A stretch of DNA of 64,000 nt from Hymenobacter rubripertinctus. GTDB taxonomy: Bacteria > Bacteroidota > Bacteroidia > Cytophagales > Hymenobacteraceae. A program made the translations under genes and the position numbers. The stretch is from contig NZ_QYCN01000004.1 in NCBI RefSeq assembly GCF_003583925.1, forward strand, positions 58,419 through 122,418, written 5' to 3'. Positions 1 through 64,000 of the stretch are shown piece by piece. A model generated the notes under the pieces. It had not been told where the DNA came from. It saw nothing but the letters and a program-made list of their open reading frames with translations, and ran no database searches. How positions within the stretch are numbered: the stretch's first letter is position 1; each line of letters opens with the position of its first letter.

Positions 1-46
1 CTGGGTAGCGGCGGCCCTCTCCGGGAAGATTTATACGGACGGCAGC

Positions 47-541
47 TTACAAGGCCGCATCGTCGTCATCGGCGTGGTTGCGGGCCGTCGCGCCCCGGTA
101 CACGGAGTCGCTGGAGCCCTGCCAAGCCGTATTTTCGTCGGCACCATACGCCTGGCCTTTGCCGCTCTTGGCGCGCAGGGCCAGCCAACTCAGGCCGCTT
201 ACCAGCAGGGCTCCGCCTACTACCTTCTGGGTGGGCGTAAGCCGGTTTACCTGCTCCACGGCTTTTGTGCCCAAGTCTTTGGCTTTATTGCCCAGGTCCT
301 TGGCTTTCACGCCCAGGTCTTTCGCCTGCTGCGAGAGTTGGTCCATGTCAACGTTCTTCAGCCACTGCTGCTGGTCGAGCCAGGATTTCTGCTCGTCGTT
401 CTGACGGCCTCCGGCCTGGGAAGATGCCGACGTTTCGTGCTGATCCGCGCCCTCCGGGCCACCATTTACTTCGCTGGCGGGAGTAAAGGAAATGTGCTTA
501 TGGGCGGGAGCGCCGGGCTGGTTTGATTTCTGATTGCTCAT
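47..541 (-). CDS. Hypothetical protein with KAKDLG repeats and one membrane segment
   Basis: The 164-residue product is not a family I can name. The first 60 residues are polar and rich in Ser, Gln, Gly and Asn. Residues about 66-100 hold degenerate heptad-like repeats (QAKDLGVKAKDLGNKAKDLG, then TKAVEQVNRL) that should form an amphipathic helix of the apolipoprotein/LEA kind. A single hydrophobic segment, VVGGALLVSGLSWLAL, follows at about 108-123, and the tail is acidic (DDDDAAL). The ATG at 541 is the only clear start. A membrane-anchored stress or envelope protein is a reasonable inference, not more. It is divergent from the dehydrogenase gene that starts at 772. Confidence 0.6.
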   Translation of the reverse strand: MSNQKSNQPGAPAHKHISFTPASEVNGGPEGADQHETSASSQAGGRQNDEQKSWLDQQQWLKNVDMDQLSQQAKDLGVKAKDLGNKAKDLGTKAVEQVNRLTPTQKVVGGALLVSGLSWLALRAKSGKGQAYGADENTAWQGSSDSVYRGATARNHADDDDAAL

Positions 542-578
542 GGGAAGGAGATGTAAGTAGTTTAAAAATACTGGAAGA

Positions 579-601
579 GAGAGCCAACCGGGTTGGCTCT
601 C
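579..601. repeat. Short inverted repeat between divergent genes
   Basis: GAGAGCCAACC and GGTTGGCTCTC pair across a single central base. It lies in the 230-bp spacer between two divergent genes, so it could be an operator. No T-run follows, which argues against a terminator. Confidence 0.35.
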
Positions 602-771
602 CCTTCCCTATTCGTGAAAAGGAGCCCGAAGGTTGCCCCATACCGGATCAGCTGGCCTGTAGGGCCGGCCGGGCCGCCGCTGATGGGAACCGGGGGATGT
701 TGGGGCCGGGCGTAAACATCCAGCCGGGCTTCTCGTTGGGGGTACTACTGTTTTGCTTAACCAGCTTCTTT

Positions 772-1530
772 ATGCCCTTCACGCCCACTCCCGATACTAT
801 CCGTCGCTTTCAGGATAAAATTTGCTTTGTTACCGGCGCTACTTCCGGCATTGGCCGGGCCGTGGCCGTGCGCCTGGGCCGCGAGGGAGGGCGCGTGGCC
901 GTCATCGGCCGCGACGCGGAGGAGGGCAAAAAAACAGTTCGTCTCATCGAGCAGGCGGGCAGTCAGGCCATCTTCATCAGCTGCGACGTAGCCAAGGACA
1001 GCCAACTGGTGAAAGCCGTGGAGCGCACCGTCAAGGAGTGGGGCCGGGTAGATGTGCTCATCAACAACGCCGCCATGATGACCTTCGACTCCATCCTGCA
1101 ACTCGACCCCAAAGACTGGGACCACCTGATGCAGGTGAACTTACGGCCCCTGTTCCGCCTCACCCAGCTGTGCCTGCCCCATATGAAGCAGGGAGCCATA
1201 GTGGCCATCAGCTCGGTACACGCGACCCAGACGACGCCCAACGTGGTACCCTACGCGACCAGTAAAGGGGCCACTGAAGCCTTCGTGCGGGGCCTAAGCC
1301 AGGAGATTCCGCACACCCATGCCCGCGTGAATGCCGTGGCCCCCGGCGCCGTGGATACGCCCATGCTCTGGAGCAACCCCAACGTGAAAAGCGGCAAGGA
1401 GAAGATTACCGGTCAGGTTGGCACGCCCGAGGAGCTGGCCGCCGCCATCTGCTTTGTGGCTTCGCCCGAGGCCAGTTTCATCAACGGCACCACGCTCGTA
1501 GTCGACGGTGGCCGATTGGCGGCGCTTTAG
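772..1530 (+). CDS. Short-chain dehydrogenase/reductase (SDR)
   Basis: A 252-residue classical SDR, an NAD(P)-dependent oxidoreductase of unknown substrate. The cofactor loop TGATSGIGRAVA is at residues 21-32 (TGxxxGxG), followed by the NNAA motif, the catalytic Ser in AISSVHA and the catalytic pair in YATSKG (YxxxK). The C-terminus carries the usual ending INGTTLVVDGGRLA. The open frame extends 83 codons further upstream, but the ATG at 772 puts the Rossmann fold near the N-terminus as is normal for the family, and the upstream extension has no family character. The arginine at the end of beta-strand 2 (IGRDAEEG) suggests NADP preference, which is only an inference. No operon partner is visible. 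Confidence 0.9.
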   Translation: MPFTPTPDTIRRFQDKICFVTGATSGIGRAVAVRLGREGGRVAVIGRDAEEGKKTVRLIEQAGSQAIFISCDVAKDSQLVKAVERTVKEWGRVDVLINNAAMMTFDSILQLDPKDWDHLMQVNLRPLFRLTQLCLPHMKQGAIVAISSVHATQTTPNVVPYATSKGATEAFVRGLSQEIPHTHARVNAVAPGAVDTPMLWSNPNVKSGKEKITGQVGTPEELAAAICFVASPEASFINGTTLVVDGGRLAAL

Positions 1531-1567
1531 CCGAAGCAGTAAATGAGTGAGAAAAGGCGTTACTCCT

Positions 1568-1927
1568 TCACTGCTTTGGGCTGGGATGGCGCTGGGCGGG
1601 CGTAGGAAGTGGCCGGCCGGCGGCGTACAGATGGGCGTTGCGCTCAGCAGCGGCCCGGGCTTCTACCTCGAAGGGAATATGGTAGTAGCCGTGGCGGGCC
1701 CAGCCCAGCAGGTAACGCACCAGGAAGCCCAGCCGGCCGTGCTGTTCATACTGGCGGATGTGCTCCATTTCGTGGGCCACCCAAAACGGGTCGCGCAAGA
1801 ATTCTTCGCGGGTTACGCCACTCAGATGAATGCTCCGGCCCAGCACCATGGCCACGTTGCCGGCTCCCAGCTTGAAGCGGGCGGCCCGGGCAAAGGGGGA
1901 GTTTTCAACGATGCGGGGCAGGTTCAT
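1568..1927 (-). CDS. Small HExxH metallopeptidase-like protein
   Basis: The 119-residue product has a clear zinc-peptidase motif, HEMEHIRQY, at about residues 63-71, followed by YHIPFEVEARAAA, whose Glu is placed to act as the third zinc ligand. This arrangement resembles the small DUF4157-like proteins common in Bacteroidota. The open frame extends upstream to 2137, but the upstream part has no recognisable content and the ATG at 1927 starts a well-behaved N-terminus (MNLPRIVENSP). No signal peptide is evident. Substrate and role are unknown. Confidence 0.75.
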   Translation of the reverse strand: MNLPRIVENSPFARAARFKLGAGNVAMVLGRSIHLSGVTREEFLRDPFWVAHEMEHIRQYEQHGRLGFLVRYLLGWARHGYYHIPFEVEARAAAERNAHLYAAGRPLPTPAQRHPSPKQ

Positions 1928-2239
1928 GAGGCGCAAAAGTAAGGCCGGGTTATACGAACATAATTCGGGGAAGTTGGACCAGGTTGCATTACTTTTCAAC
2001 AAAATACTTGAATCATAAGAAGAATAACCGTTAAAAGGCAGTAAAAGCCTTGGTCCTTGTCGGGGTTTGGACTTAGCTTTACCCACCGGCCATCGTTCTG
2101 CCCAGCAGGCCCGATGCCGGTAAAACACCTTTCTCATCCTCTTTTGTCAGCCGGATTGCCGGTTGTCAATCGAAAAAAAGAAGCCCGCTTACGTCGCCCG
2201 GTTGCCCCGGCCGATGCTTTTACCACCTCCCGACGGACA

Positions 2240-2842
2240 ATGAAAAACAGCTTACTGTATTGCCTCGCCGCGGCCTCGATGGTCCTTTCCTTTTTCTTTG
2301 AACAGGCTCCCGCTGCCTCCGGTACTACCTTGGTAGCCTCCTCCCAGCAAGCCTCCCTGCTGAGCGCCTTCTTTAGCTCCGACGACGATGCACCCCGGGT
2401 GCTGACGCCCTCCGATTCGGTGGCCTACGACAAAGTCGCCCAGCGGCTTGGCATTGAAACTACCTATACGGAGAACGAGTCGTTGCTCGAAACCGTGGTA
2501 TCGTGGCTGGGTACTCCTTACCGCTACGGCAGCAACAGCAAAAGCGGTACCGACTGCTCCGGGTTCGTAACCCGCGTTTTTAAGGAGGTGTACGGCCTCA
2601 CCCTGCAACGTAGCTCGCGCTCCATGTTCACCAGCGTGAAGCACATCGATAAGGACGATATGCAGACCGGGGACCTGGTGTTCTTCCGCCGGGGTCCGGG
2701 CCAGCCCATTTATCATGTGGGCATTTACCTCAAGGACAGCAAATTTGCTCATGCGGCTACCAACGGCGGCGTCATGGTCAGTTCCCTGAACCAAGCGTAT
2801 TACAGTCGCAACTTTTACGCCGCTGGCCGGGTAGAGCGCTAA
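2240..2842 (+). CDS. NlpC/P60 family cell-wall endopeptidase
   Basis: A 200-residue exported protein. The ATG at 2240 gives a signal peptide (KNSLLYCLAAASMVLSFFF, then an Ala-rich cleavage region). The C-terminal half is an NlpC/P60 domain that cuts D-gamma-Glu-diamino acid bonds in peptidoglycan stem peptides. The catalytic triad is visible as Cys106 in GTDCSGFV, His159 in YHVGIYL and His171 in FAHAATNGG. A linker of about 70 residues separates the signal peptide from the domain, with no SH3 or LysM module. An upstream extension of the frame to 2057 is possible but would bury the signal peptide. A terminator follows 28 bp after the stop. Confidence 0.92.
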   Translation: MKNSLLYCLAAASMVLSFFFEQAPAASGTTLVASSQQASLLSAFFSSDDDAPRVLTPSDSVAYDKVAQRLGIETTYTENESLLETVVSWLGTPYRYGSNSKSGTDCSGFVTRVFKEVYGLTLQRSSRSMFTSVKHIDKDDMQTGDLVFFRRGPGQPIYHVGIYLKDSKFAHAATNGGVMVSSLNQAYYSRNFYAAGRVER

Positions 2843-2869
2843 AACACATTGGCTGCTTATGCTTTTTCG

Positions 2870-2899
2870 ACGCCTCGTTTTTCCGAACGGGGCGTTTTT
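2870..2899 (+). terminator. Rho-independent terminator after NlpC/P60 gene
   Basis: Stem ACGCCTCGTT / AACGGGGCGT (10 bp with one T-G wobble), 6-nt loop, then a run of T. Confidence 0.75.
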
Positions 2900-2999
2900 G
2901 TTGGCCCTGGCCGGGGGCAAACCATTTTGGCCCAACGGAGTATAGTATCCCATCGGAGCCCTTGCAGGCTCTATTCTATCTTCTTTGCTCCAACGATCC

Positions 3000-3671
3000 A
3001 TGGATAAGCATACCCCCAAAGGCGAGGACGTGGCCTCCTCCCCCCTGTTCAAGAAATTCGTCGGCAAAGCCGAGGAATACGTGAAGAAACCCACGCGCCT
3101 GAAGCAACTGCTGAACGACGCGTACCAGAAAGCCAGCGAAAAGAACGATGTGGGCTCCATTGCCCAGGAAGCCTGGGAAACCCTCCAGACGTTGTTCCGC
3201 CTCATTCGCACTTCGGTTGCGGGCGAGTACGATGGAGTGCCGACCTCGACTGTAGTAGCCGCCGTGGCCGTTACCGTCTATTTTTTGAGCCCCATTGATC
3301 TGATTCCGGACTTTATCCCGGTTCTGGGTCTGCTCGATGACGTGGCCCTGGTAGCTTGGTTCAGCACGACCATCAAGGAGGAAATGGACAAGTTTTCGGA
3401 GTGGGAAAGTACCCGGCCTACCGTAGTAGAGGAAAAGAGTCCGTCGACTACTGCCCCAAACACTACTCCAACGGCCATGGCTTCGACGGCTAAGCCCGAA
3501 GCAACCAAGCCCGCCCCGAGCAGCACGCCCCCCCCAACGGCCCCAAGCACCAGCGCTTCTCCCACTATCAGCCACGACGTCGCATCGACTACCACCGACA
3601 GCTCCCGGGAGCCGAACCTATCCGGTGAAGCGCGCCCCAGCGGCGGGGACACTGGTGGCAACGTCCGGTAG
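3000..3671 (+). CDS. YkvA-like (DUF1232) membrane protein with Ser/Thr/Pro-rich tail
   Basis: A 223-residue protein. The DUF1232 signature is the segment VYFLSPIDLIPDFIPVLGLL at about residues 93-112, immediately followed by DDVALVAW. Proteins of this family are small and membrane-associated, and their function is not established. The C-terminal 75 residues are a low-complexity Ser/Thr/Pro/Ala tail (TAPNTTPTAMASTAKPEA and similar) that should be disordered. The ATG at 3000 is preferred over a non-ATG start five codons upstream. Confidence 0.8.
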   Translation: MDKHTPKGEDVASSPLFKKFVGKAEEYVKKPTRLKQLLNDAYQKASEKNDVGSIAQEAWETLQTLFRLIRTSVAGEYDGVPTSTVVAAVAVTVYFLSPIDLIPDFIPVLGLLDDVALVAWFSTTIKEEMDKFSEWESTRPTVVEEKSPSTTAPNTTPTAMASTAKPEATKPAPSSTPPPTAPSTSASPTISHDVASTTTDSSREPNLSGEARPSGGDTGGNVR

Positions 3672-3688
3672 ATAAGGCACTAAACGCC

Positions 3689-3760
3689 CCCCAAGCCAGA
3701 AGCCCCGTCCCAACATTTCCGAGCTATCGGAGCTGTTGGGACGGGGCTTCTGGCTTGGGG
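3689..3760. terminator. Long perfect hairpin, bidirectional terminator
   Basis: Two 27-nt arms (3689-3715 and 3734-3760) pair perfectly, beginning CCCCAAGCCAGAAGCCCC. The 18-nt loop itself contains a 5-bp hairpin (TCCGA/TCGGA). It sits between convergent genes, so it can serve both. There is no long T-run. Confidence 0.7.
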
Positions 3761-3798
3761 CCGGGGTCAGGAACCAGCTATCAGCACTGGCAACTGAG

Positions 3799-4068
3799 TT
3801 ATGCGGCCTGCTGGGGCGGCGTGTGGGTGGCTACGTAGTTCACGAAGTCGCCAACAGTGGCCAAGGGCACTTCGTCGGGAATGACGATGTGGAAGTTGCG
3901 CTCCAGCTCCAGAATAATGTCCACGACATCTACGGTGTCGAAGCCCAGTTCCCGACTCAGGTCGCTGCCAATGCGCAGGCGGCGGGCCTTGATGGCTTTG
4001 CGCTTGCTGATAATGCGCACCACTTGCTGCTGAATAGATTTGGAGACGGGAGTCGTTGCGGTAATCAT
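3799..4068 (-). CDS. Acyl carrier protein-like protein lacking the phosphopantetheine serine
   Basis: An 89-residue protein with the size and helix pattern of an acyl carrier protein: SDLSRELGFDTVDVVDIILE corresponds to the canonical L-G-x-DSL-x-x-V-E-L stretch, and LERNFHIVIPDEVPLATVGD to helix III and the following loop. The residue at the 4-phosphopantetheine attachment site is Thr (DTVD) instead of Ser (DSLD), so the protein probably cannot be loaded in the usual way. The N-terminus is more basic (IISKRKAIKARRLR) than in normal ACPs. No fatty-acid or polyketide genes are adjacent. A regulatory or structural ACP-like role is an inference. Confidence 0.8.
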   Translation of the reverse strand: MITATTPVSKSIQQQVVRIISKRKAIKARRLRIGSDLSRELGFDTVDVVDIILELERNFHIVIPDEVPLATVGDFVNYVATHTPPQQAA

Positions 4069-4184
4069 AGAAAAAAACGACGGAGTACGAAAGAGAAAAG
4101 AAAGCGGGGCTAGGCAGCGGCACGGCGGCCCCGCCCGTTCGGGCGGAAGAGTGCGGAGCGGGCCTGAATGGTTGCAAGCAGCCG

Positions 4185-4228
4185 CAAGAAAGCTCCGGGA
4201 AGAAGTCAGTCTTCCCGGAGCTTTCTTG
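4185..4228 (-). terminator. Hairpin at the 3' end of the efflux operon
   Basis: CAAGAAAGCTCCGGGAAGA pairs perfectly with 4210-4228 (19 bp) around a 6-nt loop. It begins 2 bp past the RND stop codon. No T-run follows, so it may stabilise the transcript end rather than terminate alone. Confidence 0.6.
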
Positions 4229-4230
4229 AC

Positions 4231-7200
4231 CTACGCGTTGGCCAGAATGGGCGGCGTGGCAGCCGCTACTTCCTCCTGGTCGGCCGGCACCTCGGGCTCG
4301 CCCTTGATGCGGATTTTCAGGCTCTCGGTAATCAGGTACATCACCGGCACCACCACCAGCGTGATAAGCGTGGCGAACACCAGACCGAAGATGATGGTCC
4401 AGGCCAGCGGGCCCCAGAACGTCACCGATTCGCCCCCGATGAAGAAGTTGGGCTGGCCTGAGTTGAAGAGCTCGTAGAAGTCGATGTTCAGGCCGATGGC
4501 CAGCGGAATCAGGCCCAGCGTGGCGGCCGTGGCCGTGAGGATTACCGGGTTGAGGCGGGTGCGGCCGGCCAGCACGATGGCTTCGCGCAGGGGCATGCCC
4601 TGGCTGCGCAGCATATCGGTGAATTCGACCAGCAGAATACCGTTTTTCACTACGATACCGGCCAGCGCGATAATACCCACGCCCGTCATCACGATGCTGA
4701 TGTTCATGCCCGTAATGGCCAGGCCCAGCAGCACCCCGATAACCGAGAAAATGATTTCGGCCAGGATGATAATCGGCTTGCTGATGGAGTTGAACTGCAT
4801 CACCAGAATGAGGAAGATGAGGCCAATGGCGCCCACGGCGGCAATGCCGAGGAAGTCGGAGGTTTCCTTCTGGTCTTCCTGGGCGCCGCCCATTTTCACG
4901 GAGTAGCCGGGCGGCACGGGGAACGACTTAAGCGACGTTTCAATCTGGCGCACTACATCGGGGCCGGTGAAGCCGCCGAGCACGTTGGACGAAATCGTAA
5001 TTACGCGCTTCACGTCTTTGCGCTTGATGCCGCCGTAGGTGGTGCCGTAGCGCACATCGGCCACCGAGGCGATGGGCACCTGGCGCACCAGGCCCGTGGC
5101 GTCGCGGAAGGTCAGCGGCGAGTTCAGGATGGCGTCGATGTCGGAGCGGTAGGGCTCGGCGTAGCGCACCTGAATCGGGTACTCGTCGTCGGCCGTTTTG
5201 AATTTGCTGGCCTCGGTGCCGTAAATGGCCGTGCGCACCTCCATACCAATCTGGGCCGTGCTGATGCCCTCGCGGTTGGCGCGGGTACGGTTGATGTCGA
5301 TGGCAATTTCGGGGTTGCGGTCCTGCAGGTTGGAGCGCAGCTGCTCGATGCCGCCGATGTTGGCCGAGTCGATATAGCGGGCTACGTTTTTGCTGAGCGC
5401 GATGAGCGTGGGGTAGTCGTCGCCGGCCACCTCAATGGCGATGGGCTTGCCGGTGGGCGGGCCGCTGCTTTCCTGGTCGACCGAAATTTCGGTGCCCGGA
5501 ATGCCTTTCACCACCTCCCGGATTTTATCCATGTACAGGGCCGTCGAGGGGCCGGTCCGCTCGCTCATCTCCTTGAACGCCACGGCCACTTTGGCCAGGT
5601 TCGATTGCGACGTACCGGCGGCCGAGGCCTCGCCGGGGTCGGCGGCGCCAATGGCCACGTTGGTAATCACCGATTCTACGTCGTGGTTATCCTTGCCAAT
5701 AACGCTGTAGATGCGTTTTTCGAGGATGCGGGCCACCGAGTCGGTGACGGCGACGCGGGTACCGACCGGCATTTTGAGGTAGGTATACACGAACTTGGGG
5801 TCGCCCTTGGGGAAGAAGTCGACCTTGGGGCTACGGGCCCCGATGGCGACAATCGACAGCACGAACAGCACCACCATGCTGAGCATAATCATTTTCGGCC
5901 ACGAAATGGCCCAGCCCACGAGGCGGGCGTAGGCATCCTGGAAGCGGGGCAGCACCTTGGTCTGGAAGCCGGCAATCAGGTGGACGAACACGAAGCGGTT
6001 CAGAATAACGAGCACGGCCAGCGTGAGCATCAGGCTGCCCAAAAAGGTCGAGCCGAACAGGAAGCCGCCGATGGCAATCAGCACCATGATGCCGATGGCA
6101 ATGGACATAGGCCGGTCCCACTTGGGCTTTTCGCCGGTGTGGTGGTCTTCGCGCTCCATGAAGCTCACGGCAAATACCGGGTTCATAATAAAGGCCACGA
6201 TGAGCGACGACATGAGCGTCAGAATCAGCGTTACGGGCAAATAGAACATGAACGAGCCCACAATACCGGGCCAGAACATGAGCGGCACGAATGGCGCGAC
6301 GGTAGTCAGCGTGCCGGCCAATACCGGAATAAATACCTCGCCGGCGGCGTACTTGGCGGCCTGGGCCGTCGTCAGTTCGGGGTGCTCGTGCAGCAGGCGG
6401 TGGGTGTTTTCAATTACCACAATGGCGTCATCGACCACAATACCCAGCGCCAGCAGGAAGGCGAAGAGCACAATCATGTTGAGCGAGAAGTCGAGGGTGG
6501 GCAGCAGCACGAAGGCCAGGAACATGCTCAGCGGCACCGACAGGCCCACGAACAGGGCGTTGGTGGTGCCCATGAAGAACATCAGAATCAGCGTGACCAG
6601 AATAAAGCCGATGATGATGGTGTTGATCAAATCGTGCAGCGTAACGCGGGTGTCGTTGGAGGTGTCGCCGGTAACGGTGATGGTCAGCTCCTGGGGCAGC
6701 GTCAGCTTGGTTTCGGCAATAATTTCCTTGATTTTGTCGGAGGCGTCGATCAGGTTTTCACCCTGGCGCTTCACCACGTTCAGCGTTACGGCCGGCTTGC
6801 CATCGAGGCGGGCGAAGGATTCGCGGTCCTTGAACCCGTCGGTGACGGTGGCAATGTCGCCGAGGCGCACGGCCGAACCGCTCAGGTTTTTGAGCTGGAT
6901 GTTGGCAATGTTATCGGCCCGCACGTACTGGCCGGCCACGCGCACGGCGCGCTTCTGGTTGCCCACGTCCACGGTACCGCCCGAAATGGTCACGTTTTCG
7001 CGGGCAATAGCGGCGCTGATGTCCGAAAAGCTCAGGCGCGACGCCCGCAGTCGGTTCAGGTCCACGTCCACGTTCACCTGCTGGTCGAGGGCGCCAATAA
7101 TATCGACGCGGGTGATTTCGGGCAGGGCCTCAATCTTGTCCTGGAAGTCGTCGGCAAACTTTTTCAGCTGGCTGATGGGCAGGTTGCCGGCCAGGTTGAT

Positions 7201-7644
7201 GTTCATAATGGGCACCTCCGACAGGTTCACTTCCTGCACGGTGGGCGGCGAGGGCAGGTCGTTGGGCAGCTCGGAGCTGGCCTTGTCCACGGCGTCCTTG
7301 ATGAGCTGCTTGGCGTACTGCACATCGACGCCGGAGGTAAACTCCACGTCGACGATGGCGTAGTCCTGGTTCGAAGTCGAAGAGATTTTCTTCACCCCGT
7401 TCACGCTCTTGATTTCCTTTTCGAGCTGGCGCGTGACCAGGTTCTCGATGTCGGTGGGCGAAGTACCGGGGTAAATCGTGGCCACGATAATGCGCGGAAT
7501 CACGATGTCGGGAAACTTCTCCTTGCCCAGCTTGATGTAGGCAAAAATACCCATCACGCACAGTACCAGCGTGATAATGTAAATCGTCGTCTTATTGTCA
7601 ATGGACCAACTAGTGGGTCCGAATTCTTTTCCGGTGTCCTGCAT
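4231..7644 (-). CDS. RND efflux pump, inner-membrane permease
   Basis: A 1137-residue AcrB/MexB-type RND transporter with the expected 12-helix plan: an N-terminal helix (TTIYIITLVLCVMGIFAYIK), a large periplasmic porter loop, five helices, a second helix repeat beginning near MIMLSMVVLFVLSIVAIGA and a second porter loop. The proton-relay acidic pair appears in LGIVVDDAIVVIENTHR near residue 410. It lies last in a minus-strand locus encoding TetR, TolC and an adaptor lipoprotein, so it should export drugs, metals or lipids across both membranes. It is slightly longer than AcrB and has an extended hydrophobic stretch near residues 520-560. The substrate cannot be read from sequence. Confidence 0.95.
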   Translation of the reverse strand: MQDTGKEFGPTSWSIDNKTTIYIITLVLCVMGIFAYIKLGKEKFPDIVIPRIIVATIYPGTSPTDIENLVTRQLEKEIKSVNGVKKISSTSNQDYAIVDVEFTSGVDVQYAKQLIKDAVDKASSELPNDLPSPPTVQEVNLSEVPIMNINLAGNLPISQLKKFADDFQDKIEALPEITRVDIIGALDQQVNVDVDLNRLRASRLSFSDISAAIARENVTISGGTVDVGNQKRAVRVAGQYVRADNIANIQLKNLSGSAVRLGDIATVTDGFKDRESFARLDGKPAVTLNVVKRQGENLIDASDKIKEIIAETKLTLPQELTITVTGDTSNDTRVTLHDLINTIIIGFILVTLILMFFMGTTNALFVGLSVPLSMFLAFVLLPTLDFSLNMIVLFAFLLALGIVVDDAIVVIENTHRLLHEHPELTTAQAAKYAAGEVFIPVLAGTLTTVAPFVPLMFWPGIVGSFMFYLPVTLILTLMSSLIVAFIMNPVFAVSFMEREDHHTGEKPKWDRPMSIAIGIMVLIAIGGFLFGSTFLGSLMLTLAVLVILNRFVFVHLIAGFQTKVLPRFQDAYARLVGWAISWPKMIMLSMVVLFVLSIVAIGARSPKVDFFPKGDPKFVYTYLKMPVGTRVAVTDSVARILEKRIYSVIGKDNHDVESVITNVAIGAADPGEASAAGTSQSNLAKVAVAFKEMSERTGPSTALYMDKIREVVKGIPGTEISVDQESSGPPTGKPIAIEVAGDDYPTLIALSKNVARYIDSANIGGIEQLRSNLQDRNPEIAIDINRTRANREGISTAQIGMEVRTAIYGTEASKFKTADDEYPIQVRYAEPYRSDIDAILNSPLTFRDATGLVRQVPIASVADVRYGTTYGGIKRKDVKRVITISSNVLGGFTGPDVVRQIETSLKSFPVPPGYSVKMGGAQEDQKETSDFLGIAAVGAIGLIFLILVMQFNSISKPIIILAEIIFSVIGVLLGLAITGMNISIVMTGVGIIALAGIVVKNGILLVEFTDMLRSQGMPLREAIVLAGRTRLNPVILTATAATLGLIPLAIGLNIDFYELFNSGQPNFFIGGESVTFWGPLAWTIIFGLVFATLITLVVVPVMYLITESLKIRIKGEPEVPADQEEVAAATPPILANA

Positions 7645-7650
7645 GGGTGA

Positions 7651-8103
7651 AGAAGCTAGGAGTTAGAAGCTAGGAGTTAGAAGACTGAAGGGAGGCACGG
7701 ATGGATTTTCCGTATGCCTCAAGCAGCCGGCCTACTTCGTTCGCTTGTTCAATGAGTGATTCGGTATCGGCGTAGCCTAAGTCGCGGCTCAGCAGAAAAT
7801 AGTACTGGGTTTCTTCGAGCGAGCCTTCGGCCGTGTTGAAGAACCGGAGTTTGTCGCGGGGCCCGCGCTTGCGGAAACCCTCGGCAATGTTGGCCGGAAC
7901 CGACACCGCCGCCCGCCGAAGCTGGGAAGTAAGAGCGAACAATTCGTGCTTAGGAAATGACTCGGTTACCTTATACACCATCAGTACCAACTGGTGGGCT
8001 TTCTGCCACACCACGAGTTGCTGAAAGTTTTTCGCAGGTTCCCGTTTCGCTTCCATGAGTCAACACATAAATTCTAACTCCTAGCTCCTGACTCCTAGCT
8101 TCT
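7651..8103 (-). mobile_element. Inverted-repeat-bounded cassette carrying an S23-like gene
   Basis: Imperfect 33-bp terminal inverted repeats at 7651-7683 (AGAAGCTAGGAGTTAGAAGC...) and 8071-8103 match at all but about three positions. They enclose only the four-helix-bundle gene. The outer arm overlaps the stop codon of the adaptor gene, and the inner arm supplies the last codons of the S23-like gene. The cassette splits the adaptor/RND gene pair. In the transcript the arms would form one long stem with the reading frame in the loop, which is the architecture of 23S rRNA intervening sequences. No transposase is present; mobility is inferred. Confidence 0.55.
7670..8056 (-). CDS. Four-helix bundle protein of the S23/Avd-like family
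   Basis: A 128-residue protein with the hallmarks of the S23 (23S rRNA intervening-sequence) family: FQQLVVWQKAHQLVLMVYKV at the N-terminus, then FPKHELFALTSQLRRAAVSV, PANIAEGFRKRG, and a C-terminal helix with FFNTAEGSLEETQYYFLLSR. Length is normal. Relatives are encoded inside rRNA intervening sequences and, as Avd, next to diversity-generating retroelements, where they bind nucleic acid. No reverse transcriptase is visible here. The final residues (SSNS) and stop codon are encoded by the flanking repeat. The gene is embedded between adaptor and pump genes and is unlikely to be a pump component. Confidence 0.88.
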   Translation of the reverse strand: MEAKREPAKNFQQLVVWQKAHQLVLMVYKVTESFPKHELFALTSQLRRAAVSVPANIAEGFRKRGPRDKLRFFNTAEGSLEETQYYFLLSRDLGYADTESLIEQANEVGRLLEAYGKSIRASLQSSNS

Positions 8104-9244
8104 ACAGTGAAACTGCTTGTCCTTCGTTCAGGCTCTGGTAGCCGGCCGAGATGACCTGGTCGCCGGTTTGCAGGCCCTGGGTTACTTCGACTTTACCGTT
8201 GTAGGTGTTGCCTACCTGAATGACGCGCTTGGTGGCCACTTTCTTGCCGCCTTTCTCGGCAACCACCAGCACGTAGCTGTTCTGCTCGTCGCGCTGCACC
8301 AGGTCAACGGGCAGCACGGTGGCGTTCTGGCGGTTGTAGTTCTCGATGCGCACGTTGGTGACCATGTTGGGGCGCAGGCGGCCGGCTTTGCCGGGGTCGG
8401 CCAGGCGCAGCTCCACGGTGAAGGTGCGGCTGGTAGGGTTGATGGTGCTCGTGACCACGCGCACGGTGGCGACCAGGTCATCTTCACCCAAGTCGGGAAT
8501 AGTTACCAGGGCCTTATCGCCTACTTTGATGCTGTTGGCGTAGGCTTCCGATACATCGACCACGATTTTGCCGCTGCCGCTGCTGCTGAGCAGCTTTACC
8601 ACGGGGGCGCCGGGGGCCACGGTTTCGCCCAGCTTGGGCAGCACGTCATCCACGGTGCCGCTGAAAGGCGCCACTACCCGGTACAGGTCGCGCTGCCGGT
8701 TGAGGGTGGAGAGGTTGCTCTGGAGGGCGCGGTAGTTGTTTTTGGCCTGCAGAAACTGGATTTCGGTACCAATCTGCTGGTCCCAGAGGCGCTTCTGCTT
8801 CTCGTAAATCACCTTGGCCAAATCCATGCGCACCTTCAGCTCGGCTACGCTGGCGTCGAGCACCGAGCCATCCACGGTGGCCAGGGTCTGGCCTTTGCGC
8901 ACCTGGTCGCCGCGCTTTACGCTGAGCGTGGTGAGCGTGCCGGCCGCGCGGGCCGAGACGGTGGCGTTCTGGTCGAAATCGACCCGGCCCTGTACTTCGA
9001 GGTAGCTCTTGAAATCTTCGCTGGCCACCTTAATAACCGATACGGGCGTGGCCTGCAGGGCCACTTCGGCTTCCGAAGGGCCGGTTTTGGCTTCCAGCTC
9101 GGCAATTTTGGCCTGGTTGGTGGCCTGCTCGCTTTTGAGTTTGGCCAGCTCCGCCGCCGGGTCTTTGGAGCCGCAGGAAGAAATTATTAAGCTGATAGCC
9201 AACAGCTGATAGCTACTAGCTTTTTTCAAAAAGGTGAAATTCAT
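8102..9244 (-). CDS. RND efflux periplasmic adaptor lipoprotein (HlyD/MFP family)
   Basis: A 380-residue membrane-fusion protein linking the RND pump to the TolC channel. The N-terminus is a lipoprotein signal with lipobox ISSC (Cys24). A coiled stretch ([20 protein letters not shown]) follows, then the barrel-sandwich half [20 protein letters not shown], a helical hairpin, the second lipoyl half ([19 protein letters not shown]) and beta-barrel/membrane-proximal domains. Oddly, the hydrophobic core of the signal peptide, [14 protein letters not shown], is encoded by a copy of the low-complexity repeat found between genes elsewhere in this window. The gene is separated from its pump gene by the S23-like cassette. 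Confidence 0.93.
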
Positions 9245-9278
9245 GTGAAGGGGGGAAGCTACGAGTCGTGGGAGAAAA

Positions 9279-9311
9279 AGCTAACAGCTAACAGCTCTCA
9301 GCTAACAGCTT
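9279..9311. repeat. AGCTAACAG repeat copy
   Basis: Reiterated AGCTAACAGCTAACAGCTCT-type sequence fills much of the adaptor/tolC spacer. It belongs to the same low-complexity family as copies at 14263, 27206 and 31780. Confidence 0.7.
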
Positions 9312-9314
9312 AAA

Positions 9315-11003
9315 TTAGTTGGATGCTTTGCGGTAGAGTTCGCCAGTGGCCTTGTCGCGGTCGACCTTGGCTACCAGCACGTCGTAGAGGGCGGCGTAGT
9401 AGTTGGTCTGAGCCTCACGCAGGCCGGTTTCGGCCGAAATCACTTCCAGGTTGGCTCCTACGCCTTCCTGAAACTTGATGCGCGACACGCGGGCCACCTC
9501 ATTGGCCAGGGCCAGGTTGGCCTTCTGGTTGTCGAGCACGTCGAGGGCGTTAACAAGGGTGGTGCGGCTCTGGGCATCCTGCAAATCGATGCTCTGGCGC
9601 AGCGTTTCGAAGCCCCGCTCGATGGTTTGCTGCTGAATGCGCGACTGCTGCACCAGGTACTTGCGGCGGAAGCCATCGAACACCGGAATCTGCAGGCTCA
9701 GGCCCACGTTGCCGAACCCAAACCAGTTCTGGTTCGGAAAGCCGTTGGAACTGCGTGAGTCGGGCCCGCGGAAAGCGAACAGGTCGCCGGCAGTGAGGCC
9801 CGAACCCGAGAAGCCGTAGGCCGCCGTAGCCAGCAGGCGCGGATAGGCACCGGCCCGGCGGTTGGCCAAATCGAGGCCGGCCAGGGCCTGCTGGGTTTCG
9901 AGGGTGCTGAATTCGATGCGGTTGTTGTAGTTGATGGCGCCGGCCAGCTGGCCGGTGCGGGCCCCGCTCAGGGCCGTCTGCTGGTCCTGGCTGCGCTGGT
10001 CGGCGCTGTTGGGGCTAACCAGAGCGGGTGCCGTGGGCACGTCGCCGAGGCCGCTCACGCCGCCGCCGGTCTTGAAGCTGGCCGCGCCCAGGGTCTGGCG
10101 CAGCGTACCGGCATCTACCAGGGCCGTGCTGAGCGAGTCGCTCAGCTGCACGTCCTGGCTCTGGGGCAGGCCCATCTGAAATTTAAGCAGCGCTACGCTT
10201 AGTTCGGTGAGGCGGCCGGCCTTCTGCTGTTCTACCACCAGGTTGTTGCGCTGCACCTGCAGGCGCTGCACGTCGAGCTTCTCGGCGAAGCCCGCCTTGA
10301 AGGTTTCGTTGGTTTGGTAAAGCAGCGTATCGAGGCGCTGCACGTTGCGCGAAAGCAGCTGGAGCCGCTCGCGGGCCACCAGGGTGCTGTAGTAGGCCTT
10401 GCTTACCTGCTCCACCACGTCGATTTCGGCCTGCTGGGTTTGCTTCTGGGCCAGCTGCTCGTATACCTTGGCCGCTTTCAGCCCGATGAGGTAAGCCCCA
10501 TCGAAGAGCAGCTGCGACACCGAAGCGCTGGTGTTGCCGGCCCACTGCAGGCCGAAGGCAAACGCCTGGGGCGGCATCGGCTCCGTGGGCAGCTTCACCG
10601 TGCCCAGGTTCACCGTCTGCCCGTTTTGGGCGGCCGTAATATCCCCTGGGGTTAGGGTGGTAGCCGATGCGCCGCCGCCCAGGGCCCCGAAATTCACCAG
10701 GCTCTTCTGCAGTTTAAAGTTGTCGGCCACGTTGGCTACCACGTTCACCTGGGGCAGACCCGCCGACCGGATTTCGCCCACTTTGGCCTTGGCCGTCTGC
10801 TCGCCGAGGCGGGTGGCCAGCAGCGTCGACTTGTTTTGCACGGCATACTCGATGGCCTGCTTCAGGCTCAGCGGCAACGTGCCCGAAGCGGCATCGAGCG
10901 TAGTGCCCAGCGCGGGTTGGGCCGTTTGGGCCAGCGCGGCCCCGGCCGGGGCCAGCAGGCCCGGCCCGGCGGCCAGCAGCAAAAGGCGAAGGTTCTTTTT
11001 CAT
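9315..11003 (-). CDS. TolC-family outer-membrane efflux channel
   Basis: A 562-residue outer-membrane factor with a cleavable signal peptide (MKKNLRLLLLAAGPGLLAPA...ALAQ). Two repeated alpha-helical OEP segments are recognisable: LPLSLKQAIEYAVQNKSTLL near residue 45 and the C-terminal half containing LVNALDVLDNQKANLALANE and GVGANLEVISAETGLREAQT. The protein is longer than typical TolC, with Ala/Gly/Ser-rich inserts around residues 100-140 and 320-350. The ATG at 11003 is chosen because it starts the signal peptide; the frame is open further upstream. It should provide the exit duct for the adjacent adaptor and RND pump. Confidence 0.92.
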   Translation of the reverse strand: MKKNLRLLLLAAGPGLLAPAGAALAQTAQPALGTTLDAASGTLPLSLKQAIEYAVQNKSTLLATRLGEQTAKAKVGEIRSAGLPQVNVVANVADNFKLQKSLVNFGALGGGASATTLTPGDITAAQNGQTVNLGTVKLPTEPMPPQAFAFGLQWAGNTSASVSQLLFDGAYLIGLKAAKVYEQLAQKQTQQAEIDVVEQVSKAYYSTLVARERLQLLSRNVQRLDTLLYQTNETFKAGFAEKLDVQRLQVQRNNLVVEQQKAGRLTELSVALLKFQMGLPQSQDVQLSDSLSTALVDAGTLRQTLGAASFKTGGGVSGLGDVPTAPALVSPNSADQRSQDQQTALSGARTGQLAGAINYNNRIEFSTLETQQALAGLDLANRRAGAYPRLLATAAYGFSGSGLTAGDLFAFRGPDSRSSNGFPNQNWFGFGNVGLSLQIPVFDGFRRKYLVQQSRIQQQTIERGFETLRQSIDLQDAQSRTTLVNALDVLDNQKANLALANEVARVSRIKFQEGVGANLEVISAETGLREAQTNYYAALYDVLVAKVDRDKATGELYRKASN

Positions 11004-11112
11004 ATAAAAGGAAAGCAGGAGTTGTTTCGATAGATGATAGTTGGCGGGAGCGGGCGGGCGGCTGATCAGAAGGTCATTATCCTGACGACAAGCCATGCCA
11101 ACCCCCACCAAC

Positions 11113-11727
11113 TCACTCTTCTTCCGTTACGTGGCGGTATTCATTGACGAGCTTGTGGCCCTTGAGCGTAACCATGCCCAGCAGAAAGTGCTCGTTGCAG
11201 GCCTGCTGTACCCGCGGCTGATCGAAGCGGCCGTGCGGAAATATGTCGGGGTCGAAGAGCACGTCGATCTGGGCCAGGCGCAGGCGCGAGAGCACCTCCA
11301 CGTCGAGGTTGGCGCGGTACAGGCCCTCAGCCATGCCCCGGCGCAGGTTGTCCTGAATCTGGGTGAGGATGTACTTGTTTTTGTGGTCGTGGAACAGCTG
11401 CCAGGCGGCCGGGTAGTACTTGCGCAGGTCGTGCACGGTGTTGGGGTTCACCTCGGCAAACTGCCGCTTGGCCCACTCCATCATCTGCACCATCTCGTCC
11501 ACGGCGTTTTCGGCCGCGCCGGTAATGTTGGCGCACTCGCCCTGCACGCCGGTCAGGTGCCCGCCAATCACGCCCGAAACCAGGTCGTCCTTGTTGTCGA
11601 ACCACTTATACAGCGTTTTTTTGGAGATGCCCAGGTCAGAAGCAATGTCGTCCATCGACACGCTTTTTATCCCGTTACGGGTAAAAAGCAGCAGGGCAGA
11701 TTGTAGAATTCGGTCTTTGATTTCCAT
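11113..11727 (-). CDS. TetR/AcrR-family transcriptional regulator
   Basis: A 204-residue regulator. The N-terminal helix-turn-helix is typical of TetR proteins: RILQSALLLFTRNGIKSVSM, then DDIASDLGISKKTLYKWFDN (about residues 5-46). The C-terminal ligand and dimer domain is divergent and lacks a recognisable ligand signature. It is the first gene of the efflux locus, 109 bp upstream of tolC and in the same direction, so it most likely represses the operon and itself. A TACCTTTG promoter element and an inverted repeat sit directly upstream. Confidence 0.92.
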   Translation of the reverse strand: MEIKDRILQSALLLFTRNGIKSVSMDDIASDLGISKKTLYKWFDNKDDLVSGVIGGHLTGVQGECANITGAAENAVDEMVQMMEWAKRQFAEVNPNTVHDLRKYYPAAWQLFHDHKNKYILTQIQDNLRRGMAEGLYRANLDVEVLSRLRLAQIDVLFDPDIFPHGRFDQPRVQQACNEHFLLGMVTLKGHKLVNEYRHVTEEE

Positions 11728-11737
11728 AATGCGAGTG

Positions 11738-11777
11738 CAAAGGTACGCAGGAAACTTTAAATGAGTTGTGAGTTTCC
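11738..11777 (-). promoter_or_regulatory. tetR promoter with possible operator
   Basis: On the minus strand TACCTTTG (11738-11745) matches the Bacteroidota -7 element TAnnTTTG. Just upstream, GGAAACT (11750-11756) and AGTTTCC (11771-11777) form an inverted repeat placed where a repressor could block the -33 region. Confidence 0.45.
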
Positions 11778-11967
11778 ATTCTTATTTCCGTGGACCCCGG
11801 CGGTGCCCGTTGCCAGCCGCTTTTGCCCGACCATGCAACGTGGCTTTTTGGCGGCCGCGACGGCAGCTTCCGAGGCCGGGCGCGGCAGGCCCCGGCCCCG
11901 GCCTGTTTGGCCGGCGGGCAGCTGTGGTCCGAAGCCGTAACTTGCCCGTTCTCTAATCTTGCTTCCC

Positions 11968-12447
11968 ATGAAAATCCGGACCGGCTTCGGCTACGACGTT
12001 CACCAGCTTCGCGAGGGCCTGCCCTTCTGGCTCGGCGGCATCCAAGTACCCCACACCCACGGCGCCCTCGGTCACTCCGACGCCGACGTGCTCATCCACG
12101 TCATCTGCGACGCGCTGCTGGGCGCGGCCAACCTGCGCGACATTGGCTTCCATTTCCCCGACACCGACGCCCAGTACAAGGGCATCGACTCGAAACGCCT
12201 GCTCAGGGAGGTGGCGCGGCTGCTGAAGGAGAAAGGCTACCAGATCAGCAACATCGACTCCACCGTCTGCCTCGAAGCGCCCAAAGTCAACCCCCACATT
12301 CCGGAAATGCAGCGCGTGCTGGCCGAGGTGATGGGTATTGCTGAGGACGATATCAGCATCAAGGCCACTACCACCGAAAAACTGGGCTTTGTGGGCCGCC
12401 GCGAAGGCGTGGCTGCCTATGCCGCTGTGCTCATCGTGCAACCTTAA
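11968..12447 (+). CDS. ispF: 2-C-methyl-D-erythritol 2,4-cyclodiphosphate synthase
   Basis: A 159-residue IspF, the MEP-pathway enzyme that converts CDP-ME 2-phosphate to ME-cPP with release of CMP in the cytosol. The zinc-site motif GYDVHQL (Asp8, His10) is at the N-terminus, followed by HSDADVLIHVICDALLGAAN, HFPDTDAQYKG, and the C-terminal IKATTTEKLGFVGRREGVAA. Length is standard. The ATG at 11968 is preferred over an upstream Met because MKIRTGFGYDVH is the conserved family start. A TAATCTTG near-match to the -7 element lies just upstream. No other MEP genes are nearby. Confidence 0.96.
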   Translation: MKIRTGFGYDVHQLREGLPFWLGGIQVPHTHGALGHSDADVLIHVICDALLGAANLRDIGFHFPDTDAQYKGIDSKRLLREVARLLKEKGYQISNIDSTVCLEAPKVNPHIPEMQRVLAEVMGIAEDDISIKATTTEKLGFVGRREGVAAYAAVLIVQP

Positions 12448-12557
12448 ATGGCACTTGGGGTCTTGGGGGCAGCGGGACTAGGCAAGCATTCTGCCCCCTG
12501 GCACGCTCGCTCCCGGAATATCCCCGGGTCCTTAACATGCTAAGCTTTCTACATCCC

Positions 12558-14258
12558 ATGAAAAAAACTTCCCTGCTGGCGTGGCTGCTGGTAGCGGGCA
12601 CGGCCACTGCGGCCCTGGCCCAGCAAACGCCCGAAAAAATCAAGGTTAAGCACAAGCGTGGCAAGGCTAAAACGGAGGTAACGGCTGCCCCCATGGTGGA
12701 GGCCAGCGCCCCCACCCGCCAGGCCCCCGTGGATGCCGACTGGGCGCAGAACTACGCCGAAACCATCACCCAGGTCGATTTGCGCCAGCACCTGAGCGTG
12801 TTGGCCTCCGATGAGTACGAGGGCCGCGAAACCGGCGAGAAGGGCCAGAAAATGGCTGCCGAGTACATTGCCAACCGCTTTAAAGAGCTCGGCCTGGTAG
12901 GTCCCGTCGCCAATTCCGACAACCCCTACCTCCAGCACTTCACGATGGTGCGCAGCACCTGGGCCAATGGTGCAACGCTCAAAGTGGGCACCAGCAGCTA
13001 CAAGTGGCTCACCGATTTCTATGCCTACGGGGGCCAGGGTTTCCAGCAGCCCACCGCCGTGCAGCCGGTGTTTGCCGGTTACGGCATCGAGCAGGACGGC
13101 TACTCCGATTATGCCGCCCTGGGCGACGTAAAGGGCAAAGACCTGCTGATTCTGCTGGGCGAGCCCCAGACCGGCCAGGGCACCGCCCTGCTGGGCAAAG
13201 ACGGCCAAAACAGTAAGTGGGGCCAGGATTTCCGGGCCAAGCTGACGTTGGCCGCCCAGAAAGGCGCCCGCTCGGTGTTCTTTGTCGACTTCAACCCCAA
13301 CAGCAACTTCGCCAAAACGGCCGCCCGCATGGCTCCCTACGTGAGCCGCCCGAGCATTGCCTTTAAGGATGCCGTGGACGGTGCCCGCCCGACGGCTTAC
13401 TTCGTGTCGCCAGCGGTAGGCTACAAGATGCTGGGCACCGCCGCCCAAACGATTCCTAAGTACGAGGCTGCCGTGAGCAAGGCGCGCAAGCCCGTTACCA
13501 GCCCCTTCCGCCCGGTGAAAGCCACCGTAACGGCCCCGCGCAAAACGGAGGACTTCACCACCGAAAACGTGCTGGGCTTCCTCGAAGGCTCCGACCTCAA
13601 GGACGACATCATGATTCTGTCGGCCCACTTCGACCACATCGGCATCATCAATGGGGAGGTGCACAACGGGGCCGACGATGACGGCTCGGGCACAGTATCG
13701 GTGCTGGAAATGGCCGAGGCCTTTACCAAGGCCAAAGCCGAGGGCCACGGCCCCCGCCGCAGCATCCTGTTCCTGACCGTAACAGGTGAAGAAAAGGGCC
13801 TGCTGGGCTCCGAGTACTACACCGACCACCCTGTTTTTCCGCTGGAAAAAACGATGGTCGACCTGAACACCGACATGGTGGGCCGCACCGACAACGACCA
13901 CGAGGGCAAGCCCGACTACGTGTACGTTATCGGCTCCGACAAGCTCAGCTCCGAGCTGCACACCATTCTGCAGGCCCAGAACGAGAAGTACGTTAAACTG
14001 GACCTCGACTTCCGCTTCAACGACCCGGAAGACCCCAACCGCTTCTACTACCGCTCCGACCATTACAACTTCGCCAAGCACAACATTCCGGTAGCCTTTT
14101 TCTTTAACGGCGTACACGCCGATTACCACGGCGCGGGCGACAAAATCGAGAAAATAGAGTTTCCGAAGATGGAGAAACGCGCCCGCCTCGTGTTCTACAC
14201 GGCCTGGGATCTAGCCAATCGGGACAAGCGCATTGCAGTGGATTCGAATAAAAAGTAG
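12558..14258 (+). CDS. M28-family zinc peptidase, exported
   Basis: A 566-residue exported peptidase. The signal peptide (KKTSLLAWLLVAGTATAALA) is followed by a basic linker, then a PA-like insert domain and an M28 catalytic domain. Metal ligands are readable: SAHFDHIG (His and Asp), GADDDGSGTVSVLEMAEAF (bridging Asp), TGEEKGLLGSEYY (catalytic Glu and ligand Glu), LNTDMVGR (Asp) and a late His in YHGAGD. Such proteins act as aminopeptidases in the periplasm or outside the cell. The ATG at 12558 starts the signal peptide, though one seven codons upstream is possible. Confidence 0.93.
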   Translation: MKKTSLLAWLLVAGTATAALAQQTPEKIKVKHKRGKAKTEVTAAPMVEASAPTRQAPVDADWAQNYAETITQVDLRQHLSVLASDEYEGRETGEKGQKMAAEYIANRFKELGLVGPVANSDNPYLQHFTMVRSTWANGATLKVGTSSYKWLTDFYAYGGQGFQQPTAVQPVFAGYGIEQDGYSDYAALGDVKGKDLLILLGEPQTGQGTALLGKDGQNSKWGQDFRAKLTLAAQKGARSVFFVDFNPNSNFAKTAARMAPYVSRPSIAFKDAVDGARPTAYFVSPAVGYKMLGTAAQTIPKYEAAVSKARKPVTSPFRPVKATVTAPRKTEDFTTENVLGFLEGSDLKDDIMILSAHFDHIGIINGEVHNGADDDGSGTVSVLEMAEAFTKAKAEGHGPRRSILFLTVTGEEKGLLGSEYYTDHPVFPLEKTMVDLNTDMVGRTDNDHEGKPDYVYVIGSDKLSSELHTILQAQNEKYVKLDLDFRFNDPEDPNRFYYRSDHYNFAKHNIPVAFFFNGVHADYHGAGDKIEKIEFPKMEKRARLVFYTAWDLANRDKRIAVDSNKK

Positions 14259-14262
14259 CCGG

Positions 14263-14305
14263 GCTGTTAGCTGTTAGCTGTTAGCTGTTAGCTGTTAGCT
14301 GTTAG
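14263..14305 (+). repeat. GCTGTTA tandem repeat
   Basis: Six exact head-to-tail copies of the 7-mer GCTGTTA begin 4 bp after the M28 stop codon. Confidence 0.9.
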
Positions 14306-14420
14306 AAAGGAACGTCATTCCGGACTGAGGGAAGACCTTTGTTGCGCTCAAACGAGTCGATATTCCGATATTCGTTGAGGCGCAACAAGGTTCTTGCCTG
14401 GGCAGGAATGACGTTCCTTT
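14306..14420. repeat. Fold-back element with AAAGGAACGTCATTCC ends
   Basis: A 115-bp imperfect palindrome with perfect 16-bp ends (14306-14321 and 14405-14420). The interior also pairs in part: TTGTTGCGCTCAA against TTGAGGCGCAACA. The same end sequence bounds the element at 18671-18787. Confidence 0.75.
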
Positions 14421-14451
14421 TGTTTAACCTGTTCAACGACGCCCCATTGCC

Positions 14452-15846
14452 ATGAAGCCGACCCTCAACTCCCCGACCAAAGCCGCGCAGTTCCTCCAGG
14501 ACACCGACCGCAAGGCCTTCGATTTGGAGCACCGGCGCAAAATCCGGTTCAACATTGGCAAGTACAACGCGGCCGTAAGCACCGGCATGGGTTTCTACCA
14601 AGACCACGAGCTGGCCCGCAGCCGGGCGGCGTACCTGAAAACGGAAGTCATCAACCGCCTCGACGAATACCTGGTGCAGTTCGAGGAGAACTTCACCAAG
14701 CGTGGAGGTAAGGTCATCTGGGCTCAGAACGCGGAGGAGGCCCTGGCCGAAGTGGGCAAGATTATGGAGCGCCGCCAGGCCCGCACCGTAGTGAAGGCCA
14801 AGAGCATGACGACCGAGGAAATCCACCTCAACCAGTACCTCGAAAAACGTGGTATCGAGTCGGTAGAAACGGATCTGGGCGAGTTCATCGTGCAGCTGAA
14901 CGGCGAGCGGCCCTACCACATCGTGACGCCGGCCATGCACCTGAGCAAGGCCGACATTGCCGATATCTTCGTCAAGCACCTCGGCATTGCCCACACCGAC
15001 GACGCCCAGCAGCTTGTGCTCACGGCCCGCCACCTGCTGCGCGGCAAGTACACCAGCGCCGAAGTGGGCATCACGGGCGGCAACTTTCTGGTGGCCGATA
15101 CGGGCGCGGTTTGCGTGACCGAAAACGAGGGTAACGCCCGCCTTTCGGCCACGTTTCCGCACACCCACATTGCCATCGTGGGCATCGAGAAGGTGATTCC
15201 GCGCCTCCAAGACCTGGATTTGTTCTGGCCGCTGCTCAGCACCAGCGGCACCGGCCAGCAGGTCACGGTGTACAACACCATTTATACCGGCCCGCGCCAG
15301 CCGCTGGAAAAGGACGGCCCCGAGGAAATGTTCGTTATTCTGCTCGACAACGGCCGCACCAACCTGCTGGCCCAACCCGACCAGCGCGAGGCCCTCAACT
15401 GCATCCGGTGCGGGGCCTGCCTGAATGTGTGCCCGGTGTACAAGAACATTGGCGGCCACAGCTACGAGGCCACCTATTCCGGCCCCATCGGCTCGGTTAT
15501 CACGCCCCACCTCTCGGGGATGGAGGAAAACAAGCACCTGAGCTTTGCCAGCAGCCTGTGCGGGGCCTGCTCGTCGGTGTGCCCCGTGAAAATCCCCATC
15601 CACAACCTGCTGCTTAAAAACCGCCAGCAAAGCGTGCAGGAAGGCTTCACCGACAAAGAGGAGCGCCGCGCCATTGGCCTGTGGCTGCACGGCATGAAGC
15701 ACCGCTGGGTCTGGGACCTGGCCCCGGCCGCCGCCAAGAACTGGGTGCTAAGCCGCCTGCTGGGCCAAACGGGCTGGAGCAAGCGCCGCGACGCCGTGCA
15801 GGTAGCCCCCAAAACGTTCCGGCAACTGTGGAAGGCGCGGGGGTGA
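14452..15846 (+). CDS. lutB: LutB-type iron-sulfur lactate oxidation subunit
   Basis: A 464-residue LutB/YkgF protein: an N-terminal LUD domain (VVKAKSMTTEEIHLNQYLEK and GNARLSATFPHTHIAIVGIE) and a C-terminal ferredoxin-like part with two [4Fe-4S] motifs. The first set is Cys317, 320, 323, 327 in CIRCGACLNVCP and the second Cys370, 373, 377 in LCGACSSVCP. With LutA and LutC it oxidises L-lactate to pyruvate. Neither partner gene is adjacent, so the complex must be assembled from distant loci. Length is full. The gene is preceded by a fold-back repeat and followed by an A/T-rich spacer. Confidence 0.94.
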   Translation: MKPTLNSPTKAAQFLQDTDRKAFDLEHRRKIRFNIGKYNAAVSTGMGFYQDHELARSRAAYLKTEVINRLDEYLVQFEENFTKRGGKVIWAQNAEEALAEVGKIMERRQARTVVKAKSMTTEEIHLNQYLEKRGIESVETDLGEFIVQLNGERPYHIVTPAMHLSKADIADIFVKHLGIAHTDDAQQLVLTARHLLRGKYTSAEVGITGGNFLVADTGAVCVTENEGNARLSATFPHTHIAIVGIEKVIPRLQDLDLFWPLLSTSGTGQQVTVYNTIYTGPRQPLEKDGPEEMFVILLDNGRTNLLAQPDQREALNCIRCGACLNVCPVYKNIGGHSYEATYSGPIGSVITPHLSGMEENKHLSFASSLCGACSSVCPVKIPIHNLLLKNRQQSVQEGFTDKEERRAIGLWLHGMKHRWVWDLAPAAAKNWVLSRLLGQTGWSKRRDAVQVAPKTFRQLWKARG

Positions 15847-15872
15847 AGCTTCTTAATGATATGATAGTTTCT

Positions 15873-15947
15873 AATAAAACTTTACTAGATTTACTTACAT
15901 AAGACAATTTAAGTCTTCCAATACGTATAAAAAAGTAAAATTTTACT
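15873..15947 (+). promoter_or_regulatory. Two palindromic operators around the hip promoter
   Basis: AGTAAAATTTTACT (15934-15947) is a perfect 14-bp palindrome. A near copy, AATAAAACTTTACT, lies at 15873-15886 directly before TAGATTTA, a 7-of-8 match to the -7 element. The pair, 61 bp apart in an A/T-rich spacer, suggests cooperative autorepression by the HipB-like protein. Confidence 0.55.
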
Positions 15948-15950
15948 ACT

Positions 15951-16157
15951 TTGATTACCCCGGACACACTGGCTCATTTGGCAGCTGAACGTCGGCAGAA
16001 GCTCGGCCTCTCGCAAGCCGAGTTGGCCGAGTTGGCGGGAGTATCGCTCAGCTTTATTACCAAGCTGGAAGCTGGTAGGGCTAATCCGGGTTTCCGACAG
16101 CTCAATCAAGTATTGGATGCCGTTGGGTTAACCTTGTCTATCAACCCGAAATCATGA
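15951..16157 (+). CDS. hipB: HipB-like XRE antitoxin/repressor
   Basis: A 68-residue helix-turn-helix protein: LGLSQAELAELAGVSLSFIT is a clear XRE DNA-binding motif, followed by KLEAGRANPGFRQLNQVLDA. It starts at TTG 15951, since no ATG lies upstream of the domain in this frame. As the first gene of a three-gene operon it should bind the two AGTAAAATTTTACT-like sites upstream and repress transcription. The stop overlaps the next start (ATGA at 16154-16157), pointing to translational coupling. Confidence 0.85.
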   Translation: MITPDTLAHLAAERRQKLGLSQAELAELAGVSLSFITKLEAGRANPGFRQLNQVLDAVGLTLSINPKS

Positions 16158-16483
16158 AACCACTGGCGGCCGAAGTGCTTTACAACGGGCAGGTTGCCGG
16201 CGTGCTGCAGCGTTCCGTTGACCAGTTTTCGTTTCGCTATACCCCGGCGTACCTGGCGGGCGAGCTACCCGCCATCAGCCTGACGCTGCCCAAGCGCGAC
16301 GGGGCCTTTGTGTCGCCGGTGCTGTTCAGCTTTTTTTCCGGCCTGCTGGCCGAAGGCGTGGCCAAACGGATTCAGTGCCGGATGCTGAACATTGATGAGC
16401 AGGACGAGATGCTGCGGTTGGTTAAAACGGCGCATTCCGAAACTATCGGGGCCGTAACCATTCGGGAAATTATCGCCTCATGA
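16154..16483 (+). CDS. hipS: HipS-like protein (HipA N-terminal subdomain)
   Basis: A 109-residue stand-alone copy of the HipA N-terminal subdomain: AEVLYNGQVAGVLQRSVDQF, then FRYTPAYLAGELPAISLTLP, a pattern shared with full-length HipA. The kinase part is encoded by the next gene, which overlaps by four bases. In the described HipBST systems this small protein, rather than HipB, neutralises the kinase; I infer the same here from domain content and gene order. The C-terminal third is helical (EDQ-rich, EMLRLVKTAHSETIGAVTIR). Confidence 0.85.
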   Translation: MKPLAAEVLYNGQVAGVLQRSVDQFSFRYTPAYLAGELPAISLTLPKRDGAFVSPVLFSFFSGLLAEGVAKRIQCRMLNIDEQDEMLRLVKTAHSETIGAVTIREIIAS

Positions 16484-17517
16484 AAGCTCCGAAGAAGGCT
16501 CCGCTGTGCGCCGGCTGCTACCGGCGGCTAACCAAACAACAAACCAATTTCTGCCCGATATGCGCGCTGGCGCTGTTCGATGGCAGGACAGTAAGCGCCG
16601 GTTTACGCTTCCCCGAGCCCCAGCAGGCCGAGCCCGAAGAAGCCCTGCGCTATCGGGAGCTGACCCGGCAGATGTCGATGTCGGGGGTGCAGGAGAAGTT
16701 TTCGGTGCGACTTACGGCCGAAACGTCGGCTTTAGAGCTGACGCGCACCGGCGGGCAGTTCATTCTGAAACCGATACCGGATATCAAGCAGCACGCCGAA
16801 GCCGTGCCGGCCAACGAGCACCTGACCATGCAGCTGGCCCGGCAGGTATTTCGGCTGCCGGTGGCAGCCTGCGCCGTTGTGCAATTTGCGGGCGGGCAGC
16901 CGGCCTACCTTACCCGGCGGTTCGACGTGCAGGCCGATGGCAGCCGGTTGCTCCAGGAGGATTTCGCCCAGCTTGCCGGCCGCACCCAGCAGCAGCACGG
17001 CCTCAATTACAAGTACGATTTCAGCTGTGAGGAAATGGGCCAGCTTCTTCGGCAGCTGCTGCCGGCCACCTATTTGCCCGAGTTGACGGCTTTTTTTCGG
17101 CTGCTGTTGTTCAATTATCTGGTTGGCAACGGCGACGCCCACCTCAAGAACTTCTCGCTCTACCGTACCACTGCCGACGGCGCGTACCACCTCACGCCCG
17201 CCTACGACCTGCTCAGCACCAAGCTTCACTTTCCCTACGAGTCCGACACGGCCGTATCGCTCTTTGCCGACCCCGACGACGATCCGCCGGATTTCAGCGC
17301 CCTCGGCTTTTACACCTACCCCGATTTCCTCGCCCTCGGCCAGCGCCTGGGGCTGCCCCTCTCCCGCGTGCGCCGCCTGCTCACCGACATCGTAAGCCAC
17401 GAAGCCAAGGCGCAGGCCCTGATAGACCGCTCGTTTTTGCCCGACGACCTAAAGGTGCGCTACGCGGCCGTGCTGGCCGACCGGCGGCAGCGGCTGCGCT
17501 ACGGGGCACCCGTTTAG
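16480..17517 (+). CDS. hipT: HipT-like Ser/Thr kinase toxin
   Basis: A 345-residue HipA-family kinase without the N-terminal subdomain. The gene begins with a Cys-pair knuckle (CAGCYRRLTKQQTNFCPIC, residues 10-28) seen in Bacteroidota relatives. The nucleotide loop reads SMSGVQEKFSV with Ser66 and Ser68 in the S-x-S position that is autophosphorylated in HipT. Lys97 (FILKPIP) fits the ATP-binding lysine, Asp219 in GNGDAHLKN is the catalytic Asp with Asn224 as metal ligand, and Asp243 (PAYDLLS) is the second metal Asp. All key residues are intact, so the toxin should be active. Described HipT and HipA enzymes phosphorylate aminoacyl-tRNA synthetases; the target here is unknown. Confidence 0.88.
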   Translation: MKAPKKAPLCAGCYRRLTKQQTNFCPICALALFDGRTVSAGLRFPEPQQAEPEEALRYRELTRQMSMSGVQEKFSVRLTAETSALELTRTGGQFILKPIPDIKQHAEAVPANEHLTMQLARQVFRLPVAACAVVQFAGGQPAYLTRRFDVQADGSRLLQEDFAQLAGRTQQQHGLNYKYDFSCEEMGQLLRQLLPATYLPELTAFFRLLLFNYLVGNGDAHLKNFSLYRTTADGAYHLTPAYDLLSTKLHFPYESDTAVSLFADPDDDPPDFSALGFYTYPDFLALGQRLGLPLSRVRRLLTDIVSHEAKAQALIDRSFLPDDLKVRYAAVLADRRQRLRYGAPV

Positions 17518-17581
17518 CTAACCCTAATCTGTTTCCGGTAGTACAAGGCGGGCGGGGCCTGATGCCGCGCCTGTTGTCTTT

Positions 17582-18616
17582 ATGCCCCATGACCTCGTCT
17601 TGCGCGTGCTGGCCTTCGGGGGCGGCGTGTTTCTGATCGTAAGTACTATGCTGGCCACCATCCGCTCCTTCGTGCTGCCCCGCAACGAAACGGTGCTGCT
17701 CAACGCCCTCGTTTTCCGCAGCCTGCGCCTCGTATTCGACGCCGTGGCCCGGCTGGGCAGCAACTACGAGCGACGCGACCGGGTGATGGCCCTTTACGCG
17801 CCCGTGGGGCTGGTGGCCCTGCCCATCGTGTGGCTGACGCTGCTGAGCACGAGCTACACCAGCATCTTCTGGGCCCTGGGCGAAGGCCGGCTGGAACGCT
17901 GCTTCCGCATCAGCAACAGTTCGCTGCTGACGCTGGGCTCCGAGGAACCCAGCCACAACATGTGGGCCAACCTGGTATCCTACTCCGAGGCCACGCTGGG
18001 TCTGCTGCTCATGACGCTGCTCATTTCCTACCTGCCTACCATGTACCAGGCCTTTTCGCGGCGCGAAATCACGGTCACGCGCTTGGAGCTGCGGGCCGGG
18101 GCGCGGGCCTCGGCCGTGGAGCTGCTGCGCTGGCTGAACCGCACCGGCTCGCTGCGCGACGATCGGGCACAATGGCAGGACTGGGAGCAGTGGTTCGTGG
18201 AGATTGAAGAAACCCATACTTCGCTGCCCATCCTCTCCTTTTTTCGCTCGCCCCAGCCTGGTCGCTCCTGGGTCACGGCCGCCAGCGTGATTCTGGAAGC
18301 GGCCGCCCTCATCAGCAGCACCGTCGAGCAGCCCCGCGACCCCCACCTGACGCTCTGCTTCAAGGCCGGCTGCGTAGCCATGAACCGGGTGGCGCGCTTT
18401 TTCCGCTTCGAGGAAGACCCCGCCAACACTCCGCCGCCCGACTCCGACAGCGAAGACACATTTGCTCAAACCTACCAACAGCTCCAGGAAGCTGGCATTG
18501 AGCTGCGCAACTTCGCCGACGCCCGCCAGCAGTACCACGAGCTGCGCAGCCGCTACGCCCGCGCCCTGGCCCACCTGGCCCGCGTAACCATGGCCCCGGG
18601 AGTGGTGAGTGAGTGA
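17582..18616 (+). CDS. Ion-channel-like membrane protein
   Basis: A 344-residue protein with an N-terminal helix (LRVLAFGGGVFLIVSTMLAT), a helix at about 70-92 (YAPVGLVALPIVWLTLLSTS), a re-entrant-looking segment RISNSSLLTLGSEEP and a final helix (SEATLGLLLMTLLISYLP). This order resembles two-helix potassium channels, but the filter-like TLGS departs from the usual TVGYG/TIGFG. The rest is a 190-residue soluble helical domain (RREITVTRLELRAGARASAV onward). A cation channel with an atypical filter is the best guess, at moderate confidence. The last codons and stop lie inside a GTGA tandem repeat. Confidence 0.7.
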   Translation: MPHDLVLRVLAFGGGVFLIVSTMLATIRSFVLPRNETVLLNALVFRSLRLVFDAVARLGSNYERRDRVMALYAPVGLVALPIVWLTLLSTSYTSIFWALGEGRLERCFRISNSSLLTLGSEEPSHNMWANLVSYSEATLGLLLMTLLISYLPTMYQAFSRREITVTRLELRAGARASAVELLRWLNRTGSLRDDRAQWQDWEQWFVEIEETHTSLPILSFFRSPQPGRSWVTAASVILEAAALISSTVEQPRDPHLTLCFKAGCVAMNRVARFFRFEEDPANTPPPDSDSEDTFAQTYQQLQEAGIELRNFADARQQYHELRSRYARALAHLARVTMAPGVVSE

Positions 18617-18668
18617 GTGAGTGAGTGAGTGAGTGAGTGAGTGAGTGAGTGAGTGAGTGACTGACTGA
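18605..18668 (+). repeat. GTGA tetranucleotide tandem repeat
   Basis: Fourteen uninterrupted copies of GTGA (18605-18660) followed by two CTGA copies. The channel-like gene ends in the first copies. Confidence 0.95.
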
Positions 18669-18670
18669 AA

Positions 18671-18787
18671 AGGAACGTCATTCAGAGCGGAGCGAAGAAT
18701 CTCGCGTGAAGTCGTTGCGATAGTAGACCTGACGACAGGAATACCTTGGCATGCGAGATTCTTCGCTCCGCTCTGAATGACGTTCCT
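18671..18787. repeat. Fold-back element with perfect 35-bp arms
   Basis: Arms at 18671-18705 and 18753-18787 pair perfectly, beginning AGGAACGTCATTCAGAGCGG. The loop is 47 nt. The outer end matches the element at 14306-14420, while the interior differs. It sits between convergent genes, where it may also act as a terminator. Confidence 0.85.
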
Positions 18788-18800
18788 CTCACTCATTCAC

Positions 18801-19706
18801 TTATTCTCCGTCTTCGTCGGGCAAAATCTGGACGTCCTGCACCAGCACCATTTTCTCGATTTCGCGGCCGCGGGGGGTGTTGGCGAGGCCGCCGAGGGCC
18901 GTTTCCTTGTAGCGGGTTTCCATACTCTCGCCCACTTCGCCCAGCGCCGCCACGCACTGATCGACGGGGATGACGGGGTTAACGCCAGCAATGGCAATCT
19001 GGGCCGAGCTGAAGGCAATGGCGGCGGCCGAGGCGTTGCGCACTACGCAGGGCACTTCCACCAAGCCCGCCACCGGGTCGCAGATGAGGCCCAGCATGCA
19101 CTGGATGGTGATGGCGACGGCCGCGAAGGTTTCGCTTACCGAGCCGCCTAGGCAGTACACAATGGCCCCCGCGCCCATGGCGGCGGCCGAGCCAGTTTCG
19201 GCCTGGCAGCCGCCCACGGCCCCGGCCAGCGAGGCGTTCTGCTCGATGATGAGGGCAATGCCAGCCGCCACCAGCAGGCCTTCCAGAATCTGGCGGTCTT
19301 CGAGCTTATGAATATTCTGGAGAGTGACCAGCACGCCGGGCAGGATGCCCGAGGCCCCGGCCGTGGGCGCGGCCACTACCCGGCCCATGCAGGAGTTCAC
19401 CTCTTTGGCCCCCAGTGCCCGCGTGATGAGGTTTTTGAACTCGGGCGAGAGCACCGTAATGGGTGAGGCGGCAATCTTTTTGGCCCCGTTGTTCACCATG
19501 CCCGAGCGCGAGGTCATGTCCTGGGTCAGGCCGGTGTGCACGGCGTCGCGCATCACGTCGTAGGCCCGTTGCAGGCCCGTCCAGATTTGCTCTTCGGTAC
19601 GGCCCTTCTGCTCGATTTCGTAGGCCAGTACGGGCTGGAAAAGCGGTTCGTTGGTGGAGGAGCAGTGCGCCTGCCAGCTGTTGAAATCGGTGAAAAGCAA
19701 GGACAT
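18801..19706 (-). CDS. sdaAA: L-serine dehydratase, iron-sulfur type, alpha subunit
   Basis: A 301-residue alpha subunit of the iron-sulfur L-serine ammonia-lyase, converting serine to pyruvate and ammonia. Recognisable stretches are VNSCMGRVVAAPTAGASGIL, ASLAGAVGGCQAETGSAAAM and CDPVAGLVEVPCVVRN, which carry the conserved cluster-region cysteines. The ATG at 19706 fits the usual start (MSLLFTDFNSW); the frame is open 33 codons further upstream without family similarity. The beta domain is absent, so a separate beta-subunit gene is expected elsewhere. Confidence 0.93.
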   Translation of the reverse strand: MSLLFTDFNSWQAHCSSTNEPLFQPVLAYEIEQKGRTEEQIWTGLQRAYDVMRDAVHTGLTQDMTSRSGMVNNGAKKIAASPITVLSPEFKNLITRALGAKEVNSCMGRVVAAPTAGASGILPGVLVTLQNIHKLEDRQILEGLLVAAGIALIIEQNASLAGAVGGCQAETGSAAAMGAGAIVYCLGGSVSETFAAVAITIQCMLGLICDPVAGLVEVPCVVRNASAAAIAFSSAQIAIAGVNPVIPVDQCVAALGEVGESMETRYKETALGGLANTPRGREIEKMVLVQDVQILPDEDGE

Positions 19707-19870
19707 GGGGAGGGAGAAAAAATGGGTGGGAAGTAGGGCGAAGCACCGTTCCGCCTCCGCCAACACGGGCACAGGCGTACGCGGGTAACCTGCGCGTGGC
19801 GGCAAGGGTGCAAAAATCGGCAGAATTTAATCAGTGTAGCCCCTGTGCCCTTTTCAGGAGCCTGTGAAGC

Positions 19871-19913
19871 CGCAAAAAGCCCTTCCGCCTAAAAGGTGAA
19901 AGGGCTTTTTGCG
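19871..19913. terminator. Terminator hairpin upstream of sdaAA, downstream of msrB
   Basis: CGCAAAAAGCCCTT pairs with AAGGGCTTTTTGCG (14 bp, 15-nt loop). The A- and T-rich stem ends suit termination of msrB transcripts on the minus strand. Confidence 0.75.
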
Positions 19914-19933
19914 ATTTTGGCTGGGCCGCAGGC

Positions 19934-20392
19934 TTAGGCCTGCTGGGGCTCGCTCACCAGCTTCACGCTGGCCGAATTGATGCAGAGCCGCACGCCGGAG
20001 GGCGGCGGGCCGTCGGGGAAGGCGTGGCCCTGGTGGGCGTCGCAGGCGTTGCAGAGCACCTCAATGCGCGTCATGCCGAAGCTGACGTCCTTCTTGTAGC
20101 GCAGGGCGTTTTCCGTGACGGGCTGGGTGAAGCTGGGCCAGCCGGTACCCGACTCGAACTTGGTGCTTGAGTCGTAGAGCGGCGTGCCGCAGCACACGCA
20201 GGCGTAGAGGCCGGCCTCGTGAGCCTCGCAGTATTCGCCCGTGCCGGCTCGCTCGGTGCCGTGCTCCCGCGTGATGTGGTACTGCTCGGCCGTGAGCTGC
20301 GCCTTCCACTCGGCGTCGGTTTTTTCCACCCGCTTGTCGGGGGCCGGGGCGCCGTGGTTGGCCAGCCGGATGATATCGTTCCAGGTTTGCAT
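19934..20392 (-). CDS. msrB: Peptide-methionine (R)-S-oxide reductase
   Basis: A 152-residue MsrB, which reduces methionine-R-sulfoxide in proteins. The motifs are complete: first zinc pair in YACVCCGTPLYDSSTKFESG, the substrate loop TGWPSFTQP, second zinc pair in CNACDAHQGHAFPDG, and the catalytic Cys in GVRLCINSASVKL. No signal peptide is present, so it is cytoplasmic. The start at 20392 gives the normal length. Confidence 0.96.
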   Translation of the reverse strand: MQTWNDIIRLANHGAPAPDKRVEKTDAEWKAQLTAEQYHITREHGTERAGTGEYCEAHEAGLYACVCCGTPLYDSSTKFESGTGWPSFTQPVTENALRYKKDVSFGMTRIEVLCNACDAHQGHAFPDGPPPSGVRLCINSASVKLVSEPQQA

Positions 20393-20862
20393 GGGTTGGT
20401 CGGGTTACGTAAGCAGAAACAGCCCGTGGGCTTCTGCTACAAACGCGCCAGCTGGGCCAGGGGTTTTTGGCTGGACTCCGGCGTAGGGCTGTCCGTCGGC
20501 AGTCAGGAAACAAGCCGCATCTAGCCAAGCCATCAGTAGCCTCCCCTGCTAACGGTGTCAGCGGAAGACTTGGCTTGGTTCAAAAAGCTACAATACAAAT
20601 TACTCTATGCAAAGCTGTTGAAGCAACCATATTCGTGGGCAAAAACTTATTTGCTGCACTGCTAGCCCATGAAAATCAAGTACAAATACTTGGATTAATC
20701 AGGTAAAAGTACTGGCAATACCTCGTAAAGCACCAGTTACTTTTATCCCAGCCAACATGCTGGTCCTGTTGAACTTCCCCATTCACTTGTTCAGCTCCCC
20801 CGCTTGGTTCAGGTATGCCGAAAACTGACTAGAGTAAGCACTACAGTAAATCCCAAGCCGCC
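20393..20862. other. A/T-rich intergenic region with no convincing gene
   Basis: 470 bp between msrB and the unknown gene at 20863. The second half is clearly richer in A and T than surrounding DNA. A short frame at 20467-20706 has no family features and atypical composition. The region probably holds the promoter of the following gene, but no clear TAnnTTTG element was found. Confidence 0.5.
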
Positions 20863-22293
20863 ATGCCGGACCAGGAAAACAAAATACTACAAGGTCTTTA
20901 TGACACGCTTTTTAGTGCCATCACGTATTCGCCTGGCAGCAGTCAGCCATCGGCTTTTGACCCCACGCGGACACTGATCCAATTCTCGAAGCTGGAAGCT
21001 ATCCGAGCTGATGACTTCGCTAATCAGCTTGCGCCCAACAACCCCAAGGGCAACTATAATACGGCCTACAATTTTTTTGCGCTGGCCGACACTGCGCCTC
21101 CCCTCACCCCCACGTATGAACCAACAACGGGTCAGGTTTCGCAAATCTTCAGTCAGATTGTAAACGGCGCGAATACCGATGCTCAAGTAGATCCGGCGCA
21201 GCAAAAAACCTACGACGAGAATTTCGCTTATCTCAACCAGAATATCACGCTGCCGCCGCCGCCGCCCGGCAACGATGCCCCAGGGCCAATTACGGGGCCA
21301 ACCCCGATTGCGCAGGCTTACGATACCAACCAGACAGCCTACATCGCCGCTGTATCGACCTATCGGTTGACCATGAATTCTTACGACCTGACCACCCCGG
21401 AAGGACAGAGTCAGTGGAATGCGAAAGAGCCTGTGTTGGGTAATGCTATTACCCAGGCCTGGAACAAATGGATTCAAGGCGGCAAAGCCAACGTGGAAAT
21501 TGCGCAGAATGCCCTGGCAGCTACAATAAATAACATTATTTCCGCAGCTATTGCGGGGGCCCAGCAAGCGGTCAGTCCTGCCAACCAGCTCTCGGCAGGA
21601 TCAAACAAGTTTTTCATGACCTACCCGCTGCCAAGCGACTGGGCCAACCCCAATGGGTCCTCCGGCGCGACGCAGTTTACCTACAATAGCGCGGTAGAAA
21701 ACAGCTCCTCCGATTCTGATGCCAATACCTATGGTGGTGGCGGGTCCTTCGGGGCTGGTTTATGGAGTGTTGGCGGCTCGTACAACCATTCCGACTCTTC
21801 CACCCAGTCCCATTTCGATGGCACCTGGGTTAAGATCAGCGCTACGATGACGCTAGTTCGCATTATGCGGCCCTGGCTGAATTCGCTGTTGTTCAGTATT
21901 CAGGGCTGGTGGCTAACGGGCCAAGCCGAGAATTCCATTTCCGACGGTCAGCTCGATGAGGCCAATGCCAAGGCCATGTTACCAGTTATTCCAACTGCTT
22001 TTGTGGTAATGAATAACGTTCAGATTACGTCTGATTTCAGCACCAAGGACGAAAGCCACATCGCCAGCGCCACGAGTGGGTCAGCGAGTGTTGGCTGGGG
22101 ACCGTTTAGTATTAGTGCCAGCTATTCGCACAGCGAGTCTCACGACCGCCAGACTGCTACTTACGCAAATGGCACAATCACCATTCCGGGCATGCAAATC
22201 GTGGCTTGGGTAAATGAAATCATGCCGGCCAGCCCGTCAATGACGGCCCCTAAAAAGGCTTCTGAAAATATTATTTCGGATACCCGCCGGTAA
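20863..22293 (+). CDS. Unknown protein A, related to the gene at 22467
   Basis: A 476-residue protein of no family I recognise. It has no signal peptide or clear membrane helix. The N-terminal third is Asn/Pro/Thr-rich with a PPPPPPG linker near residue 140. A Gly/Ser-rich, probably beta-structured region (TYGGGGSFGAGLWSVGGSYN) lies near 295. Residues from about 325 form the part shared with the next gene: RIMRPWLNSLLFSIQGWWL (Arg336-Trp338), VIPTAFVVMNN, STKDESHIASATSG, and a final MQIVAWVNEIMP. Codon use is more A/T-rich than neighbours, suggesting transfer. A hairpin follows the gene. Confidence 0.7.
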   Translation: MPDQENKILQGLYDTLFSAITYSPGSSQPSAFDPTRTLIQFSKLEAIRADDFANQLAPNNPKGNYNTAYNFFALADTAPPLTPTYEPTTGQVSQIFSQIVNGANTDAQVDPAQQKTYDENFAYLNQNITLPPPPPGNDAPGPITGPTPIAQAYDTNQTAYIAAVSTYRLTMNSYDLTTPEGQSQWNAKEPVLGNAITQAWNKWIQGGKANVEIAQNALAATINNIISAAIAGAQQAVSPANQLSAGSNKFFMTYPLPSDWANPNGSSGATQFTYNSAVENSSSDSDANTYGGGGSFGAGLWSVGGSYNHSDSSTQSHFDGTWVKISATMTLVRIMRPWLNSLLFSIQGWWLTGQAENSISDGQLDEANAKAMLPVIPTAFVVMNNVQITSDFSTKDESHIASATSGSASVGWGPFSISASYSHSESHDRQTATYANGTITIPGMQIVAWVNEIMPASPSMTAPKKASENIISDTRR

Positions 22294-22364
22294 CCGGCCA
22301 TTGGTGAAGGGTACTTGGTCGTGGAAGCGACTCGGGTATTTTCACCGTCAAGCACTGGTAAACC

Positions 22365-22401
22365 AAGTAGCCTGGCTCGGCAATGCTGAGCCAGGCTACT
22401 T
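22365..22401. terminator. Hairpin between the two unknown paralogues
   Basis: AAGTAGCCTGGCTC pairs perfectly with GAGCCAGGCTACTT (14 bp) around a 9-nt loop; it lies 71 bp after the first gene and 65 bp before the second. Confidence 0.65.
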
Positions 22402-22466
22402 CGTTTACGGTCGTTCCTATCGTTACTGCTATTCGCAGTTTTGCTAAACCGAATTCTGGCTCCCAA

Positions 22467-23432
22467 ATGAATAATACCTTTTACAGCCTGCTCGCAAAAG
22501 CGCTGGCAACTGAGCATAAGCAGACCACCGCAAGCGAAACGCCTCCCCCGGATGCACTGTTGACCCAGACACCGGCGGCGGAGCCCATTATTCTGCTCAA
22601 TGAATTCCCCGTCGTCCTGACGCCCAGCGACTATGCGAATCCGCGTTCAACCGCCAATCCGACCGGGGACCTTCGCTCGCTGTGGCGGTTTCGCCAGCTC
22701 GCGGACCCGCTTCCGCAGTTTGCCGGGTTCTACGCTGCCAGTGGCTCGTCGACGGAGGCGACTTACGTACAAGTTGTGCAGGGAGCATCGGTTAAAGAAG
22801 GGAATGCTTTCGCAGCCGAAATAATCAGCAATGCCCAGCAGAGCGTCCAGTCCCAGACGTTTGCCAACATGGATGGTACCCCTGGCTCCTGGCGGCCGGT
22901 GTACGCGGTACCAGACAACTGGTTTGATTGCCTCACAACTCACGGGCTAAGCGCACTGACAGTTGATTTGAGCGGATTAAATGCTGAAAAATCAGACAGC
23001 CCATTGGTCTGGAAAATCACCCATCCTGATCAGTCTGCCAACACGGCTTCGCTCGATGCCAGCAGCAAGCTAGGCTCAGCCACTGTGAATCAGCTGATGG
23101 TAACGCTCACCCGACCGTGGCTGGACCCAGTACTCTTTAAAACTTCGGGGTGGTGCCTACAAGGACAGAATGCCGGATTTTGTTCTTCCGGCAGTAACGA
23201 TGGTCAAGGAATCTTATCCCTGATTCCCAGCGGTATTATTATTGGCACAACCGCATCAATCAGCGCGAGTTGGAGCGAAAAGGATGAGCAATTAATTGCC
23301 AATGCGACGACAAACGAACAGCATCTTTCTCTCGGCCCGTTGCCCATTGTCGGCAGTCAGGCCGCTGCTTCACTCTATGTGCTAGGCTGGATCATGTATC
23401 AGGTACCCTTTTCTCCGCAAATCAGCTGCTAG
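22467..23432 (+). CDS. Unknown protein B, shorter relative of the gene at 20863
   Basis: A 321-residue protein. Its C-terminal half aligns by eye with the preceding gene product: TLTRPWLDPVLFKTSGWCLQ (Arg216-Trp218) against RIMRPWLNSLLFSIQGWWL, SLIPSGIIIGTTASISASWS against the VIPTAFVVMNN region, and SEKDEQLIANATTNEQHLSL against STKDESHIASATSG. It lacks the Gly-rich block. No signal peptide or membrane helix is evident. The ATG at 22467 is preferred to an upstream in-frame start because the extension runs into the hairpin. Function unknown; a two-component unit with protein A is an inference. Confidence 0.65.
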   Translation: MNNTFYSLLAKALATEHKQTTASETPPPDALLTQTPAAEPIILLNEFPVVLTPSDYANPRSTANPTGDLRSLWRFRQLADPLPQFAGFYAASGSSTEATYVQVVQGASVKEGNAFAAEIISNAQQSVQSQTFANMDGTPGSWRPVYAVPDNWFDCLTTHGLSALTVDLSGLNAEKSDSPLVWKITHPDQSANTASLDASSKLGSATVNQLMVTLTRPWLDPVLFKTSGWCLQGQNAGFCSSGSNDGQGILSLIPSGIIIGTTASISASWSEKDEQLIANATTNEQHLSLGPLPIVGSQAAASLYVLGWIMYQVPFSPQISC

Positions 23433-23550
23433 ATCTACTCTACTTGCGGCAGTAGCAGTTTATTTGTAAGCCGTTTCACAGGTCAGAAATATAAGCTAGG
23501 TTTCTTCGTAGCCGATTTCGCGTAGACTTTGCCTCCCCCGTACTGCTTCT

Positions 23551-25062
23551 ATGAAACTTCTCTCCGCCGCCCAGACCCACGCCCTCGACCAGGCCACCAT
23601 CAAGGCCCAGAACATTAGTTCTATTGACCTTATGGAGCGGGCCGCCAATGCCGTTACCGATTGGCTGTTCAAGGAGTTGCTGCTTGATTATGACACCGAA
23701 ATCCATGTATGCTGCGGGCCGGGCAACAACGGCGGCGATGGGCTGGTGGTGGCCCGCAACCTGCACCGCGCCGGCTACCCGGTGCGCCTTTGGCTGCTGC
23801 CGGCCGCCCGGCACTCGGCCGACTTCACGCACCAACAGCACCAGCTGCCCGCCGGGCTGGCCGTCCAGGAAGTCAACCCCGATAAGCTACCCGATATTGC
23901 GGCCACGGCGATGGTGGTCGATGCGCTGTTCGGCACTGGCCTGAGCCGGCCGCTGGAAGGCGACGCGGCGACCCTGGTGCGCCACCTCAACGCTTCGGGC
24001 GCGACGGTGGTGGCCGTGGATATGCCCTCGGGCCTTTTTGCTGACGCCCCCCAGCCGGCCGGCTGCGCCGTGGTGCAAGCCCGCTACACGCTCAGCTTCG
24101 AGTTGCCCAAGCTGGCCTTTTTGCTGCCCCAGAATGCCGGTTTTGTGGGCGACTGGCGGCTGCTCCCCCTGGGCCTCGACGCACAAGCTATCCGGGAGGC
24201 CAAAACCAATCTGTTCTTCGTAACGGCCGATGAAATGCGGGGGCGGTTCCCGGAGCGGCCGAAGTTCAGCCACAAGGGCACCTTCGGGCACGCGCTGCTG
24301 CTGGCCGGCAGCCAGGGCAAAATAGGCGCCGCCGTGTTGGCAACCCAGGCCTGTCTGCGCGGGGGCGTGGGGCTGTTGACGACCCGGGTGCCGGCCGTGG
24401 GCTACGACATCCTCCAGATTTCGGCTCCCGAAGCCATGTGCCTGGCCGATCCGGCGGCTGACTTCCTCACGGAGCTACCCGACCTGGCCCCCTACGCCGC
24501 CGTGGGCATCGGGCCGGGGCTGGGGCAGCAGGACGGCACCCGCGAAGTGCTGCGGCAGCTGCTGACCACGGCCGAGGTTCCCCTCGTTATCGACGCCGAC
24601 GCCCTGAACCTGCTGGGGGCCAACCCGGAGTTGCAGAGTCTGCTGCCGCCGGGCTCTTTGCTCACGCCCCACCCCAAGGAGTTCGAGCGCCTCGTGGGTG
24701 AGCCGGCCCGCGACGACTACCACCGCCTCGAACAGCTCCGCAGCTTCGCAAACCACACCGGTTGCTACTGCGTGCTTAAAGGCGCCTACACGGCCCTGGC
24801 CACCCCCGCTGGCCACATCTTCTTCAACAGCACCGGCAACCCCGGCATGGCCACCGGCGGCAGCGGCGACGTGCTCACCGGCCTGCTGCTGGCTCTGCAC
24901 GCCGATCAGCGCCTCTCGCCCCTCGATGCGGCCCTGCTGGGCCTGCACGCCCACGGCCGGGCCGCCGACCTGGCCCTGCCCCACACCGGCCACGCCGGCC
25001 TGCTGGCCTCCGACATTATCCGCTTCATCGGCCCGGCACTGAGTGAGTTAGAAATTTTATAA
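23551..25062 (+). CDS. nnr: Bifunctional NAD(P)H-hydrate epimerase/dehydratase
   Basis: A 503-residue fusion that repairs hydrated NAD(P)H. The N-terminal YjeF_N epimerase domain shows DLMERAANAVTDWL, CGPGNNGGDGLVVARNL and ALFGTGLSRPL. The C-terminal ADP-dependent dehydratase domain, from about residue 235, has HALLLAGSQGKIGAAVLATQ, TPHPKEFERLVG and the phosphate-binding NPGMATGGSGDVLTGLLLAL. Both domains look complete. The ATG at 23551 gives the standard start MKLLSAAQTHALDQ. Confidence 0.95.
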   Translation: MKLLSAAQTHALDQATIKAQNISSIDLMERAANAVTDWLFKELLLDYDTEIHVCCGPGNNGGDGLVVARNLHRAGYPVRLWLLPAARHSADFTHQQHQLPAGLAVQEVNPDKLPDIAATAMVVDALFGTGLSRPLEGDAATLVRHLNASGATVVAVDMPSGLFADAPQPAGCAVVQARYTLSFELPKLAFLLPQNAGFVGDWRLLPLGLDAQAIREAKTNLFFVTADEMRGRFPERPKFSHKGTFGHALLLAGSQGKIGAAVLATQACLRGGVGLLTTRVPAVGYDILQISAPEAMCLADPAADFLTELPDLAPYAAVGIGPGLGQQDGTREVLRQLLTTAEVPLVIDADALNLLGANPELQSLLPPGSLLTPHPKEFERLVGEPARDDYHRLEQLRSFANHTGCYCVLKGAYTALATPAGHIFFNSTGNPGMATGGSGDVLTGLLLALHADQRLSPLDAALLGLHAHGRAADLALPHTGHAGLLASDIIRFIGPALSELEIL

Positions 25063-25064
25063 GC

Positions 25065-25098
25065 GCTGTTGCACAGCCGAAGAACGATGTAGGGTGCG
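25065..25098 (+). repeat. Left copy of a distant inverted repeat around the UbiA-like gene
   Basis: GCTGTT, three variable bases, then the 25-bp block 25074-25098 (CAGCCGAAGAACGATGTAGG...). The block recurs exactly inverted at 26552-26576, on the far side of the UbiA-like gene. Confidence 0.8.
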
Positions 25099-25208
25099 TA
25101 ACAGCACAGTTTACAAGTCAGAAAAGGGATAACTGAGGGCGATTTAACCGCAGTTGCGCAGTGGGCATTAGGCCATGACGCAACTTTCTAACTTTCTGAC
25201 TTCCCCAC

Positions 25209-26117
25209 TCATACACCGATAAACTGAGCACCCCACACGGCCAGAAACTGCACCAGCATCACCCCATCCGTCAGCAGGGCAAAATAATAGTCGGGGCGCG
25301 ACTCCTCAGCACCCCAGATGACGGCGGCCAGCAGTAGCAGCGGCAGCAGCAGGGCCACGTTGTGGGCGGCCGTGACGCCGGCCGGTACCAGCAGGGCGGC
25401 GGCCAGCAGGGCGGCCAGTCCCAGCCCCTTGGTGGCCCGGATGCCCAGCACGCCCGGAAACGTGCGCGTGCCGGTGAGCCGGTCCTTGGTATAGTCGCGG
25501 ATGTCGAAGACCAGGGCCAGGGCCAGGATAAACAGGAAGCGCCGGGCGAAGAGCACCACCACCACCGGCGCGGCCAGCGCCCGGCCCAGGTAGAGGGCCG
25601 GCAGCCAGACGGTGACGGCGGCCCAGACGTAGGCGATGAGGAACACCTTGAGCAGGGGGGCATCGCGCAAGGCCCACCAGCGGCCCCGCAGGCGCAGCAG
25701 GGGCATCGAATAGAGGACCGAAACCACCCCCAGATGCCCCAGAAACAGCAGCAGCCGCACCAATCGGGCATCGGTCAGGAACAGGTAGGCGGCCCCCGCG
25801 CCGGCCACGGCCGCGAGCACCAGCAGCTGGGAGCGGTGCCCCCGAATCCACTGCTTGCGGCGGGTGGTGCCGGGCAGCTGGTGGTGCTTGTAGGGCAGCA
25901 CGCTGTCGAGGTTGTAGAGAAAGAGCGTGGCGGCGAAAATCAACGCCCCCAGCCGCAGCGGAATGTGCACGCCCCAGAACAAAAACGTGGCCCACATCAG
26001 CCCCAGCGCCGCCCCCGACAGCCACACGCTGCTGTAGAGCAGGGCATCCAGCCCCCGGCGGGGCCAGCCCGACGAGGCCCCCGGGACCGGTTCGCAAACG
26101 TGAGAGGCGGGTTTCAT
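25209..26117 (-). CDS. UbiA-like prenyltransferase family membrane protein
   Basis: A 302-residue protein with about eight hydrophobic helices, consistent with the UbiA superfamily that transfers prenyl groups to aromatic or haem-type acceptors. The second Asp-rich motif is present as VFDIRDYTKDRLTGTRTFPG. The first motif, usually NDxxDxxxD, is reduced to YNLDSVLPYKHH. The acceptor cannot be deduced, and loss of the first Asp motif leaves activity uncertain. The ATG at 26117 is used; a TTG two codons upstream is possible. The gene lies between inverted copies of a 25-bp repeat. Confidence 0.75.
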   Translation of the reverse strand: MKPASHVCEPVPGASSGWPRRGLDALLYSSVWLSGAALGLMWATFLFWGVHIPLRLGALIFAATLFLYNLDSVLPYKHHQLPGTTRRKQWIRGHRSQLLVLAAVAGAGAAYLFLTDARLVRLLLFLGHLGVVSVLYSMPLLRLRGRWWALRDAPLLKVFLIAYVWAAVTVWLPALYLGRALAAPVVVVLFARRFLFILALALVFDIRDYTKDRLTGTRTFPGVLGIRATKGLGLAALLAAALLVPAGVTAAHNVALLLPLLLLAAVIWGAEESRPDYYFALLTDGVMLVQFLAVWGAQFIGV

Positions 26118-26241
26118 GCGCAAGAGCAGGGCCGGTTAGCAGCCCCGGCCGGCGCAAGGTACGCCCGCCCCGGCACGCAACGGCCCCCGGAACTGCGGAA
26201 GCGGCCGGGACAAGCAGTGTTATAGCTGACTCGGGTTGCGG

Positions 26242-26420
26242 ACTACCGACCGTCAGCCCCGGAGGGGCGACATATCGACAGGAATAGCCCGCGAAAGAAC
26301 GAAAAAGCCCCCGCGGGGCGACACCCGGTCAGCGAGTGTCGCCCCGCGGGGGCTTCTAACAAGCAGCAGGTGCTGGTTGACTCCCGATATGCCGTCCCTG
26401 CGGGGCTGACGGTCGGTAGT
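26242..26420. repeat. Nested G/C-rich palindrome
   Basis: Outer 20-bp arms (26242-26261, ACTACCGACCGTCAGCCCCG, and 26401-26420) and a separate inner pair (26305-26324, AAGCCCCCGCGGGGCGACAC, and 26336-26355) are all perfect. With the next element and plain spacer this fills the 493-bp gap before ppa; no gene was seen. Confidence 0.85.
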
Positions 26421-26466
26421 AACTGCTGTTACGCACCATTGGGTTTGAGTTGACTGCCGCCGTATC

Positions 26467-26561
26467 GTAGGGTGCGGGGCTTGCCCCCGCCCGCCGTTGA
26501 ACGAGGCCAGTGGACTCGAAACAACTTCAACGGCGGGCGGGGGCAAGCCCCGCACCCTACA
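26467..26561. repeat. Palindrome with perfect 35-bp arms
   Basis: Arms 26467-26501 (GTAGGGTGCGGGGCTTGCCC...) and 26527-26561 pair perfectly around 25 nt. Confidence 0.9.
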
Positions 26562-26585
26562 TCGTTCTTCGGCTGCGTAACAGCA
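26552..26585 (-). repeat. Right copy of the distant inverted repeat
   Basis: Inverted match of 25065-25098; its first ten bases overlap the right arm of the 35-bp palindrome. Confidence 0.8.
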
Positions 26586-26611
26586 GGTGGTAAACCAGCA
26601 CCTTGGGTTAG

Positions 26612-27202
26612 CTAGCCCTGGCCGTTCAGGGCCTGCTGCTCCAGCTTCTGGTCGTGGTCGTTGCCGTTGGGGAAGGTTTCGTCGTAGAGACGGATGCTTT
26701 CCTCGATGATGCGGTAGGCATCTTCGCGGCCCATAAAGCGCTGCACCGTCACCGACTTGTGCTCCAGGGCTTTGTAGTCCTCAAAAAAGCGCTGCATCTC
26801 GCGCAGCGTGTGGGGCGGCAGGTCTTCCAGCTCGTTGTAGTGGTTCACCGAAATGTCGTTGGCGGCCACGGCAATGATTTTATCGTCCTCCTCGTCGCCG
26901 TCCACCATCTGCATCACCCCGATTACCTTGGCTTCCACCAGGCACATGGGCACGATTTCCACGGAGCAGAGCACCAGAATATCGAGCGGGTCCTTGTCGT
27001 CGCAGTACGTTTTGGGGATGAAGCCGTAGGCGGCCGGATAGTGCACGGCCGAGAACAGCACGCGGTCCAGTTTCAGCATGCCGCTGTCCTTGTCCAGCTC
27101 GTACTTGGCCTTCGAGCCTTTCGGGATTTCAATGATGCCGGTCACGGCAGTAGGAGCGTTTTCGCCGCGCGATACGTCGTGCCAGGGGTTAAATTTGGCC
27201 AT
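26612..27202 (-). CDS. ppa: Inorganic pyrophosphatase, family I
   Basis: A 196-residue soluble enzyme that hydrolyses pyrophosphate to drive biosynthesis. Family I features are [20 protein letters not shown], the [11 protein letters not shown] metal-binding Asp cluster, [13 protein letters not shown] and the C-terminal helix ending [13 protein letters not shown]. Length and start ([13 protein letters not shown]) are usual for Bacteroidota. It is preceded by a fold-back repeat. Confidence 0.95.
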
Positions 27203-27205
27203 TTG

Positions 27206-27372
27206 TTGTTAGCTGTTAGCTGTTAGCGGTTGGCTGTTAGCGGTTGGCTGTTAGCTAAGTTTTTTTAAAGAATGAAAAGAGTATTTCGCTGAGCTATCGG
27301 CGGCCGGTGATGAGCTGTCAGCTGTTCGCTGAACGAGAGCTAACAGCTGATGGCTAGCCGCCAGTAGCTTAC
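27206..27372. repeat. Fold-back spacer with GTTAGCTGTTAGC-type arms
   Basis: GTTAGCTGTTAGCTGTTAGC-rich sequence directly upstream of ppa and an inverted counterpart (GAGCTAACAGCTGATGGCTA) at about 27340-27360 bound about 80 bp of ordinary DNA, filling the ppa/phosphatase spacer. Confidence 0.7.
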
Positions 27373-27373
27373 A

Positions 27374-29086
27374 TCAGAAGCCCAGCACCTGGGTCAGGGG
27401 TTCGCCGGTGCAGCCGTTGGGCTCCTGAATGTGGAGCCAGCGGGCCAGAGTGGGCGCAATATCGGTAATCTTTACCGGAGCCGACGACTCGCCGTGCTTC
27501 ACGTGCCAGCCCCAGAACAGCACCGGCACGTGGGTGTCGTAGCGGCCACTGGAGCCGTGGGTGGTGCCCTTGTTCACGGGGAAGGAGTACGATTCGAGCC
27601 AGCCCGGGGCCAGCACCACCAGCACGTCGCCCGAGCGCTTGGGAAAGTAGCCGTTTTCCAGGTACATCAGCATCCCGCTTTCCCAGTGCGACTTCTGCAC
27701 GTCCTCGGCCGTTAAGGCCCGCGTGACGCCGGCGAAGCCCCGCATCAGGGCGGCCGTTTCGCGCTGCATCTCATACAAATCGAGCTTCTGCCGGGCAATG
27801 AGGGGCTGGTTGAGGTAGACCTGCTGGTTCTCGTAGCTCAGCACCCAGTTGCCGGGGCCGTGGCGGCGCACGAGCTGCTGCTGCAACGAGTCGCGCATCA
27901 GGTTAGGCCCCACCGAGCCGGCGGGCAGCTGATGGTCGAGCAAAAAGTTGGGCGAGTGGGCCGCGCCGTGGTCGGCACTCAGAAACACGAGCACGTTTTT
28001 GCGGCCCAGCGTTTTATCCAGCTGCTCGAACAGGCGGGCCAGGTCGCGGTCGAGGCGCAGGTAGGTATCCTCGGCCTCAATGGAGTTCGGCCCAAACTGG
28101 TGGCCCACGTAATCGGTGCTGCTGAAGCTGAGGGCCAGAAAATCGGTCTGGCCGCGCTGGCCCAGCTGCTCGGCCCGCAGGGCTTCGAGGGCGAAATCCA
28201 ACGTCAGCGAGTTGCCGAAGGGCGTGGACCGGATCAGGTCGAGGTTGCGGACGGGGGCCGTTTTCTCACCCGTGGCTTCCAGCGCCCCCTTCACGGCCGT
28301 GGGCAGCACAGCACTCAGCGTGGGCAGATCGTGGGGGAACACGGGCCGGGTTTCGCCCCGGAAGGCCGACTCCCAGGCCACGTCGTCGGGCGAGCTTTCG
28401 GTGTACTGACTAATGGGCAACAGCGTATTCCAGGGCTGGTCGAGGTAGCGGGCGGCCCGGTTTTCGGCGTTGAAGCGGCTGGCCCAGGCGGGCAGCTCTT
28501 TCAGGTAGAAGGTGCTGCTGATGAAGGCCCCGTTGGTGCCGTCGTACCAGTACGCGGCGTTGGCGGCGTGGCCGGCCGGCAGAATCGAGCCCCGGTCCTT
28601 GATGCAGACGCCGATGACCTTGCTTTGGAAGTTGGTGGCCAGGCGCAGCTCATCGGTGATGGTGGTGGTGAGCAGGTGGCGGGGCGACTGTTGGCCGGCC
28701 GCCGCCGAGCCGCCCACCGGCTGCACGGCGTTGTCCTCGGTTACGTAGGTGCCGCGGCCGGTTTCGCGCACCAGCCAGTTGTTGCCCACAATGCCGTGGC
28801 CCGAGGGCGTGGTGCCGGTATAAATGCTGGCGTGGCCCGGGCCGGTGTAGGTGGGCACGTAGTTGTAGTGGGCGTTTTCGTAGCTAAACCCCTCGCGCAG
28901 CAGCCGCCGGAACCCGCCGCTACCGTACTTGCTCCAGTAGCGGTAGAGGTAGTCGTAGCGCATCTGGTCCACCACAATGCCCACCACCAGCTTGGGGCGC
29001 TCGGGGGTGGGGGCGGTATTTTTTTGGGCGAAGGCGGGCAAAGCCAGCGTGGCCGCCAGCAACAGGCTCAGACTCTTTTTCAACAC
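27374..29086 (-). CDS. pafA: PafA-like alkaline phosphatase superfamily protein
   Basis: A 570-residue exported phosphatase. The mature protein begins KNTAPTPERPKLVVGIVVDQ, with the first metal Asp in VVDQMRYDYL. The Thr nucleophile lies in YVPTYTGPGHASIYTG, and further metal ligands in SADHGAAHSPNF and the C-terminal GTTHGSSGRYDTHVPVLFWG. PafA-type enzymes release phosphate from diverse monoesters in the periplasm. No ATG precedes the signal peptide, so I place the start at GTG 29086 (TTG 29083 is equally possible): LKKSLSLLLAATLALPAFAQ. The frame stays open for 310 codons upstream, but that part crosses repeats and has no protein-like character. Confidence 0.9.
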   Translation of the reverse strand: MLKKSLSLLLAATLALPAFAQKNTAPTPERPKLVVGIVVDQMRYDYLYRYWSKYGSGGFRRLLREGFSYENAHYNYVPTYTGPGHASIYTGTTPSGHGIVGNNWLVRETGRGTYVTEDNAVQPVGGSAAAGQQSPRHLLTTTITDELRLATNFQSKVIGVCIKDRGSILPAGHAANAAYWYDGTNGAFISSTFYLKELPAWASRFNAENRAARYLDQPWNTLLPISQYTESSPDDVAWESAFRGETRPVFPHDLPTLSAVLPTAVKGALEATGEKTAPVRNLDLIRSTPFGNSLTLDFALEALRAEQLGQRGQTDFLALSFSSTDYVGHQFGPNSIEAEDTYLRLDRDLARLFEQLDKTLGRKNVLVFLSADHGAAHSPNFLLDHQLPAGSVGPNLMRDSLQQQLVRRHGPGNWVLSYENQQVYLNQPLIARQKLDLYEMQRETAALMRGFAGVTRALTAEDVQKSHWESGMLMYLENGYFPKRSGDVLVVLAPGWLESYSFPVNKGTTHGSSGRYDTHVPVLFWGWHVKHGESSAPVKITDIAPTLARWLHIQEPNGCTGEPLTQVLGF

Positions 29087-29225
29087 AAGCAGGAAGTGGG
29101 CCGCCGCACCAGGGCCGCCGCAAAGTTCAGCCGCAAAGATAACCCGCCCCGCCGGGAGTTGCGCAGCCTTGTATAAAGCCTCACCCCACCCCCCGGCCAC
29201 TCGGTTGACCCGGTACTCAGCTCCG

Positions 29226-29348
29226 AGGTAAACACCTGCCGTTTTTTTAGCCAGGTGTTTACCTCGTAGGTAAACACCTGTCGTTTTTTTAGCCAGGTGT
29301 TTACCTCGGAGGTAAACACCTAGCTTTTTTCTGGACGGGTGTTTACCT
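29226..29348. promoter_or_regulatory. Three 42-bp repeats of inverted AGGTGTTTACCT half-sites
   Basis: AGGTAAACACCT occurs at 29226, 29268 and 29310, and its complement AGGTGTTTACCT at 29253, 29295 and 29337 (last copy with G first). The period is exactly 42 bp, four helical turns. Adjacent half-sites pair across 3 bp, or alternatively across a 15-bp T-rich spacer. The array ends 8 bp before the ATG of an XRE-like gene, so it is probably its operator. Confidence 0.7.
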
Positions 29349-29356
29349 TGAGCCGG

Positions 29357-29965
29357 ATGAGAGCTGCTTCTTTTTCTTCTTCCGTGGAATTTTCGGCGGT
29401 GGTGCGGGCCGGGCTGGGCCTTTCGGGACGGCAGCTGGGGCGGTATCTGGGCGTATCGGTGGGGTTTGTGGCCCAAGTGGAGGCGGGGCACAAGCCCCTG
29501 CCCCTGGCCCTGGTGCCCCGGCTGCTGCATCTGCTGCCGGCCCTGCCGCCCCCCCTGGGCCAGGGCCCCGTGCCCCCGCCCGCCCCGGTGCCCTACAATG
29601 TGCTGCTGCCGCTGCCCGCCCCCGAGCCCCTGGTGCCCCCGCCCCCCACCCCGCCCGACGCGGGAGTGCTGGCCGCCCGGGGCCGCAGCGTGCGCCTGCG
29701 CCTGCTGCGCCAGGGCACTGCCCTGGCCGCCGCCCAGGCCCGCGCTGCCGCCCTGCACCAGCGCCGCCTCGCCCTGGCCCACCTGCTGGCCCTGCCCCCA
29801 CCCCCCGAAGCCGCCGAGGCGGCCCACCTGGCCCGCTGGCTCCGGGGCCTGACTACCGACCTCACCCGCGACGACCCTGCTCCCGCCGCCCGCGCCGCCG
29901 CCCTGCGCCTGCTGGCCGCCCGCGTGGCCGGCCTGCGCGCCGAGCTGGCCGCTCTGGCACCCTAG
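29357..29965 (+). CDS. XRE-like DNA-binding protein with Pro-rich linker and Ala/Leu/Arg helix
   Basis: A 202-residue protein. Residues about 10-50 resemble an XRE helix-turn-helix (VRAGLGLSGRQLGRYLGVSV, then GFVAQVEAGHKPLPL), followed by a proline-rich linker (PPLGQGPVPPPAPVPYN, PLVPPPPTPPDAG) and a long Ala/Leu/Arg-rich helical part (AAAQARAAALHQRRLALAHL). Composition is extremely G/C-rich. The ATG at 29357 is preferred over a GTG at 29339 that lies in the repeat array. Location behind the operator array suggests autoregulation. Target genes are not evident. Confidence 0.7.
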   Translation: MRAASFSSSVEFSAVVRAGLGLSGRQLGRYLGVSVGFVAQVEAGHKPLPLALVPRLLHLLPALPPPLGQGPVPPPAPVPYNVLLPLPAPEPLVPPPPTPPDAGVLAARGRSVRLRLLRQGTALAAAQARAAALHQRRLALAHLLALPPPPEAAEAAHLARWLRGLTTDLTRDDPAPAARAAALRLLAARVAGLRAELAALAP

Positions 29966-30067
29966 CCTCCGTGCGCGGTGAACTGGCGAGGCGTGGAAAA
30001 GCCAAGGGCCGCCAAGCACCTAACGGACAGCCTATCGGGGGGCACTGCCGGGCTGGTCAGACGGGAA

Positions 30068-30101
30068 CCCAAGCTGGGGCTATATCTAGTCCTAGCTTGG
30101 G
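30068..30101. promoter_or_regulatory. Inverted repeat upstream of a hypothetical gene
   Basis: CCCAAGCT and AGCTTGGG flank 18 bp about 90 bp before the next ATG; possible operator. Confidence 0.3.
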
Positions 30102-30190
30102 CACACACAATTTGCCGGGTCCACACAATATTGACGGAGCTTCCACCGTTATACCAGCGGCAACTCCGCCACCCTTATTCCTTATCACTT

Positions 30191-30604
30191 ATGCCGTTTC
30201 CCGTTCAATTACTCACCACCCAGGCCGAGTGCGACACTGCGCTGGCGGCCCTGAGCCTGGAACTGCGCGTGTTCAGCGTGCGCGACCAAGTGCTGGACCT
30301 GCAAGCCGATCAGTCGGCGGGGCGGGCCACCAACCGGGCCCAGGACCTGGCCGCAGCTACGGCCAGCATCACCAGCCTGACGCCCGTGCTGGCCACGCTC
30401 ACGCCCGGCACCACCGACTACGCGGCCATGAATAAGCTGCTGCTGCGAGCCCAGCGCCGGGGAGAAGACCTGAGCGCCACGGCCAGCGCCCAGACGCCCA
30501 CGGAGGCCTTCCTCAAAGCCGTGGATGTGCGCCAGGTGGCCGTGCAGGTGCCCGAGCTGGAGCTGGCCATTGCCGAAGTAACGGCCCGCCGCGCGGCCCT
30601 CTAA
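30191..30604 (+). CDS. Hypothetical helical protein
   Basis: A 137-residue cytoplasmic protein not assigned to a family. Most of it is predicted-helix sequence rich in Ala, Leu, Thr and Gln (FSVRDQVLDLQADQSAGRAT, and AAMNKLLLRAQRRGEDLSAT), compatible with a coiled-coil or small helical bundle. The ATG at 30191 follows a plausible spacer; the frame extends upstream without protein character. A strong hairpin follows the stop, supporting its being a real transcription unit. Confidence 0.6.
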   Translation: MPFPVQLLTTQAECDTALAALSLELRVFSVRDQVLDLQADQSAGRATNRAQDLAAATASITSLTPVLATLTPGTTDYAAMNKLLLRAQRRGEDLSATASAQTPTEAFLKAVDVRQVAVQVPELELAIAEVTARRAAL

Positions 30605-30644
30605 GCCCCGCTTTTTTCGCTCTTATTCTCCTATGGCAACTAGT

Positions 30645-30682
30645 CAAACGGCCCGCTTCCTGGCAAGGAGGCGGGCCGTTTG
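30645..30682 (+). terminator. Terminator hairpin
   Basis: CAAACGGCCCGC / GCGGGCCGTTTG, 12 bp with a 14-nt loop, 40 bp after the stop codon. Confidence 0.75.
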
Positions 30683-30763
30683 TTGGGCGGGCGGGGTAGG
30701 TGGGTGGGGTGGGCGGGCCTGTCCTTACCAGGCGTGAAGTTGCTGAGGTGGCCGTTCAACAAG

Positions 30764-30785
30764 GAGACGCGAAGGGTCGCGTCTC
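30764..30785. repeat. Short REP-like hairpin
   Basis: GAGACGCGA / TCGCGTCTC with loop AGGG; has the look of a short palindromic repeat unit. Confidence 0.5.
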
Positions 30786-30811
30786 TACAGGGCTGCCGGG
30801 GGGCCGGGGTG

Positions 30812-30873
30812 GAATCACACCAGGCAAAAGGCCCGCCTCCTTTCGGAAGCGGGCCTTTTGCCTGGTGTGATTC
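30812..30873 (-). terminator. Perfect 25-bp hairpin ending the ATP synthase operon
   Basis: Arms 30812-30836 (GAATCACACCAGGCAAAAGG...) and 30849-30873 pair perfectly around 12 nt, 8 bp after the atpG stop. Confidence 0.8.
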
Positions 30874-30881
30874 AGGAAATC

Positions 30882-31772
30882 TTACTTGCTCGAAGCCAGG
30901 GCCTCGGCCCCGCCTACGATTTCGAGAATCTCGGTGGTAATGGCCGCCTGACGGGTGCGGTTGTAGGTCAGCTTAAGCGACTTGAGCAGCTCGCCGGCGT
31001 TTTCGGTGGCCTTGTCCATGGCCGTCATGCGGGCGCCGTGCTCGGAGGCGTTGCTTTCCAGTACGGCCTTGTAGAGCTGCACCTTCAACGACTGCGGAAT
31101 CAGGGTCTGTACGATTTCCTCCTTGGAAGGGGAGAAAATGTAGTCGGCGTTGGCCGTAGCCGGGGCATTGGCGGGCTGCTCGGTGGGCACGAGGGGCAAC
31201 AACTGCTCGGCGCGCACCACCTGGGTGGCCACGTTGCGGAACTCGTTGTAGACCATCACCACCTCGTCGTACTGGCCGGAGCGGAAGCCATCCATGGCCC
31301 GTTCGGCGGCCTCGCGCACGGTATCGAAGGAAAGCTTACTGAACACATGCTGGTAGTCGCCGAGCAGCGGTCCGCGCTTACCAAAGTAGTCGTGGGCCTT
31401 TTTGCCAATGGCCATCACGGTGATGCTGCCCGCGGCGGCCTGCTGGGCGTAGCGGTTCTGCACCAACCCGTTCACGCCCTTGAACACGTTGCTATTGAAC
31501 GCGCCGGCCAGGCCCCGGTCGGAGGTAATGGCGATGATCAGCACGCGGCGCACCTCGCGCACTACGCTGTAGTCGCTCACCGCCTCCTCGCCGGCCAGGG
31601 CCGTGAGGTTGCTCAGAATGCTGTTGAGCCGCTGGGCGTAGGGCCGCATGCGCAGGATATTATCCTGGGCGCGCCGCAGCTTGGCCGCCGCCACCATTTT
31701 CATGGCTTTGGTAATCTGCTGCGTGCTCTGCACCGACGTAATGCGGCTCCGGACTTCTTTTAAGCTAGCCAT
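30882..31772 (-). CDS. atpG: F-type ATP synthase gamma subunit
   Basis: A 296-residue central-stalk subunit of F1. The N-terminus SLKEVRSRITSVQSTQQITK and AMKMVAAAKLRRAQ, and the C-terminus RMTAMDKATENAGELLKSLK, then LTYNRTRQAAITTEILEIVG, are the conserved coiled-coil elements that rotate inside the alpha-beta hexamer. Size is usual. It is the last gene of the operon in this window; atpD and atpC do not follow, only a terminator. A fold-back repeat separates it from atpA. Confidence 0.97.
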   Translation of the reverse strand: MASLKEVRSRITSVQSTQQITKAMKMVAAAKLRRAQDNILRMRPYAQRLNSILSNLTALAGEEAVSDYSVVREVRRVLIIAITSDRGLAGAFNSNVFKGVNGLVQNRYAQQAAAGSITVMAIGKKAHDYFGKRGPLLGDYQHVFSKLSFDTVREAAERAMDGFRSGQYDEVVMVYNEFRNVATQVVRAEQLLPLVPTEQPANAPATANADYIFSPSKEEIVQTLIPQSLKVQLYKAVLESNASEHGARMTAMDKATENAGELLKSLKLTYNRTRQAAITTEILEIVGGAEALASSK

Positions 31773-31779
31773 TTCGTTG

Positions 31780-31910
31780 AGCTGTTAGCTGTTCGCTGTT
31801 CGCTTGCTTATCACTCTTACTTTAGCAGAGCAATAAGAAGCGGTAGCCATTAACTGCCAACTGCGCCTCCTAAACGAAGGCTGACAGCGAACAGCTAATG
31901 GCTAACAGCT
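31780..31910. repeat. Fold-back repeat between atpA and atpG
   Basis: GAGCTGTTAGCTGTTCGCTG (from 31780) and AGCGAACAGCTAATGGCTAA (from 31886) are inverted versions of one low-complexity arm, with about 80 bp of ordinary DNA between them. Confidence 0.7.
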
Positions 31911-31916
31911 TAAAAT

Positions 31917-33497
31917 TTAAGAGGCGTACTGCGCCGACAGGTCCTTGGCAACCTGACGGATGGCCCCGATGATGGTGTCGTCGAGTTTGCCGGCCTTCAG
32001 GGCTTTGAGCTCCTCGGCGTGGCGGGTGTGCATTACCTGGGTGAACTCCTTCTCGAAGGCGCGCACCTTGTTGACGGGCACCTGGTCGAGCAGGCCGTTG
32101 GTGGCGGCGTAGATGATGGCCACCTGGTCCTCTACCTTCTGGGGCGAGAACTGGGCCTGCTTCAGGATTTCGAGGTTACGACGGCCGCGCTCAATGGTGA
32201 GGCGGGTCGAGGCATCGAGGTCGGAGCCGAACTTGGCAAAGGCTTCCAGCTCGCGGAACTGGGCCTGGTCGAGCTTCAGCGTACCAGCCACCTTCTTCAT
32301 CGACTTGATCTGGGCGTTACCCCCTACGCGGCTCACCGAGATACCCACGTTGATAGCAGGACGCACGCCGGAGTTGAACAGGTTGGTTTCGAGGAAGATC
32401 TGGCCGTCGGTAATCGAAATTACGTTGGTCGGGATGTACGCCGAAACGTCGCCGGCCTGGGTTTCGATGATGGGCAGCGCCGTCAGCGAACCGCCGCCTT
32501 TCACCAGGTGCTTGATGCTCTCGGGCAGGTCGTTCATGTCCTGGGCAATGGCGTCGGACGCGTTGATCTTCGCGGCGCGCTCGAGCAGGCGGCTGTGCAG
32601 GTAGAATACGTCGCCGGGGTAGGCCTCACGGCCCGGAGGACGACGCAGCAGCAGCGACACCTCGCGGTAGGCCACGGCCTGCTTGGAAAGGTCGTCGTAG
32701 ACCACCAGGGCCGGCCGGCCCGTATCGCGGAAGTACTCGCCGATGGCGGCACCCGTAAAGGGCGCGTAGAACTGCAAGGCGGCCGGATCGGAAGCCGAGG
32801 CCGACACCACCACGGTGTAGTCCATGGCCCCACCTTTGGTGAGCGACTGCACGATCTGGGCTACCGTAGAAGCCTTCTGACCCACGGCCACATAAATGCA
32901 GAACACGGGCTCGCCACGATCGAAGAACTCGCGCTGGTTCAGGATGGCATCGAGGGCTACCGTCGACTTACCCGTCTGCCGGTCACCGATGATGAGCTCC
33001 CGCTGGCCGCGGCCAATCGGAATCATGGCGTCGATGGCCTTGATGCCGGTTTGCAGGGGCTCAGCTACCGGCTGGCGGTAGATTACGCCGGGCGCCTTGC
33101 GCTCCAGAGGCATGTCGTAGGTCTGGCCCTGGATGGGGCCACGGCCGTCGATGGGCTGGCCCAGCGTGTTCACCACGCGGCCAATGATGCCCTCACCTAC
33201 CAGGATGGAGGCAATTTTATTGGTGCGGCGCACGGTAGCGCCCTCCCGGATTGCGGAATAATCGCCGAGCATTACTGCGCCCACGTTATCTTCTTCCAGG
33301 TTGAGAACGAGGGCGCGCAGGCCGTTTTCAAATTCGAGCAATTCCCCCGCCTGGGCGTTGCCCAGGCCGTAGATGCGGGCTACACCATCGCCAACCTGCA
33401 AAACGGTGCCCACCTCTTCGAGTTCGGCTTCGGTTTTGAAGTTGGAGAGTTGCTCCCGCAGAATGGCGGATACTTCATCCGGACGTACGTCTGCCAT
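31917..33497 (-). CDS. atpA: F-type ATP synthase alpha subunit
   Basis: A 526-residue non-catalytic nucleotide-binding subunit of F1. The Walker A motif is [13 protein letters not shown], the subunit-interface signature [14 protein letters not shown], and the DELSEED-equivalent region precedes the C-terminal helices. Length and order of domains (beta-barrel, nucleotide fold, helical bundle) are standard. It lies 6 bp downstream of atpH. Confidence 0.98.
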
Positions 33498-33503
33498 GGT
33501 GGG

Positions 33504-34064
33504 TTATAGTTGGGGTTGGTAGGGATTCTTGGAGAATTCGGTGCGCAGCTTGCGCAGCCGGTAGCTAACCGAGTCGTCAATCAGCTGGTCGCCGATGCGG
33601 AGCACGAAGCCACCGATCAGGGCTTCATCCACTTTTTCCTGGAGCGTGACCTTGGGCAGGCCGGTTTGCTCACGCACGAGCTGCACCAGTTGCAAACGGG
33701 TGGGCGAGTCGAGTGGGGCGGCCGTGGTCACCTGGGCCACCTGCATTCCCTGCTTCAGGTTGTACTGCTTCAGAAATTCGTCGCCGATGAATACCAGGGA
33801 ACTTTCGCGGTTGTGCTGGGTGACAATCGAGAAGAACTTCTCGGTCATCGCCGTTACTTTGCCGCCAAAAATAGCCCGCAGAATCGCCAGCTTCTTGTCG
33901 TGCTTCACGATGGGGTTGCGGAGCAGCAGGCGCAGGTCGCGGTTTTCGCCCAGCGTTTTGCTGAACAGGTCCATATCCTGCTTCACTTGCTCCAGCTCAC
34001 CGCGCTCCTGGGCCAGATCAAGCAAGGACTTGGCGTAGCGGGAGGCAACTCGTAGTTCAGACAT
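33504..34064 (-). CDS. atpH: F-type ATP synthase delta subunit
   Basis: A 186-residue delta subunit (OSCP) forming the top of the peripheral stalk that holds F1 to the b subunit. The N-terminal helical domain starts ASRYAKSLLDLAQERGELEQ and the C-terminal part has VDEALIGGFVLRIGDQLIDD, then SVSYRLRKL, the family's conserved ending. It sits directly before atpA. Confidence 0.95.
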   Translation of the reverse strand: MSELRVASRYAKSLLDLAQERGELEQVKQDMDLFSKTLGENRDLRLLLRNPIVKHDKKLAILRAIFGGKVTAMTEKFFSIVTQHNRESSLVFIGDEFLKQYNLKQGMQVAQVTTAAPLDSPTRLQLVQLVREQTGLPKVTLQEKVDEALIGGFVLRIGDQLIDDSVSYRLRKLRTEFSKNPYQPQL

Positions 34065-34070
34065 TGATGT

Positions 34071-34160
34071 AGTTGTCGGTTGTTAGTTGTCAGTTGTCAG
34101 TTTTTAGCTGTTGGTGCCGGGCGGCAAACGCCTGACAACTGACAACTGAAAACTGAAAAC
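34071..34160. repeat. Fold-back repeat between atpF and atpH
   Basis: GTTGTTAGTTGTCAGTTGTC-type sequence (34071-34104) faces an inverted TGACAACTGACAACTGAAAA arm (34133-34160). Confidence 0.7.
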
Positions 34161-34170
34161 CCCCAACGGA

Positions 34171-34665
34171 CTAGTTGAGCTTTACTTCTTTCAGGTACGA
34201 GTCGACGAGTTGCTGCTGGGCGGGCTGATCGGTCAGCTCGCGGCGCAGGATGCGCTCGGCAATATCGATGGAGAGCTGGGCGGCGGTATTTTTGACCTCG
34301 GCCAGCGCGGCGTTCTTTTCGTTCTGAATGGCTTCGCGGGCCTGGGCAATGAGGCGGGTGCCTTCTTCGTTGGCTTTGTCTTTGGCCTGCTCCAGGAGCT
34401 GGTTCGACATGGCCGTGGCCTCCTTCATAATCCGGTCGCGCTCCAGCCGGGCTTCGGCCAGCAGCTTTTCGTTGCCGGCTTTGAGCTCCTGCATTTCCAG
34501 CTTGGCCTGGTCGGCCATGCGCAAGGCGCCTTCAATGGAGCTTTCCCGCTCCTTGAGGGAGCTAAGAATGGGTTTCCAGGCAAACGAGCGCAGCAAGAGC
34601 AGCACGATGCCGAAAATCACCACCTGCCAGAAAATCAGGCCAAATTCGGGGGTTACAATGTTCAT
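34171..34665 (-). CDS. atpF: F-type ATP synthase b subunit
   Basis: A 164-residue peripheral-stalk subunit with an N-terminal membrane helix (FGLIFWQVVIFGIVLLLLRS) and a long charged helix (ERESSIEGALRMADQAKLEM and onward to LSIDIAERILRRELTD) that dimerises and reaches the delta subunit. The start at 34665 (MNIVTPEFG) is the normal one; the 30-codon upstream extension is in the untranslated leader. Spacing to atpE is long (180 bp) and contains a hairpin. Confidence 0.96.
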   Translation of the reverse strand: MNIVTPEFGLIFWQVVIFGIVLLLLRSFAWKPILSSLKERESSIEGALRMADQAKLEMQELKAGNEKLLAEARLERDRIMKEATAMSNQLLEQAKDKANEEGTRLIAQAREAIQNEKNAALAEVKNTAAQLSIDIAERILRRELTDQPAQQQLVDSYLKEVKLN

Positions 34666-34780
34666 AGGGAAGTAGTCAGTAAGGCGTACTTGGTACCTGA
34701 AATCCGGAGGAGGCAAGGGGCCGAAAGCCGCCCGTAAGCGGCCGGCAGCCTCCAAAACCTACCCCCCGGAAAAGCCAAGA

Positions 34781-34825
34781 CAGCCCGCTACGCCGTGCGC
34801 TGAAGCGACCTAGCGCAGCGGGCTG
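34781..34825 (-). promoter_or_regulatory. Intercistronic hairpin between atpE and atpF
   Basis: CAGCCCGCT / AGCGGGCTG (9 bp) encloses a second stem TGCGCT / AGCGCA. Its position just after atpE, whose product is needed in excess, fits an mRNA-stability or partial-termination element. Confidence 0.45.
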
Positions 34826-34845
34826 CTCTTGTACTACCTCTATCC

Positions 34846-35142
<297 letters not shown>

Positions 35143-35168
35143 TCAGGGGGGGGGGGTATGCGTACTAC

Positions 35169-36221
35169 TTAGTGGGCGTGAGCGGGTTCGGCCCCGTCGC
35201 CGCCACCCATCTGGTAGTCGGCGTCGTGGTGGTCTTCTACCGCGCCACCGATGTACATGGCCGTGAGCAGCGTGAAGATGTAGGCCTGCAAAATGGCCAC
35301 CAGCAGCTCCAGCATGTTAATGAACAAACCGAAGGCCAGCGACACGGGCGCAACGCCCAGGTTGCGGAAGATGAAGATGAGCGAAATAAAGCTCAGCGTG
35401 ACGATGTGGCCGGCCGTGATGTTGGCGAACAGACGCACCATCAGGGAGAAGGGCTTGACCACGATGCCGATGAGTTCGACCGGAATCATGATGGGCAACA
35501 GGGCCTTCGGGACGCCGGGCGTGGCGAAAATGTGGGCCCAGTAGTTTTTGTTGGAGCTGAACAGAGTGATGAGCAGCGTGAGCAGGGCCAGGGTCATGGT
35601 CACGGCAATGTTGCCGGTGAGGTTGGCGCCGCCGGGCATCAGGCCCATCAGGTTGTTGAACCAGATGAAGAAGAATACCGTGAGCAAGTAGGGCATGTAG
35701 CGCTCATACTTGGGGCCGATGGACTTCTTGGCTACTTCGTCGCGCACGAAAATGATGATGGGTTCGAAGAAGGACTGAATGCCCCGGGGAGCCCCGGTAC
35801 CGCGCTTGGCGTAGCCCCGGGCCACGGCAATGAACACGACCAGCAGCAACGTGGCGCTCAGCATCAGCGAGGCCACGTTCTTGGTGATGGAGAAGTCGTA
35901 GACCTTGCTGCCGTCTTCCGACACGAGGTGCTCGTGCTCCAGCTTCAGGCCGTCGTACACCTTGCCTTCGGCCAGCTGGCGCGAGGAAAACGTGGACAGA
36001 CCGTGGCCGGGCCGGAAGGCAATAACGGGCAGGTAGGTGGTGAAATGGTTGTTGCCGGTGGAGAACCAGTGCCACTCGTGCGAATCGCCGATGTGGTGCA
36101 GAATCATCTCGCCCGGATTGAACTCTTCCGTGTCCGTAGCCTCGGCCGTAGTGGCGGTTGGCTCGTTGGCGAAGGCCGAGAACGATAGGAAGCAGAAGAG
36201 GGCTAACAGTAAGCGCTTCAT
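35169..36221 (-). CDS. atpB: F-type ATP synthase a subunit
   Basis: A 350-residue a subunit forming the proton half-channels of Fo. The essential Arg is in KPFSLMVRLFANITAGHIV, and the last helix pair includes LFINMLELLVAILQAYIFTL. As usual in Bacteroidota there is an N-terminal signal-like helix (KRLLLALFCFLSFSAFA) and an added soluble segment of about 90 residues before the first core helix. A run of 11 G (35146-35156) lies between this gene and atpE. Confidence 0.96.
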   Translation of the reverse strand: MKRLLLALFCFLSFSAFANEPTATTAEATDTEEFNPGEMILHHIGDSHEWHWFSTGNNHFTTYLPVIAFRPGHGLSTFSSRQLAEGKVYDGLKLEHEHLVSEDGSKVYDFSITKNVASLMLSATLLLVVFIAVARGYAKRGTGAPRGIQSFFEPIIIFVRDEVAKKSIGPKYERYMPYLLTVFFFIWFNNLMGLMPGGANLTGNIAVTMTLALLTLLITLFSSNKNYWAHIFATPGVPKALLPIMIPVELIGIVVKPFSLMVRLFANITAGHIVTLSFISLIFIFRNLGVAPVSLAFGLFINMLELLVAILQAYIFTLLTAMYIGGAVEDHHDADYQMGGGDGAEPAHAH

Positions 36222-36254
36222 TCAGAGTGGCTTAGGGATTTGTTCACAAAAACT

Positions 36255-36662
36255 TCATTTTGTGATTTCGCCCGGTTTTGAAAACGGGCGCAAGTTACTC
36301 AGAACGCTCCAGACTTCAAACCCGGCAAAGAGAAAATACAGGAGAAAGAAGCTTCCCAGGAAGGCCCAACGGGCCGAACCTTCGTGGCCGCCGCCCCGCA
36401 AAAGGTACACCAGCACCAGCGTGAGCGACAAAAGCAGCCGCGCGATCATGGCTCCGAAGTAGGCCACCAGAAAGTTATCGGGGTTGGCACTGATGAGTCG
36501 TTCCATCAGCCGGTAGAGCACCAGCGTGAGCACGAAGAAGAACCCAAACGTGTAGGCCGTGAACGGATGCACGATGCGCGGCCCGAACTGGGAGTACACC
36601 GCGTAGAGCACGAAGCCCACCAGCAGGCTGAAGAGCAGATAGGGACGAAGGAAGGTTTTCAT
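36255..36662 (-). CDS. Small membrane protein of the ATP synthase operon
   Basis: A 135-residue protein with about four hydrophobic helices (YLLFSLLVGFVLYAVYSQFG, YTFGFFFVLTLVLYRLMERL, FGAMIARLLLSLTLVLVYLL, and LGSFFLLYFLFAGFEVWSVL). It takes the position where AtpI-like genes are found, between an AtpZ-like gene and atpB. By location it may help assemble the c-ring, but the sequence match to AtpI is not one I can claim. Confidence 0.75.
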   Translation of the reverse strand: MKTFLRPYLLFSLLVGFVLYAVYSQFGPRIVHPFTAYTFGFFFVLTLVLYRLMERLISANPDNFLVAYFGAMIARLLLSLTLVLVYLLRGGGHEGSARWAFLGSFFLLYFLFAGFEVWSVLSNLRPFSKPGEITK

Positions 36663-36788
36663 GCGAAAAAAGCGAAGTGCAGCCGTGCCCCGGAGGCCCG
36701 CCGCTTTGGTTTAGGTAACCGTTGTGCCGCCGGGCGGGGGGTATTCGTGCAGCAGGTCGTTTAATGAGAGGCGGGAGCCAGCCCCACC

Positions 36789-37034
36789 CTACGGCTCTTT
36801 CGTGACGGCGCGGATGACGTTATATAAGGCCGCGAACAGGCCCAGCAGCATCAGGGCCAGCGTGAACCAGGGCGTTTGGGTCTGGTAGTGCTTGTCGAGC
36901 CAGTAGCCGGCCCAGGTGCTCAGGCCGATAGTGGCCGCCATCTGGGCCCCGATGCCGGAGTAGCGGGCCACGGCCCGCAGGCGGTCGGGGCTGGAATCGG
37001 GCTTGGGGCGCGGGGTGGGAGCAGAATCGGGCAT
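36789..37034 (-). CDS. atpZ: AtpZ/AtpI-family protein
   Basis: An 81-residue protein, first of the ATP synthase operon. A Pro-rich N-terminus is followed by two helices: YSGIGAQMAATIGLSTWAGY, then WLDKHYQTQTPWFTLALMLL and GLFAALYNVIR, the pattern of AtpZ/AtpI proteins linked to ATP synthase assembly and cation handling. A consensus promoter lies 29 bp upstream. Confidence 0.85.
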   Translation of the reverse strand: MPDSAPTPRPKPDSSPDRLRAVARYSGIGAQMAATIGLSTWAGYWLDKHYQTQTPWFTLALMLLGLFAALYNVIRAVTKEP

Positions 37035-37062
37035 GGCGGGCGGAAACGGGCAGTGGGGAGGA

Positions 37063-37070
37063 CAAAATTA
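37063..37070 (-). promoter_or_regulatory. Promoter -7 element of the ATP synthase operon
   Basis: TAATTTTG on the minus strand matches TAnnTTTG exactly; a weak TTCG lies 20 bp further upstream at the -33 position. Confidence 0.6.
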
Positions 37071-37234
37071 CGGGATACTTTGGCAGCAGCCGAACCAGCG
37101 GGCAGCGTCCGGGCAGAAACCTGTACTTTTACTGAGTCTGCTACGTTGAGAGAAGCGCGCGCCCCGAACGATTCGGTTGGTGGGCCACGTTTTCCGTCCG
37201 TATCCTTTCCTTCGCCCTGAGCTTTTCTGCCGCC

Positions 37235-40200
37235 TTGACGACGACCCACTCGCTGCTTCTGCGTACCCTCGCGGCTCCTACCGCCGCCGTTTTGCTGCTG
37301 GCCGGCCTGGGCGGCTGTGCCTCGGAGCGCCGCTCCCTGCTAGGCCGCACCTACGACAACGTGGTGGCCCGCGACAACGCCTACTTCCTGGCCCGCGAGA
37401 AGATGCGGGCCACCGAGCTGGCCCTGGCCAAGGCCCGCGTGAACGACTACAACCGGGTGCTGCCCCTGTTTCCGGTCGTTGATGAGGCCACCGCCACCCG
37501 CCTGACGGCCGACATGGAGGACATCATCAAGAAGGCCTCTTTGCCCGTGCAGCACCGCCCCGGCTCCGACTGGACCGACGACAGCTACCTGCTCATCGGC
37601 CAGGCCCGCTACTACAAGCGCGAGTTCGAGGACGCGGCCAAGACCTTCAAGTACGTCAACAGCACCAGCAAAGACCCCAACGCCCGCCACGAGGCCCTTA
37701 TCTGGCTCATGCGCACCTTCCTGGCGCTCCAGGAGCCGGGCAACGCGGCGGCGGTATCGGATATTCTGGACAAGGAAACGGGCACCGAGCCCAACGCCCG
37801 GGCGCTGTTCCTGACCCGGGCCGAATACTACCTGCAAACCGGGGAGCCCGCTCGCGCCATCGAGAACCTCGAAAAGGCCATTCCTTATATCGAGCCCAAA
37901 AACGAGCAGTCGCGCACGCGCTACATTCTGGCCCAGCTCTACCAGGCCCAGGGCGACGATAAGAAGGCCTATGCCGAGCTGAACCAGATTCTCAAGAAGA
38001 ACCCGCCCTACGAGCTGGACTTTTTCAGCAAGCTGATGCTGGGCCAGGTATCGGACCTGAACCTGAACGACCGGACCCGGCTCAATAAGTATTTCGCCAA
38101 GCTGCTCAAGGACCCCAAGAACAAGGAGTACCGCGACAAGATTTACTACGAGATGGCGCGCGTGGATTATCGCCAGCAGCGCTACCCCGAGGCCCTGGCC
38201 CTGCTCCAAAAATCGGTTCGCACGCCGGAGGCCAGCAAGGCCCAGAAGGCCTACACCTACCTGCTCGACGGCCGCATCTACTACGAAAACCTCCAGAAGT
38301 ATCGCCTGGCCGCCGCCTATTACGACAGTACGGTGCAGAATATGCCCCGGGAGGTACCCGCGTACGAGGCCATTGCCGAGCGCGCCGGTATCCTGAAGGA
38401 TTTCGCCCAGCAGCTTATCATTGTGGAAAACCAGGACAGTTTGCAGGCCCTGGCCCGCCTGGCCCCCGACGAGCTGACGACCCGCCTGACCACTTACGCC
38501 CAGGCCGAGTTAGACGAGCGTCAGCGCCAGGCCGAGGCCCTGGCCGCCCGCCAGGAAGTGGAGCGCCAGCGCAGTCAGCAGCAAACTGCCACCGGCCTGG
38601 CCCCGGGCCGCGACCTGCAACCCGACGTGAGTGCCGAGGATTTTCTGGCCGGCAACACGGGGGCCAAGTGGTACTTCGATAACCCCACGGCCCTGAGTAC
38701 GGCCCGCAACGACTTTATCCGCAAATGGGGTGACCGGCCCCTCCAGGACAACTGGCGGACCGTGACTCAGGCCAGCAACTCGCCCGTGACGCCCCAGGGC
38801 GGCAACGTGCCGGTGAGCATTGCCGGCAACGATAACACCGTGGTGAATGGCACCGACAAGCCCGCCGCCGTCGACCCCGCCGTGCAGCTTCAGTCCCTGG
38901 TGAGCCAGTACCGGCAAAAGATTCCGCTGACGCCGGAGCAGCTCACCGCTTCCAACGCCCAGACCGAAGAGGCCCTGTACGCGTTGGGTGGCATCTACAA
39001 CCAGCAACTGCGAGAGCCGGAGCGGTCCATTGAAACCTACGAAACCCTGCTGCGCCGCTACCCTACGGGCACCCACACGCCCGAGACGCTCTACATCCTG
39101 TACCTGATTCATAAGGACCGCAACGAAGCCGGCAAGGCCGAGCAGTATGCGGCCCGGCTGCGGCAGGATTTTCCTGCTACCTCCTACGCCCGCCTCGTGG
39201 CCGACCCGGAGTACCTGCGCCGCACTTCGGTAGCCAACGCGAAGGTGGCCGTGCTGGTCGATTCGGCGTTCGTGTTCTATAAGAAGCAGGATTTCAAAAA
39301 GGCCACCGCCGTATTGGCCCAGGCCCGGCAGCAGTACCCCGAAACCGACCTCAACGACCAGGTAGCCTACCTCAATGCCCTGCTCACTATCCGGACCCAG
39401 CCGCCCCTCACGGCCCGGGCCACGGTGGAAAAATTCTACAAGGACTACCCGCAGAGCCCCCTGGCCAGTAAAGCCGAGGTACTGCTCGATACCTACCGCA
39501 AATACGACCAGGGCCAGATTACCGGCGTGCTGGCCAGTACCGACAAGCCCGTAGTATCGGTCTTCAAGCCGGGCGAAGTAGACCCGCGGATGCCGGTTTA
39601 CTACCGCGCCCCCCCCAAGCCAGCAGCCACTCCGCCGCCCGCCCTCACGCCCCCGAACGGCGCAGCAACGGCCAAAACGCCAACGAATTCTCCGGCGTTG
39701 GAGAAGGCCACACCGGCCATCACCACGCCGGCCCCGACTGACTCGGCGGCAGCCAAATCGGTGCTGCCACCTCCCCCGCCGCCGCTCAGCCCCGAGGAGG
39801 AAGCCAAGGCCGCCCGGCGGGCCGCCGCCCAGGCCCGGGCCCGGGGCCAGAAGGTGCCTACGCCGGCGAAGCCCGCCAAGGAGCCCGTTGCCGCCGTCGT
39901 CCCGGAGCCATTGCCGCCCACCGAACCAGTACCGCAACCGAATAGCCCGCCCACGCCTGCGCCGCCGGTTGCCCCGGCACCGGTTCCGGTCTCCCTTTAC
40001 AAAGCAGATCAGGCCGTCAGCCATTTCATTGTGCTCGTGCTGGCCAAGGATGCGCCCATTCTGGCCGACCTGCCGGCCCAACTCCAGGCTTACAACGGCC
40101 GCTTTTACAAGTCCAGTAGTTTGCTGGTGCGGCAACAGGCCCTGAACGCTACTCAGGAGCTGGTGATTGTGGAGGCCATGCCGGACGCCCGAATTGCCCA

Positions 40201-40360
40201 GAGCTACGCCCTGAAGCTGCGCGGCCCCCAGTCGCCGCTGAGCAAGCTGCGCGGGGCGGGTTACCAAGCCCTGGTTGTGGGTATTGATAATCTGCCGGTG
40301 CTGCTGCAACAAGGCAACCTCGACGAATACCAGCGTTTCTACGACCAGAATTACCGTTAA
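37235..40360 (+). CDS. sprE: SprE/PorW-like type IX secretion TPR lipoprotein
   Basis: A 1041-residue lipoprotein with lipobox GLGGC (Cys28) and many TPR-like helical repeats (DDSYLLIGQARYYKREFEDA, RYILAQLYQAQGDDKKAYAE, AYTYLLDGRIYYENLQKYRL). Residues about 790-925 are a Pro/Ala-rich linker, and a conserved C-terminal domain follows (SHFIVLVLAKDAPILADLPA, ending EYQRFYDQNYR). Relatives SprE and PorW are needed for gliding and for type IX secretion at the inner face of the outer membrane. The only start that keeps the signal peptide is TTG at 37235. The gldKLMN cluster is 4.6 kb downstream. Confidence 0.88.
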   Translation: MTTTHSLLLRTLAAPTAAVLLLAGLGGCASERRSLLGRTYDNVVARDNAYFLAREKMRATELALAKARVNDYNRVLPLFPVVDEATATRLTADMEDIIKKASLPVQHRPGSDWTDDSYLLIGQARYYKREFEDAAKTFKYVNSTSKDPNARHEALIWLMRTFLALQEPGNAAAVSDILDKETGTEPNARALFLTRAEYYLQTGEPARAIENLEKAIPYIEPKNEQSRTRYILAQLYQAQGDDKKAYAELNQILKKNPPYELDFFSKLMLGQVSDLNLNDRTRLNKYFAKLLKDPKNKEYRDKIYYEMARVDYRQQRYPEALALLQKSVRTPEASKAQKAYTYLLDGRIYYENLQKYRLAAAYYDSTVQNMPREVPAYEAIAERAGILKDFAQQLIIVENQDSLQALARLAPDELTTRLTTYAQAELDERQRQAEALAARQEVERQRSQQQTATGLAPGRDLQPDVSAEDFLAGNTGAKWYFDNPTALSTARNDFIRKWGDRPLQDNWRTVTQASNSPVTPQGGNVPVSIAGNDNTVVNGTDKPAAVDPAVQLQSLVSQYRQKIPLTPEQLTASNAQTEEALYALGGIYNQQLREPERSIETYETLLRRYPTGTHTPETLYILYLIHKDRNEAGKAEQYAARLRQDFPATSYARLVADPEYLRRTSVANAKVAVLVDSAFVFYKKQDFKKATAVLAQARQQYPETDLNDQVAYLNALLTIRTQPPLTARATVEKFYKDYPQSPLASKAEVLLDTYRKYDQGQITGVLASTDKPVVSVFKPGEVDPRMPVYYRAPPKPAATPPPALTPPNGAATAKTPTNSPALEKATPAITTPAPTDSAAAKSVLPPPPPPLSPEEEAKAARRAAAQARARGQKVPTPAKPAKEPVAAVVPEPLPPTEPVPQPNSPPTPAPPVAPAPVPVSLYKADQAVSHFIVLVLAKDAPILADLPAQLQAYNGRFYKSSSLLVRQQALNATQELVIVEAMPDARIAQSYALKLRGPQSPLSKLRGAGYQALVVGIDNLPVLLQQGNLDEYQRFYDQNYR

Positions 40361-40361
40361 C

Positions 40362-40500
40362 TTCAATTAAAAATTAAGAGTGAAAAATTAAAAAATTGGT
40401 GGTAAGCCTTTCCGTTTAGGGCCGAATGCTGGCGTCTGAGCCATTTGCTTCATGTTTCCAATTCTTAATTCTTCACTTTTAATTTTTAATTTTTAATTGA
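40362..40500. repeat. A/T-rich fold-back between sprE and the PBP gene
   Basis: TTCAATTAAAAATTAAGAGT (from 40362) pairs with the inverted arm ending TTTTTAATTGAA near 40500; the right arm carries one extra AAATTAA unit. About 55 bp of ordinary DNA separate the arms, and the right arm ends 4 bp before the PBP start codon. Confidence 0.75.
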
Positions 40501-40504
40501 AAAC

Positions 40505-42844
40505 ATGGCTCAGTCTGCCACCAGAAAGAATACTCCCCTGCGCAAGCCCAACCGCCCCGGCCGCTACACTGGCTGGGCCCGCACGTTCTGGTTCTTCTTC
40601 GGACTGGGCATTGCGGGGCTCGTACTGTACGTGCTGGCCGTCAGCGTCAACTTTCTGAACCTGTTCGGGCGCATGCCCAACCTCAAGACGCTGGAAAACC
40701 CGCGCAGTGAGCTGGCTTCGGAAATCTACTCCGCCGACAACGTACTGATGGGCAAATATTTTCGGGAGAACCGGACGCCCGCCGAGTACGAGGACCTGCC
40801 CCAGCACCTGGTGGACGCCCTCATTGCCACCGAGGATGCCCGCTTCGAGGAGCATTCCGGCATCGACCCCAAGGCTACGGGCCGGGTGGCGGCGGGCCTG
40901 CTCACGGGCGGCAGTGGCGGCGGCGGCTCCACCCTCACCCAGCAGCTGGCCAAGGTGCTGTTCCGAACCCGCGAAGACCTGAATGATGGCACGCTCAACG
41001 ACGTGCCCGGCGTGCGGATGCTCATCACTAAAACCAAGGAATGGATTCTGGCTACCCGTCTGGAGCGCAGCTACACCAAGCGCGAGATTCTGCGCATGTA
41101 CCTGAACACCAACGACTACGGTTCCAATGCATTCGGCATCAACACGGCGTCCAAAACGTTTTTCGGCAAGAAGCCCCGCGACCTGACCCGCGCCGAAGCC
41201 GCCACGTTGGTGGGCGTGCTGAACGCGCCCTCCCGCTTCAGCCCCAAGTTCAACCCCGAACGCTCCCGGATGCGCCGCAACTGGGTGCTGCGCCAGATGA
41301 ACAAGTACGGCTACATCACGCCCGAGCAGCTCAAAGGCGACACGCTCAAGGCCATTGCCCTCGACTACAAGGTGGAAAACCAGAACGAAGGCATTGCCCC
41401 CTACTTCCGGGTGGAAGTCAGCAAGGTGCTCCGGCAGTGGGCCAAAGACACCGACCACGACCTGTACTCCGACGGCCTGAAAATCTACACCACCATCGAC
41501 TCGCGCATGCAGAAGTATGCCGAGTCGGCCGTGGCCGAGCACATGAAGCTCCAGCAGAAGTGGTTTGATGCCCACTGGAAGGGCCAGCAACCCTGGCGCG
41601 ACGAAAGCGGCCGCCTCATTCCGGGCTTCCTCAATACGTCCATCAAGCGCACTGGCCGTTACCGCTCGCTCACCAACCGCTTCCCCACCCAGCCCGATTC
41701 CGTGAAGTACTATCTCAACAAGAAGTACCGGATGAAGGTGTTCAGCTGGCAGGGTGGCGAGAAGGAAGTCACGATGTCGCCGATGGATTCGCTGGCCTAC
41801 TATAAGGGCCTGCTCCGGGCGGGTTTTATGGCCATGAACCCGCTTAATGGCAAGGTGAAAGCCTGGGTGGGGGGCATCAACTACAAGTATATCAAGTACG
41901 ACCACGTGAAGCAGGGCAAGCGCCAGCCGGGCTCCACGTTCAAGCCGTTCGTGTACGTGGCCGCCATAGACCAGGGCTACTCGCCCTGCTACCAGCGCCC
42001 CGATGCGGCCGTGACTTTCCCGGCCGAAGCCGGCCGCCCCGCCTATACGCCCCGCAACTTTGAGGGCTCATATTCGGGCCGCACGTTCACGCTGCGCCAG
42101 GCGCTGGCCCGCTCCATGAACTCCATCACGGCCTGGCTGGTGAAAAAGCTCGGCCCCGAAACAGTGGTCAGCTATGCCAAGCGCCTGGGCATTACCTCGC
42201 CCATCGAGGCCGTACCCGCCGTGGGCTTCGGCTCCTCCGATGTCAGCATTTACGAACTGGCCGGCGCGTACAGCACCTTCGTGAACAAGGGCGTTTGGAA
42301 CGCGCCCATCATGGTGACGCGCATTGAGGACAAAAACGGTAATGTGCTGCGCGAATTCGTGCCCCAAACCCGGGAAGCCCTCAGCGAAGAAACAGCTTAT
42401 CTGATGACCTACATGCTGCGCGGAGCTACCGAGGAGCAGGGCGGCACCAGTATTATTCTGAAGGGCGGCTTTAAATTCCCTTATGAGATGGGGGCCAAAA
42501 CGGGTACCACCAACAACTATTCCGACGGCTGGTTCATGGGCCTCACGCCCGACTTGGTCTGCGGCATGTGGGTGGGGGGCGAAGACCGGAGTATCCACTT
42601 CCGGACCGGTGCCTACGGGCAGGGCTCCCGCCTGGCCCTCCCGATTTACGGGCTGTTTATGAAGAAAGTGTACGCCGACAAAAGCCTCGACATCAATACC
42701 GGCGCTTTCCCCAAACCGGCCCAGATGACCGTCGAAACCGACTGCTCCCGCTACTACGGCGGCACCGGCCTGCGCGACACCATCCCGAGCGACCAGAAGC
42801 TCAACCAGGTGAAACTGGAGGACCTGCGGGGCGAAGACATTTAG
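40505..42844 (+). CDS. Bifunctional penicillin-binding protein 1A
   Basis: A 779-residue class A PBP polymerising and crosslinking peptidoglycan. One N-terminal membrane helix (FWFFFGLGIAGLVLYVLAVS) precedes the GT51 glycosyltransferase with catalytic Glu110 in ATEDARFEEH and the GGGSTLTQQLAK motif. The transpeptidase domain has Ser477 in PGSTFKPF, the SMN motif in ALARSMNSITAW and KTGTTNNYSDGWFMG. All catalytic motifs are intact. The start codon is almost abutting the A/T-rich fold-back. Confidence 0.95.
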   Translation: MAQSATRKNTPLRKPNRPGRYTGWARTFWFFFGLGIAGLVLYVLAVSVNFLNLFGRMPNLKTLENPRSELASEIYSADNVLMGKYFRENRTPAEYEDLPQHLVDALIATEDARFEEHSGIDPKATGRVAAGLLTGGSGGGGSTLTQQLAKVLFRTREDLNDGTLNDVPGVRMLITKTKEWILATRLERSYTKREILRMYLNTNDYGSNAFGINTASKTFFGKKPRDLTRAEAATLVGVLNAPSRFSPKFNPERSRMRRNWVLRQMNKYGYITPEQLKGDTLKAIALDYKVENQNEGIAPYFRVEVSKVLRQWAKDTDHDLYSDGLKIYTTIDSRMQKYAESAVAEHMKLQQKWFDAHWKGQQPWRDESGRLIPGFLNTSIKRTGRYRSLTNRFPTQPDSVKYYLNKKYRMKVFSWQGGEKEVTMSPMDSLAYYKGLLRAGFMAMNPLNGKVKAWVGGINYKYIKYDHVKQGKRQPGSTFKPFVYVAAIDQGYSPCYQRPDAAVTFPAEAGRPAYTPRNFEGSYSGRTFTLRQALARSMNSITAWLVKKLGPETVVSYAKRLGITSPIEAVPAVGFGSSDVSIYELAGAYSTFVNKGVWNAPIMVTRIEDKNGNVLREFVPQTREALSEETAYLMTYMLRGATEEQGGTSIILKGGFKFPYEMGAKTGTTNNYSDGWFMGLTPDLVCGMWVGGEDRSIHFRTGAYGQGSRLALPIYGLFMKKVYADKSLDINTGAFPKPAQMTVETDCSRYYGGTGLRDTIPSDQKLNQVKLEDLRGEDI

Positions 42845-43069
42845 TCACTGATTTCCGCTGCTTGTTTGGCTGATTTCATTGATTTTACGGAATGTGGTCG
42901 GGACATCCCGGCCACATTTTTTGTTGTCTTGCCAGCGACTTTCAGCCAAAATACTCCCGCCTCTCCCTTTCACCCGTACTTCGTACGACAGGCCCGTTGC
43001 CTCTCCCCCGGTAGTACCGCACAACATCAGCTAATCAGCTGAAGAATCAGCGAAAATCAGTGCTCATTT

Positions 43070-44881
43070 ATGGCCGCTACTTCTGAGTTACAGGAACAAA
43101 TCCGCCAGCTGCCCCACCGTCCGGGCGTTTACAAGTACTTCGGCGACGAGGATACCATCATTTACGTGGGCAAGGCCATCGACCTGCGCAAGCGCGTGAG
43201 CAGCTACTTCACCAAGCAGGACCACAACAAGAAAACCCAGCAACTGGTCAGGAACATCCGCCGCATCGAGTTCACCATCGTGGATTCGGAGTCGGACGCG
43301 TTTCTGCTCGAAAACAACCTCATCAAGCAGCACCAGCCCAAGTACAACATCCTGCTCAAGGACGGCAAAACGTACCCCTACCTGCTGCTGACCAACGAGC
43401 GGTTCCCCCGCCTCATTCCGACCCGCAACAAGCGCCCCGGCGACGGCCGCTACTACGGCCCCTACGCCAACGTAACGGGCATGAACCTGCTGGTTGAGCT
43501 GATCCGGGCGCTCTACCCGCTGCGCACCTGCACCTATAACCTCTCGGAAGCCAACATTGAGGCTGGCAAGTTCAAAGTGTGCCTGGAGTACCACCTCGGC
43601 AACTGCAAGGGTCCCTGCGAAGCCCACCAGGAGGAGGAAACCTACAACCAGTACATCCAGCAGATCCGCCAGATTCTCAACGGCGACCTGCGCCTGCCCA
43701 AGCAGTACTTCCGCGACCGGATGAGCCAGGCGGCCCAGGATCAACAGTACGAGCTGGCCCACCAGTTCAAGGTGAAGCTCGACCGGCTCGACGAGTTCCA
43801 GAGCAAGAGCACCATCGTCAACGCCAACCTGACCAACATCGACGTGTTCAGCATTGCCTCCAACGAGAAGTCGGCTTTTATCAGCTACCTCAAGGTGATG
43901 AACGGCAGCATCGTGCTCACCCAATCGGTGGAGGTCCAGAAGAAGCTGGATGAGCCGGATGAGGAAATCCTGGCCCCGCTGGTGATGCAGATGCGGGAGG
44001 AGTTCGAGAGCGAGTCGAAGGAAATTCTGACCAATATTGCCCTGCCCCCTTTGCCCTTGCCCGGCGTTACGGTAGCTCAGCCCCAGATTGGGGATAAGCG
44101 CAAGCTGCTGGAGCTAAGCCTCAAGAACGTGCTCTACCTGCGGAAGGAGAAAGAGAGCATGAACGACCGGAGCAAGGACCTCAACGAGGTGCGCATCATG
44201 GAAACCATCAAGAAGGATTTGCGCCTCACGGAGCTGCCCAAGCACATCGAATGCTTCGACAACTCCAACTTCCAGGGCGACAACCCGGTGGCCGCCATGG
44301 TGTGTTTCCGCAACGCACGGCCCAGCAAGAAGGACTACCGCCACTACCATATCAAAACCGTCATCGGCCCCAACGACTTCGACTCCATGTACGAAGTCGT
44401 GAGCCGCCGCTACCGCCGCCTCGTGGATGAGGGTGCCAGCCTGCCCCAGCTCGTGATTGTCGATGGTGGCAAAGGCCAGCTGAGCATGGCCGTCAAGGCG
44501 CTCAAAGACCTCAACCTATGGGGCCAGATGGCCGTCATCGGCATCGCCAAGCGCCTGGAGGAAATCTACGTCCCCAATGATCCGCTCCCGCTCTACATCG
44601 ACAAAAAGAGCGAATCCCTGCGCCTGTTTCAGCGCATGCGCGACGAAGTACACCGCTTCGGCATCACCTTCCACCGCAACCGCCGCGACGCCGGTACCCT
44701 CAAAACGGAGCTTACCGATGTGAAAGGCCTTGGCCCGGTAACGGCCGACAAGCTGCTGCTCAAATTCAAGTCGGTCAAGAAAATCCGTGAGCTATCCGAA
44801 GCCGAGCTGGTCACTGAGGTCGGCAAAGCCAAGGCCCGCATCCTGGTCAGCTACTTCGCCCAAACCGATGCACCGGCGTAG
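43070..44881 (+). CDS. uvrC: Excinuclease ABC subunit C
   Basis: A 603-residue UvrC, the dual nuclease of nucleotide excision repair. The N-terminal GIY-YIG nuclease is seen in PGVYKYFGDEDTIIYVGKAI, the UVR helix around residues 205-240, the RNase H-like C-terminal nuclease begins HIECFDNSNFQGDNPVAAMV and includes IVDGGKGQLSMA, and the helix-hairpin-helix pair ends the protein (VKGLGPVTADKLLLKFKSVK). Complete and of normal length. Confidence 0.97.
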   Translation: MAATSELQEQIRQLPHRPGVYKYFGDEDTIIYVGKAIDLRKRVSSYFTKQDHNKKTQQLVRNIRRIEFTIVDSESDAFLLENNLIKQHQPKYNILLKDGKTYPYLLLTNERFPRLIPTRNKRPGDGRYYGPYANVTGMNLLVELIRALYPLRTCTYNLSEANIEAGKFKVCLEYHLGNCKGPCEAHQEEETYNQYIQQIRQILNGDLRLPKQYFRDRMSQAAQDQQYELAHQFKVKLDRLDEFQSKSTIVNANLTNIDVFSIASNEKSAFISYLKVMNGSIVLTQSVEVQKKLDEPDEEILAPLVMQMREEFESESKEILTNIALPPLPLPGVTVAQPQIGDKRKLLELSLKNVLYLRKEKESMNDRSKDLNEVRIMETIKKDLRLTELPKHIECFDNSNFQGDNPVAAMVCFRNARPSKKDYRHYHIKTVIGPNDFDSMYEVVSRRYRRLVDEGASLPQLVIVDGGKGQLSMAVKALKDLNLWGQMAVIGIAKRLEEIYVPNDPLPLYIDKKSESLRLFQRMRDEVHRFGITFHRNRRDAGTLKTELTDVKGLGPVTADKLLLKFKSVKKIRELSEAELVTEVGKAKARILVSYFAQTDAPA

Positions 44882-44891
44882 AACAAAAAAG

Positions 44892-44947
44892 CCCGATAAA
44901 GCAGCAGGCCCCGACCAGATTTGGTCGGGGCCTGCTGCTTTATCGGG
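44892..44947. terminator. Perfect 26-bp hairpin between uvrC and gldN
   Basis: Arms 44892-44917 (CCCGATAAAGCAGCAGGCCC...) and 44922-44947 pair perfectly around GATT. It serves convergent uvrC and gldN. Confidence 0.85.
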
Positions 44948-44982
44948 ATTCAGAACAAAGCTATTAGCGAACAGCTAGTCGT

Positions 44983-45858
44983 TTAGAACGACCACAGGTT
45001 GTACTCGTACTCGATCAGGTCGGCCGCCGCTTGCTGCGAGGCCAGAATACCTTGCTGAGCACCGCCGTAGACTTCATCCAGACGAGCATCATTCGGGTTC
45101 GATACCTTCACGATATAGGAGTTGAACAACCACAGTTCAAAGGCATCCGCCAGATTCTTATGCTGAGCGTCGTTCTGGGGGTTGAACCAGATGGCCTTGT
45201 CCGGGTTAGCCCGGAATACGCGCACCAAGTCGCTGTACTTGAACGTACCGATGGGCTTCTCAATACCCGATTGGTTGGCGGCCAGTGTTGAAGGAACAAG
45301 CAGCGTGATGGTTTTGATGTCGTGATACATCCGCGACCGTTTCTTGTCGAAGATCATATCCTCCTTCAGTTCCATCTGGTACAAATCCTTGGGACGGTAA
45401 CCGAAGCTAGGTGGAGCAGCGGGGGCAACCTTTTTAGCGGGAGCTTTTCCCTTCTTCTTAGGAGCACCCCAGTCGTCGCCGGTATCCTGCGTGAAACCCG
45501 CGTCTATCTCTTCCTGGCTCAGACCGGCACTCGCCTCTACATAAGAGGAGTTGCCGGCTACTTCCGCAGCAGAGAGAGTCGAGGTCAGCGAGTCGTTGCG
45601 ATAAGCCTGCAACTCACCCCGCTTTACCGCGTCCAGGATGACCCGGCTGATTTCCTTGCCTTCCGCGAACATGGGCTTGTTCTGCTTCTCGCGCAGGTCA
45701 ATCGCACGCCAGATCGTCTTACGGAACAGAATATCCGAATTCGGAATCGGGCGGTACGAGCCGTTGCTGCTCGCGGTGGTGGCTTGCTCCTGAGCCGAGG
45801 CTGCCACCGACAGCGTAAGACCGGCTGCCAGGGCAGTGAAGGATAGGAATTTGTTCAT
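44983..45858 (-). CDS. gldN: Gliding motility/type IX secretion protein GldN
   Basis: A 291-residue periplasmic protein with a signal peptide (NKFLSFTALAAGLTLSVAAS). Conserved GldN/PorN stretches include YRPIPNSDILFRKTIWRAID, LREKQNKPMF and YQMELKEDMIFDKKRSRMYH. GldN joins GldK in rings on the periplasmic side of the outer membrane and contacts GldM. A Lys/Ala-rich insert (KKKGKAPAKKVAPAAPP) is a local feature. Last gene of the cluster. Confidence 0.95.
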   Translation of the reverse strand: MNKFLSFTALAAGLTLSVAASAQEQATTASSNGSYRPIPNSDILFRKTIWRAIDLREKQNKPMFAEGKEISRVILDAVKRGELQAYRNDSLTSTLSAAEVAGNSSYVEASAGLSQEEIDAGFTQDTGDDWGAPKKKGKAPAKKVAPAAPPSFGYRPKDLYQMELKEDMIFDKKRSRMYHDIKTITLLVPSTLAANQSGIEKPIGTFKYSDLVRVFRANPDKAIWFNPQNDAQHKNLADAFELWLFNSYIVKVSNPNDARLDEVYGGAQQGILASQQAAADLIEYEYNLWSF

Positions 45859-45905
45859 ACCAAAGAAATCAAAAAGCGCGACGGATAGTTCAGAACCAGT
45901 AACGC

Positions 45906-47486
45906 TTAGATCAGCGGAATATTGAATACTTTGGTCACGTTCACGTCCTCCACGTTACCCTGGAAGTTCTGACGCTGTACCCCTTTTACTTCGATGTACA
46001 GACGGTCGCCTTCGCGAGCCGTGTTTACCACCGAGCTCAGGTCTACGTTCGGACCGTTCACGGTAATAGCCTGCATTACCGGGCGCTTACCGCGTACCAG
46101 CGTCACTTCGTAGCGGGATACCCGGAAGCGGGCATCGTCGGGCAGGAAAGTAGCAAAACCAGCATCTGCCACCGCTTTCATGTTCATGTTACGCACGGCC
46201 GTGATGGGCGTACCCTGCTTCTCGTTGACCGGACGACCACCCACCCAGCACTGAACATCAGGCTTAGGAATAGGACGCACCTGGAAAGTCTGCGAGCCGA
46301 TGGGGTTGCCACCGCTGCTTACGCTCAGGGTAACTTCCTTGGCGTTGGGAACCAAGGTTACCTCCCCTTTGCTGGCACCTTTGATAGTAGCAGCACCAGA
46401 GGCCGAGAAGCTAGGATCGTACTGGGCTCCCAGAGCGGGAACCTGAACGCTCAGCTTGTTACCACACCGAAAATACAGCGCCTGCACCGAAGCCGACTGA
46501 ATCTGCATAACGGGCTTCGATACGGTGTAAGGTACCGTTACTTTAAAGGTAGTATCGCGGCCGTTCTGCTTGAAGCGAATCGTACCGGTCCAGGAAGCCT
46601 TGGCATTGCCATCCTTATCGAAGGACCCCGGGCGAGCCGTGAATTCGATTTTGCCTTTGCCATCCGGACCCACCGACAGGGGCGAACCGTTCAGCGTCAT
46701 GCTCGGGTTGAGACCAGTTGCCGAAGCAGTCAGAAAAAGCTCTGCCTTGTATTTGGTACCGGCAGCTACCGTGTTCGACTCAGCGCTGGCAAATGCCCCG
46801 ATTTTATCGAAAACGATGATTTCACCCCCTACTTTCTGCGAAAGCATGCTCAGTGCATCAGACTCGTACTTCAGCACTTCGGCTTCTTTCTGCGAAAGAA
46901 TTGCCAGCGCAGCTACTACCGGCGTATTTTCAAAGTTCAGCTGAGCAAAATTCTTGCTCTTCTGCTCCTTGTCAACCACCATCGGATCCTGATTGGCGTC
47001 GAGGGCCAACGGAGAAACCCCTGGGATGATGCCTTTGATGTATTCCGAGTACTTATTCAGTTCGCCTTTCATCTTGTAGCCTTCACCGTTCTTGCTGGCA
47101 CCCAGCATGAGTTCTGCTACTTTGTCTTCGGCGCTCATGTTTTTGAATTCATTCTTGCCCTTGTTCTCCGTTTTGGTCAGCAACTGCTCGCGAACCCCAG
47201 CCAGATAGGCAATCATTTCCTTCGTACGCACCCGTACTTCTTCGCTCTGCTTCAGCACAGCCATGTCTTTAGGCAAATTGTGGTTTTTATCCACTTGTGC
47301 CTTGATACCCTTTACGGTTCCATCATTCGCCTTCGATACTTTTCCGTTGATGGAGGAAAGGCTGTCGTCGAGGAATTTGAACTTGAGTAGAATTGCTGAG
47401 TTTACCTGTAGGGCCAGAAGAGCGGTGAGTACCAGGTACATCATCCCGATCATCTTCTGCCGTGGAGTCTCTTTACCTCCCGCCAT
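45906..47486 (-). CDS. gldM: Gliding motility/type IX secretion motor protein GldM
   Basis: A 526-residue GldM. One membrane helix near the N-terminus (MIGMMYLVLTALLALQVNSA) is preceded by the conserved Arg9, part of the charge pair with GldL. The long periplasmic part comprises a helical domain (to about residue 220) and successive beta-sandwich domains, ending NVTKVFNIPLI. GldM dimers cross the periplasm and transmit proton-driven motion to GldKN. Confidence 0.96.
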   Translation of the reverse strand: MAGGKETPRQKMIGMMYLVLTALLALQVNSAILLKFKFLDDSLSSINGKVSKANDGTVKGIKAQVDKNHNLPKDMAVLKQSEEVRVRTKEMIAYLAGVREQLLTKTENKGKNEFKNMSAEDKVAELMLGASKNGEGYKMKGELNKYSEYIKGIIPGVSPLALDANQDPMVVDKEQKSKNFAQLNFENTPVVAALAILSQKEAEVLKYESDALSMLSQKVGGEIIVFDKIGAFASAESNTVAAGTKYKAELFLTASATGLNPSMTLNGSPLSVGPDGKGKIEFTARPGSFDKDGNAKASWTGTIRFKQNGRDTTFKVTVPYTVSKPVMQIQSASVQALYFRCGNKLSVQVPALGAQYDPSFSASGAATIKGASKGEVTLVPNAKEVTLSVSSGGNPIGSQTFQVRPIPKPDVQCWVGGRPVNEKQGTPITAVRNMNMKAVADAGFATFLPDDARFRVSRYEVTLVRGKRPVMQAITVNGPNVDLSSVVNTAREGDRLYIEVKGVQRQNFQGNVEDVNVTKVFNIPLI

Positions 47487-47545
47487 CGTGTCTACCTGTT
47501 ACTATACTAGTGAAATTGGATCTGAAACTATGCGGTTTGCCAGCC

Positions 47546-48352
47546 TTAGCTGGTAGCGCGCATAGCATTCAGCATGTTGCCGTACACCCGGTTCAACGAG
47601 GTGAGGTTGGTGGTCAGGCCGGTTACTTCCTGCTTGAACTGCTCGGTTTCCTTACCGGCTTCCGTCAGGTTCTCCATGGCTTGCGCCAGCGTACCGTAGA
47701 ACTTGTTCATCGACTTGAGGTGCGTATTGGCATCCTGCAACTCCATTTCGTACACGGCGTTCAGCGCGCCCAGGTTCTTGGTCACGTTCTGCACCTGTAT
47801 GTGGTAGTCACGGGCATCATTAGAGGCATCAGCCATGGCCGACATGGCCTGCACCGTGCTGGAGTACGATTCGTTGATACGCTCCAGCGACTGAGCAGCC
47901 GTGCGCACTTTGGTCGTGTACTCTTCCGTAGCGTTGGTCGCGTCACCCAGCGAAGACAGTTGCTGGGTGGTAGTGCTCAGGCGGTTCAGGCCCTGGCCCA
48001 GCGAAGCAATGGCCTCAGGCGTTACGTTAGCATCCTTCAGCATATCGTCGAGCTTGCGCGTCAGACCGGTGCCGTTGTTCTCTTGCAGGAAGCTAGGGTT
48101 GCCGGTGGAAGGATCGTACCCTTCGCTCAACTCCGGGTATACCAGCGACCAATCAACTTCCTTGGAAGTAGGCTGAAACGCACTCAGAAAGAAGATCAGT
48201 GCTTCCGTGCCCAAGCCCACAATCAGCATTTCGCTGGCACCATCCCAGTGCTGAATTTTGAACAACGCGCCCACAATTACGACTGCCGCTCCGATGCCGT
48301 AAATTTTGGGCATCAGTACATCATACAGAAAACTACCGCCTTTAGCTGCCAT
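47546..48352 (-). CDS. gldL: Gliding motility/type IX secretion motor protein GldL
   Basis: A 268-residue inner-membrane protein with two helices (KIYGIGAAVVIVGALFKIQH and EMLIVGLGTEALIFFLSAFQ). Glu50 in the second helix is the proton-pathway carboxylate equivalent to Glu49 in Flavobacterium johnsoniae GldL. The cytoplasmic remainder is helical (LDDMLKDANVTPEAIASLGQ). With GldM it forms the proton-driven motor powering secretion and gliding. Confidence 0.96.
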   Translation of the reverse strand: MAAKGGSFLYDVLMPKIYGIGAAVVIVGALFKIQHWDGASEMLIVGLGTEALIFFLSAFQPTSKEVDWSLVYPELSEGYDPSTGNPSFLQENNGTGLTRKLDDMLKDANVTPEAIASLGQGLNRLSTTTQQLSSLGDATNATEEYTTKVRTAAQSLERINESYSSTVQAMSAMADASNDARDYHIQVQNVTKNLGALNAVYEMELQDANTHLKSMNKFYGTLAQAMENLTEAGKETEQFKQEVTGLTTNLTSLNRVYGNMLNAMRATS

Positions 48353-48457
48353 GTGATTTTGGTGTTGGAAAAAACTTGTTATGGTAAAATTTAGAAAAGT
48401 TGCGAAAGGGCAATGGTTCAGTTTTTTTCACTGCGACAAAGCCTCTTTGCTTGCTAT

Positions 48458-49468
48458 TTATTGCCCGCTGCCGGAGCCAATCTGGATCATGGCCGTGCGG
48501 AAGCCAATGTAGGAGCGGGCCGAGTCCTGGTATTCGAAGTTGCGGGTCCCGGTTTCCAGGAAGTAGGCAATGTCTTTCCAGGAGCCGCCCCGCACTACTT
48601 TGCGAGGTTCATTATCGTCGGGGTTGGTCGGGTTCATGTCCCACACCACCGGCACGGAGGCTTCCATGTAGGCATCATCACACCACTCCGAAACGTTGCC
48701 TGACATATCGTACAGGCCGAAGTCGTTGGGGAAGAACTGTCCGACCGGAGCCGTGTAAGCATATCCATCGGAGGCGTAGTCGCCCCGGCCAGGCTTGAAG
48801 TTGGCCAGCATGCATCCTTTCGAGTTACGCAGGTAAGGGCCGCCCCAAGGGTAGGTGGCCAGGTCGCGCCCCCCACGGGCGGCATACTCCCACTCGGCTT
48901 CCGAGGGCAGGCGGAAGTTTGGCGTTGGTGCCAGGCCCACTTCCTCATTGGCCGCGTTCTTGTTTTTGGTGCGCCAGTTGCAGAAGTATTTGGCGGCAAA
49001 CCAATCCACGCCCACTACCGGATAGTCATCGAAAGCCGGATGTGTGTAGTAGTACTCCATCAGCGGGTCGCCCATGTGGTACGTGAAGTCGCGCACCCAG
49101 ACCGTCGTATCGGGGTAGAGTTCCGTCATCACGTATTCCTCGCCCAGCACGTCAATCGAGTCCTGCCGGATGGCATTCATGAACTGCCGGTACTCGTTGT
49201 TGGTAATTTCCGTTTCGTCCATGTAAAAGCCGGCAATGGTTACCTGCTTGTTCATGTTGACCATGGAAGCCGAAATGTCCTGATCGGTCTGGCCCATGTG
49301 AAAGGTTCCACCAGGGCAGGGCACCATCCCGTAGGGGACCTCCTGCGGGTTGAACTCCGGACGGTCCTCTGCCCCAACCAGGTCACCCTGCGGTCCTTTA
49401 CCAAAACCACAGCCCCCCAAGATGAGCGTCGAGAAAGCGACGAGAGGCAGTATGAGAAACTTGTTCAT
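48458..49468 (-). CDS. gldK: Gliding motility/type IX secretion lipoprotein GldK
   Basis: A 336-residue lipoprotein (lipobox LGGC, Cys20) with an FGE-sulfatase-like fold: CPGGTFHMGQTDQDISASMV, DETEITNNEYRQFMNAIRQD, VVGVDWFAAKYFCNWRTKNK, PSEAEWEYAARGG and LYDMSGNVSEWCDDAYMEAS. GldK forms the outer-membrane-linked ring with GldN. The ATG at 49468 gives the lipoprotein signal; the longer frame has no support. A well-formed promoter lies 60 bp upstream. Confidence 0.95.
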   Translation of the reverse strand: MNKFLILPLVAFSTLILGGCGFGKGPQGDLVGAEDRPEFNPQEVPYGMVPCPGGTFHMGQTDQDISASMVNMNKQVTIAGFYMDETEITNNEYRQFMNAIRQDSIDVLGEEYVMTELYPDTTVWVRDFTYHMGDPLMEYYYTHPAFDDYPVVGVDWFAAKYFCNWRTKNKNAANEEVGLAPTPNFRLPSEAEWEYAARGGRDLATYPWGGPYLRNSKGCMLANFKPGRGDYASDGYAYTAPVGQFFPNDFGLYDMSGNVSEWCDDAYMEASVPVVWDMNPTNPDDNEPRKVVRGGSWKDIAYFLETGTRNFEYQDSARSYIGFRTAMIQIGSGSGQ

Positions 49469-49528
49469 GTGAGAAAGAAAAAGGCGGTCGAGGCGACGAT
49501 ACCCAAAGATTACAATTTTTCGGGCTGG

Positions 49529-49559
49529 CAAATCTAACGAATCATCCGTTCGTACGCAA
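49529..49559 (-). promoter_or_regulatory. Promoter of the gldKLMN operon
   Basis: TAGATTTG (49529-49536, minus strand) matches TAnnTTTG exactly, with TTG at 49557-49559 and a 20-bp spacer, as in Bacteroidota sigma-A promoters. Confidence 0.65.
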
Positions 49560-49704
49560 GCCGTACGGTCAATGCACTGCATTTGTCTACGAACTAATGA
49601 ATACGCCGGTTAAACAATGGTAGGCAGCAAGTTAGTGGTTGCCCTCTTCGACTGATTGGCGGCAGAAAGAAGCAAAATGATTTACGAATACCGAAAGGCC
49701 CTTT

Positions 49705-50697
49705 TTAGAAGCTATAGCGCGGTGTACGGACAGCTGGACGAACCGTAAGCCCCGGTTTGGGCAGGCGATAACCCAGCATGATTTCAAACGAACTGAAAGC
49801 CTTGGCGTCTTTCCCGAATGCAATTACGTCATAGGCTAATCCCAACCTGACCGCGTTGTCTTTGGCGAAGCTGAGTCCCCCCAATACCGTGACCGCATCT
49901 TCCGAACGATAACCCAAACCACCCCAGAATCGGTCGTCGAAAGTAGCGCGCGCGCCCAGTTCGTAAGAACTGTTACGCACTGAGAATTTACCACTATCTC
50001 CAAATTTTCCCGGCAACACCATCTTCACGATGCCCGTTGACGTGAGGACAACGGAAGATGAAAGAGCAATGTTGTAACCGCCCGTCAGATAGGCGTGATT
50101 CTCAATCAAATATTGAGCCGAAGCGCCACTGGCGGCAACCTGGCTGTTGAATTTGTAAGTTGAGCGCAATAGATTATTAGCACTCAGGCCCATGTAAAAC
50201 TTAGGTGCCTCATACCAGAGGCCGGCACCCATGTCCAGCTTTCTATCTGAGCCGTTGTTCGGCACGAAGCTATCGTCCGGATCATTGGCCCGAAATCCGC
50301 CTTCGTAAATATTGTTGAATATCCCCTGCACGCCCAAGCCTAATTTGCCCTCTCCCAGACGCAGATGACGGGAGTACGACAGCTGGGCGTTTGTTGTGCT
50401 GAGCTGGGCAATTTGGTCCCGGTAAACGCTGATTCCCAAGCCCCCGGCCAACACGGGAACCGGAATAGAGACTGTAATGGAAGCCGTATTAGGCGAACCG
50501 CCGTCGTCGAAAGTAGCTTTGTAGCCGAAGTACTGCGAGCGGCCAATTCCCGTGATTTCGCCGTAGCCCTTGATGCCCGCGTATGCTGGGTTCAGGTTCA
50601 TCCCGTTGAACCCGTACTGGCTGAATTGAGGCTGCTGCTGGGCAGCGACTTTTCCGGCTAGTAAAAACAGACAGGCACAGAATAAATAGTTCTTCAT
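49705..50697 (-). CDS. sprF: PorP/SprF-family outer-membrane protein
   Basis: A 330-residue PorP/SprF protein with signal peptide (KNYLFCACLFLLAGKVAAQQ) and the family start PQFSQYGFNGMNLNPAYAGI. The rest alternates beta-strands typical of a small barrel (GAGLWYEAPKFYMGLSANNL and ELGARATFDDRFWGGLGYRS). Such proteins assist type IX secretion or anchoring of surface adhesins, and the gene next to gldK is the usual location. Confidence 0.92.
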   Translation of the reverse strand: MKNYLFCACLFLLAGKVAAQQQPQFSQYGFNGMNLNPAYAGIKGYGEITGIGRSQYFGYKATFDDGGSPNTASITVSIPVPVLAGGLGISVYRDQIAQLSTTNAQLSYSRHLRLGEGKLGLGVQGIFNNIYEGGFRANDPDDSFVPNNGSDRKLDMGAGLWYEAPKFYMGLSANNLLRSTYKFNSQVAASGASAQYLIENHAYLTGGYNIALSSSVVLTSTGIVKMVLPGKFGDSGKFSVRNSSYELGARATFDDRFWGGLGYRSEDAVTVLGGLSFAKDNAVRLGLAYDVIAFGKDAKAFSSFEIMLGYRLPKPGLTVRPAVRTPRYSF

Positions 50698-50747
50698 AGT
50701 AATTCAGCAAGAAGCCGGGGCCTGCGGAAGGCGCAGACCAGCGTTTT

Positions 50748-50755
50748 CAAATGTA
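50748..50755 (-). promoter_or_regulatory. Promoter -7 element of the SprF/PorP gene
   Basis: TACATTTG on the minus strand, an exact TAnnTTTG match 50 bp before the start codon; the -33 element is not clear. Confidence 0.5.
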
Positions 50756-50791
50756 ACGAAAAAACCGCCCCAACCCATTCCCGGAATATAC

Positions 50792-50823
50792 AAAAGAAGA
50801 GCAACCGTTGCTGCTCTTCTTTT
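50792..50823 (-). terminator. Terminator after hemD
   Basis: AAAAGAAGAGCA / TGCTCTTCTTTT, 12 bp with an 8-nt loop, 18 bp past the hemD stop and ending in T-rich sequence on the minus strand. Confidence 0.75.
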
Positions 50824-50840
50824 CCTATAAATCAACTAGC

Positions 50841-51659
50841 TTATTTGCTGTTCTTCTTCTCTTTAACTACCTCCGCTCCGTGGTGCATCCGAATGTAGGC
50901 CTCAATGGCTCCGGTCATGGAGGGAGCATTTGGCTGCGGAGCCTCAATGTCGAGAAACAAGCCGGCATCGAGCACCGCTTTGGCCGTAGTGGGACCAAAA
51001 GCAGCAATCCGGGTGTTGTTCTGCACGAACTCCGGGAAGTTGATGAACAACGAGCTGATTCCGGAAGGGCTGAAAAAGGCGATACAGTCGTATTTCACGT
51101 CCGTCAGATCCGACAGGTCGCTGGCTACGGTGCGGTAAATGACTGCCTCAGTGAACTTGAACTTGTTGGCCCGCATAAACTCCGGAATGTCATCTTTGCG
51201 AATGTCGGAGCAGGGGTAAAGAAACTTCTCCCCCTTGTGCTTCTTGATAACGTCGAAGAGGTCGGTGGCGGTGCGCTGGCCCACGAAGAGCTTGCGCTTG
51301 CGCAGCACAATGTATTTTTGGAGGTAGTTGGCCGTTTGCTCCGAAATACAGAAATACTTCATTTCGGCCGGCATTTCTACCTTCGACTCCTGGCAAATGC
51401 GGAAGAAATGGTCGACGGCATTGCGACTGGTGAAGATGATGGCCGTATGCTCCAGAATATTGACCTTCTCCTTTCGAAAGTCCTTGTAGGCAACCGGCTG
51501 CACTTCAATGAACTCGCGGAAATCTACTTTGATACCATACTTTTCCGCGATGGAAAAATACGGGGAGACGTCACTGGTCGGCTTAGGCTGGCTGACCAGA
51601 ATGGTGGCAATTCGCTGGGCGTGACGGCCTGTCCCCGGTTGGTCTTTGTTCTCGGCCAT
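50841..51659 (-). CDS. hemD: Uroporphyrinogen-III synthase
   Basis: A 272-residue HemD-family protein closing hydroxymethylbilane to uroporphyrinogen III in haem synthesis. Recognisable are AIIFTSRNAVDHFFRICQES, YCISEQTANYLQKY, and the second-domain stretch YDCIAFFSPSGISSLFINFP with IAAFGPTTAKAVLDAG. The family is divergent, but the two-domain pattern is clear. It commonly neighbours gld genes in Bacteroidota. Confidence 0.9.
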   Translation of the reverse strand: MAENKDQPGTGRHAQRIATILVSQPKPTSDVSPYFSIAEKYGIKVDFREFIEVQPVAYKDFRKEKVNILEHTAIIFTSRNAVDHFFRICQESKVEMPAEMKYFCISEQTANYLQKYIVLRKRKLFVGQRTATDLFDVIKKHKGEKFLYPCSDIRKDDIPEFMRANKFKFTEAVIYRTVASDLSDLTDVKYDCIAFFSPSGISSLFINFPEFVQNNTRIAAFGPTTAKAVLDAGLFLDIEAPQPNAPSMTGAIEAYIRMHHGAEVVKEKKNSK

Positions 51660-51735
51660 AGGGTAGAAAAGGTAAAGCTAAAGCAATAAGGAGCCGTTAC
51701 GAGCAGTGGTAGGTGGGAGCCGCCAGCGCAAGTGG

Positions 51736-52917
51736 TCAGAAGGTAAAAACAATCAGTTTGAGCAGAATGACCAGCGGAATCACTTCTGTGGCGCAAAGGT
51801 ACGAAAACAAATGCAAATTCAGTAGGGACGTTTTATGATGTAACGTGCGGCCGACCCGCCAGACCGTACCAATCAACAGCAAGGAAACCACCCCGTTGGA
51901 AACCCAGAGCACCGTTTCAGGCAAACGCTGATTCAGGCCCAGGTACAGCAGCATTACGACGGGCAAAAACAGGCCCATGAACAAGATGGTGCGAATGAAT
52001 TCCCGGTACTGAAGCGTGACCAGTTCGGTTACGTCGAAGATGTAGCCCATCAGCTCCAGGAACAGGTACTTGCCCAGTACGAATCCCGCTACCAGTGCAG
52101 TATACACAAGCACTTTCACCACAATGGCCGACTCAGCTACATCGAAGAGCCGCCGCAGAATCACGATGCTCTGGATATTGGTATGGATGGCTACCAGTAG
52201 CAGCGCAAACGAAAGGGCGAAAAGCAGGACTAGTGCTAAGTTCAGCCAGGTTAAGGTGGGCTTGATCAGAAAGTCCTGTTCGGCGCTGGCCTTGCCCCAC
52301 AAGCCATCGAGCTGGTAAATGCGGGTGAACCCGGGCTGGTAGGTGGCCCGCAACCCTCCGTAACACAACCCTAGCAGCAGCAGAAAGCAGACGAAGACAT
52401 TCTGACCTTGGTGGCCGCGGGGGCGCGGCTGGGCCAGCAACGGGGCCGGATTGGCAGTTCCTTCGGTCCTTCGGGCCACTACCGGCTGCGCATTCGTGAA
52501 GGACGCCAGGTTCGGAATAGCCTCGGGATGCCACACGCACAGCAGGTGCGGGCCAGCCGCACTGCCAGCCGGCAGCAGGGCAGCCAGGTCCACGGTGTAG
52601 GAATCCGGGGTGCTGGTGGTGAAGACGAGGCGATTATCGAGAAAGAGACTGAGTTTCTCGCGGGCTGTGAAGCTGATGAGCAGCGGCTTGCCGGGCCGGA
52701 TGGACAGCCATTGGTAGTAGGCGTGCGCGGGGGCGTGATAATCTGGCAAGTAAAGCACAAGGCGGTTGCGCGCCTCATCGTGAATCAGCCAGTCAGTGGT
52801 GAGGCCGGCCCGGGGTGCGGGCGGCAGGGGGCGGTATTCGGCAGCACACGCGGCCCCGCAAGCCAGCCAAACCAGCCCAAGCCAGACGATACCGAGAAAA
52901 AACTGCCGCAAACGCAC
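51736..52917 (-). CDS. DUF4271 membrane protein
   Basis: A 393-residue membrane protein with a signal peptide, a periplasmic N-terminal domain of about 170 residues, and about seven C-terminal helices (VFVCFLLLLGLCYGGLRATY, LVLLFALSFALLLVAIHTNI, ILFMGLFLPVVMLLYLGLNQ). Content and position beside hemD match the DUF4271 family of Bacteroidota, whose function is unknown. It starts 15 bp after the stop of the upstream transferase gene and so is probably in its operon. Confidence 0.8.
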   Translation of the reverse strand: MRLRQFFLGIVWLGLVWLACGAACAAEYRPLPPAPRAGLTTDWLIHDEARNRLVLYLPDYHAPAHAYYQWLSIRPGKPLLISFTAREKLSLFLDNRLVFTTSTPDSYTVDLAALLPAGSAAGPHLLCVWHPEAIPNLASFTNAQPVVARRTEGTANPAPLLAQPRPRGHQGQNVFVCFLLLLGLCYGGLRATYQPGFTRIYQLDGLWGKASAEQDFLIKPTLTWLNLALVLLFALSFALLLVAIHTNIQSIVILRRLFDVAESAIVVKVLVYTALVAGFVLGKYLFLELMGYIFDVTELVTLQYREFIRTILFMGLFLPVVMLLYLGLNQRLPETVLWVSNGVVSLLLIGTVWRVGRTLHHKTSLLNLHLFSYLCATEVIPLVILLKLIVFTF

Positions 52918-52931
52918 CCGATCAGAGTTGA

Positions 52932-53999
52932 TTAGGAGGCCACGCGCTGCCGCTCGGCCCGACTATGATAAACCCCCAGAAAGACGCTCAGCAGCAAGGA
53001 CAGCACCACCAGCATCACGATGAGCATGATGTTGCCGAGGTAGGCAAAGTTGATGACCAGCAGAATAACCACTACGTTCAGCAAACCCAGCAGAATGACG
53101 GTACTGATTTGCTGGAAACCCATGGCCAGAATGCGGTGATGCACGTGGTTTTTATCGGGAGAAAACGGCGAGCGGCCGGCCATCATACGCACGATGAATA
53201 CGCGGAGCGTATCGAACAAGGGCACGAACAGGATGCCCACGGCCACCGATGGCGCGGCTGAAGCGAAGGGCTGACCTACCTTCAGTCCCATTTCGATGAA
53301 CTGAATCGTGAGAATGGAGACGATAAACCCGCACACCAGCGAGCCGGTATCGCCCATGAAAATACTGGCTTTGTGGAAGTTGTAGCGCAAAAACCCCAGA
53401 ATACCACCTACTACGCACACCGAGACGAAAGCGTAGTTCTGAAAATCGGGGCCACCATACTGGTAGAAATAGTAGCCGTAGGTGCTCACGATGATGAGCA
53501 CGATGGAGCCGGCCAACCCGTCTAAGCCGTCAATCAGGTTGATGGCGTTGGTGATGCCCACAATGGCGAAGAAGGTAAACGCGTAGCTGACGCCAACGGG
53601 CAACTCCTCAATCCCTAGAATACCCTGGAAACTCGTAATCCGCACGTCGGCCATAATCATGACGACGCCCGTGGCCAGTAGCTGGCCCACGAATTTTTTG
53701 GCTACCGAAATACTCACCAGATCATCTTTCAGACCTACGAAAAACAGCACGATGCATCCGGCCAGCAACTGCTGCACCCCGTTGTTGAGGGGCGCAAAAA
53801 TGGTGAGGGCCGACATGAAGCCCGCGAATACCGCAACGCCACCCAGGCGGGGCGTCAGCGACTCATGCACGGTCCGCACGTTGGGCGTGTCGAGCATGTT
53901 TTTCAGGTGGGCGATGTAGATGATGGACGGCACGGCGAACAACGCCACCAGAAACGCCCAAAGGGAGGACAGACCCAACTGAATTCCGAGTGCATTCAT
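52932..53999 (-). CDS. TagO/WecA-like undecaprenyl-phosphate sugar-1-phosphate transferase
   Basis: A 355-residue membrane enzyme of the MraY/WecA family, with about ten helices. It moves a sugar-1-phosphate from a UDP-sugar to undecaprenyl phosphate, starting a surface glycan. Signatures are LTPRLGGVAVFAGF, FFVGLKDDL, NAINLIDGLDGLAGSIVLII and the nucleotide-site loop SPDKNHVHHRILAMG. The HHR-type loop favours WecA/TagO over MraY. Which glycan it starts cannot be told. Confidence 0.92.
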   Translation of the reverse strand: MNALGIQLGLSSLWAFLVALFAVPSIIYIAHLKNMLDTPNVRTVHESLTPRLGGVAVFAGFMSALTIFAPLNNGVQQLLAGCIVLFFVGLKDDLVSISVAKKFVGQLLATGVVMIMADVRITSFQGILGIEELPVGVSYAFTFFAIVGITNAINLIDGLDGLAGSIVLIIVSTYGYYFYQYGGPDFQNYAFVSVCVVGGILGFLRYNFHKASIFMGDTGSLVCGFIVSILTIQFIEMGLKVGQPFASAAPSVAVGILFVPLFDTLRVFIVRMMAGRSPFSPDKNHVHHRILAMGFQQISTVILLGLLNVVVILLVINFAYLGNIMLIVMLVVLSLLLSVFLGVYHSRAERQRVAS

Positions 54000-54054
54000 T
54001 GCGGTTCGGCTCTGGTAAGAAGCGCGTCCCGACCTGAGACGCGCAATGGAAAGA

Positions 54055-54062
54055 CAAAGATA
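54055..54062 (-). promoter_or_regulatory. Promoter -7 element before the TagO/WecA gene
   Basis: TATCTTTG on the minus strand, exact TAnnTTTG, 55 bp upstream of the start codon. Confidence 0.5.
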
Positions 54063-54065
54063 CGG

Positions 54066-54485
54066 TTAGCCATGCAGTACGCCGGGCTGCTGATCGAGCA
54101 GCGCAATGGGCGTAAGCTTATCGGTGGCAATGGAGCCGGGCTCAAAGACGAACTTCTTATCGAAGACTTGGCTTCCGATGTAGTAGCTCACCCAGTACTG
54201 GTTGTAGAGGTGGAACAGGGCCGGGTCGAGGGGCTCAACGGCAGCCACGGCCTGGGGAGGCACCTCGGGCAGCACGTGGCGCAGGGTGGAGGTGCGGATG
54301 GTTTCGCCCTCGGGGCCAGGACCATAACCGTTGGAGCTGATGATGACGTTTTGCAGCACCTCCTCGTTCATGTTGAGCAGATATACCTGCCAACCCGGCT
54401 GCTCACCAGCTACCGGCACCATCGAATCGGGTACTACGGCAATAGAAACCCCTTCTACGGGGCGGAACGTAATGTCTTTTTTCAT
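54066..54485 (-). CDS. Conserved hypothetical protein overlapping lipB
   Basis: A 139-residue cytoplasmic protein (MKKDITFRPVEGVSIAVVPD..., then WQVYLLNMNEEVLQNVIISS and VFDKKFVFEPGSIATDKLTP). It has a mixed alpha/beta look without membrane helices or a signal peptide. I do not recognise the family. Its ATG overlaps the lipB stop (ATGA), so the two are translationally coupled; a link to lipoylation is only suggested by that. Confidence 0.75.
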   Translation of the reverse strand: MKKDITFRPVEGVSIAVVPDSMVPVAGEQPGWQVYLLNMNEEVLQNVIISSNGYGPGPEGETIRTSTLRHVLPEVPPQAVAAVEPLDPALFHLYNQYWVSYYIGSQVFDKKFVFEPGSIATDKLTPIALLDQQPGVLHG

Positions 54486-55288
54486 GAGGCAGATTCATTG
54501 ACCAGCCCGGCTCCGAACAAGCGGGCCAGGTGTGGAACCAGGCGGTCCTGGACTTCGGCTACCGACACCGCCCGCCCCAGTTCCTGTTGCAGGGAGGTGA
54601 CGGCCTTATCGGTGATGCCGCAGGGCACAATGTGGCCGAAATAGGCCAAGTCGGTGTTGATGTTGAGGGCGAAACCGTGCATAGTCACCCAGCGGCTGCA
54701 CTTCACTCCCAGGGCACAGATTTTCCGCGGGTTGGGGTCGCCGTCTTCAAAATCGAGCCAAACTCCGGTGAGCCCGGCAATGCGGCCGGCTCTTACGTCG
54801 TAATCCGCCAGAGTATGGATGACCGCTTCTTCCAGCAGGCGCAGGTACTGGTGAATGTCGGTAAAAAAATTATCGAGGTCGAAAATAGGGTAGCCCACCA
54901 ACTGACCCGGGCCGTGGTAGGTAATGTCGCCGCCGCGGTTGATGCGGTGAAAAGTGGCTCCGTGACCGGCCAACTCGGCTTCGGTCAGCAGCAGGTGTTC
55001 CGGCTTACCACTCTTGCCCAGCGTGTACACGTGCGGATGCTGGCACAGCAACAAGTAATTGGGAGTTGCGCTTACCGGCGCGCCGGCCTCCTGGGCCTGC
55101 CGGTTACGGGTTTTGACAGCCAGCGTCTGGGCCAATAGCTGCTCCTGCAAATCCCAGGCTTGCTGATACGCTACCAGTCCCAGCCGCCGGACTACTACCT
55201 CCCGGTTCTGGCTGGCCGGGACAGCGGCCGGACCTGGCGGACGGGAATCCGTTGGTACAGGGCTTACGCAGGCAGAATACTGGGTCAT
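54482..55288 (-). CDS. lipB: Octanoyl-[acyl-carrier-protein]:protein N-octanoyltransferase
   Basis: A 268-residue LipB, transferring octanoate from ACP to lipoyl domains. Motifs are RGGDITYHGPGQLVGYPIFD, KICALGVKCSRWVTMHGFAL with the catalytic Lys, and HIVPCGITDKAVTS with the catalytic Cys. The ATG at 55288 leaves an N-terminal Pro/Ser-rich extension of about 35 residues beyond the conserved start (EVVVRRLGLVAYQQAWDLQE); the real start might be internal. Confidence 0.95.
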   Translation of the reverse strand: MTQYSACVSPVPTDSRPPGPAAVPASQNREVVVRRLGLVAYQQAWDLQEQLLAQTLAVKTRNRQAQEAGAPVSATPNYLLLCQHPHVYTLGKSGKPEHLLLTEAELAGHGATFHRINRGGDITYHGPGQLVGYPIFDLDNFFTDIHQYLRLLEEAVIHTLADYDVRAGRIAGLTGVWLDFEDGDPNPRKICALGVKCSRWVTMHGFALNINTDLAYFGHIVPCGITDKAVTSLQQELGRAVSVAEVQDRLVPHLARLFGAGLVNESAS

Positions 55289-55580
55289 GGGCAAGGCTGA
55301 TTTAGCTGAAACGGCACACCAGGAGCTATTGCTTCGGGCTGTTTTGCCGGCCAAAGGCGACACTAGCATTCAGCAATTTAGCCATTTCGGGCGGACCATA
55401 TCACGCTTTGCGCTCCGTTTCAGGCCGCCGCCGGCCCGGAAACCCGACATCGGGAAGCCGGTGGCGCGTAAAACGCCCAAAGGTACTAGATTTCGCTCCA
55501 ATCTGGTCCTGCCACTGGCGCTCAATCGTGCGCCGAAGCTTGGCGGGTACCTTCCCGCTCACCCTCTTCCTGCCTCGCCC

Positions 55581-55943
55581 ATGTCGTCCTCATCTGCCCA
55601 CCAGCTCGGCCGCGCGGGCGAAGCCGCAGCCCTGGAGTACCTGCTGGCCCGCGGCTATGAACTGCTGCACCGCAACTACCGCTACCGCCGGGCCGAGGTA
55701 GACCTGATTATGCAGCTGGGTCCGGCCTTGCTGGTATTCGTGGAGGTGAAAGCACGTTCCTCGGCGCACTACGGCTACCCCGAGGAGTTCGTGACCGAGC
55801 GCAAGCGCCAGTTGCTGCGCCTCGCCGCCGAGCACTTGCAGGAAACCCTGAACTGGACCGGCGACATCCGCTTCGACATCCTGGCCCTGACCGCCACCGC
55901 CACCGGCCTGCGCGTGGAGCATTTCGAGGACGCTTTTTTTTGA
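55581..55943 (+). CDS. YraN family (UPF0102) nuclease-like protein
   Basis: A 120-residue protein with the YraN signature: LGRAGEAAALEYLLARGYEL, NYRYRRAEVDLIMQ and LLVFVEVKARSSAHYGYPEE. The E-D-ExK residues resemble a restriction-endonuclease-like active site. The ATG at 55581 gives the normal length; the 98 upstream codons overlap the lipB promoter region and are not protein-like. TAGATTTC at 55488 is a possible -7 element. Confidence 0.92.
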   Translation: MSSSSAHQLGRAGEAAALEYLLARGYELLHRNYRYRRAEVDLIMQLGPALLVFVEVKARSSAHYGYPEEFVTERKRQLLRLAAEHLQETLNWTGDIRFDILALTATATGLRVEHFEDAFF

Positions 55944-56013
55944 GCACATGAGCCGGACAGCTGTGATGCGCGACCGGTCTTTCTGCACGTAGTGCGAAAC
56001 GCAGTGTAAGCAC

Positions 56014-56043
56014 GAAGCCCCTGACGCGCGCATCAGGGGCTTC
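56014..56043. terminator. Terminator hairpin between yraN and the lipoprotein gene
   Basis: GAAGCCCCTGA / TCAGGGGCTTC, 11 bp with an 8-nt loop, between convergent genes. Confidence 0.75.
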
Positions 56044-56105
56044 GGAATGATAACTGCCCTGAATTTACACGAAAGCAGACCGCACGCATCCATTCAGGCA
56101 TTTAC

Positions 56106-57062
56106 TCACTGAGAGCCGGGGCGGCTCTTGTCGGGCTGGCCGCGGTTGTCGAGCTTGTCTTTCTCGTAGATGAGCACGCCGTTGCGGTTGTACTCTTTCA
56201 CCAGCACGGGCTCCTTCAGCTCGGGGTCGAAGCCCGACTCGCCGTACTGGTACACGTAATGGCGGCGGTCCTTGGTGCTGCGGAAGCCCCAGTAGTTCAC
56301 CCATTCCCCTACCCGCTTGCCATTCTCGAACTGGCCTTCCCACTCGCGCTTGCCATTCTCCAGGTAGCGGGCGTAGTCGCCTTCCAGCTCGCCATTGAGG
56401 TAAGGTACTATTTCCTTTACCTGCTTGCGGGAAGCGTCGTAGTACGTGATGTTGGCATCACGCGGAAAGCCCAGGTCGTAGTGAATCTTGGAAATCAGCA
56501 CGTTGTCGCCCGTAAACCGCTCCCAGCGCAGGTGGCGGGTACCGAGGGAAAAGTAGCCGGTTTCAATCACTTTGCCGCCCTGCATTTTCTTGTACGGGCC
56601 ATGCAGCACCTTGTCAGCGGCGGGGTCGAGTTCGGCGCTAGCCTTGAATATTTTGCGCTTCCGGGGGTTGAAGTAGTAGCGGGCGGGCGCAAAAGGATTG
56701 GGCTGCTGGAAATTTTTGAGGTAGTAAAACACCTCAATTACCTGTCGCTTACCCTTGGGTCCCGATTTGGTATAGCCCTTTTTAATTGGCTCCCCCAGGA
56801 AAACGTTCTTCTTTTTCTTGGGCTTGCGCTGGGCAGCTTTCTCCTTGGCTTTGGCCGCGCGCTCCTGCTCCTTGGTCATCGTCACGCGCTTGGCCACCAA
56901 CGACGGCGTGCCGGTAGTATCCGACGTGGTTATGAGCGTATCGGCCCCGGCCGTCAGCAGGCCCGGCGGCTCGGGGCGGCTGTTGAAGGAAACCGTTTTG
57001 GGGGAGCAGGCCCCCGCCAGCAGCAATACCACCGGCAGGACATACAAACGAAACAGACGCAT
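56106..57062 (-). CDS. YwqK/MORN-like repeat lipoprotein
   Basis: A 318-residue lipoprotein (lipobox AGAC, Cys19). A basic Lys/Arg-rich stretch (KEQERAAKAKEKAAQRKPKK) precedes MORN-like repeats of the YwqK type in the second half: YYDASRKQVKEIVPYLNGEL, EGDYARYLENGKREWEGQFE, NGKRVGEWVNYWGF. The YwqK family is often labelled an antitoxin, but in Bacteroidota most members are exported repeat proteins and I see no toxin partner. The ATG at 57062 starts the lipoprotein signal. Confidence 0.8.
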   Translation of the reverse strand: MRLFRLYVLPVVLLLAGACSPKTVSFNSRPEPPGLLTAGADTLITTSDTTGTPSLVAKRVTMTKEQERAAKAKEKAAQRKPKKKKNVFLGEPIKKGYTKSGPKGKRQVIEVFYYLKNFQQPNPFAPARYYFNPRKRKIFKASAELDPAADKVLHGPYKKMQGGKVIETGYFSLGTRHLRWERFTGDNVLISKIHYDLGFPRDANITYYDASRKQVKEIVPYLNGELEGDYARYLENGKREWEGQFENGKRVGEWVNYWGFRSTKDRRHYVYQYGESGFDPELKEPVLVKEYNRNGVLIYEKDKLDNRGQPDKSRPGSQ

Positions 57063-57263
57063 TATGGAGACAGACAGAGATTCGGAGCAACTAACGTAAA
57101 GATAAAGGGATTTAGTACCCGACCGACCGATAAACCTAACCGAAGTTGCGCCCGGGTACCAGGCAACCGCCGCTGTCAGGGGTACCCGCGCCGCATGCAC
57201 CAGCGGCATTGGCCCACTGCCCGGCACTACCCCCTATCTTACGGCTCGCCAGTCAGGGCCAAA

Positions 57264-57299
57264 ACAAAACCCCGACGACCAGAGCCGCCAGGGTTTTGT
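57264..57299 (-). terminator. Terminator after htpG
   Basis: On the minus strand ACAAAACCC pairs with GGGTTTTGT across 18 nt, and the right side runs into TTTTGTTTT; 31 bp after the htpG stop. Confidence 0.55.
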
Positions 57300-57329
57300 A
57301 CTCCTTAAAACTTTATAGACTTTCTAACG

Positions 57330-59174
57330 CTACCCAGCGGCCAGCAAGTCGGCGCTACGCTTCACAAAAGCCGTCAGGGCCTCGCCCTTTAGCATTCCCT
57401 GCGCCAGCAGAGCCAGATCGAAGGCCTGGCGGGCCAGCTTGCCACCCTCCTCGCCTTCGGCACCAAGTACGCGCTGGGTGATGGGATGATTGGCATTCAC
57501 GCTCACGGTATAGCTGTCGGGCAAAGAGCCGAACATCTGCATTCCCCCACCCCCGCCAGTGCGCTGCATGTCTTTCATGCGGCGCATGAACTCGGGCAGC
57601 GTAATAACAACGGGCGCATCCTGGGGCGACAGGGCTTCCACCTGCACGTGCATCTGCTCGTTGCTGATGGCCTGCTTGAACACGTCGGTCAGGCGGGTTT
57701 TGTCGTCGTCGCTGAGCACGCTTTCCGGGGCGTCATCCTTTTCGATAAGCTTGCCCACCGTATCGGCATCTACGCGCTTAAAGGTGGTCTTCTCCAGTTT
57801 CTGCTCCATCTGCCCGATGAAGTGCGAATCGAGCGGACCGCTGAGGTCAAGCACATCGTAGCCACGGTCCTGGGCAGCCTGCACGAAGCTGTGCTGGGCC
57901 TCGGCGTCGGTAGTGTAGAGCACCACCGTCTGCTCACTCTTGTCCTGCTGGTTGGCCTGCACGAACTCCTGGTACTCGGGCAGGGTGAAGGCCTTGCCGG
58001 CCACGTTCTGCACCAGCACGAAATCCTTGGCCTTCTCGTAGAACTTCTCGTCCGAGAGCATGCCGTATTTCACGAACAGGCCGATGTCACTCCATTTCTG
58101 CTCGTAGCCTTCCCGGTCTTTGCGGAAAAGCTCAGCCAGCTTATCGGCTACTTTTTTGGTGATGTACTGGTTGATTTTGCGCACCGCACCATCGGCCTGC
58201 AAAAAGCTGCGGCTCACGTTGAGCGGAATATCGGGCGAGTCAATCACGCCGTGCAGCAGCATCAAAAACTCGGGCACTACGTCCTTCACCTCATCGGTAA
58301 TGAAGACCTGACGCGAGTAGAGTTGGATTTTGTTGCGCTGGAGCTGCAACTCATCCTTCACCTTCGGGAAATACAGGATTCCGGTCAGGTTGAAGGGGTA
58401 ATCCACGTTGAGGTGAATCCAGAACAGAGGCGGCTCCGAAAACGGATAGAGCTCCTGGTAGAAGTTCACGTAGTCCTCGTCGGTGAGTTCGGCCGGCTGC
58501 TTGGTCCAGATGGGCTTGGTCTGGTTGATGACCTCGCCCTCGAACTCGATTTCAACGGGCAGAAACTTGCAGTATTTGGTCAGAATGCCCTTTAGGCGGG
58601 CTTCCTCCAGAAACTCGTCGGAGTCGTCGGCCACGTGCAGCACCACATCGGTGCCGCGCTCGGCCTTGGCGTGCTCACCTTCAGTTTCTTCGAGCGTAAA
58701 CTCGGTGCTGCCGTCGCAGGTCCAGTGAGCCGTGGGGGTACCCTCCTGGTGCGACTTCGACCAGATTTCGACTTCCTTGGCCACCATGAAGGCCGAGTAG
58801 AACCCCAACCCGAACTGGCCGATGATCTGGTCTTTGGCCTGGGCATCGGTTTCCTTGTATTTCTCCACGAACTCGGTGGCTCCGGAGAAAGCAATCTGGT
58901 TGATGTACTTCTTAATTTCTTCGGCACTCATACCCAGGCCGTGGTCGGAAACCGTGATTTTGCGGGCTTCCTTGTCCACGGTCACGCGCACCTTCAACTC
59001 GCCTAACTCGCCTTTAAACTCCCCTTGCCGGGCCAGACTTTGCAGCTTCTGGGTGGCGTCTACCGCGTTGCTCACCAACTCCCGCAGAAAAATCTCGTGG
59101 TCGGAGTAGAGGAACTTCTTGATGATGGGGAAGATATTCTCGGTATGAATCGAGATGCTACCTTTCTCTTGCAT
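57330..59174 (-). CDS. htpG: Molecular chaperone HtpG (Hsp90)
   Basis: A 614-residue bacterial Hsp90. The N-terminal ATPase has SDHEIFLRELVSNAVDATQK, VSDHGLGMSAEEI and GQFGLGFYSAFMVA; the middle domain has KGVIDSPDIPLNVSRSFLQA-like sequence (read here as GVIDSPDIPLNVSRSFLQAD) and the C-terminal dimerisation domain follows. The ATG at 59174 (MQEKGSISIHTENIFPIIKK) is the family start; the 48 codons upstream have no support. Slightly shorter than the E. coli protein but complete. Confidence 0.97.
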   Translation of the reverse strand: MQEKGSISIHTENIFPIIKKFLYSDHEIFLRELVSNAVDATQKLQSLARQGEFKGELGELKVRVTVDKEARKITVSDHGLGMSAEEIKKYINQIAFSGATEFVEKYKETDAQAKDQIIGQFGLGFYSAFMVAKEVEIWSKSHQEGTPTAHWTCDGSTEFTLEETEGEHAKAERGTDVVLHVADDSDEFLEEARLKGILTKYCKFLPVEIEFEGEVINQTKPIWTKQPAELTDEDYVNFYQELYPFSEPPLFWIHLNVDYPFNLTGILYFPKVKDELQLQRNKIQLYSRQVFITDEVKDVVPEFLMLLHGVIDSPDIPLNVSRSFLQADGAVRKINQYITKKVADKLAELFRKDREGYEQKWSDIGLFVKYGMLSDEKFYEKAKDFVLVQNVAGKAFTLPEYQEFVQANQQDKSEQTVVLYTTDAEAQHSFVQAAQDRGYDVLDLSGPLDSHFIGQMEQKLEKTTFKRVDADTVGKLIEKDDAPESVLSDDDKTRLTDVFKQAISNEQMHVQVEALSPQDAPVVITLPEFMRRMKDMQRTGGGGGMQMFGSLPDSYTVSVNANHPITQRVLGAEGEEGGKLARQAFDLALLAQGMLKGEALTAFVKRSADLLAAG

Positions 59175-59372
59175 AACAGGATCAGAAAGAGTGAATGAAA
59201 ACAAAACCAGACGATTTGCCAGTCCGCGAACCCACGAATCGTGCTGGCGGCCTCGTTTCAAACCCTGTTCCACTTCATGGGCGGCTGCCAGTTTGACAGC
59301 GCAATCCATTTTCGCCAATCCCCCCGTAGCTGAGTGTACGTTTTGATAAGGCCTTCTCTTACAGCTACTCCT

Positions 59373-59666
59373 ATGACCAATTACTCTTATTTCCGGCCGG
59401 CCGATTTAAGCGCTTTGCTCACGCTGGAACAACGATTCAACGTTATTGCCCGCCGGTTGCTCCTGCACCTTCTCCTGAGTCTGACGGGGTTACTGACCGG
59501 CAGTGTGCTGCTGGCTCAGGGCGTTGGGCTTTTTGCGGGGCTGCTGCTGCTGGTTCTGAGCGTGGGGCTGGCCTTGTGGAGTAGCCAGCGCTACCGCTTC
59601 GAGCGGGAGCATCTGTGGGTGGCGGTAGTCCGGCTGGCCGAACCTGCAACTCCGCGCCTGTTCTAG
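59373..59666 (+). CDS. Small two-helix membrane protein
   Basis: A 97-residue protein with two hydrophobic helices (LLLHLLLSLTGLLTGSVLLA and VGLFAGLLLLVLSVGLALWS) after a short soluble N-terminus (MTNYSYFRPADLSALLTLEQ). Family not recognised. Its TAG stop shares the palindrome CTAG with the stop of the convergent gene at 59663. Confidence 0.6.
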   Translation: MTNYSYFRPADLSALLTLEQRFNVIARRLLLHLLLSLTGLLTGSVLLAQGVGLFAGLLLLVLSVGLALWSSQRYRFEREHLWVAVVRLAEPATPRLF

Positions 59667-60130
59667 GCCACGGCCGAAGCCGTTGGCCTAGCCACTTGGG
59701 GGGCCTTGAATGAAGGTTTATGGGTGTTGACCACCTGCTGGAGCCAGTCGAGAGCGGTAGCCGCGTCGTCGAATATCTGCACCTCGAAGGCCGGCGGGAT
59801 TCCGCGGGCATCGAGCAAGGTTTGGTGCTGCCATTGCGATTTCAGTACCAGGGCCAGATGCCGTAGCGGCAGGGCAGCCACCCGGGGCAGGTAGTGGTAT
59901 TCCAGCCAGTGCTGATCCAACAGCAGGTCAGGCATGTCCTGAAGGTCCAGCAGCCACGCGCCCACGCCCTGTTGCTGCACCACACCCAACAGATGTTCCA
60001 GGGCCGGCGAGGCCCGATGAATGGAGGCCAGCGCCTGCCAATGCGTGCATACTATCTGGGCCGATTGCTCGTACCGGATCAGGAATTCGCTCCCGCTTCT
60101 TTTCTGCTGTTGCTCCACCACCTTACGCAT
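59663..60130 (-). CDS. STAS/SpoIIAA-like protein, paralogue 1
   Basis: A 155-residue cytoplasmic protein with an alternating strand/helix pattern like STAS or SpoIIAA domains: AWLLDLQDMPDLLLDQHWLE, then YHYLPRVAALPLRHLALVLK and EVQIFDDAATALDWLQQV. It resembles the product of 60279-60779 along its length. Members of this type are numerous in Hymenobacter-like genomes; their role is unknown. Confidence 0.75.
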   Translation of the reverse strand: MRKVVEQQQKRSGSEFLIRYEQSAQIVCTHWQALASIHRASPALEHLLGVVQQQGVGAWLLDLQDMPDLLLDQHWLEYHYLPRVAALPLRHLALVLKSQWQHQTLLDARGIPPAFEVQIFDDAATALDWLQQVVNTHKPSFKAPQVARPTASAVA

Positions 60131-60278
60131 GTATCACCGCCCCGTTTAATCTTCTATATCGTTCGCTCAGAGTACAATATTACGGACTACGGGGCAGTGA
60201 TTACCCCACCAACTCGGCCAACGACGGCAATGAGTCGCTCAACCCAGCCATGCGACTGTCGAAGCGGGGGCGGAAAGC

Positions 60279-60779
60279 TCAGGGGTTCATCATGGCAGCC
60301 TGCGGGGTACCCGAGCGGGAAGCGTGCCGGTTATCCCACTCGGGCAGGGCCTGCTGCCATTCGTTTTCCATCCGCCCGGCCACCAGGGCGGAGGGCGTCA
60401 GCCAATCGAGGGCGGCGGGGATGTCGGAAAAGAACTGCACGTTGGCCCGGGGCTGAGGGCGGCCTTCGACCAGCAAGGCTTCTACGACCAATTGGTTGTG
60501 CAGATTGATGGGCAGCACCAGCGCCAGCGTCCGGATGGGCAGGGCCTTGAACCGGGGCAACCAGGTTTCACTCAGCCAGGCCTGCTCATCGGTATTGACC
60601 AAGGGCAGATTGGACACGTCGGCCAGCCAGCGCCGAACCTGATACTGCTGCGAGTAGGCCAGGAGCCGCTCGAAAGCGGCTGGAATTCCGGCCGTATGCA
60701 TCGGCCCGGCCCAGTCCCAACGCAGTAATCGGAGAGTGGGCTCCAGCTGAACCTGAAGCGAATCGAAAGCGCAAACCAT
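60279..60779 (-). CDS. STAS/SpoIIAA-like protein, paralogue 2
   Basis: A 166-residue relative of the preceding gene: RRWLADVSNLPLVNTDEQAW, LSETWLPRFKALPIRTLALV and NVQFFSDIPAALDWLTP align with the matching parts there. The C-terminal 35 residues (GRMENEWQQALPEWDNRHAS) are polar and unmatched. Tandem placement suggests local duplication followed by strong divergence. Confidence 0.75.
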   Translation of the reverse strand: MVCAFDSLQVQLEPTLRLLRWDWAGPMHTAGIPAAFERLLAYSQQYQVRRWLADVSNLPLVNTDEQAWLSETWLPRFKALPIRTLALVLPINLHNQLVVEALLVEGRPQPRANVQFFSDIPAALDWLTPSALVAGRMENEWQQALPEWDNRHASRSGTPQAAMMNP

Positions 60780-61304
60780 TTCTAAAACACAAAATCAATC
60801 GGTTTATTTGATTGACAGGCACTAAAGTAGGCAATACGCTTGCAGAATAATACAAATTTCGCTTACCCTTCCTATTAGCTCGCTCAAGCCCCACATTCCG
60901 TCGCCCGACAGTTTCGGCTCCTTTCCGGGTACGACAGAACCGGGTTGCCGGACGCAGGCTGCGGGGCCGGGACCTGAGTGCCGTCAGCAAAGCCGGCCCG
61001 GCCGTTAGCGCAACGCGTTCTTCTGGCTACTGCCGCCTAGCATCAGACAAATAAGGCTTCTGCATGGCCGGAACCGGCAGTTTTGGGCAGGGGCCGCAGG
61101 CTGGCCGCCAACCGCCGCAACAACTTAAGGGTCATGTTTTTCATCTCGCTAACACCATGGTTTATCGCCGGCAAAGGTCGGTCGGAACCGTTACGCTACA
61201 ATGTTGCCGGCATTACGCTTTCGTGATGAAGACTTTCTGATACCCGCAGTATTGTGGCCGGATTTTTCCGCGTACATTTGCGTCCACACGACACATTGTT
61301 GCAA
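60780..61304. other. Intergenic region holding one promoter
   Basis: 525 bp between divergent genes. Apart from the promoter at 61252-61280 I see no gene or strong repeat. Open frames here are shadows in G/C-rich DNA. Confidence 0.5.
61252..61280 (+). promoter_or_regulatory. Promoter of the His-rich small gene and probably the receptor
   Basis: TTG at 61252-61254, an 18-bp spacer and TACATTTG at 61273-61280, an exact -7 match, 25 bp before the ATG. Confidence 0.65.
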
Positions 61305-61658
61305 ATGCGCACCCTTCGAACCCGGCTGGCCTTCGTGCTGCTCCTGTGCTTTGCACGGGTGCTGCTGCCCGATACGTGGGTGCTGGCCCTGCACGCGCAC
61401 GCGCACACAAATGCGCACACGGTGGAAGGAGCAGTGCCGACTGCCGGCACCGCCCGTTCGAAGGCCCAGCTCAGCGCCCGGCACCAGCATTGCACGGTCG
61501 ACCATTTTTATGATGCGGCCTTCCAGCCCTCGGCACCGCTGCACTTATCGGTTCGGTTGGCGCTACCCGAAGCGGCACTTTCCTGGGCGGCGCAGTCGGT
61601 CTGGCATTCCGCTACCCGCGCTACCGCCGACCTGCGCGGGCCGCCCCGGGTGGCATAA
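61305..61658 (+). CDS. Small exported His-rich protein upstream of a TonB receptor
   Basis: A 117-residue protein. The N-terminus is a membrane or signal segment (RTLRTRLAFVLLLCFARVLL), followed by HAHAHTNAHTVEG and ARHQHCTVDHFYDAAFQPSA, both rich in His with one Cys, and a short tail. Small His-containing proteins of this build often precede TonB-dependent receptors in Bacteroidota and are thought to handle metals. The start at 61305 lies 25 bp from a consensus promoter. Zinc or copper binding is inferred. Confidence 0.7.
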   Translation: MRTLRTRLAFVLLLCFARVLLPDTWVLALHAHAHTNAHTVEGAVPTAGTARSKAQLSARHQHCTVDHFYDAAFQPSAPLHLSVRLALPEAALSWAAQSVWHSATRATADLRGPPRVA

Positions 61659-62010
61659 GCATTGCCCAACGGAGCCATTGGCTTCCCCCCAAAACGGAGT
61701 AATGGCCGGGCTACGGCCCTACGTTGGCGGCTAATGCCATGAAGCCTGGGTTAGACTGCCGTCTGCGCCCATGCTTGCCCGGTTAGGTATGGCGGGCCGT
61801 CGGGTAGCGTGCCTTCAGTCCCTGCTCCTTCTTTTTTCTGACTCATTGGCCGCGTGGCGAACCTGCCGCTCATGGCTGCGCGCTTTTCTCCCGTTTGGTT
61901 GTGGAGATATTCCGGAGAAACCCTGGTTACTGACCAGGGTCTTCTTTTCCGGATGCGGGCAGCCTACTGGCCTGTTTCGCGCTTTTTTGCCGCCTCTTCC
62001 TGCTATTTCC
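61659..62010. other. 352-bp spacer before the TonB receptor
   Basis: Holds the hairpin at 61921-61939 and otherwise no feature that I can support. Confidence 0.5.
61921..61945 (+). terminator. Hairpin before the TonB receptor gene
   Basis: CCCTGGT / ACCAGGG with a 5-nt loop followed by TCTTCTTTT. It may end the small gene's transcript or attenuate the receptor gene. Confidence 0.55.
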
Positions 62011-64000
62011 ATGTTTCGTTCTCTATTTGCCGCCGGCCTGCTGCTGAGCGCCGGCGCGGCCGTGGCTCAGACCACTGAGCCCGCACCCGCAGCCTCGCGG
62101 GCAGTTGCCGCCGTAACGGGCCGCGTAACCGATGCCGCCACCGGCGAGGCCCTGCCCGGGGCTACCATCTTTTTTCCCGACCTCCGGCAGGCCACGGCCG
62201 CCGACGAGCAGGGCCGCTTCAGCTTTGCCAACCTACCCAAGGGGCGGTTTCTGATGCAGGTGCGCTTCGTGGGCTACTCCACCGTGGCCCGGGTGGTAGA
62301 TACGGGCGCGGGCGCCTCGCTCGACGTGGACCTGGACCCGGCGGCCACCGAAATCGGGCAGGTGGTGGTCACGGGCGTGTCGGCCAGCACCGAGTTGCGC
62401 CGCTCGCCCATCCCGATCAACGTGGTCGACCAGACCCGGCTGCGGCAGACCTCGGCCACCAATGCCGTGGACGCCATTGCCCACACGCCCGGCCTGAGCC
62501 AGCTTACCACCGGGGCCGCCATCGGCAAGCCCGTTATCCGGGGGCTGGGGTCCAACCGCATCATCACCCTGAACAACGGGGCCAAGCAGGAGGGCCAGCA
62601 GTGGGGCGACGAGCACGGCATCGAAATCGACGAATTCAGCATCGATCGGGCCGAAATCATCAAGGGGCCGGGCTCGCTACTGTACGGCTCCGATGGGCTG
62701 GCGGGCGTCATCAACTTTCTGCCCGCCGACCCGGTAGCCGACGGCCGGATTCTGGGTGCGGTGGCGGCTACCTACCAAACCAACAACCGCCAACAGGGCT
62801 ACTCGCTCTGGAACGCAGGCAACCTGAGCGGCCTTAACTGGCAGGTGCGCGGCTCGGGCAAGGTGGCCGGCGACTACCGCAACAAGTACGACGGCCGGGT
62901 GTACAACTCCGGGTTTCGAGAGCTGGACGGCAACGGCTACGTGGGCCTCAACAAAAGCTGGGGCTACTCCCACCTCACCTTCAACAGTTTCAACCAGATT
63001 CTGGGCCTGATTGAGGGCGAACGGGACTCCACCTCAGGCCAGTTTTTGCGCACCAACAGTCTGGGTGAGGAGGCAGTAGTGCCGCGCAACGGCTTTTCGG
63101 GCTACGACCTCGACGTACCCCGCCAGCAAATCAACCATCTGCGCATCGGCACCGATAACAACTTTATTCTGGGCCGGCATCGTCTGACTCTGAACGTGGG
63201 CTGGCAACAGAACCTGCGCCGGGAGTTCGGCAACCCCAGGTTCTACTATGAGAAGTCGTTGTTTTTTCAGCTGCGTACCGTGGACTATGCTGCCCGCTGG
63301 TTTCTGCCCGAGCTAAACGGCTGGAACACTACGTTTGGGGTGAGCGGCATGCAGCAGGCCAACCAGAACAAGGGCGTGGAATACCTGATTCCGGCCTACC
63401 GCCTGCTCGACGGCGGCGTGTTCGGGGTCACCAAGAAGACTTTTGGCAAGCTCGACCTGAGCGGGGGCCTGCGCTACGACCTGCGCCACATTAAGGCCGA
63501 TGCGCTTTACCTCAACGACGAGGAACAGCCGGTGCCGGCCGGGCAGGGCGAAACTAAGTTTGCGGGCTTCAGCAGCAACTTCCGCAACGTGAGCGGCAGC
63601 GTGGGCGGGGCTTATTCGCTGAGCGAGAAGTGGCTGATTAAGGCCAACGCAGCCCGCGGATTCCGGGCGCCCAACATTGCCGAGCTGGGCTCGAACGGCA
63701 AGCACGAGGGCACCGTGCGCTACGAAATCGGGGAGCCTGACCTGAAAGCTGAAACCAGCTTCCAGCTCGACGGCGGCCTGGCCTTCACCTCCGACCACGT
63801 GAGCCTCTCGGCCGACGTGTTTCGTAACCGCATCAGCCACTACATTTTCCCGCGTGTGCTGGGCGCGGCCGGCGGCGGCGGGGCCGATTCGCTCTCGGCG
63901 GAAGGCGACCAAGTGTTCCGCTACGGCCAGGGCGACGCGCGGCTGGCGGGCGGCGAAATCAGCCTCGACCTGCACCCCCACCCGCTGGACTGGCTGCACT
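62011..64000 (+). CDS. TonB-dependent receptor, 3' end beyond the window
   Basis: The first 663 codons of an outer-membrane receptor. Signal peptide FRSLFAAGLLLSAGAAVAQ is followed by a carboxypeptidase-regulatory-like domain (VTGRVTDAATGEALPGATIF, residues about 35-110), the plug (IPINVVDQTRLRQTSATNAV, RAEIIKGPGSLLYGSDGLAG) and beta-barrel strands. The plug segment KPVIRGLGSNRIITLNNGAK, then QEGQQWGDEHG, is like that of metal or haem receptors such as ZnuD relatives. The His-rich gene just upstream supports metal uptake. The frame is open at the window edge, so the C-terminus is missing. Confidence 0.92.
   Translation, partial: MFRSLFAAGLLLSAGAAVAQTTEPAPAASRAVAAVTGRVTDAATGEALPGATIFFPDLRQATAADEQGRFSFANLPKGRFLMQVRFVGYSTVARVVDTGAGASLDVDLDPAATEIGQVVVTGVSASTELRRSPIPINVVDQTRLRQTSATNAVDAIAHTPGLSQLTTGAAIGKPVIRGLGSNRIITLNNGAKQEGQQWGDEHGIEIDEFSIDRAEIIKGPGSLLYGSDGLAGVINFLPADPVADGRILGAVAATYQTNNRQQGYSLWNAGNLSGLNWQVRGSGKVAGDYRNKYDGRVYNSGFRELDGNGYVGLNKSWGYSHLTFNSFNQILGLIEGERDSTSGQFLRTNSLGEEAVVPRNGFSGYDLDVPRQQINHLRIGTDNNFILGRHRLTLNVGWQQNLRREFGNPRFYYEKSLFFQLRTVDYAARWFLPELNGWNTTFGVSGMQQANQNKGVEYLIPAYRLLDGGVFGVTKKTFGKLDLSGGLRYDLRHIKADALYLNDEEQPVPAGQGETKFAGFSSNFRNVSGSVGGAYSLSEKWLIKANAARGFRAPNIAELGSNGKHEGTVRYEIGEPDLKAETSFQLDGGLAFTSDHVSLSADVFRNRISHYIFPRVLGAAGGGGADSLSAEGDQVFRYGQGDARLAGGEISLDLHPHPLDWLH

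Follow-up and report, generated by a model that had tools for sequence, protein, structure and literature searches.

REP/RAYT and REPIN systems pair a protein gene with many dispersed cognate palindromic repeats, and the RAYT protein is an HUH/Y1 transposase. The elements described here resemble them in joining a protein gene to dispersed cognate repeats, and differ from them in that the protein, S23, is a four-helix bundle. S23 genes lie in intervening sequences (IVSs) of 23S rRNA genes, as in Coxiella and Leptospira; an excerpted account (PMC4990558) describes the Coxiella IVS as closed by a terminal stem of 28 bp, with tandem heptamers (GACAGAT) ahead of the S23 open reading frame, and as being excised by RNase III. 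The same account recalls older proposals in which IVSs were either left behind by transposition or were themselves mobile, with an open reading frame that served mobility, treats S23 genes as being without known function, and gives the Xanthomonas S23 protein as a homopentamer. Heptamer repeats are over-represented in many bacteria (PMC4692102), and described examples include TAACTGA (PMC4679880), GGGAATC (PMC4692102), elements in Geobacter (PMC2700814), and the P6b stems of Nostoc trnL (PMC4476775). They share with the arrays reported here their 7-nt tandem units, often intergenic or paired, and differ in that the excerpts of these four accounts name neither S23 nor any agent, the first of them (PMC4679880) speculating on a repeat-binding protein as the possible mobile element. 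Among open-licence literature we found no paper tying S23 genes in general to heptamer arrays.

The window analyzed here is a stretch of 64,000 nucleotides from Hymenobacter rubripertinctus (contig NZ_QYCN01000004.1), in which an S23 gene enclosed by inverted arms separates the adaptor and RND transporter genes of an efflux operon (Table 1). An initial annotation, made from the sequence alone, had described this cassette as a lone S23 gene between 33-bp imperfect inverted repeats bordered at 7651-8103; the arms are 35 nt each, 389 nt apart and 91% complementary, and the borders were correct to within 3 nt. It had likewise noticed correctly that the arms reach into coding sequence: the left arm carries the last codons and stop of the S23 gene, and the stop codon of the adaptor gene (8102-8104) lies within the right arm. 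The left arm starts 3 nt from the start codon of the RND gene (at 7644). Absent from that description was the composition of the arms, which are built of tandem 7-nt units (GAAGCTA GGAGTTA) in mirrored order. At 27.5, the arm score of the cassette lies above every score from 375 other positions examined in the window, which reach 16.0 at most.

Table 1. Features of the S23 cassette, its neighbors, and S23-less heptamer arrays in the window.
Feature	Coordinates	Strand	Remarks
RND transporter gene (ACR_tran)	4231..7644	-	Downstream neighbor, on the strand of S23; Pfam match
Left inverted arm	7648..7682	.	Tandem 7-nt array GAAGCTA/GGAGTTA
S23 / 23S_rRNA_IVP four-helix-bundle protein gene	7670..8056	-	128 aa, type A; PF05635 match
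Right inverted arm	8072..8106	.	91% complementary to left arm
Membrane-fusion adaptor gene (HlyD_D23)	8102..9244	-	Upstream neighbor, on the strand of S23; Pfam match
S23-less inverted heptamer array, TTAGCTG type	9187..9313	.	Between adaptor and outer-membrane-factor genes; arms match S23 family fam4 above control
S23-less inverted heptamer array, TTAGCTG type	31772..31913	.	Best match fam4, 16.5 vs control maximum 15.5
S23-less inverted heptamer array, TTGTCAG type	34068..34160	.	Best match fam0, 21.5 vs control maximum 19.5
S23-less inverted heptamer-like array, AATTAAA type	40364..40491	.	fam7/fam10 match not above control

The window S23 protein is a member of PF05635 (1.1e-35, 122.4 bits against a cut-off of 33.8) and resembles the solved structures 2gsc (Xanthomonas XCC0516, 1.9e-20) and 2rld (0.0064). 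Its gene is the sole recognized gene, and gives the sole Pfam match, between the arms; a Pfam scan of this interval found no known transposase, a Y1 (HUH) transposase included, the gene yielding PF05635 and a weak match to bAvd. The latter, at 28.7 bits, misses the cut-off of 40, and no reverse transcriptase adjoins the gene among the neighbors scanned with Pfam, which comprise efflux genes and a TetR regulator. The kinship with rRNA intervening sequences proposed in the initial annotation is supported, in that the cassette shares with those of Coxiella and Leptospira an S23 gene and terminal inverted arms, and with that of Coxiella also the tandem heptamers, as far as the excerpted account describes them (PMC4990558). 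It differs from them in sitting outside any 23S rRNA gene, in an operon of protein genes.

This architecture is established, and it is wide across phyla. PF05635 is matched in 99 of the 120 Hymenobacter genomes and in 232 of the 296 that make up a phylum sample, and the S23 copies studied are the part of the matches listed that scored best; 150 copies were counted after three weak secondary matches and two duplicates were dropped. All of the first 33 Hymenobacter loci have inverted arms scoring at least 12, and with duplicates removed 108 of 110 copies from 59 Hymenobacter genomes reach the arm threshold, one broken gene (G039, L197) being counted twice in this total; the best arm period is 7 nt in 96 of the 108 and 8 nt in 10. 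Arms are present at 18 of 30 copies in the Bacteroidota sample (period 7 in 14, period 8 in 2), and at several of the 12 loci below threshold heptamers are visible by eye. The ten plasmid loci fetched, from 41 matching records, all have arms, with a period of 7 in eight and 8 in two. Loci from named genomes were the best 80 of 586 confirmed stretches, one of which was too short for scoring; arms are found at 69 of the remaining 79 (period 7 in 62, period 8 in 4), and the possibility that S23 genes generally lack flanking inverted repeats, which would have told against the initial reading, is thus not what these loci present. Two of the 79, from Hymenobacter piscis (L377) and Hymenobacter translucens (L383), share their S23 sequences with genus loci L208 and L018, which leaves 77 that are independent of the genus loci. 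By record titles the named loci span about a dozen phyla, including proteobacterial classes, Bacillota, Bacteroidota, Acidobacteriota, Planctomycetota, Verrucomicrobiota, Chloroflexota, Cloacimonadota, Fibrobacterota, Omnitrophota, candidate phyla and others; no arms were found at the sole archaeal locus, with its 84 nt of upstream flank. Control positions have arms in 15 of 375, 8 of 167 and 5 of 137 cases (28 of 679), with one 7-nt and one 8-nt periodic array in all. Against Rfam, at gathering score, the 80 named loci gave no match to rRNA and matches only to a tRNA and to a 6S RNA. The typical element measures roughly 420-600 bp and consists of a single S23 gene flanked by inverted arrays whose imperfect repeat unit is 7 nt, or sometimes 8 nt, long. 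Two metagenome-assembled genomes have very long arms, of about 190 nt in a Planctomycetota genome (L348) and with 99 nt identical in a Terriglobia genome (L330).

Across the S23 copies compared, arm similarity climbs with S23 identity, and it does so also between elements at different sites (0.292 in 365 pairs, against a mean of 0.202 and a maximum of 0.226 in 500 permutations). Where one family is represented by several elements at a single site, the two arms of an element resemble one another more closely than they do those of its sisters, in 9 of 9 such groups, a comparison in which delimiting the arms by their best mutual match favors ‘own’ over ‘cross’ pairs. The mirrored order of units in the genus set gives an identity of 0.86 in register versus 0.77 with shuffled units, and shuffled arms retain 0.86 of the score after realignment. 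When the heptamers of pooled elements are read inward they have a common AG-containing consensus (A 0.78, G 0.87) that is absent from the reverse complement. Stop codons in all three frames occur in 70 of 186 upstream arms versus 20 when shuffled, and in 43 downstream arms versus 4; such stops, generated by the heptamer period, may bear on the period being 7 or 8 rather than 6 or 9, and as a reason for the 7-nt period this stays an idea, the downstream arms being enriched as well as the upstream ones.

The initial annotation had also suggested that repeat-armed, gene-free spacers elsewhere in the window could be non-autonomous forms of the cassette. Four S23-less inverted heptamer arrays are indeed present (Table 1), three of which match the arms of known S23 families above control; a fifth pair (18086-18572), GC-rich and weak, was set aside. 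Array counts in the genus accompany S23 carriage: TTGTYAG arrays have a median of 133.5 matches in the 12 genomes with an S23 gene having such arms, versus 3 in the 21 PF05635-free genomes (p 2e-6) and 11 in the other 87 genomes (p 4e-6), and GRAGYTA arrays, the type of the window, a median of 38.5 in 8 carriers versus 3 in S23-free genomes (p 2e-4), where the p values treat genomes as independent, with no correction for phylogeny, and matches overlap within long arrays. Read backwards, TTGTYAG gives few matches in most genomes, with a maximum of 37 (G016). The link is not fully specific, since carriers of fam3 are also rich in TTGTYAG arrays (median 80.5); the window genome (G000) reaches 336 matches although the arms of its own fam0 gene are of TTTTTGG type, G087 reaches 187 while lacking a fam0 gene, and the S23-free genome G103 has 85. 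Such persistence of arrays in some S23-free genomes is what would be expected if the host itself made the hairpins, by slippage, template switching or intergenic recombination, with S23 genes as their passengers or parasites, and the different S23-less arrays held at the junctions of relatives, together with sites that show replacement instead of duplication (both described below), point the same way. We nevertheless think this origin unlikely, as S23 type matches the heptamer across sites, cognate arrays are far commoner in carriers, and the pooled elements share an inward polarity and an AG motif.

Occupied and empty sites can be compared on cyanobacterial plasmids, where the same operons occur with and without an S23 element, also between near-identical plasmids. 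At one site Trichormus and Scytonema are occupied, and Nostoc linckia, Aulosira and Tolypothrix are empty, reading ..AAAAAGTAATTAAC..; where the element is present the sequence is AAAAAGTAAT-element-GTAATTAAC, with the 5 bp GTAAT duplicated, and the flanks of the empty sites are 98-99% identical to those of the occupied ones. A second site shows a duplication of TTCTA located at a stop codon, and ATTTAA borders a plasmid hairpin that has no S23 gene. Clean 5-bp duplications are seen at two of the seven plasmid S23 sites compared; the remaining five have no clear duplication, with bases replaced or flanks too diverged, and in Aulosira the element replaced a few bases and provides a new stop codon. 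On a plasmid of Picosynechococcus PCC 7003 a type III-B CRISPR operon has its cas10 and cmr3 genes separated by an S23 element (L186:1495-1851); in Picosynechococcus PCC 7002 the element is absent and cas10 adjoins cmr3. A Pseudanabaena plasmid (L188) has an S23 gene between cas6 and cas4, and plasmid pNsp_c of Nostoc sp. ATCC 53789 (L402) has a different S23 family one gene downstream in an operon that bears another S23 gene in pNsp_a. A screen of four plasmid stretches of about 50 kb turned up no heptamer insertions besides the one S23 element. S23 elements resemble MITEs and inverted-repeat transposons in their inverted ends, gene-less copies and short target duplications at some sites, but are unlike them in having ends that are 7-nt tandem arrays differing widely between families, and no known transposase inside.

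At the adaptor-RND junction, 119 loci in the genus include 18 with S23 genes free of internal stops, one with a remnant, and 100 without an S23 match. The 18 genes are of three types with different heptamers, and among the nine genomes whose adaptors are the most similar, type A is present in four and as the remnant, type B in three and type C in one. Close relatives carry different types and distant genomes share one: G087 and G001 have adaptors 93% identical and S23 proteins 58% identical, and G054 and G005 have S23 proteins 96% identical and adaptors 70% identical. For the latter pair, identity jumps from 0.73 to 0.91 at the left arm and remains high on the right side of the element (0.88, 0.85), and recombination through the flank is therefore possible there. 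Ordinary descent, with the same borders in all relatives, had been named as the outcome that would overturn the initial reading, and the 100 junctions without S23 do not agree with it; yet the window copy looks vertically inherited within a small clade of its nearest relatives. Many S23 copies in the genus are at conserved sites and likewise look vertically inherited.

Other sites in the genus vary as well. For another S23 copy of the window genome, with an internal stop (L004), the junction is only a short spacer in 8 of 8 relatives, at least four of which hold other heptamer arrays there. The divergent family fam7 (L003, L004, L243, L249, L250, L251), mostly with AATTATG-like arms, has its six examined copies at six different sites, and it may be the most mobile S23 family in the genus. 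At the position of the G065 cassette (L195), four relatives (L410, L412-L414) have an apparent small unrelated gene, and G046 (L411) has neither that gene nor the cassette. Target duplications are not readable at the window site, nor at the genus sites compared, because at the latter the relatives have different arrays, unrelated spacers or another gene. A role specific to the efflux operon was rejected, since most junctions are without S23 and many other genes flank S23 elsewhere. Equally, that S23 is a conserved, vertically inherited regulatory gene of this operon, its arms acting as signals for mRNA processing or attenuation, strikes us as highly improbable: occupation of the junction in 18 genomes plus the remnant, and strong purifying selection on S23 (dN/dS 0.04-0.10 against three close relatives), are in its favor, but against it stand the 100 of 119 junctions with no S23 match, the disagreement between S23 and adaptor identities, and the unrelated genes that flank S23 elsewhere.

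The initial annotation had proposed spread, perhaps through an RNA or single-strand intermediate. Spread is partly supported, by presence and absence on plasmids and by the different S23 types at the window junction; an RNA route is not supported. In its fullest form, such a route would have the arms act as an RNA stem, cut as in 23S rRNA, with the element spreading via RNA and a reverse transcriptase provided in trans, and with S23 acting in the manner of Avd. Avd (PF22296), of diversity-generating retroelements (DGRs), is a homologous four-helix bundle by weak HMM match, a homology also stated in an excerpted source (PMC10053308), and the sub-threshold bAvd similarity of the window protein and the RNase III removal of the Coxiella IVS (PMC4990558, in excerpt) both lend this reading some support. 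Unlike S23 genes, Avd genes are mostly beside a reverse transcriptase (RVT_1 adjoins 7 of 9 checked) and are without heptamer arms (0 of the 10 best bAvd matches, at least 65 bits). Among the residues invariant in nine S23 proteins are Q45, R48, S52, N56 and E82, and the S23-invariant residues are not conserved in nine Avd proteins, in an alignment of remote relatives. To our knowledge S23 has no catalytic motif. If the arms were kept as an RNA stem, mismatches would be expected to be of G-U rather than A-C type; 198 elements (two duplicates among them) have 204 G-U-type and 215 A-C-type mismatches (p 0.63), so that a signature of selection for an RNA stem is missing, which is not proof of absence. 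S23 is sense with both neighbors at 40 of 50 loci, antisense to both at 3 and mixed or unclear at 7, as judged from open frames at loci of at most 50% G+C; this orientation is compatible with expression of the gene from the host operon or with a step at the RNA level, and to that extent counts in favor of an RNA route. With G-U mismatches in no excess, 5-bp duplications at two sites, and the differences from Avd in neighbors, arms and conserved residues, we regard the RNA-level element as quite unlikely.

We consider it rather probable that the cassette instead belongs to a widespread class of minimal mobile elements, comprising S23-encoding and S23-less hairpins, of which the rRNA intervening sequence is a special case. 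The mobility of S23 elements appears well supported on plasmids and by genome comparison, and a part for S23 in it is inferred. S23, probably as a pentameric ring, would recognize its own heptamers as DNA, in a double strand or an extruded hairpin, and with some nuclease or with replication or repair enzymes would copy or move the hairpin, with or without the gene. Insertion would be mostly into gaps between co-oriented genes, where the S23 gene would then probably be read from the host operon, and sense copies would be favored for this reason; S23-bearing intervening sequences in 23S rRNA would have arisen where a copy inserted into an rRNA gene. The class is apparently unrecognized as such, in that no element known to us combines an S23 protein with such ends, the S23-bearing rRNA intervening sequence being the special case already known. 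A bolder proposal, which we advance tentatively and hold to be possible but doubtful, is that S23 is a new kind of mobilizing protein, a four-helix-bundle ring able to recognize tandem heptamers in DNA and to mobilize them although it has no transposase, recombinase or polymerase domain of any known kind; on this view S23 would account for much of the heptamer repeat content of bacteria, and rRNA intervening sequences would be the most familiar of its by-products.

With S23 and heptamer repeats tied together, the function of the one and the origin of the other both become testable, and S23-bearing rRNA intervening sequences would no longer be an oddity but one of the sites at which a general element inserts. 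Mobile S23 hairpins would help to explain the fast-changing spacers between operon genes at the junctions compared, and S23 elements may account for scattered 7-base repeats of hitherto unexplained origin.
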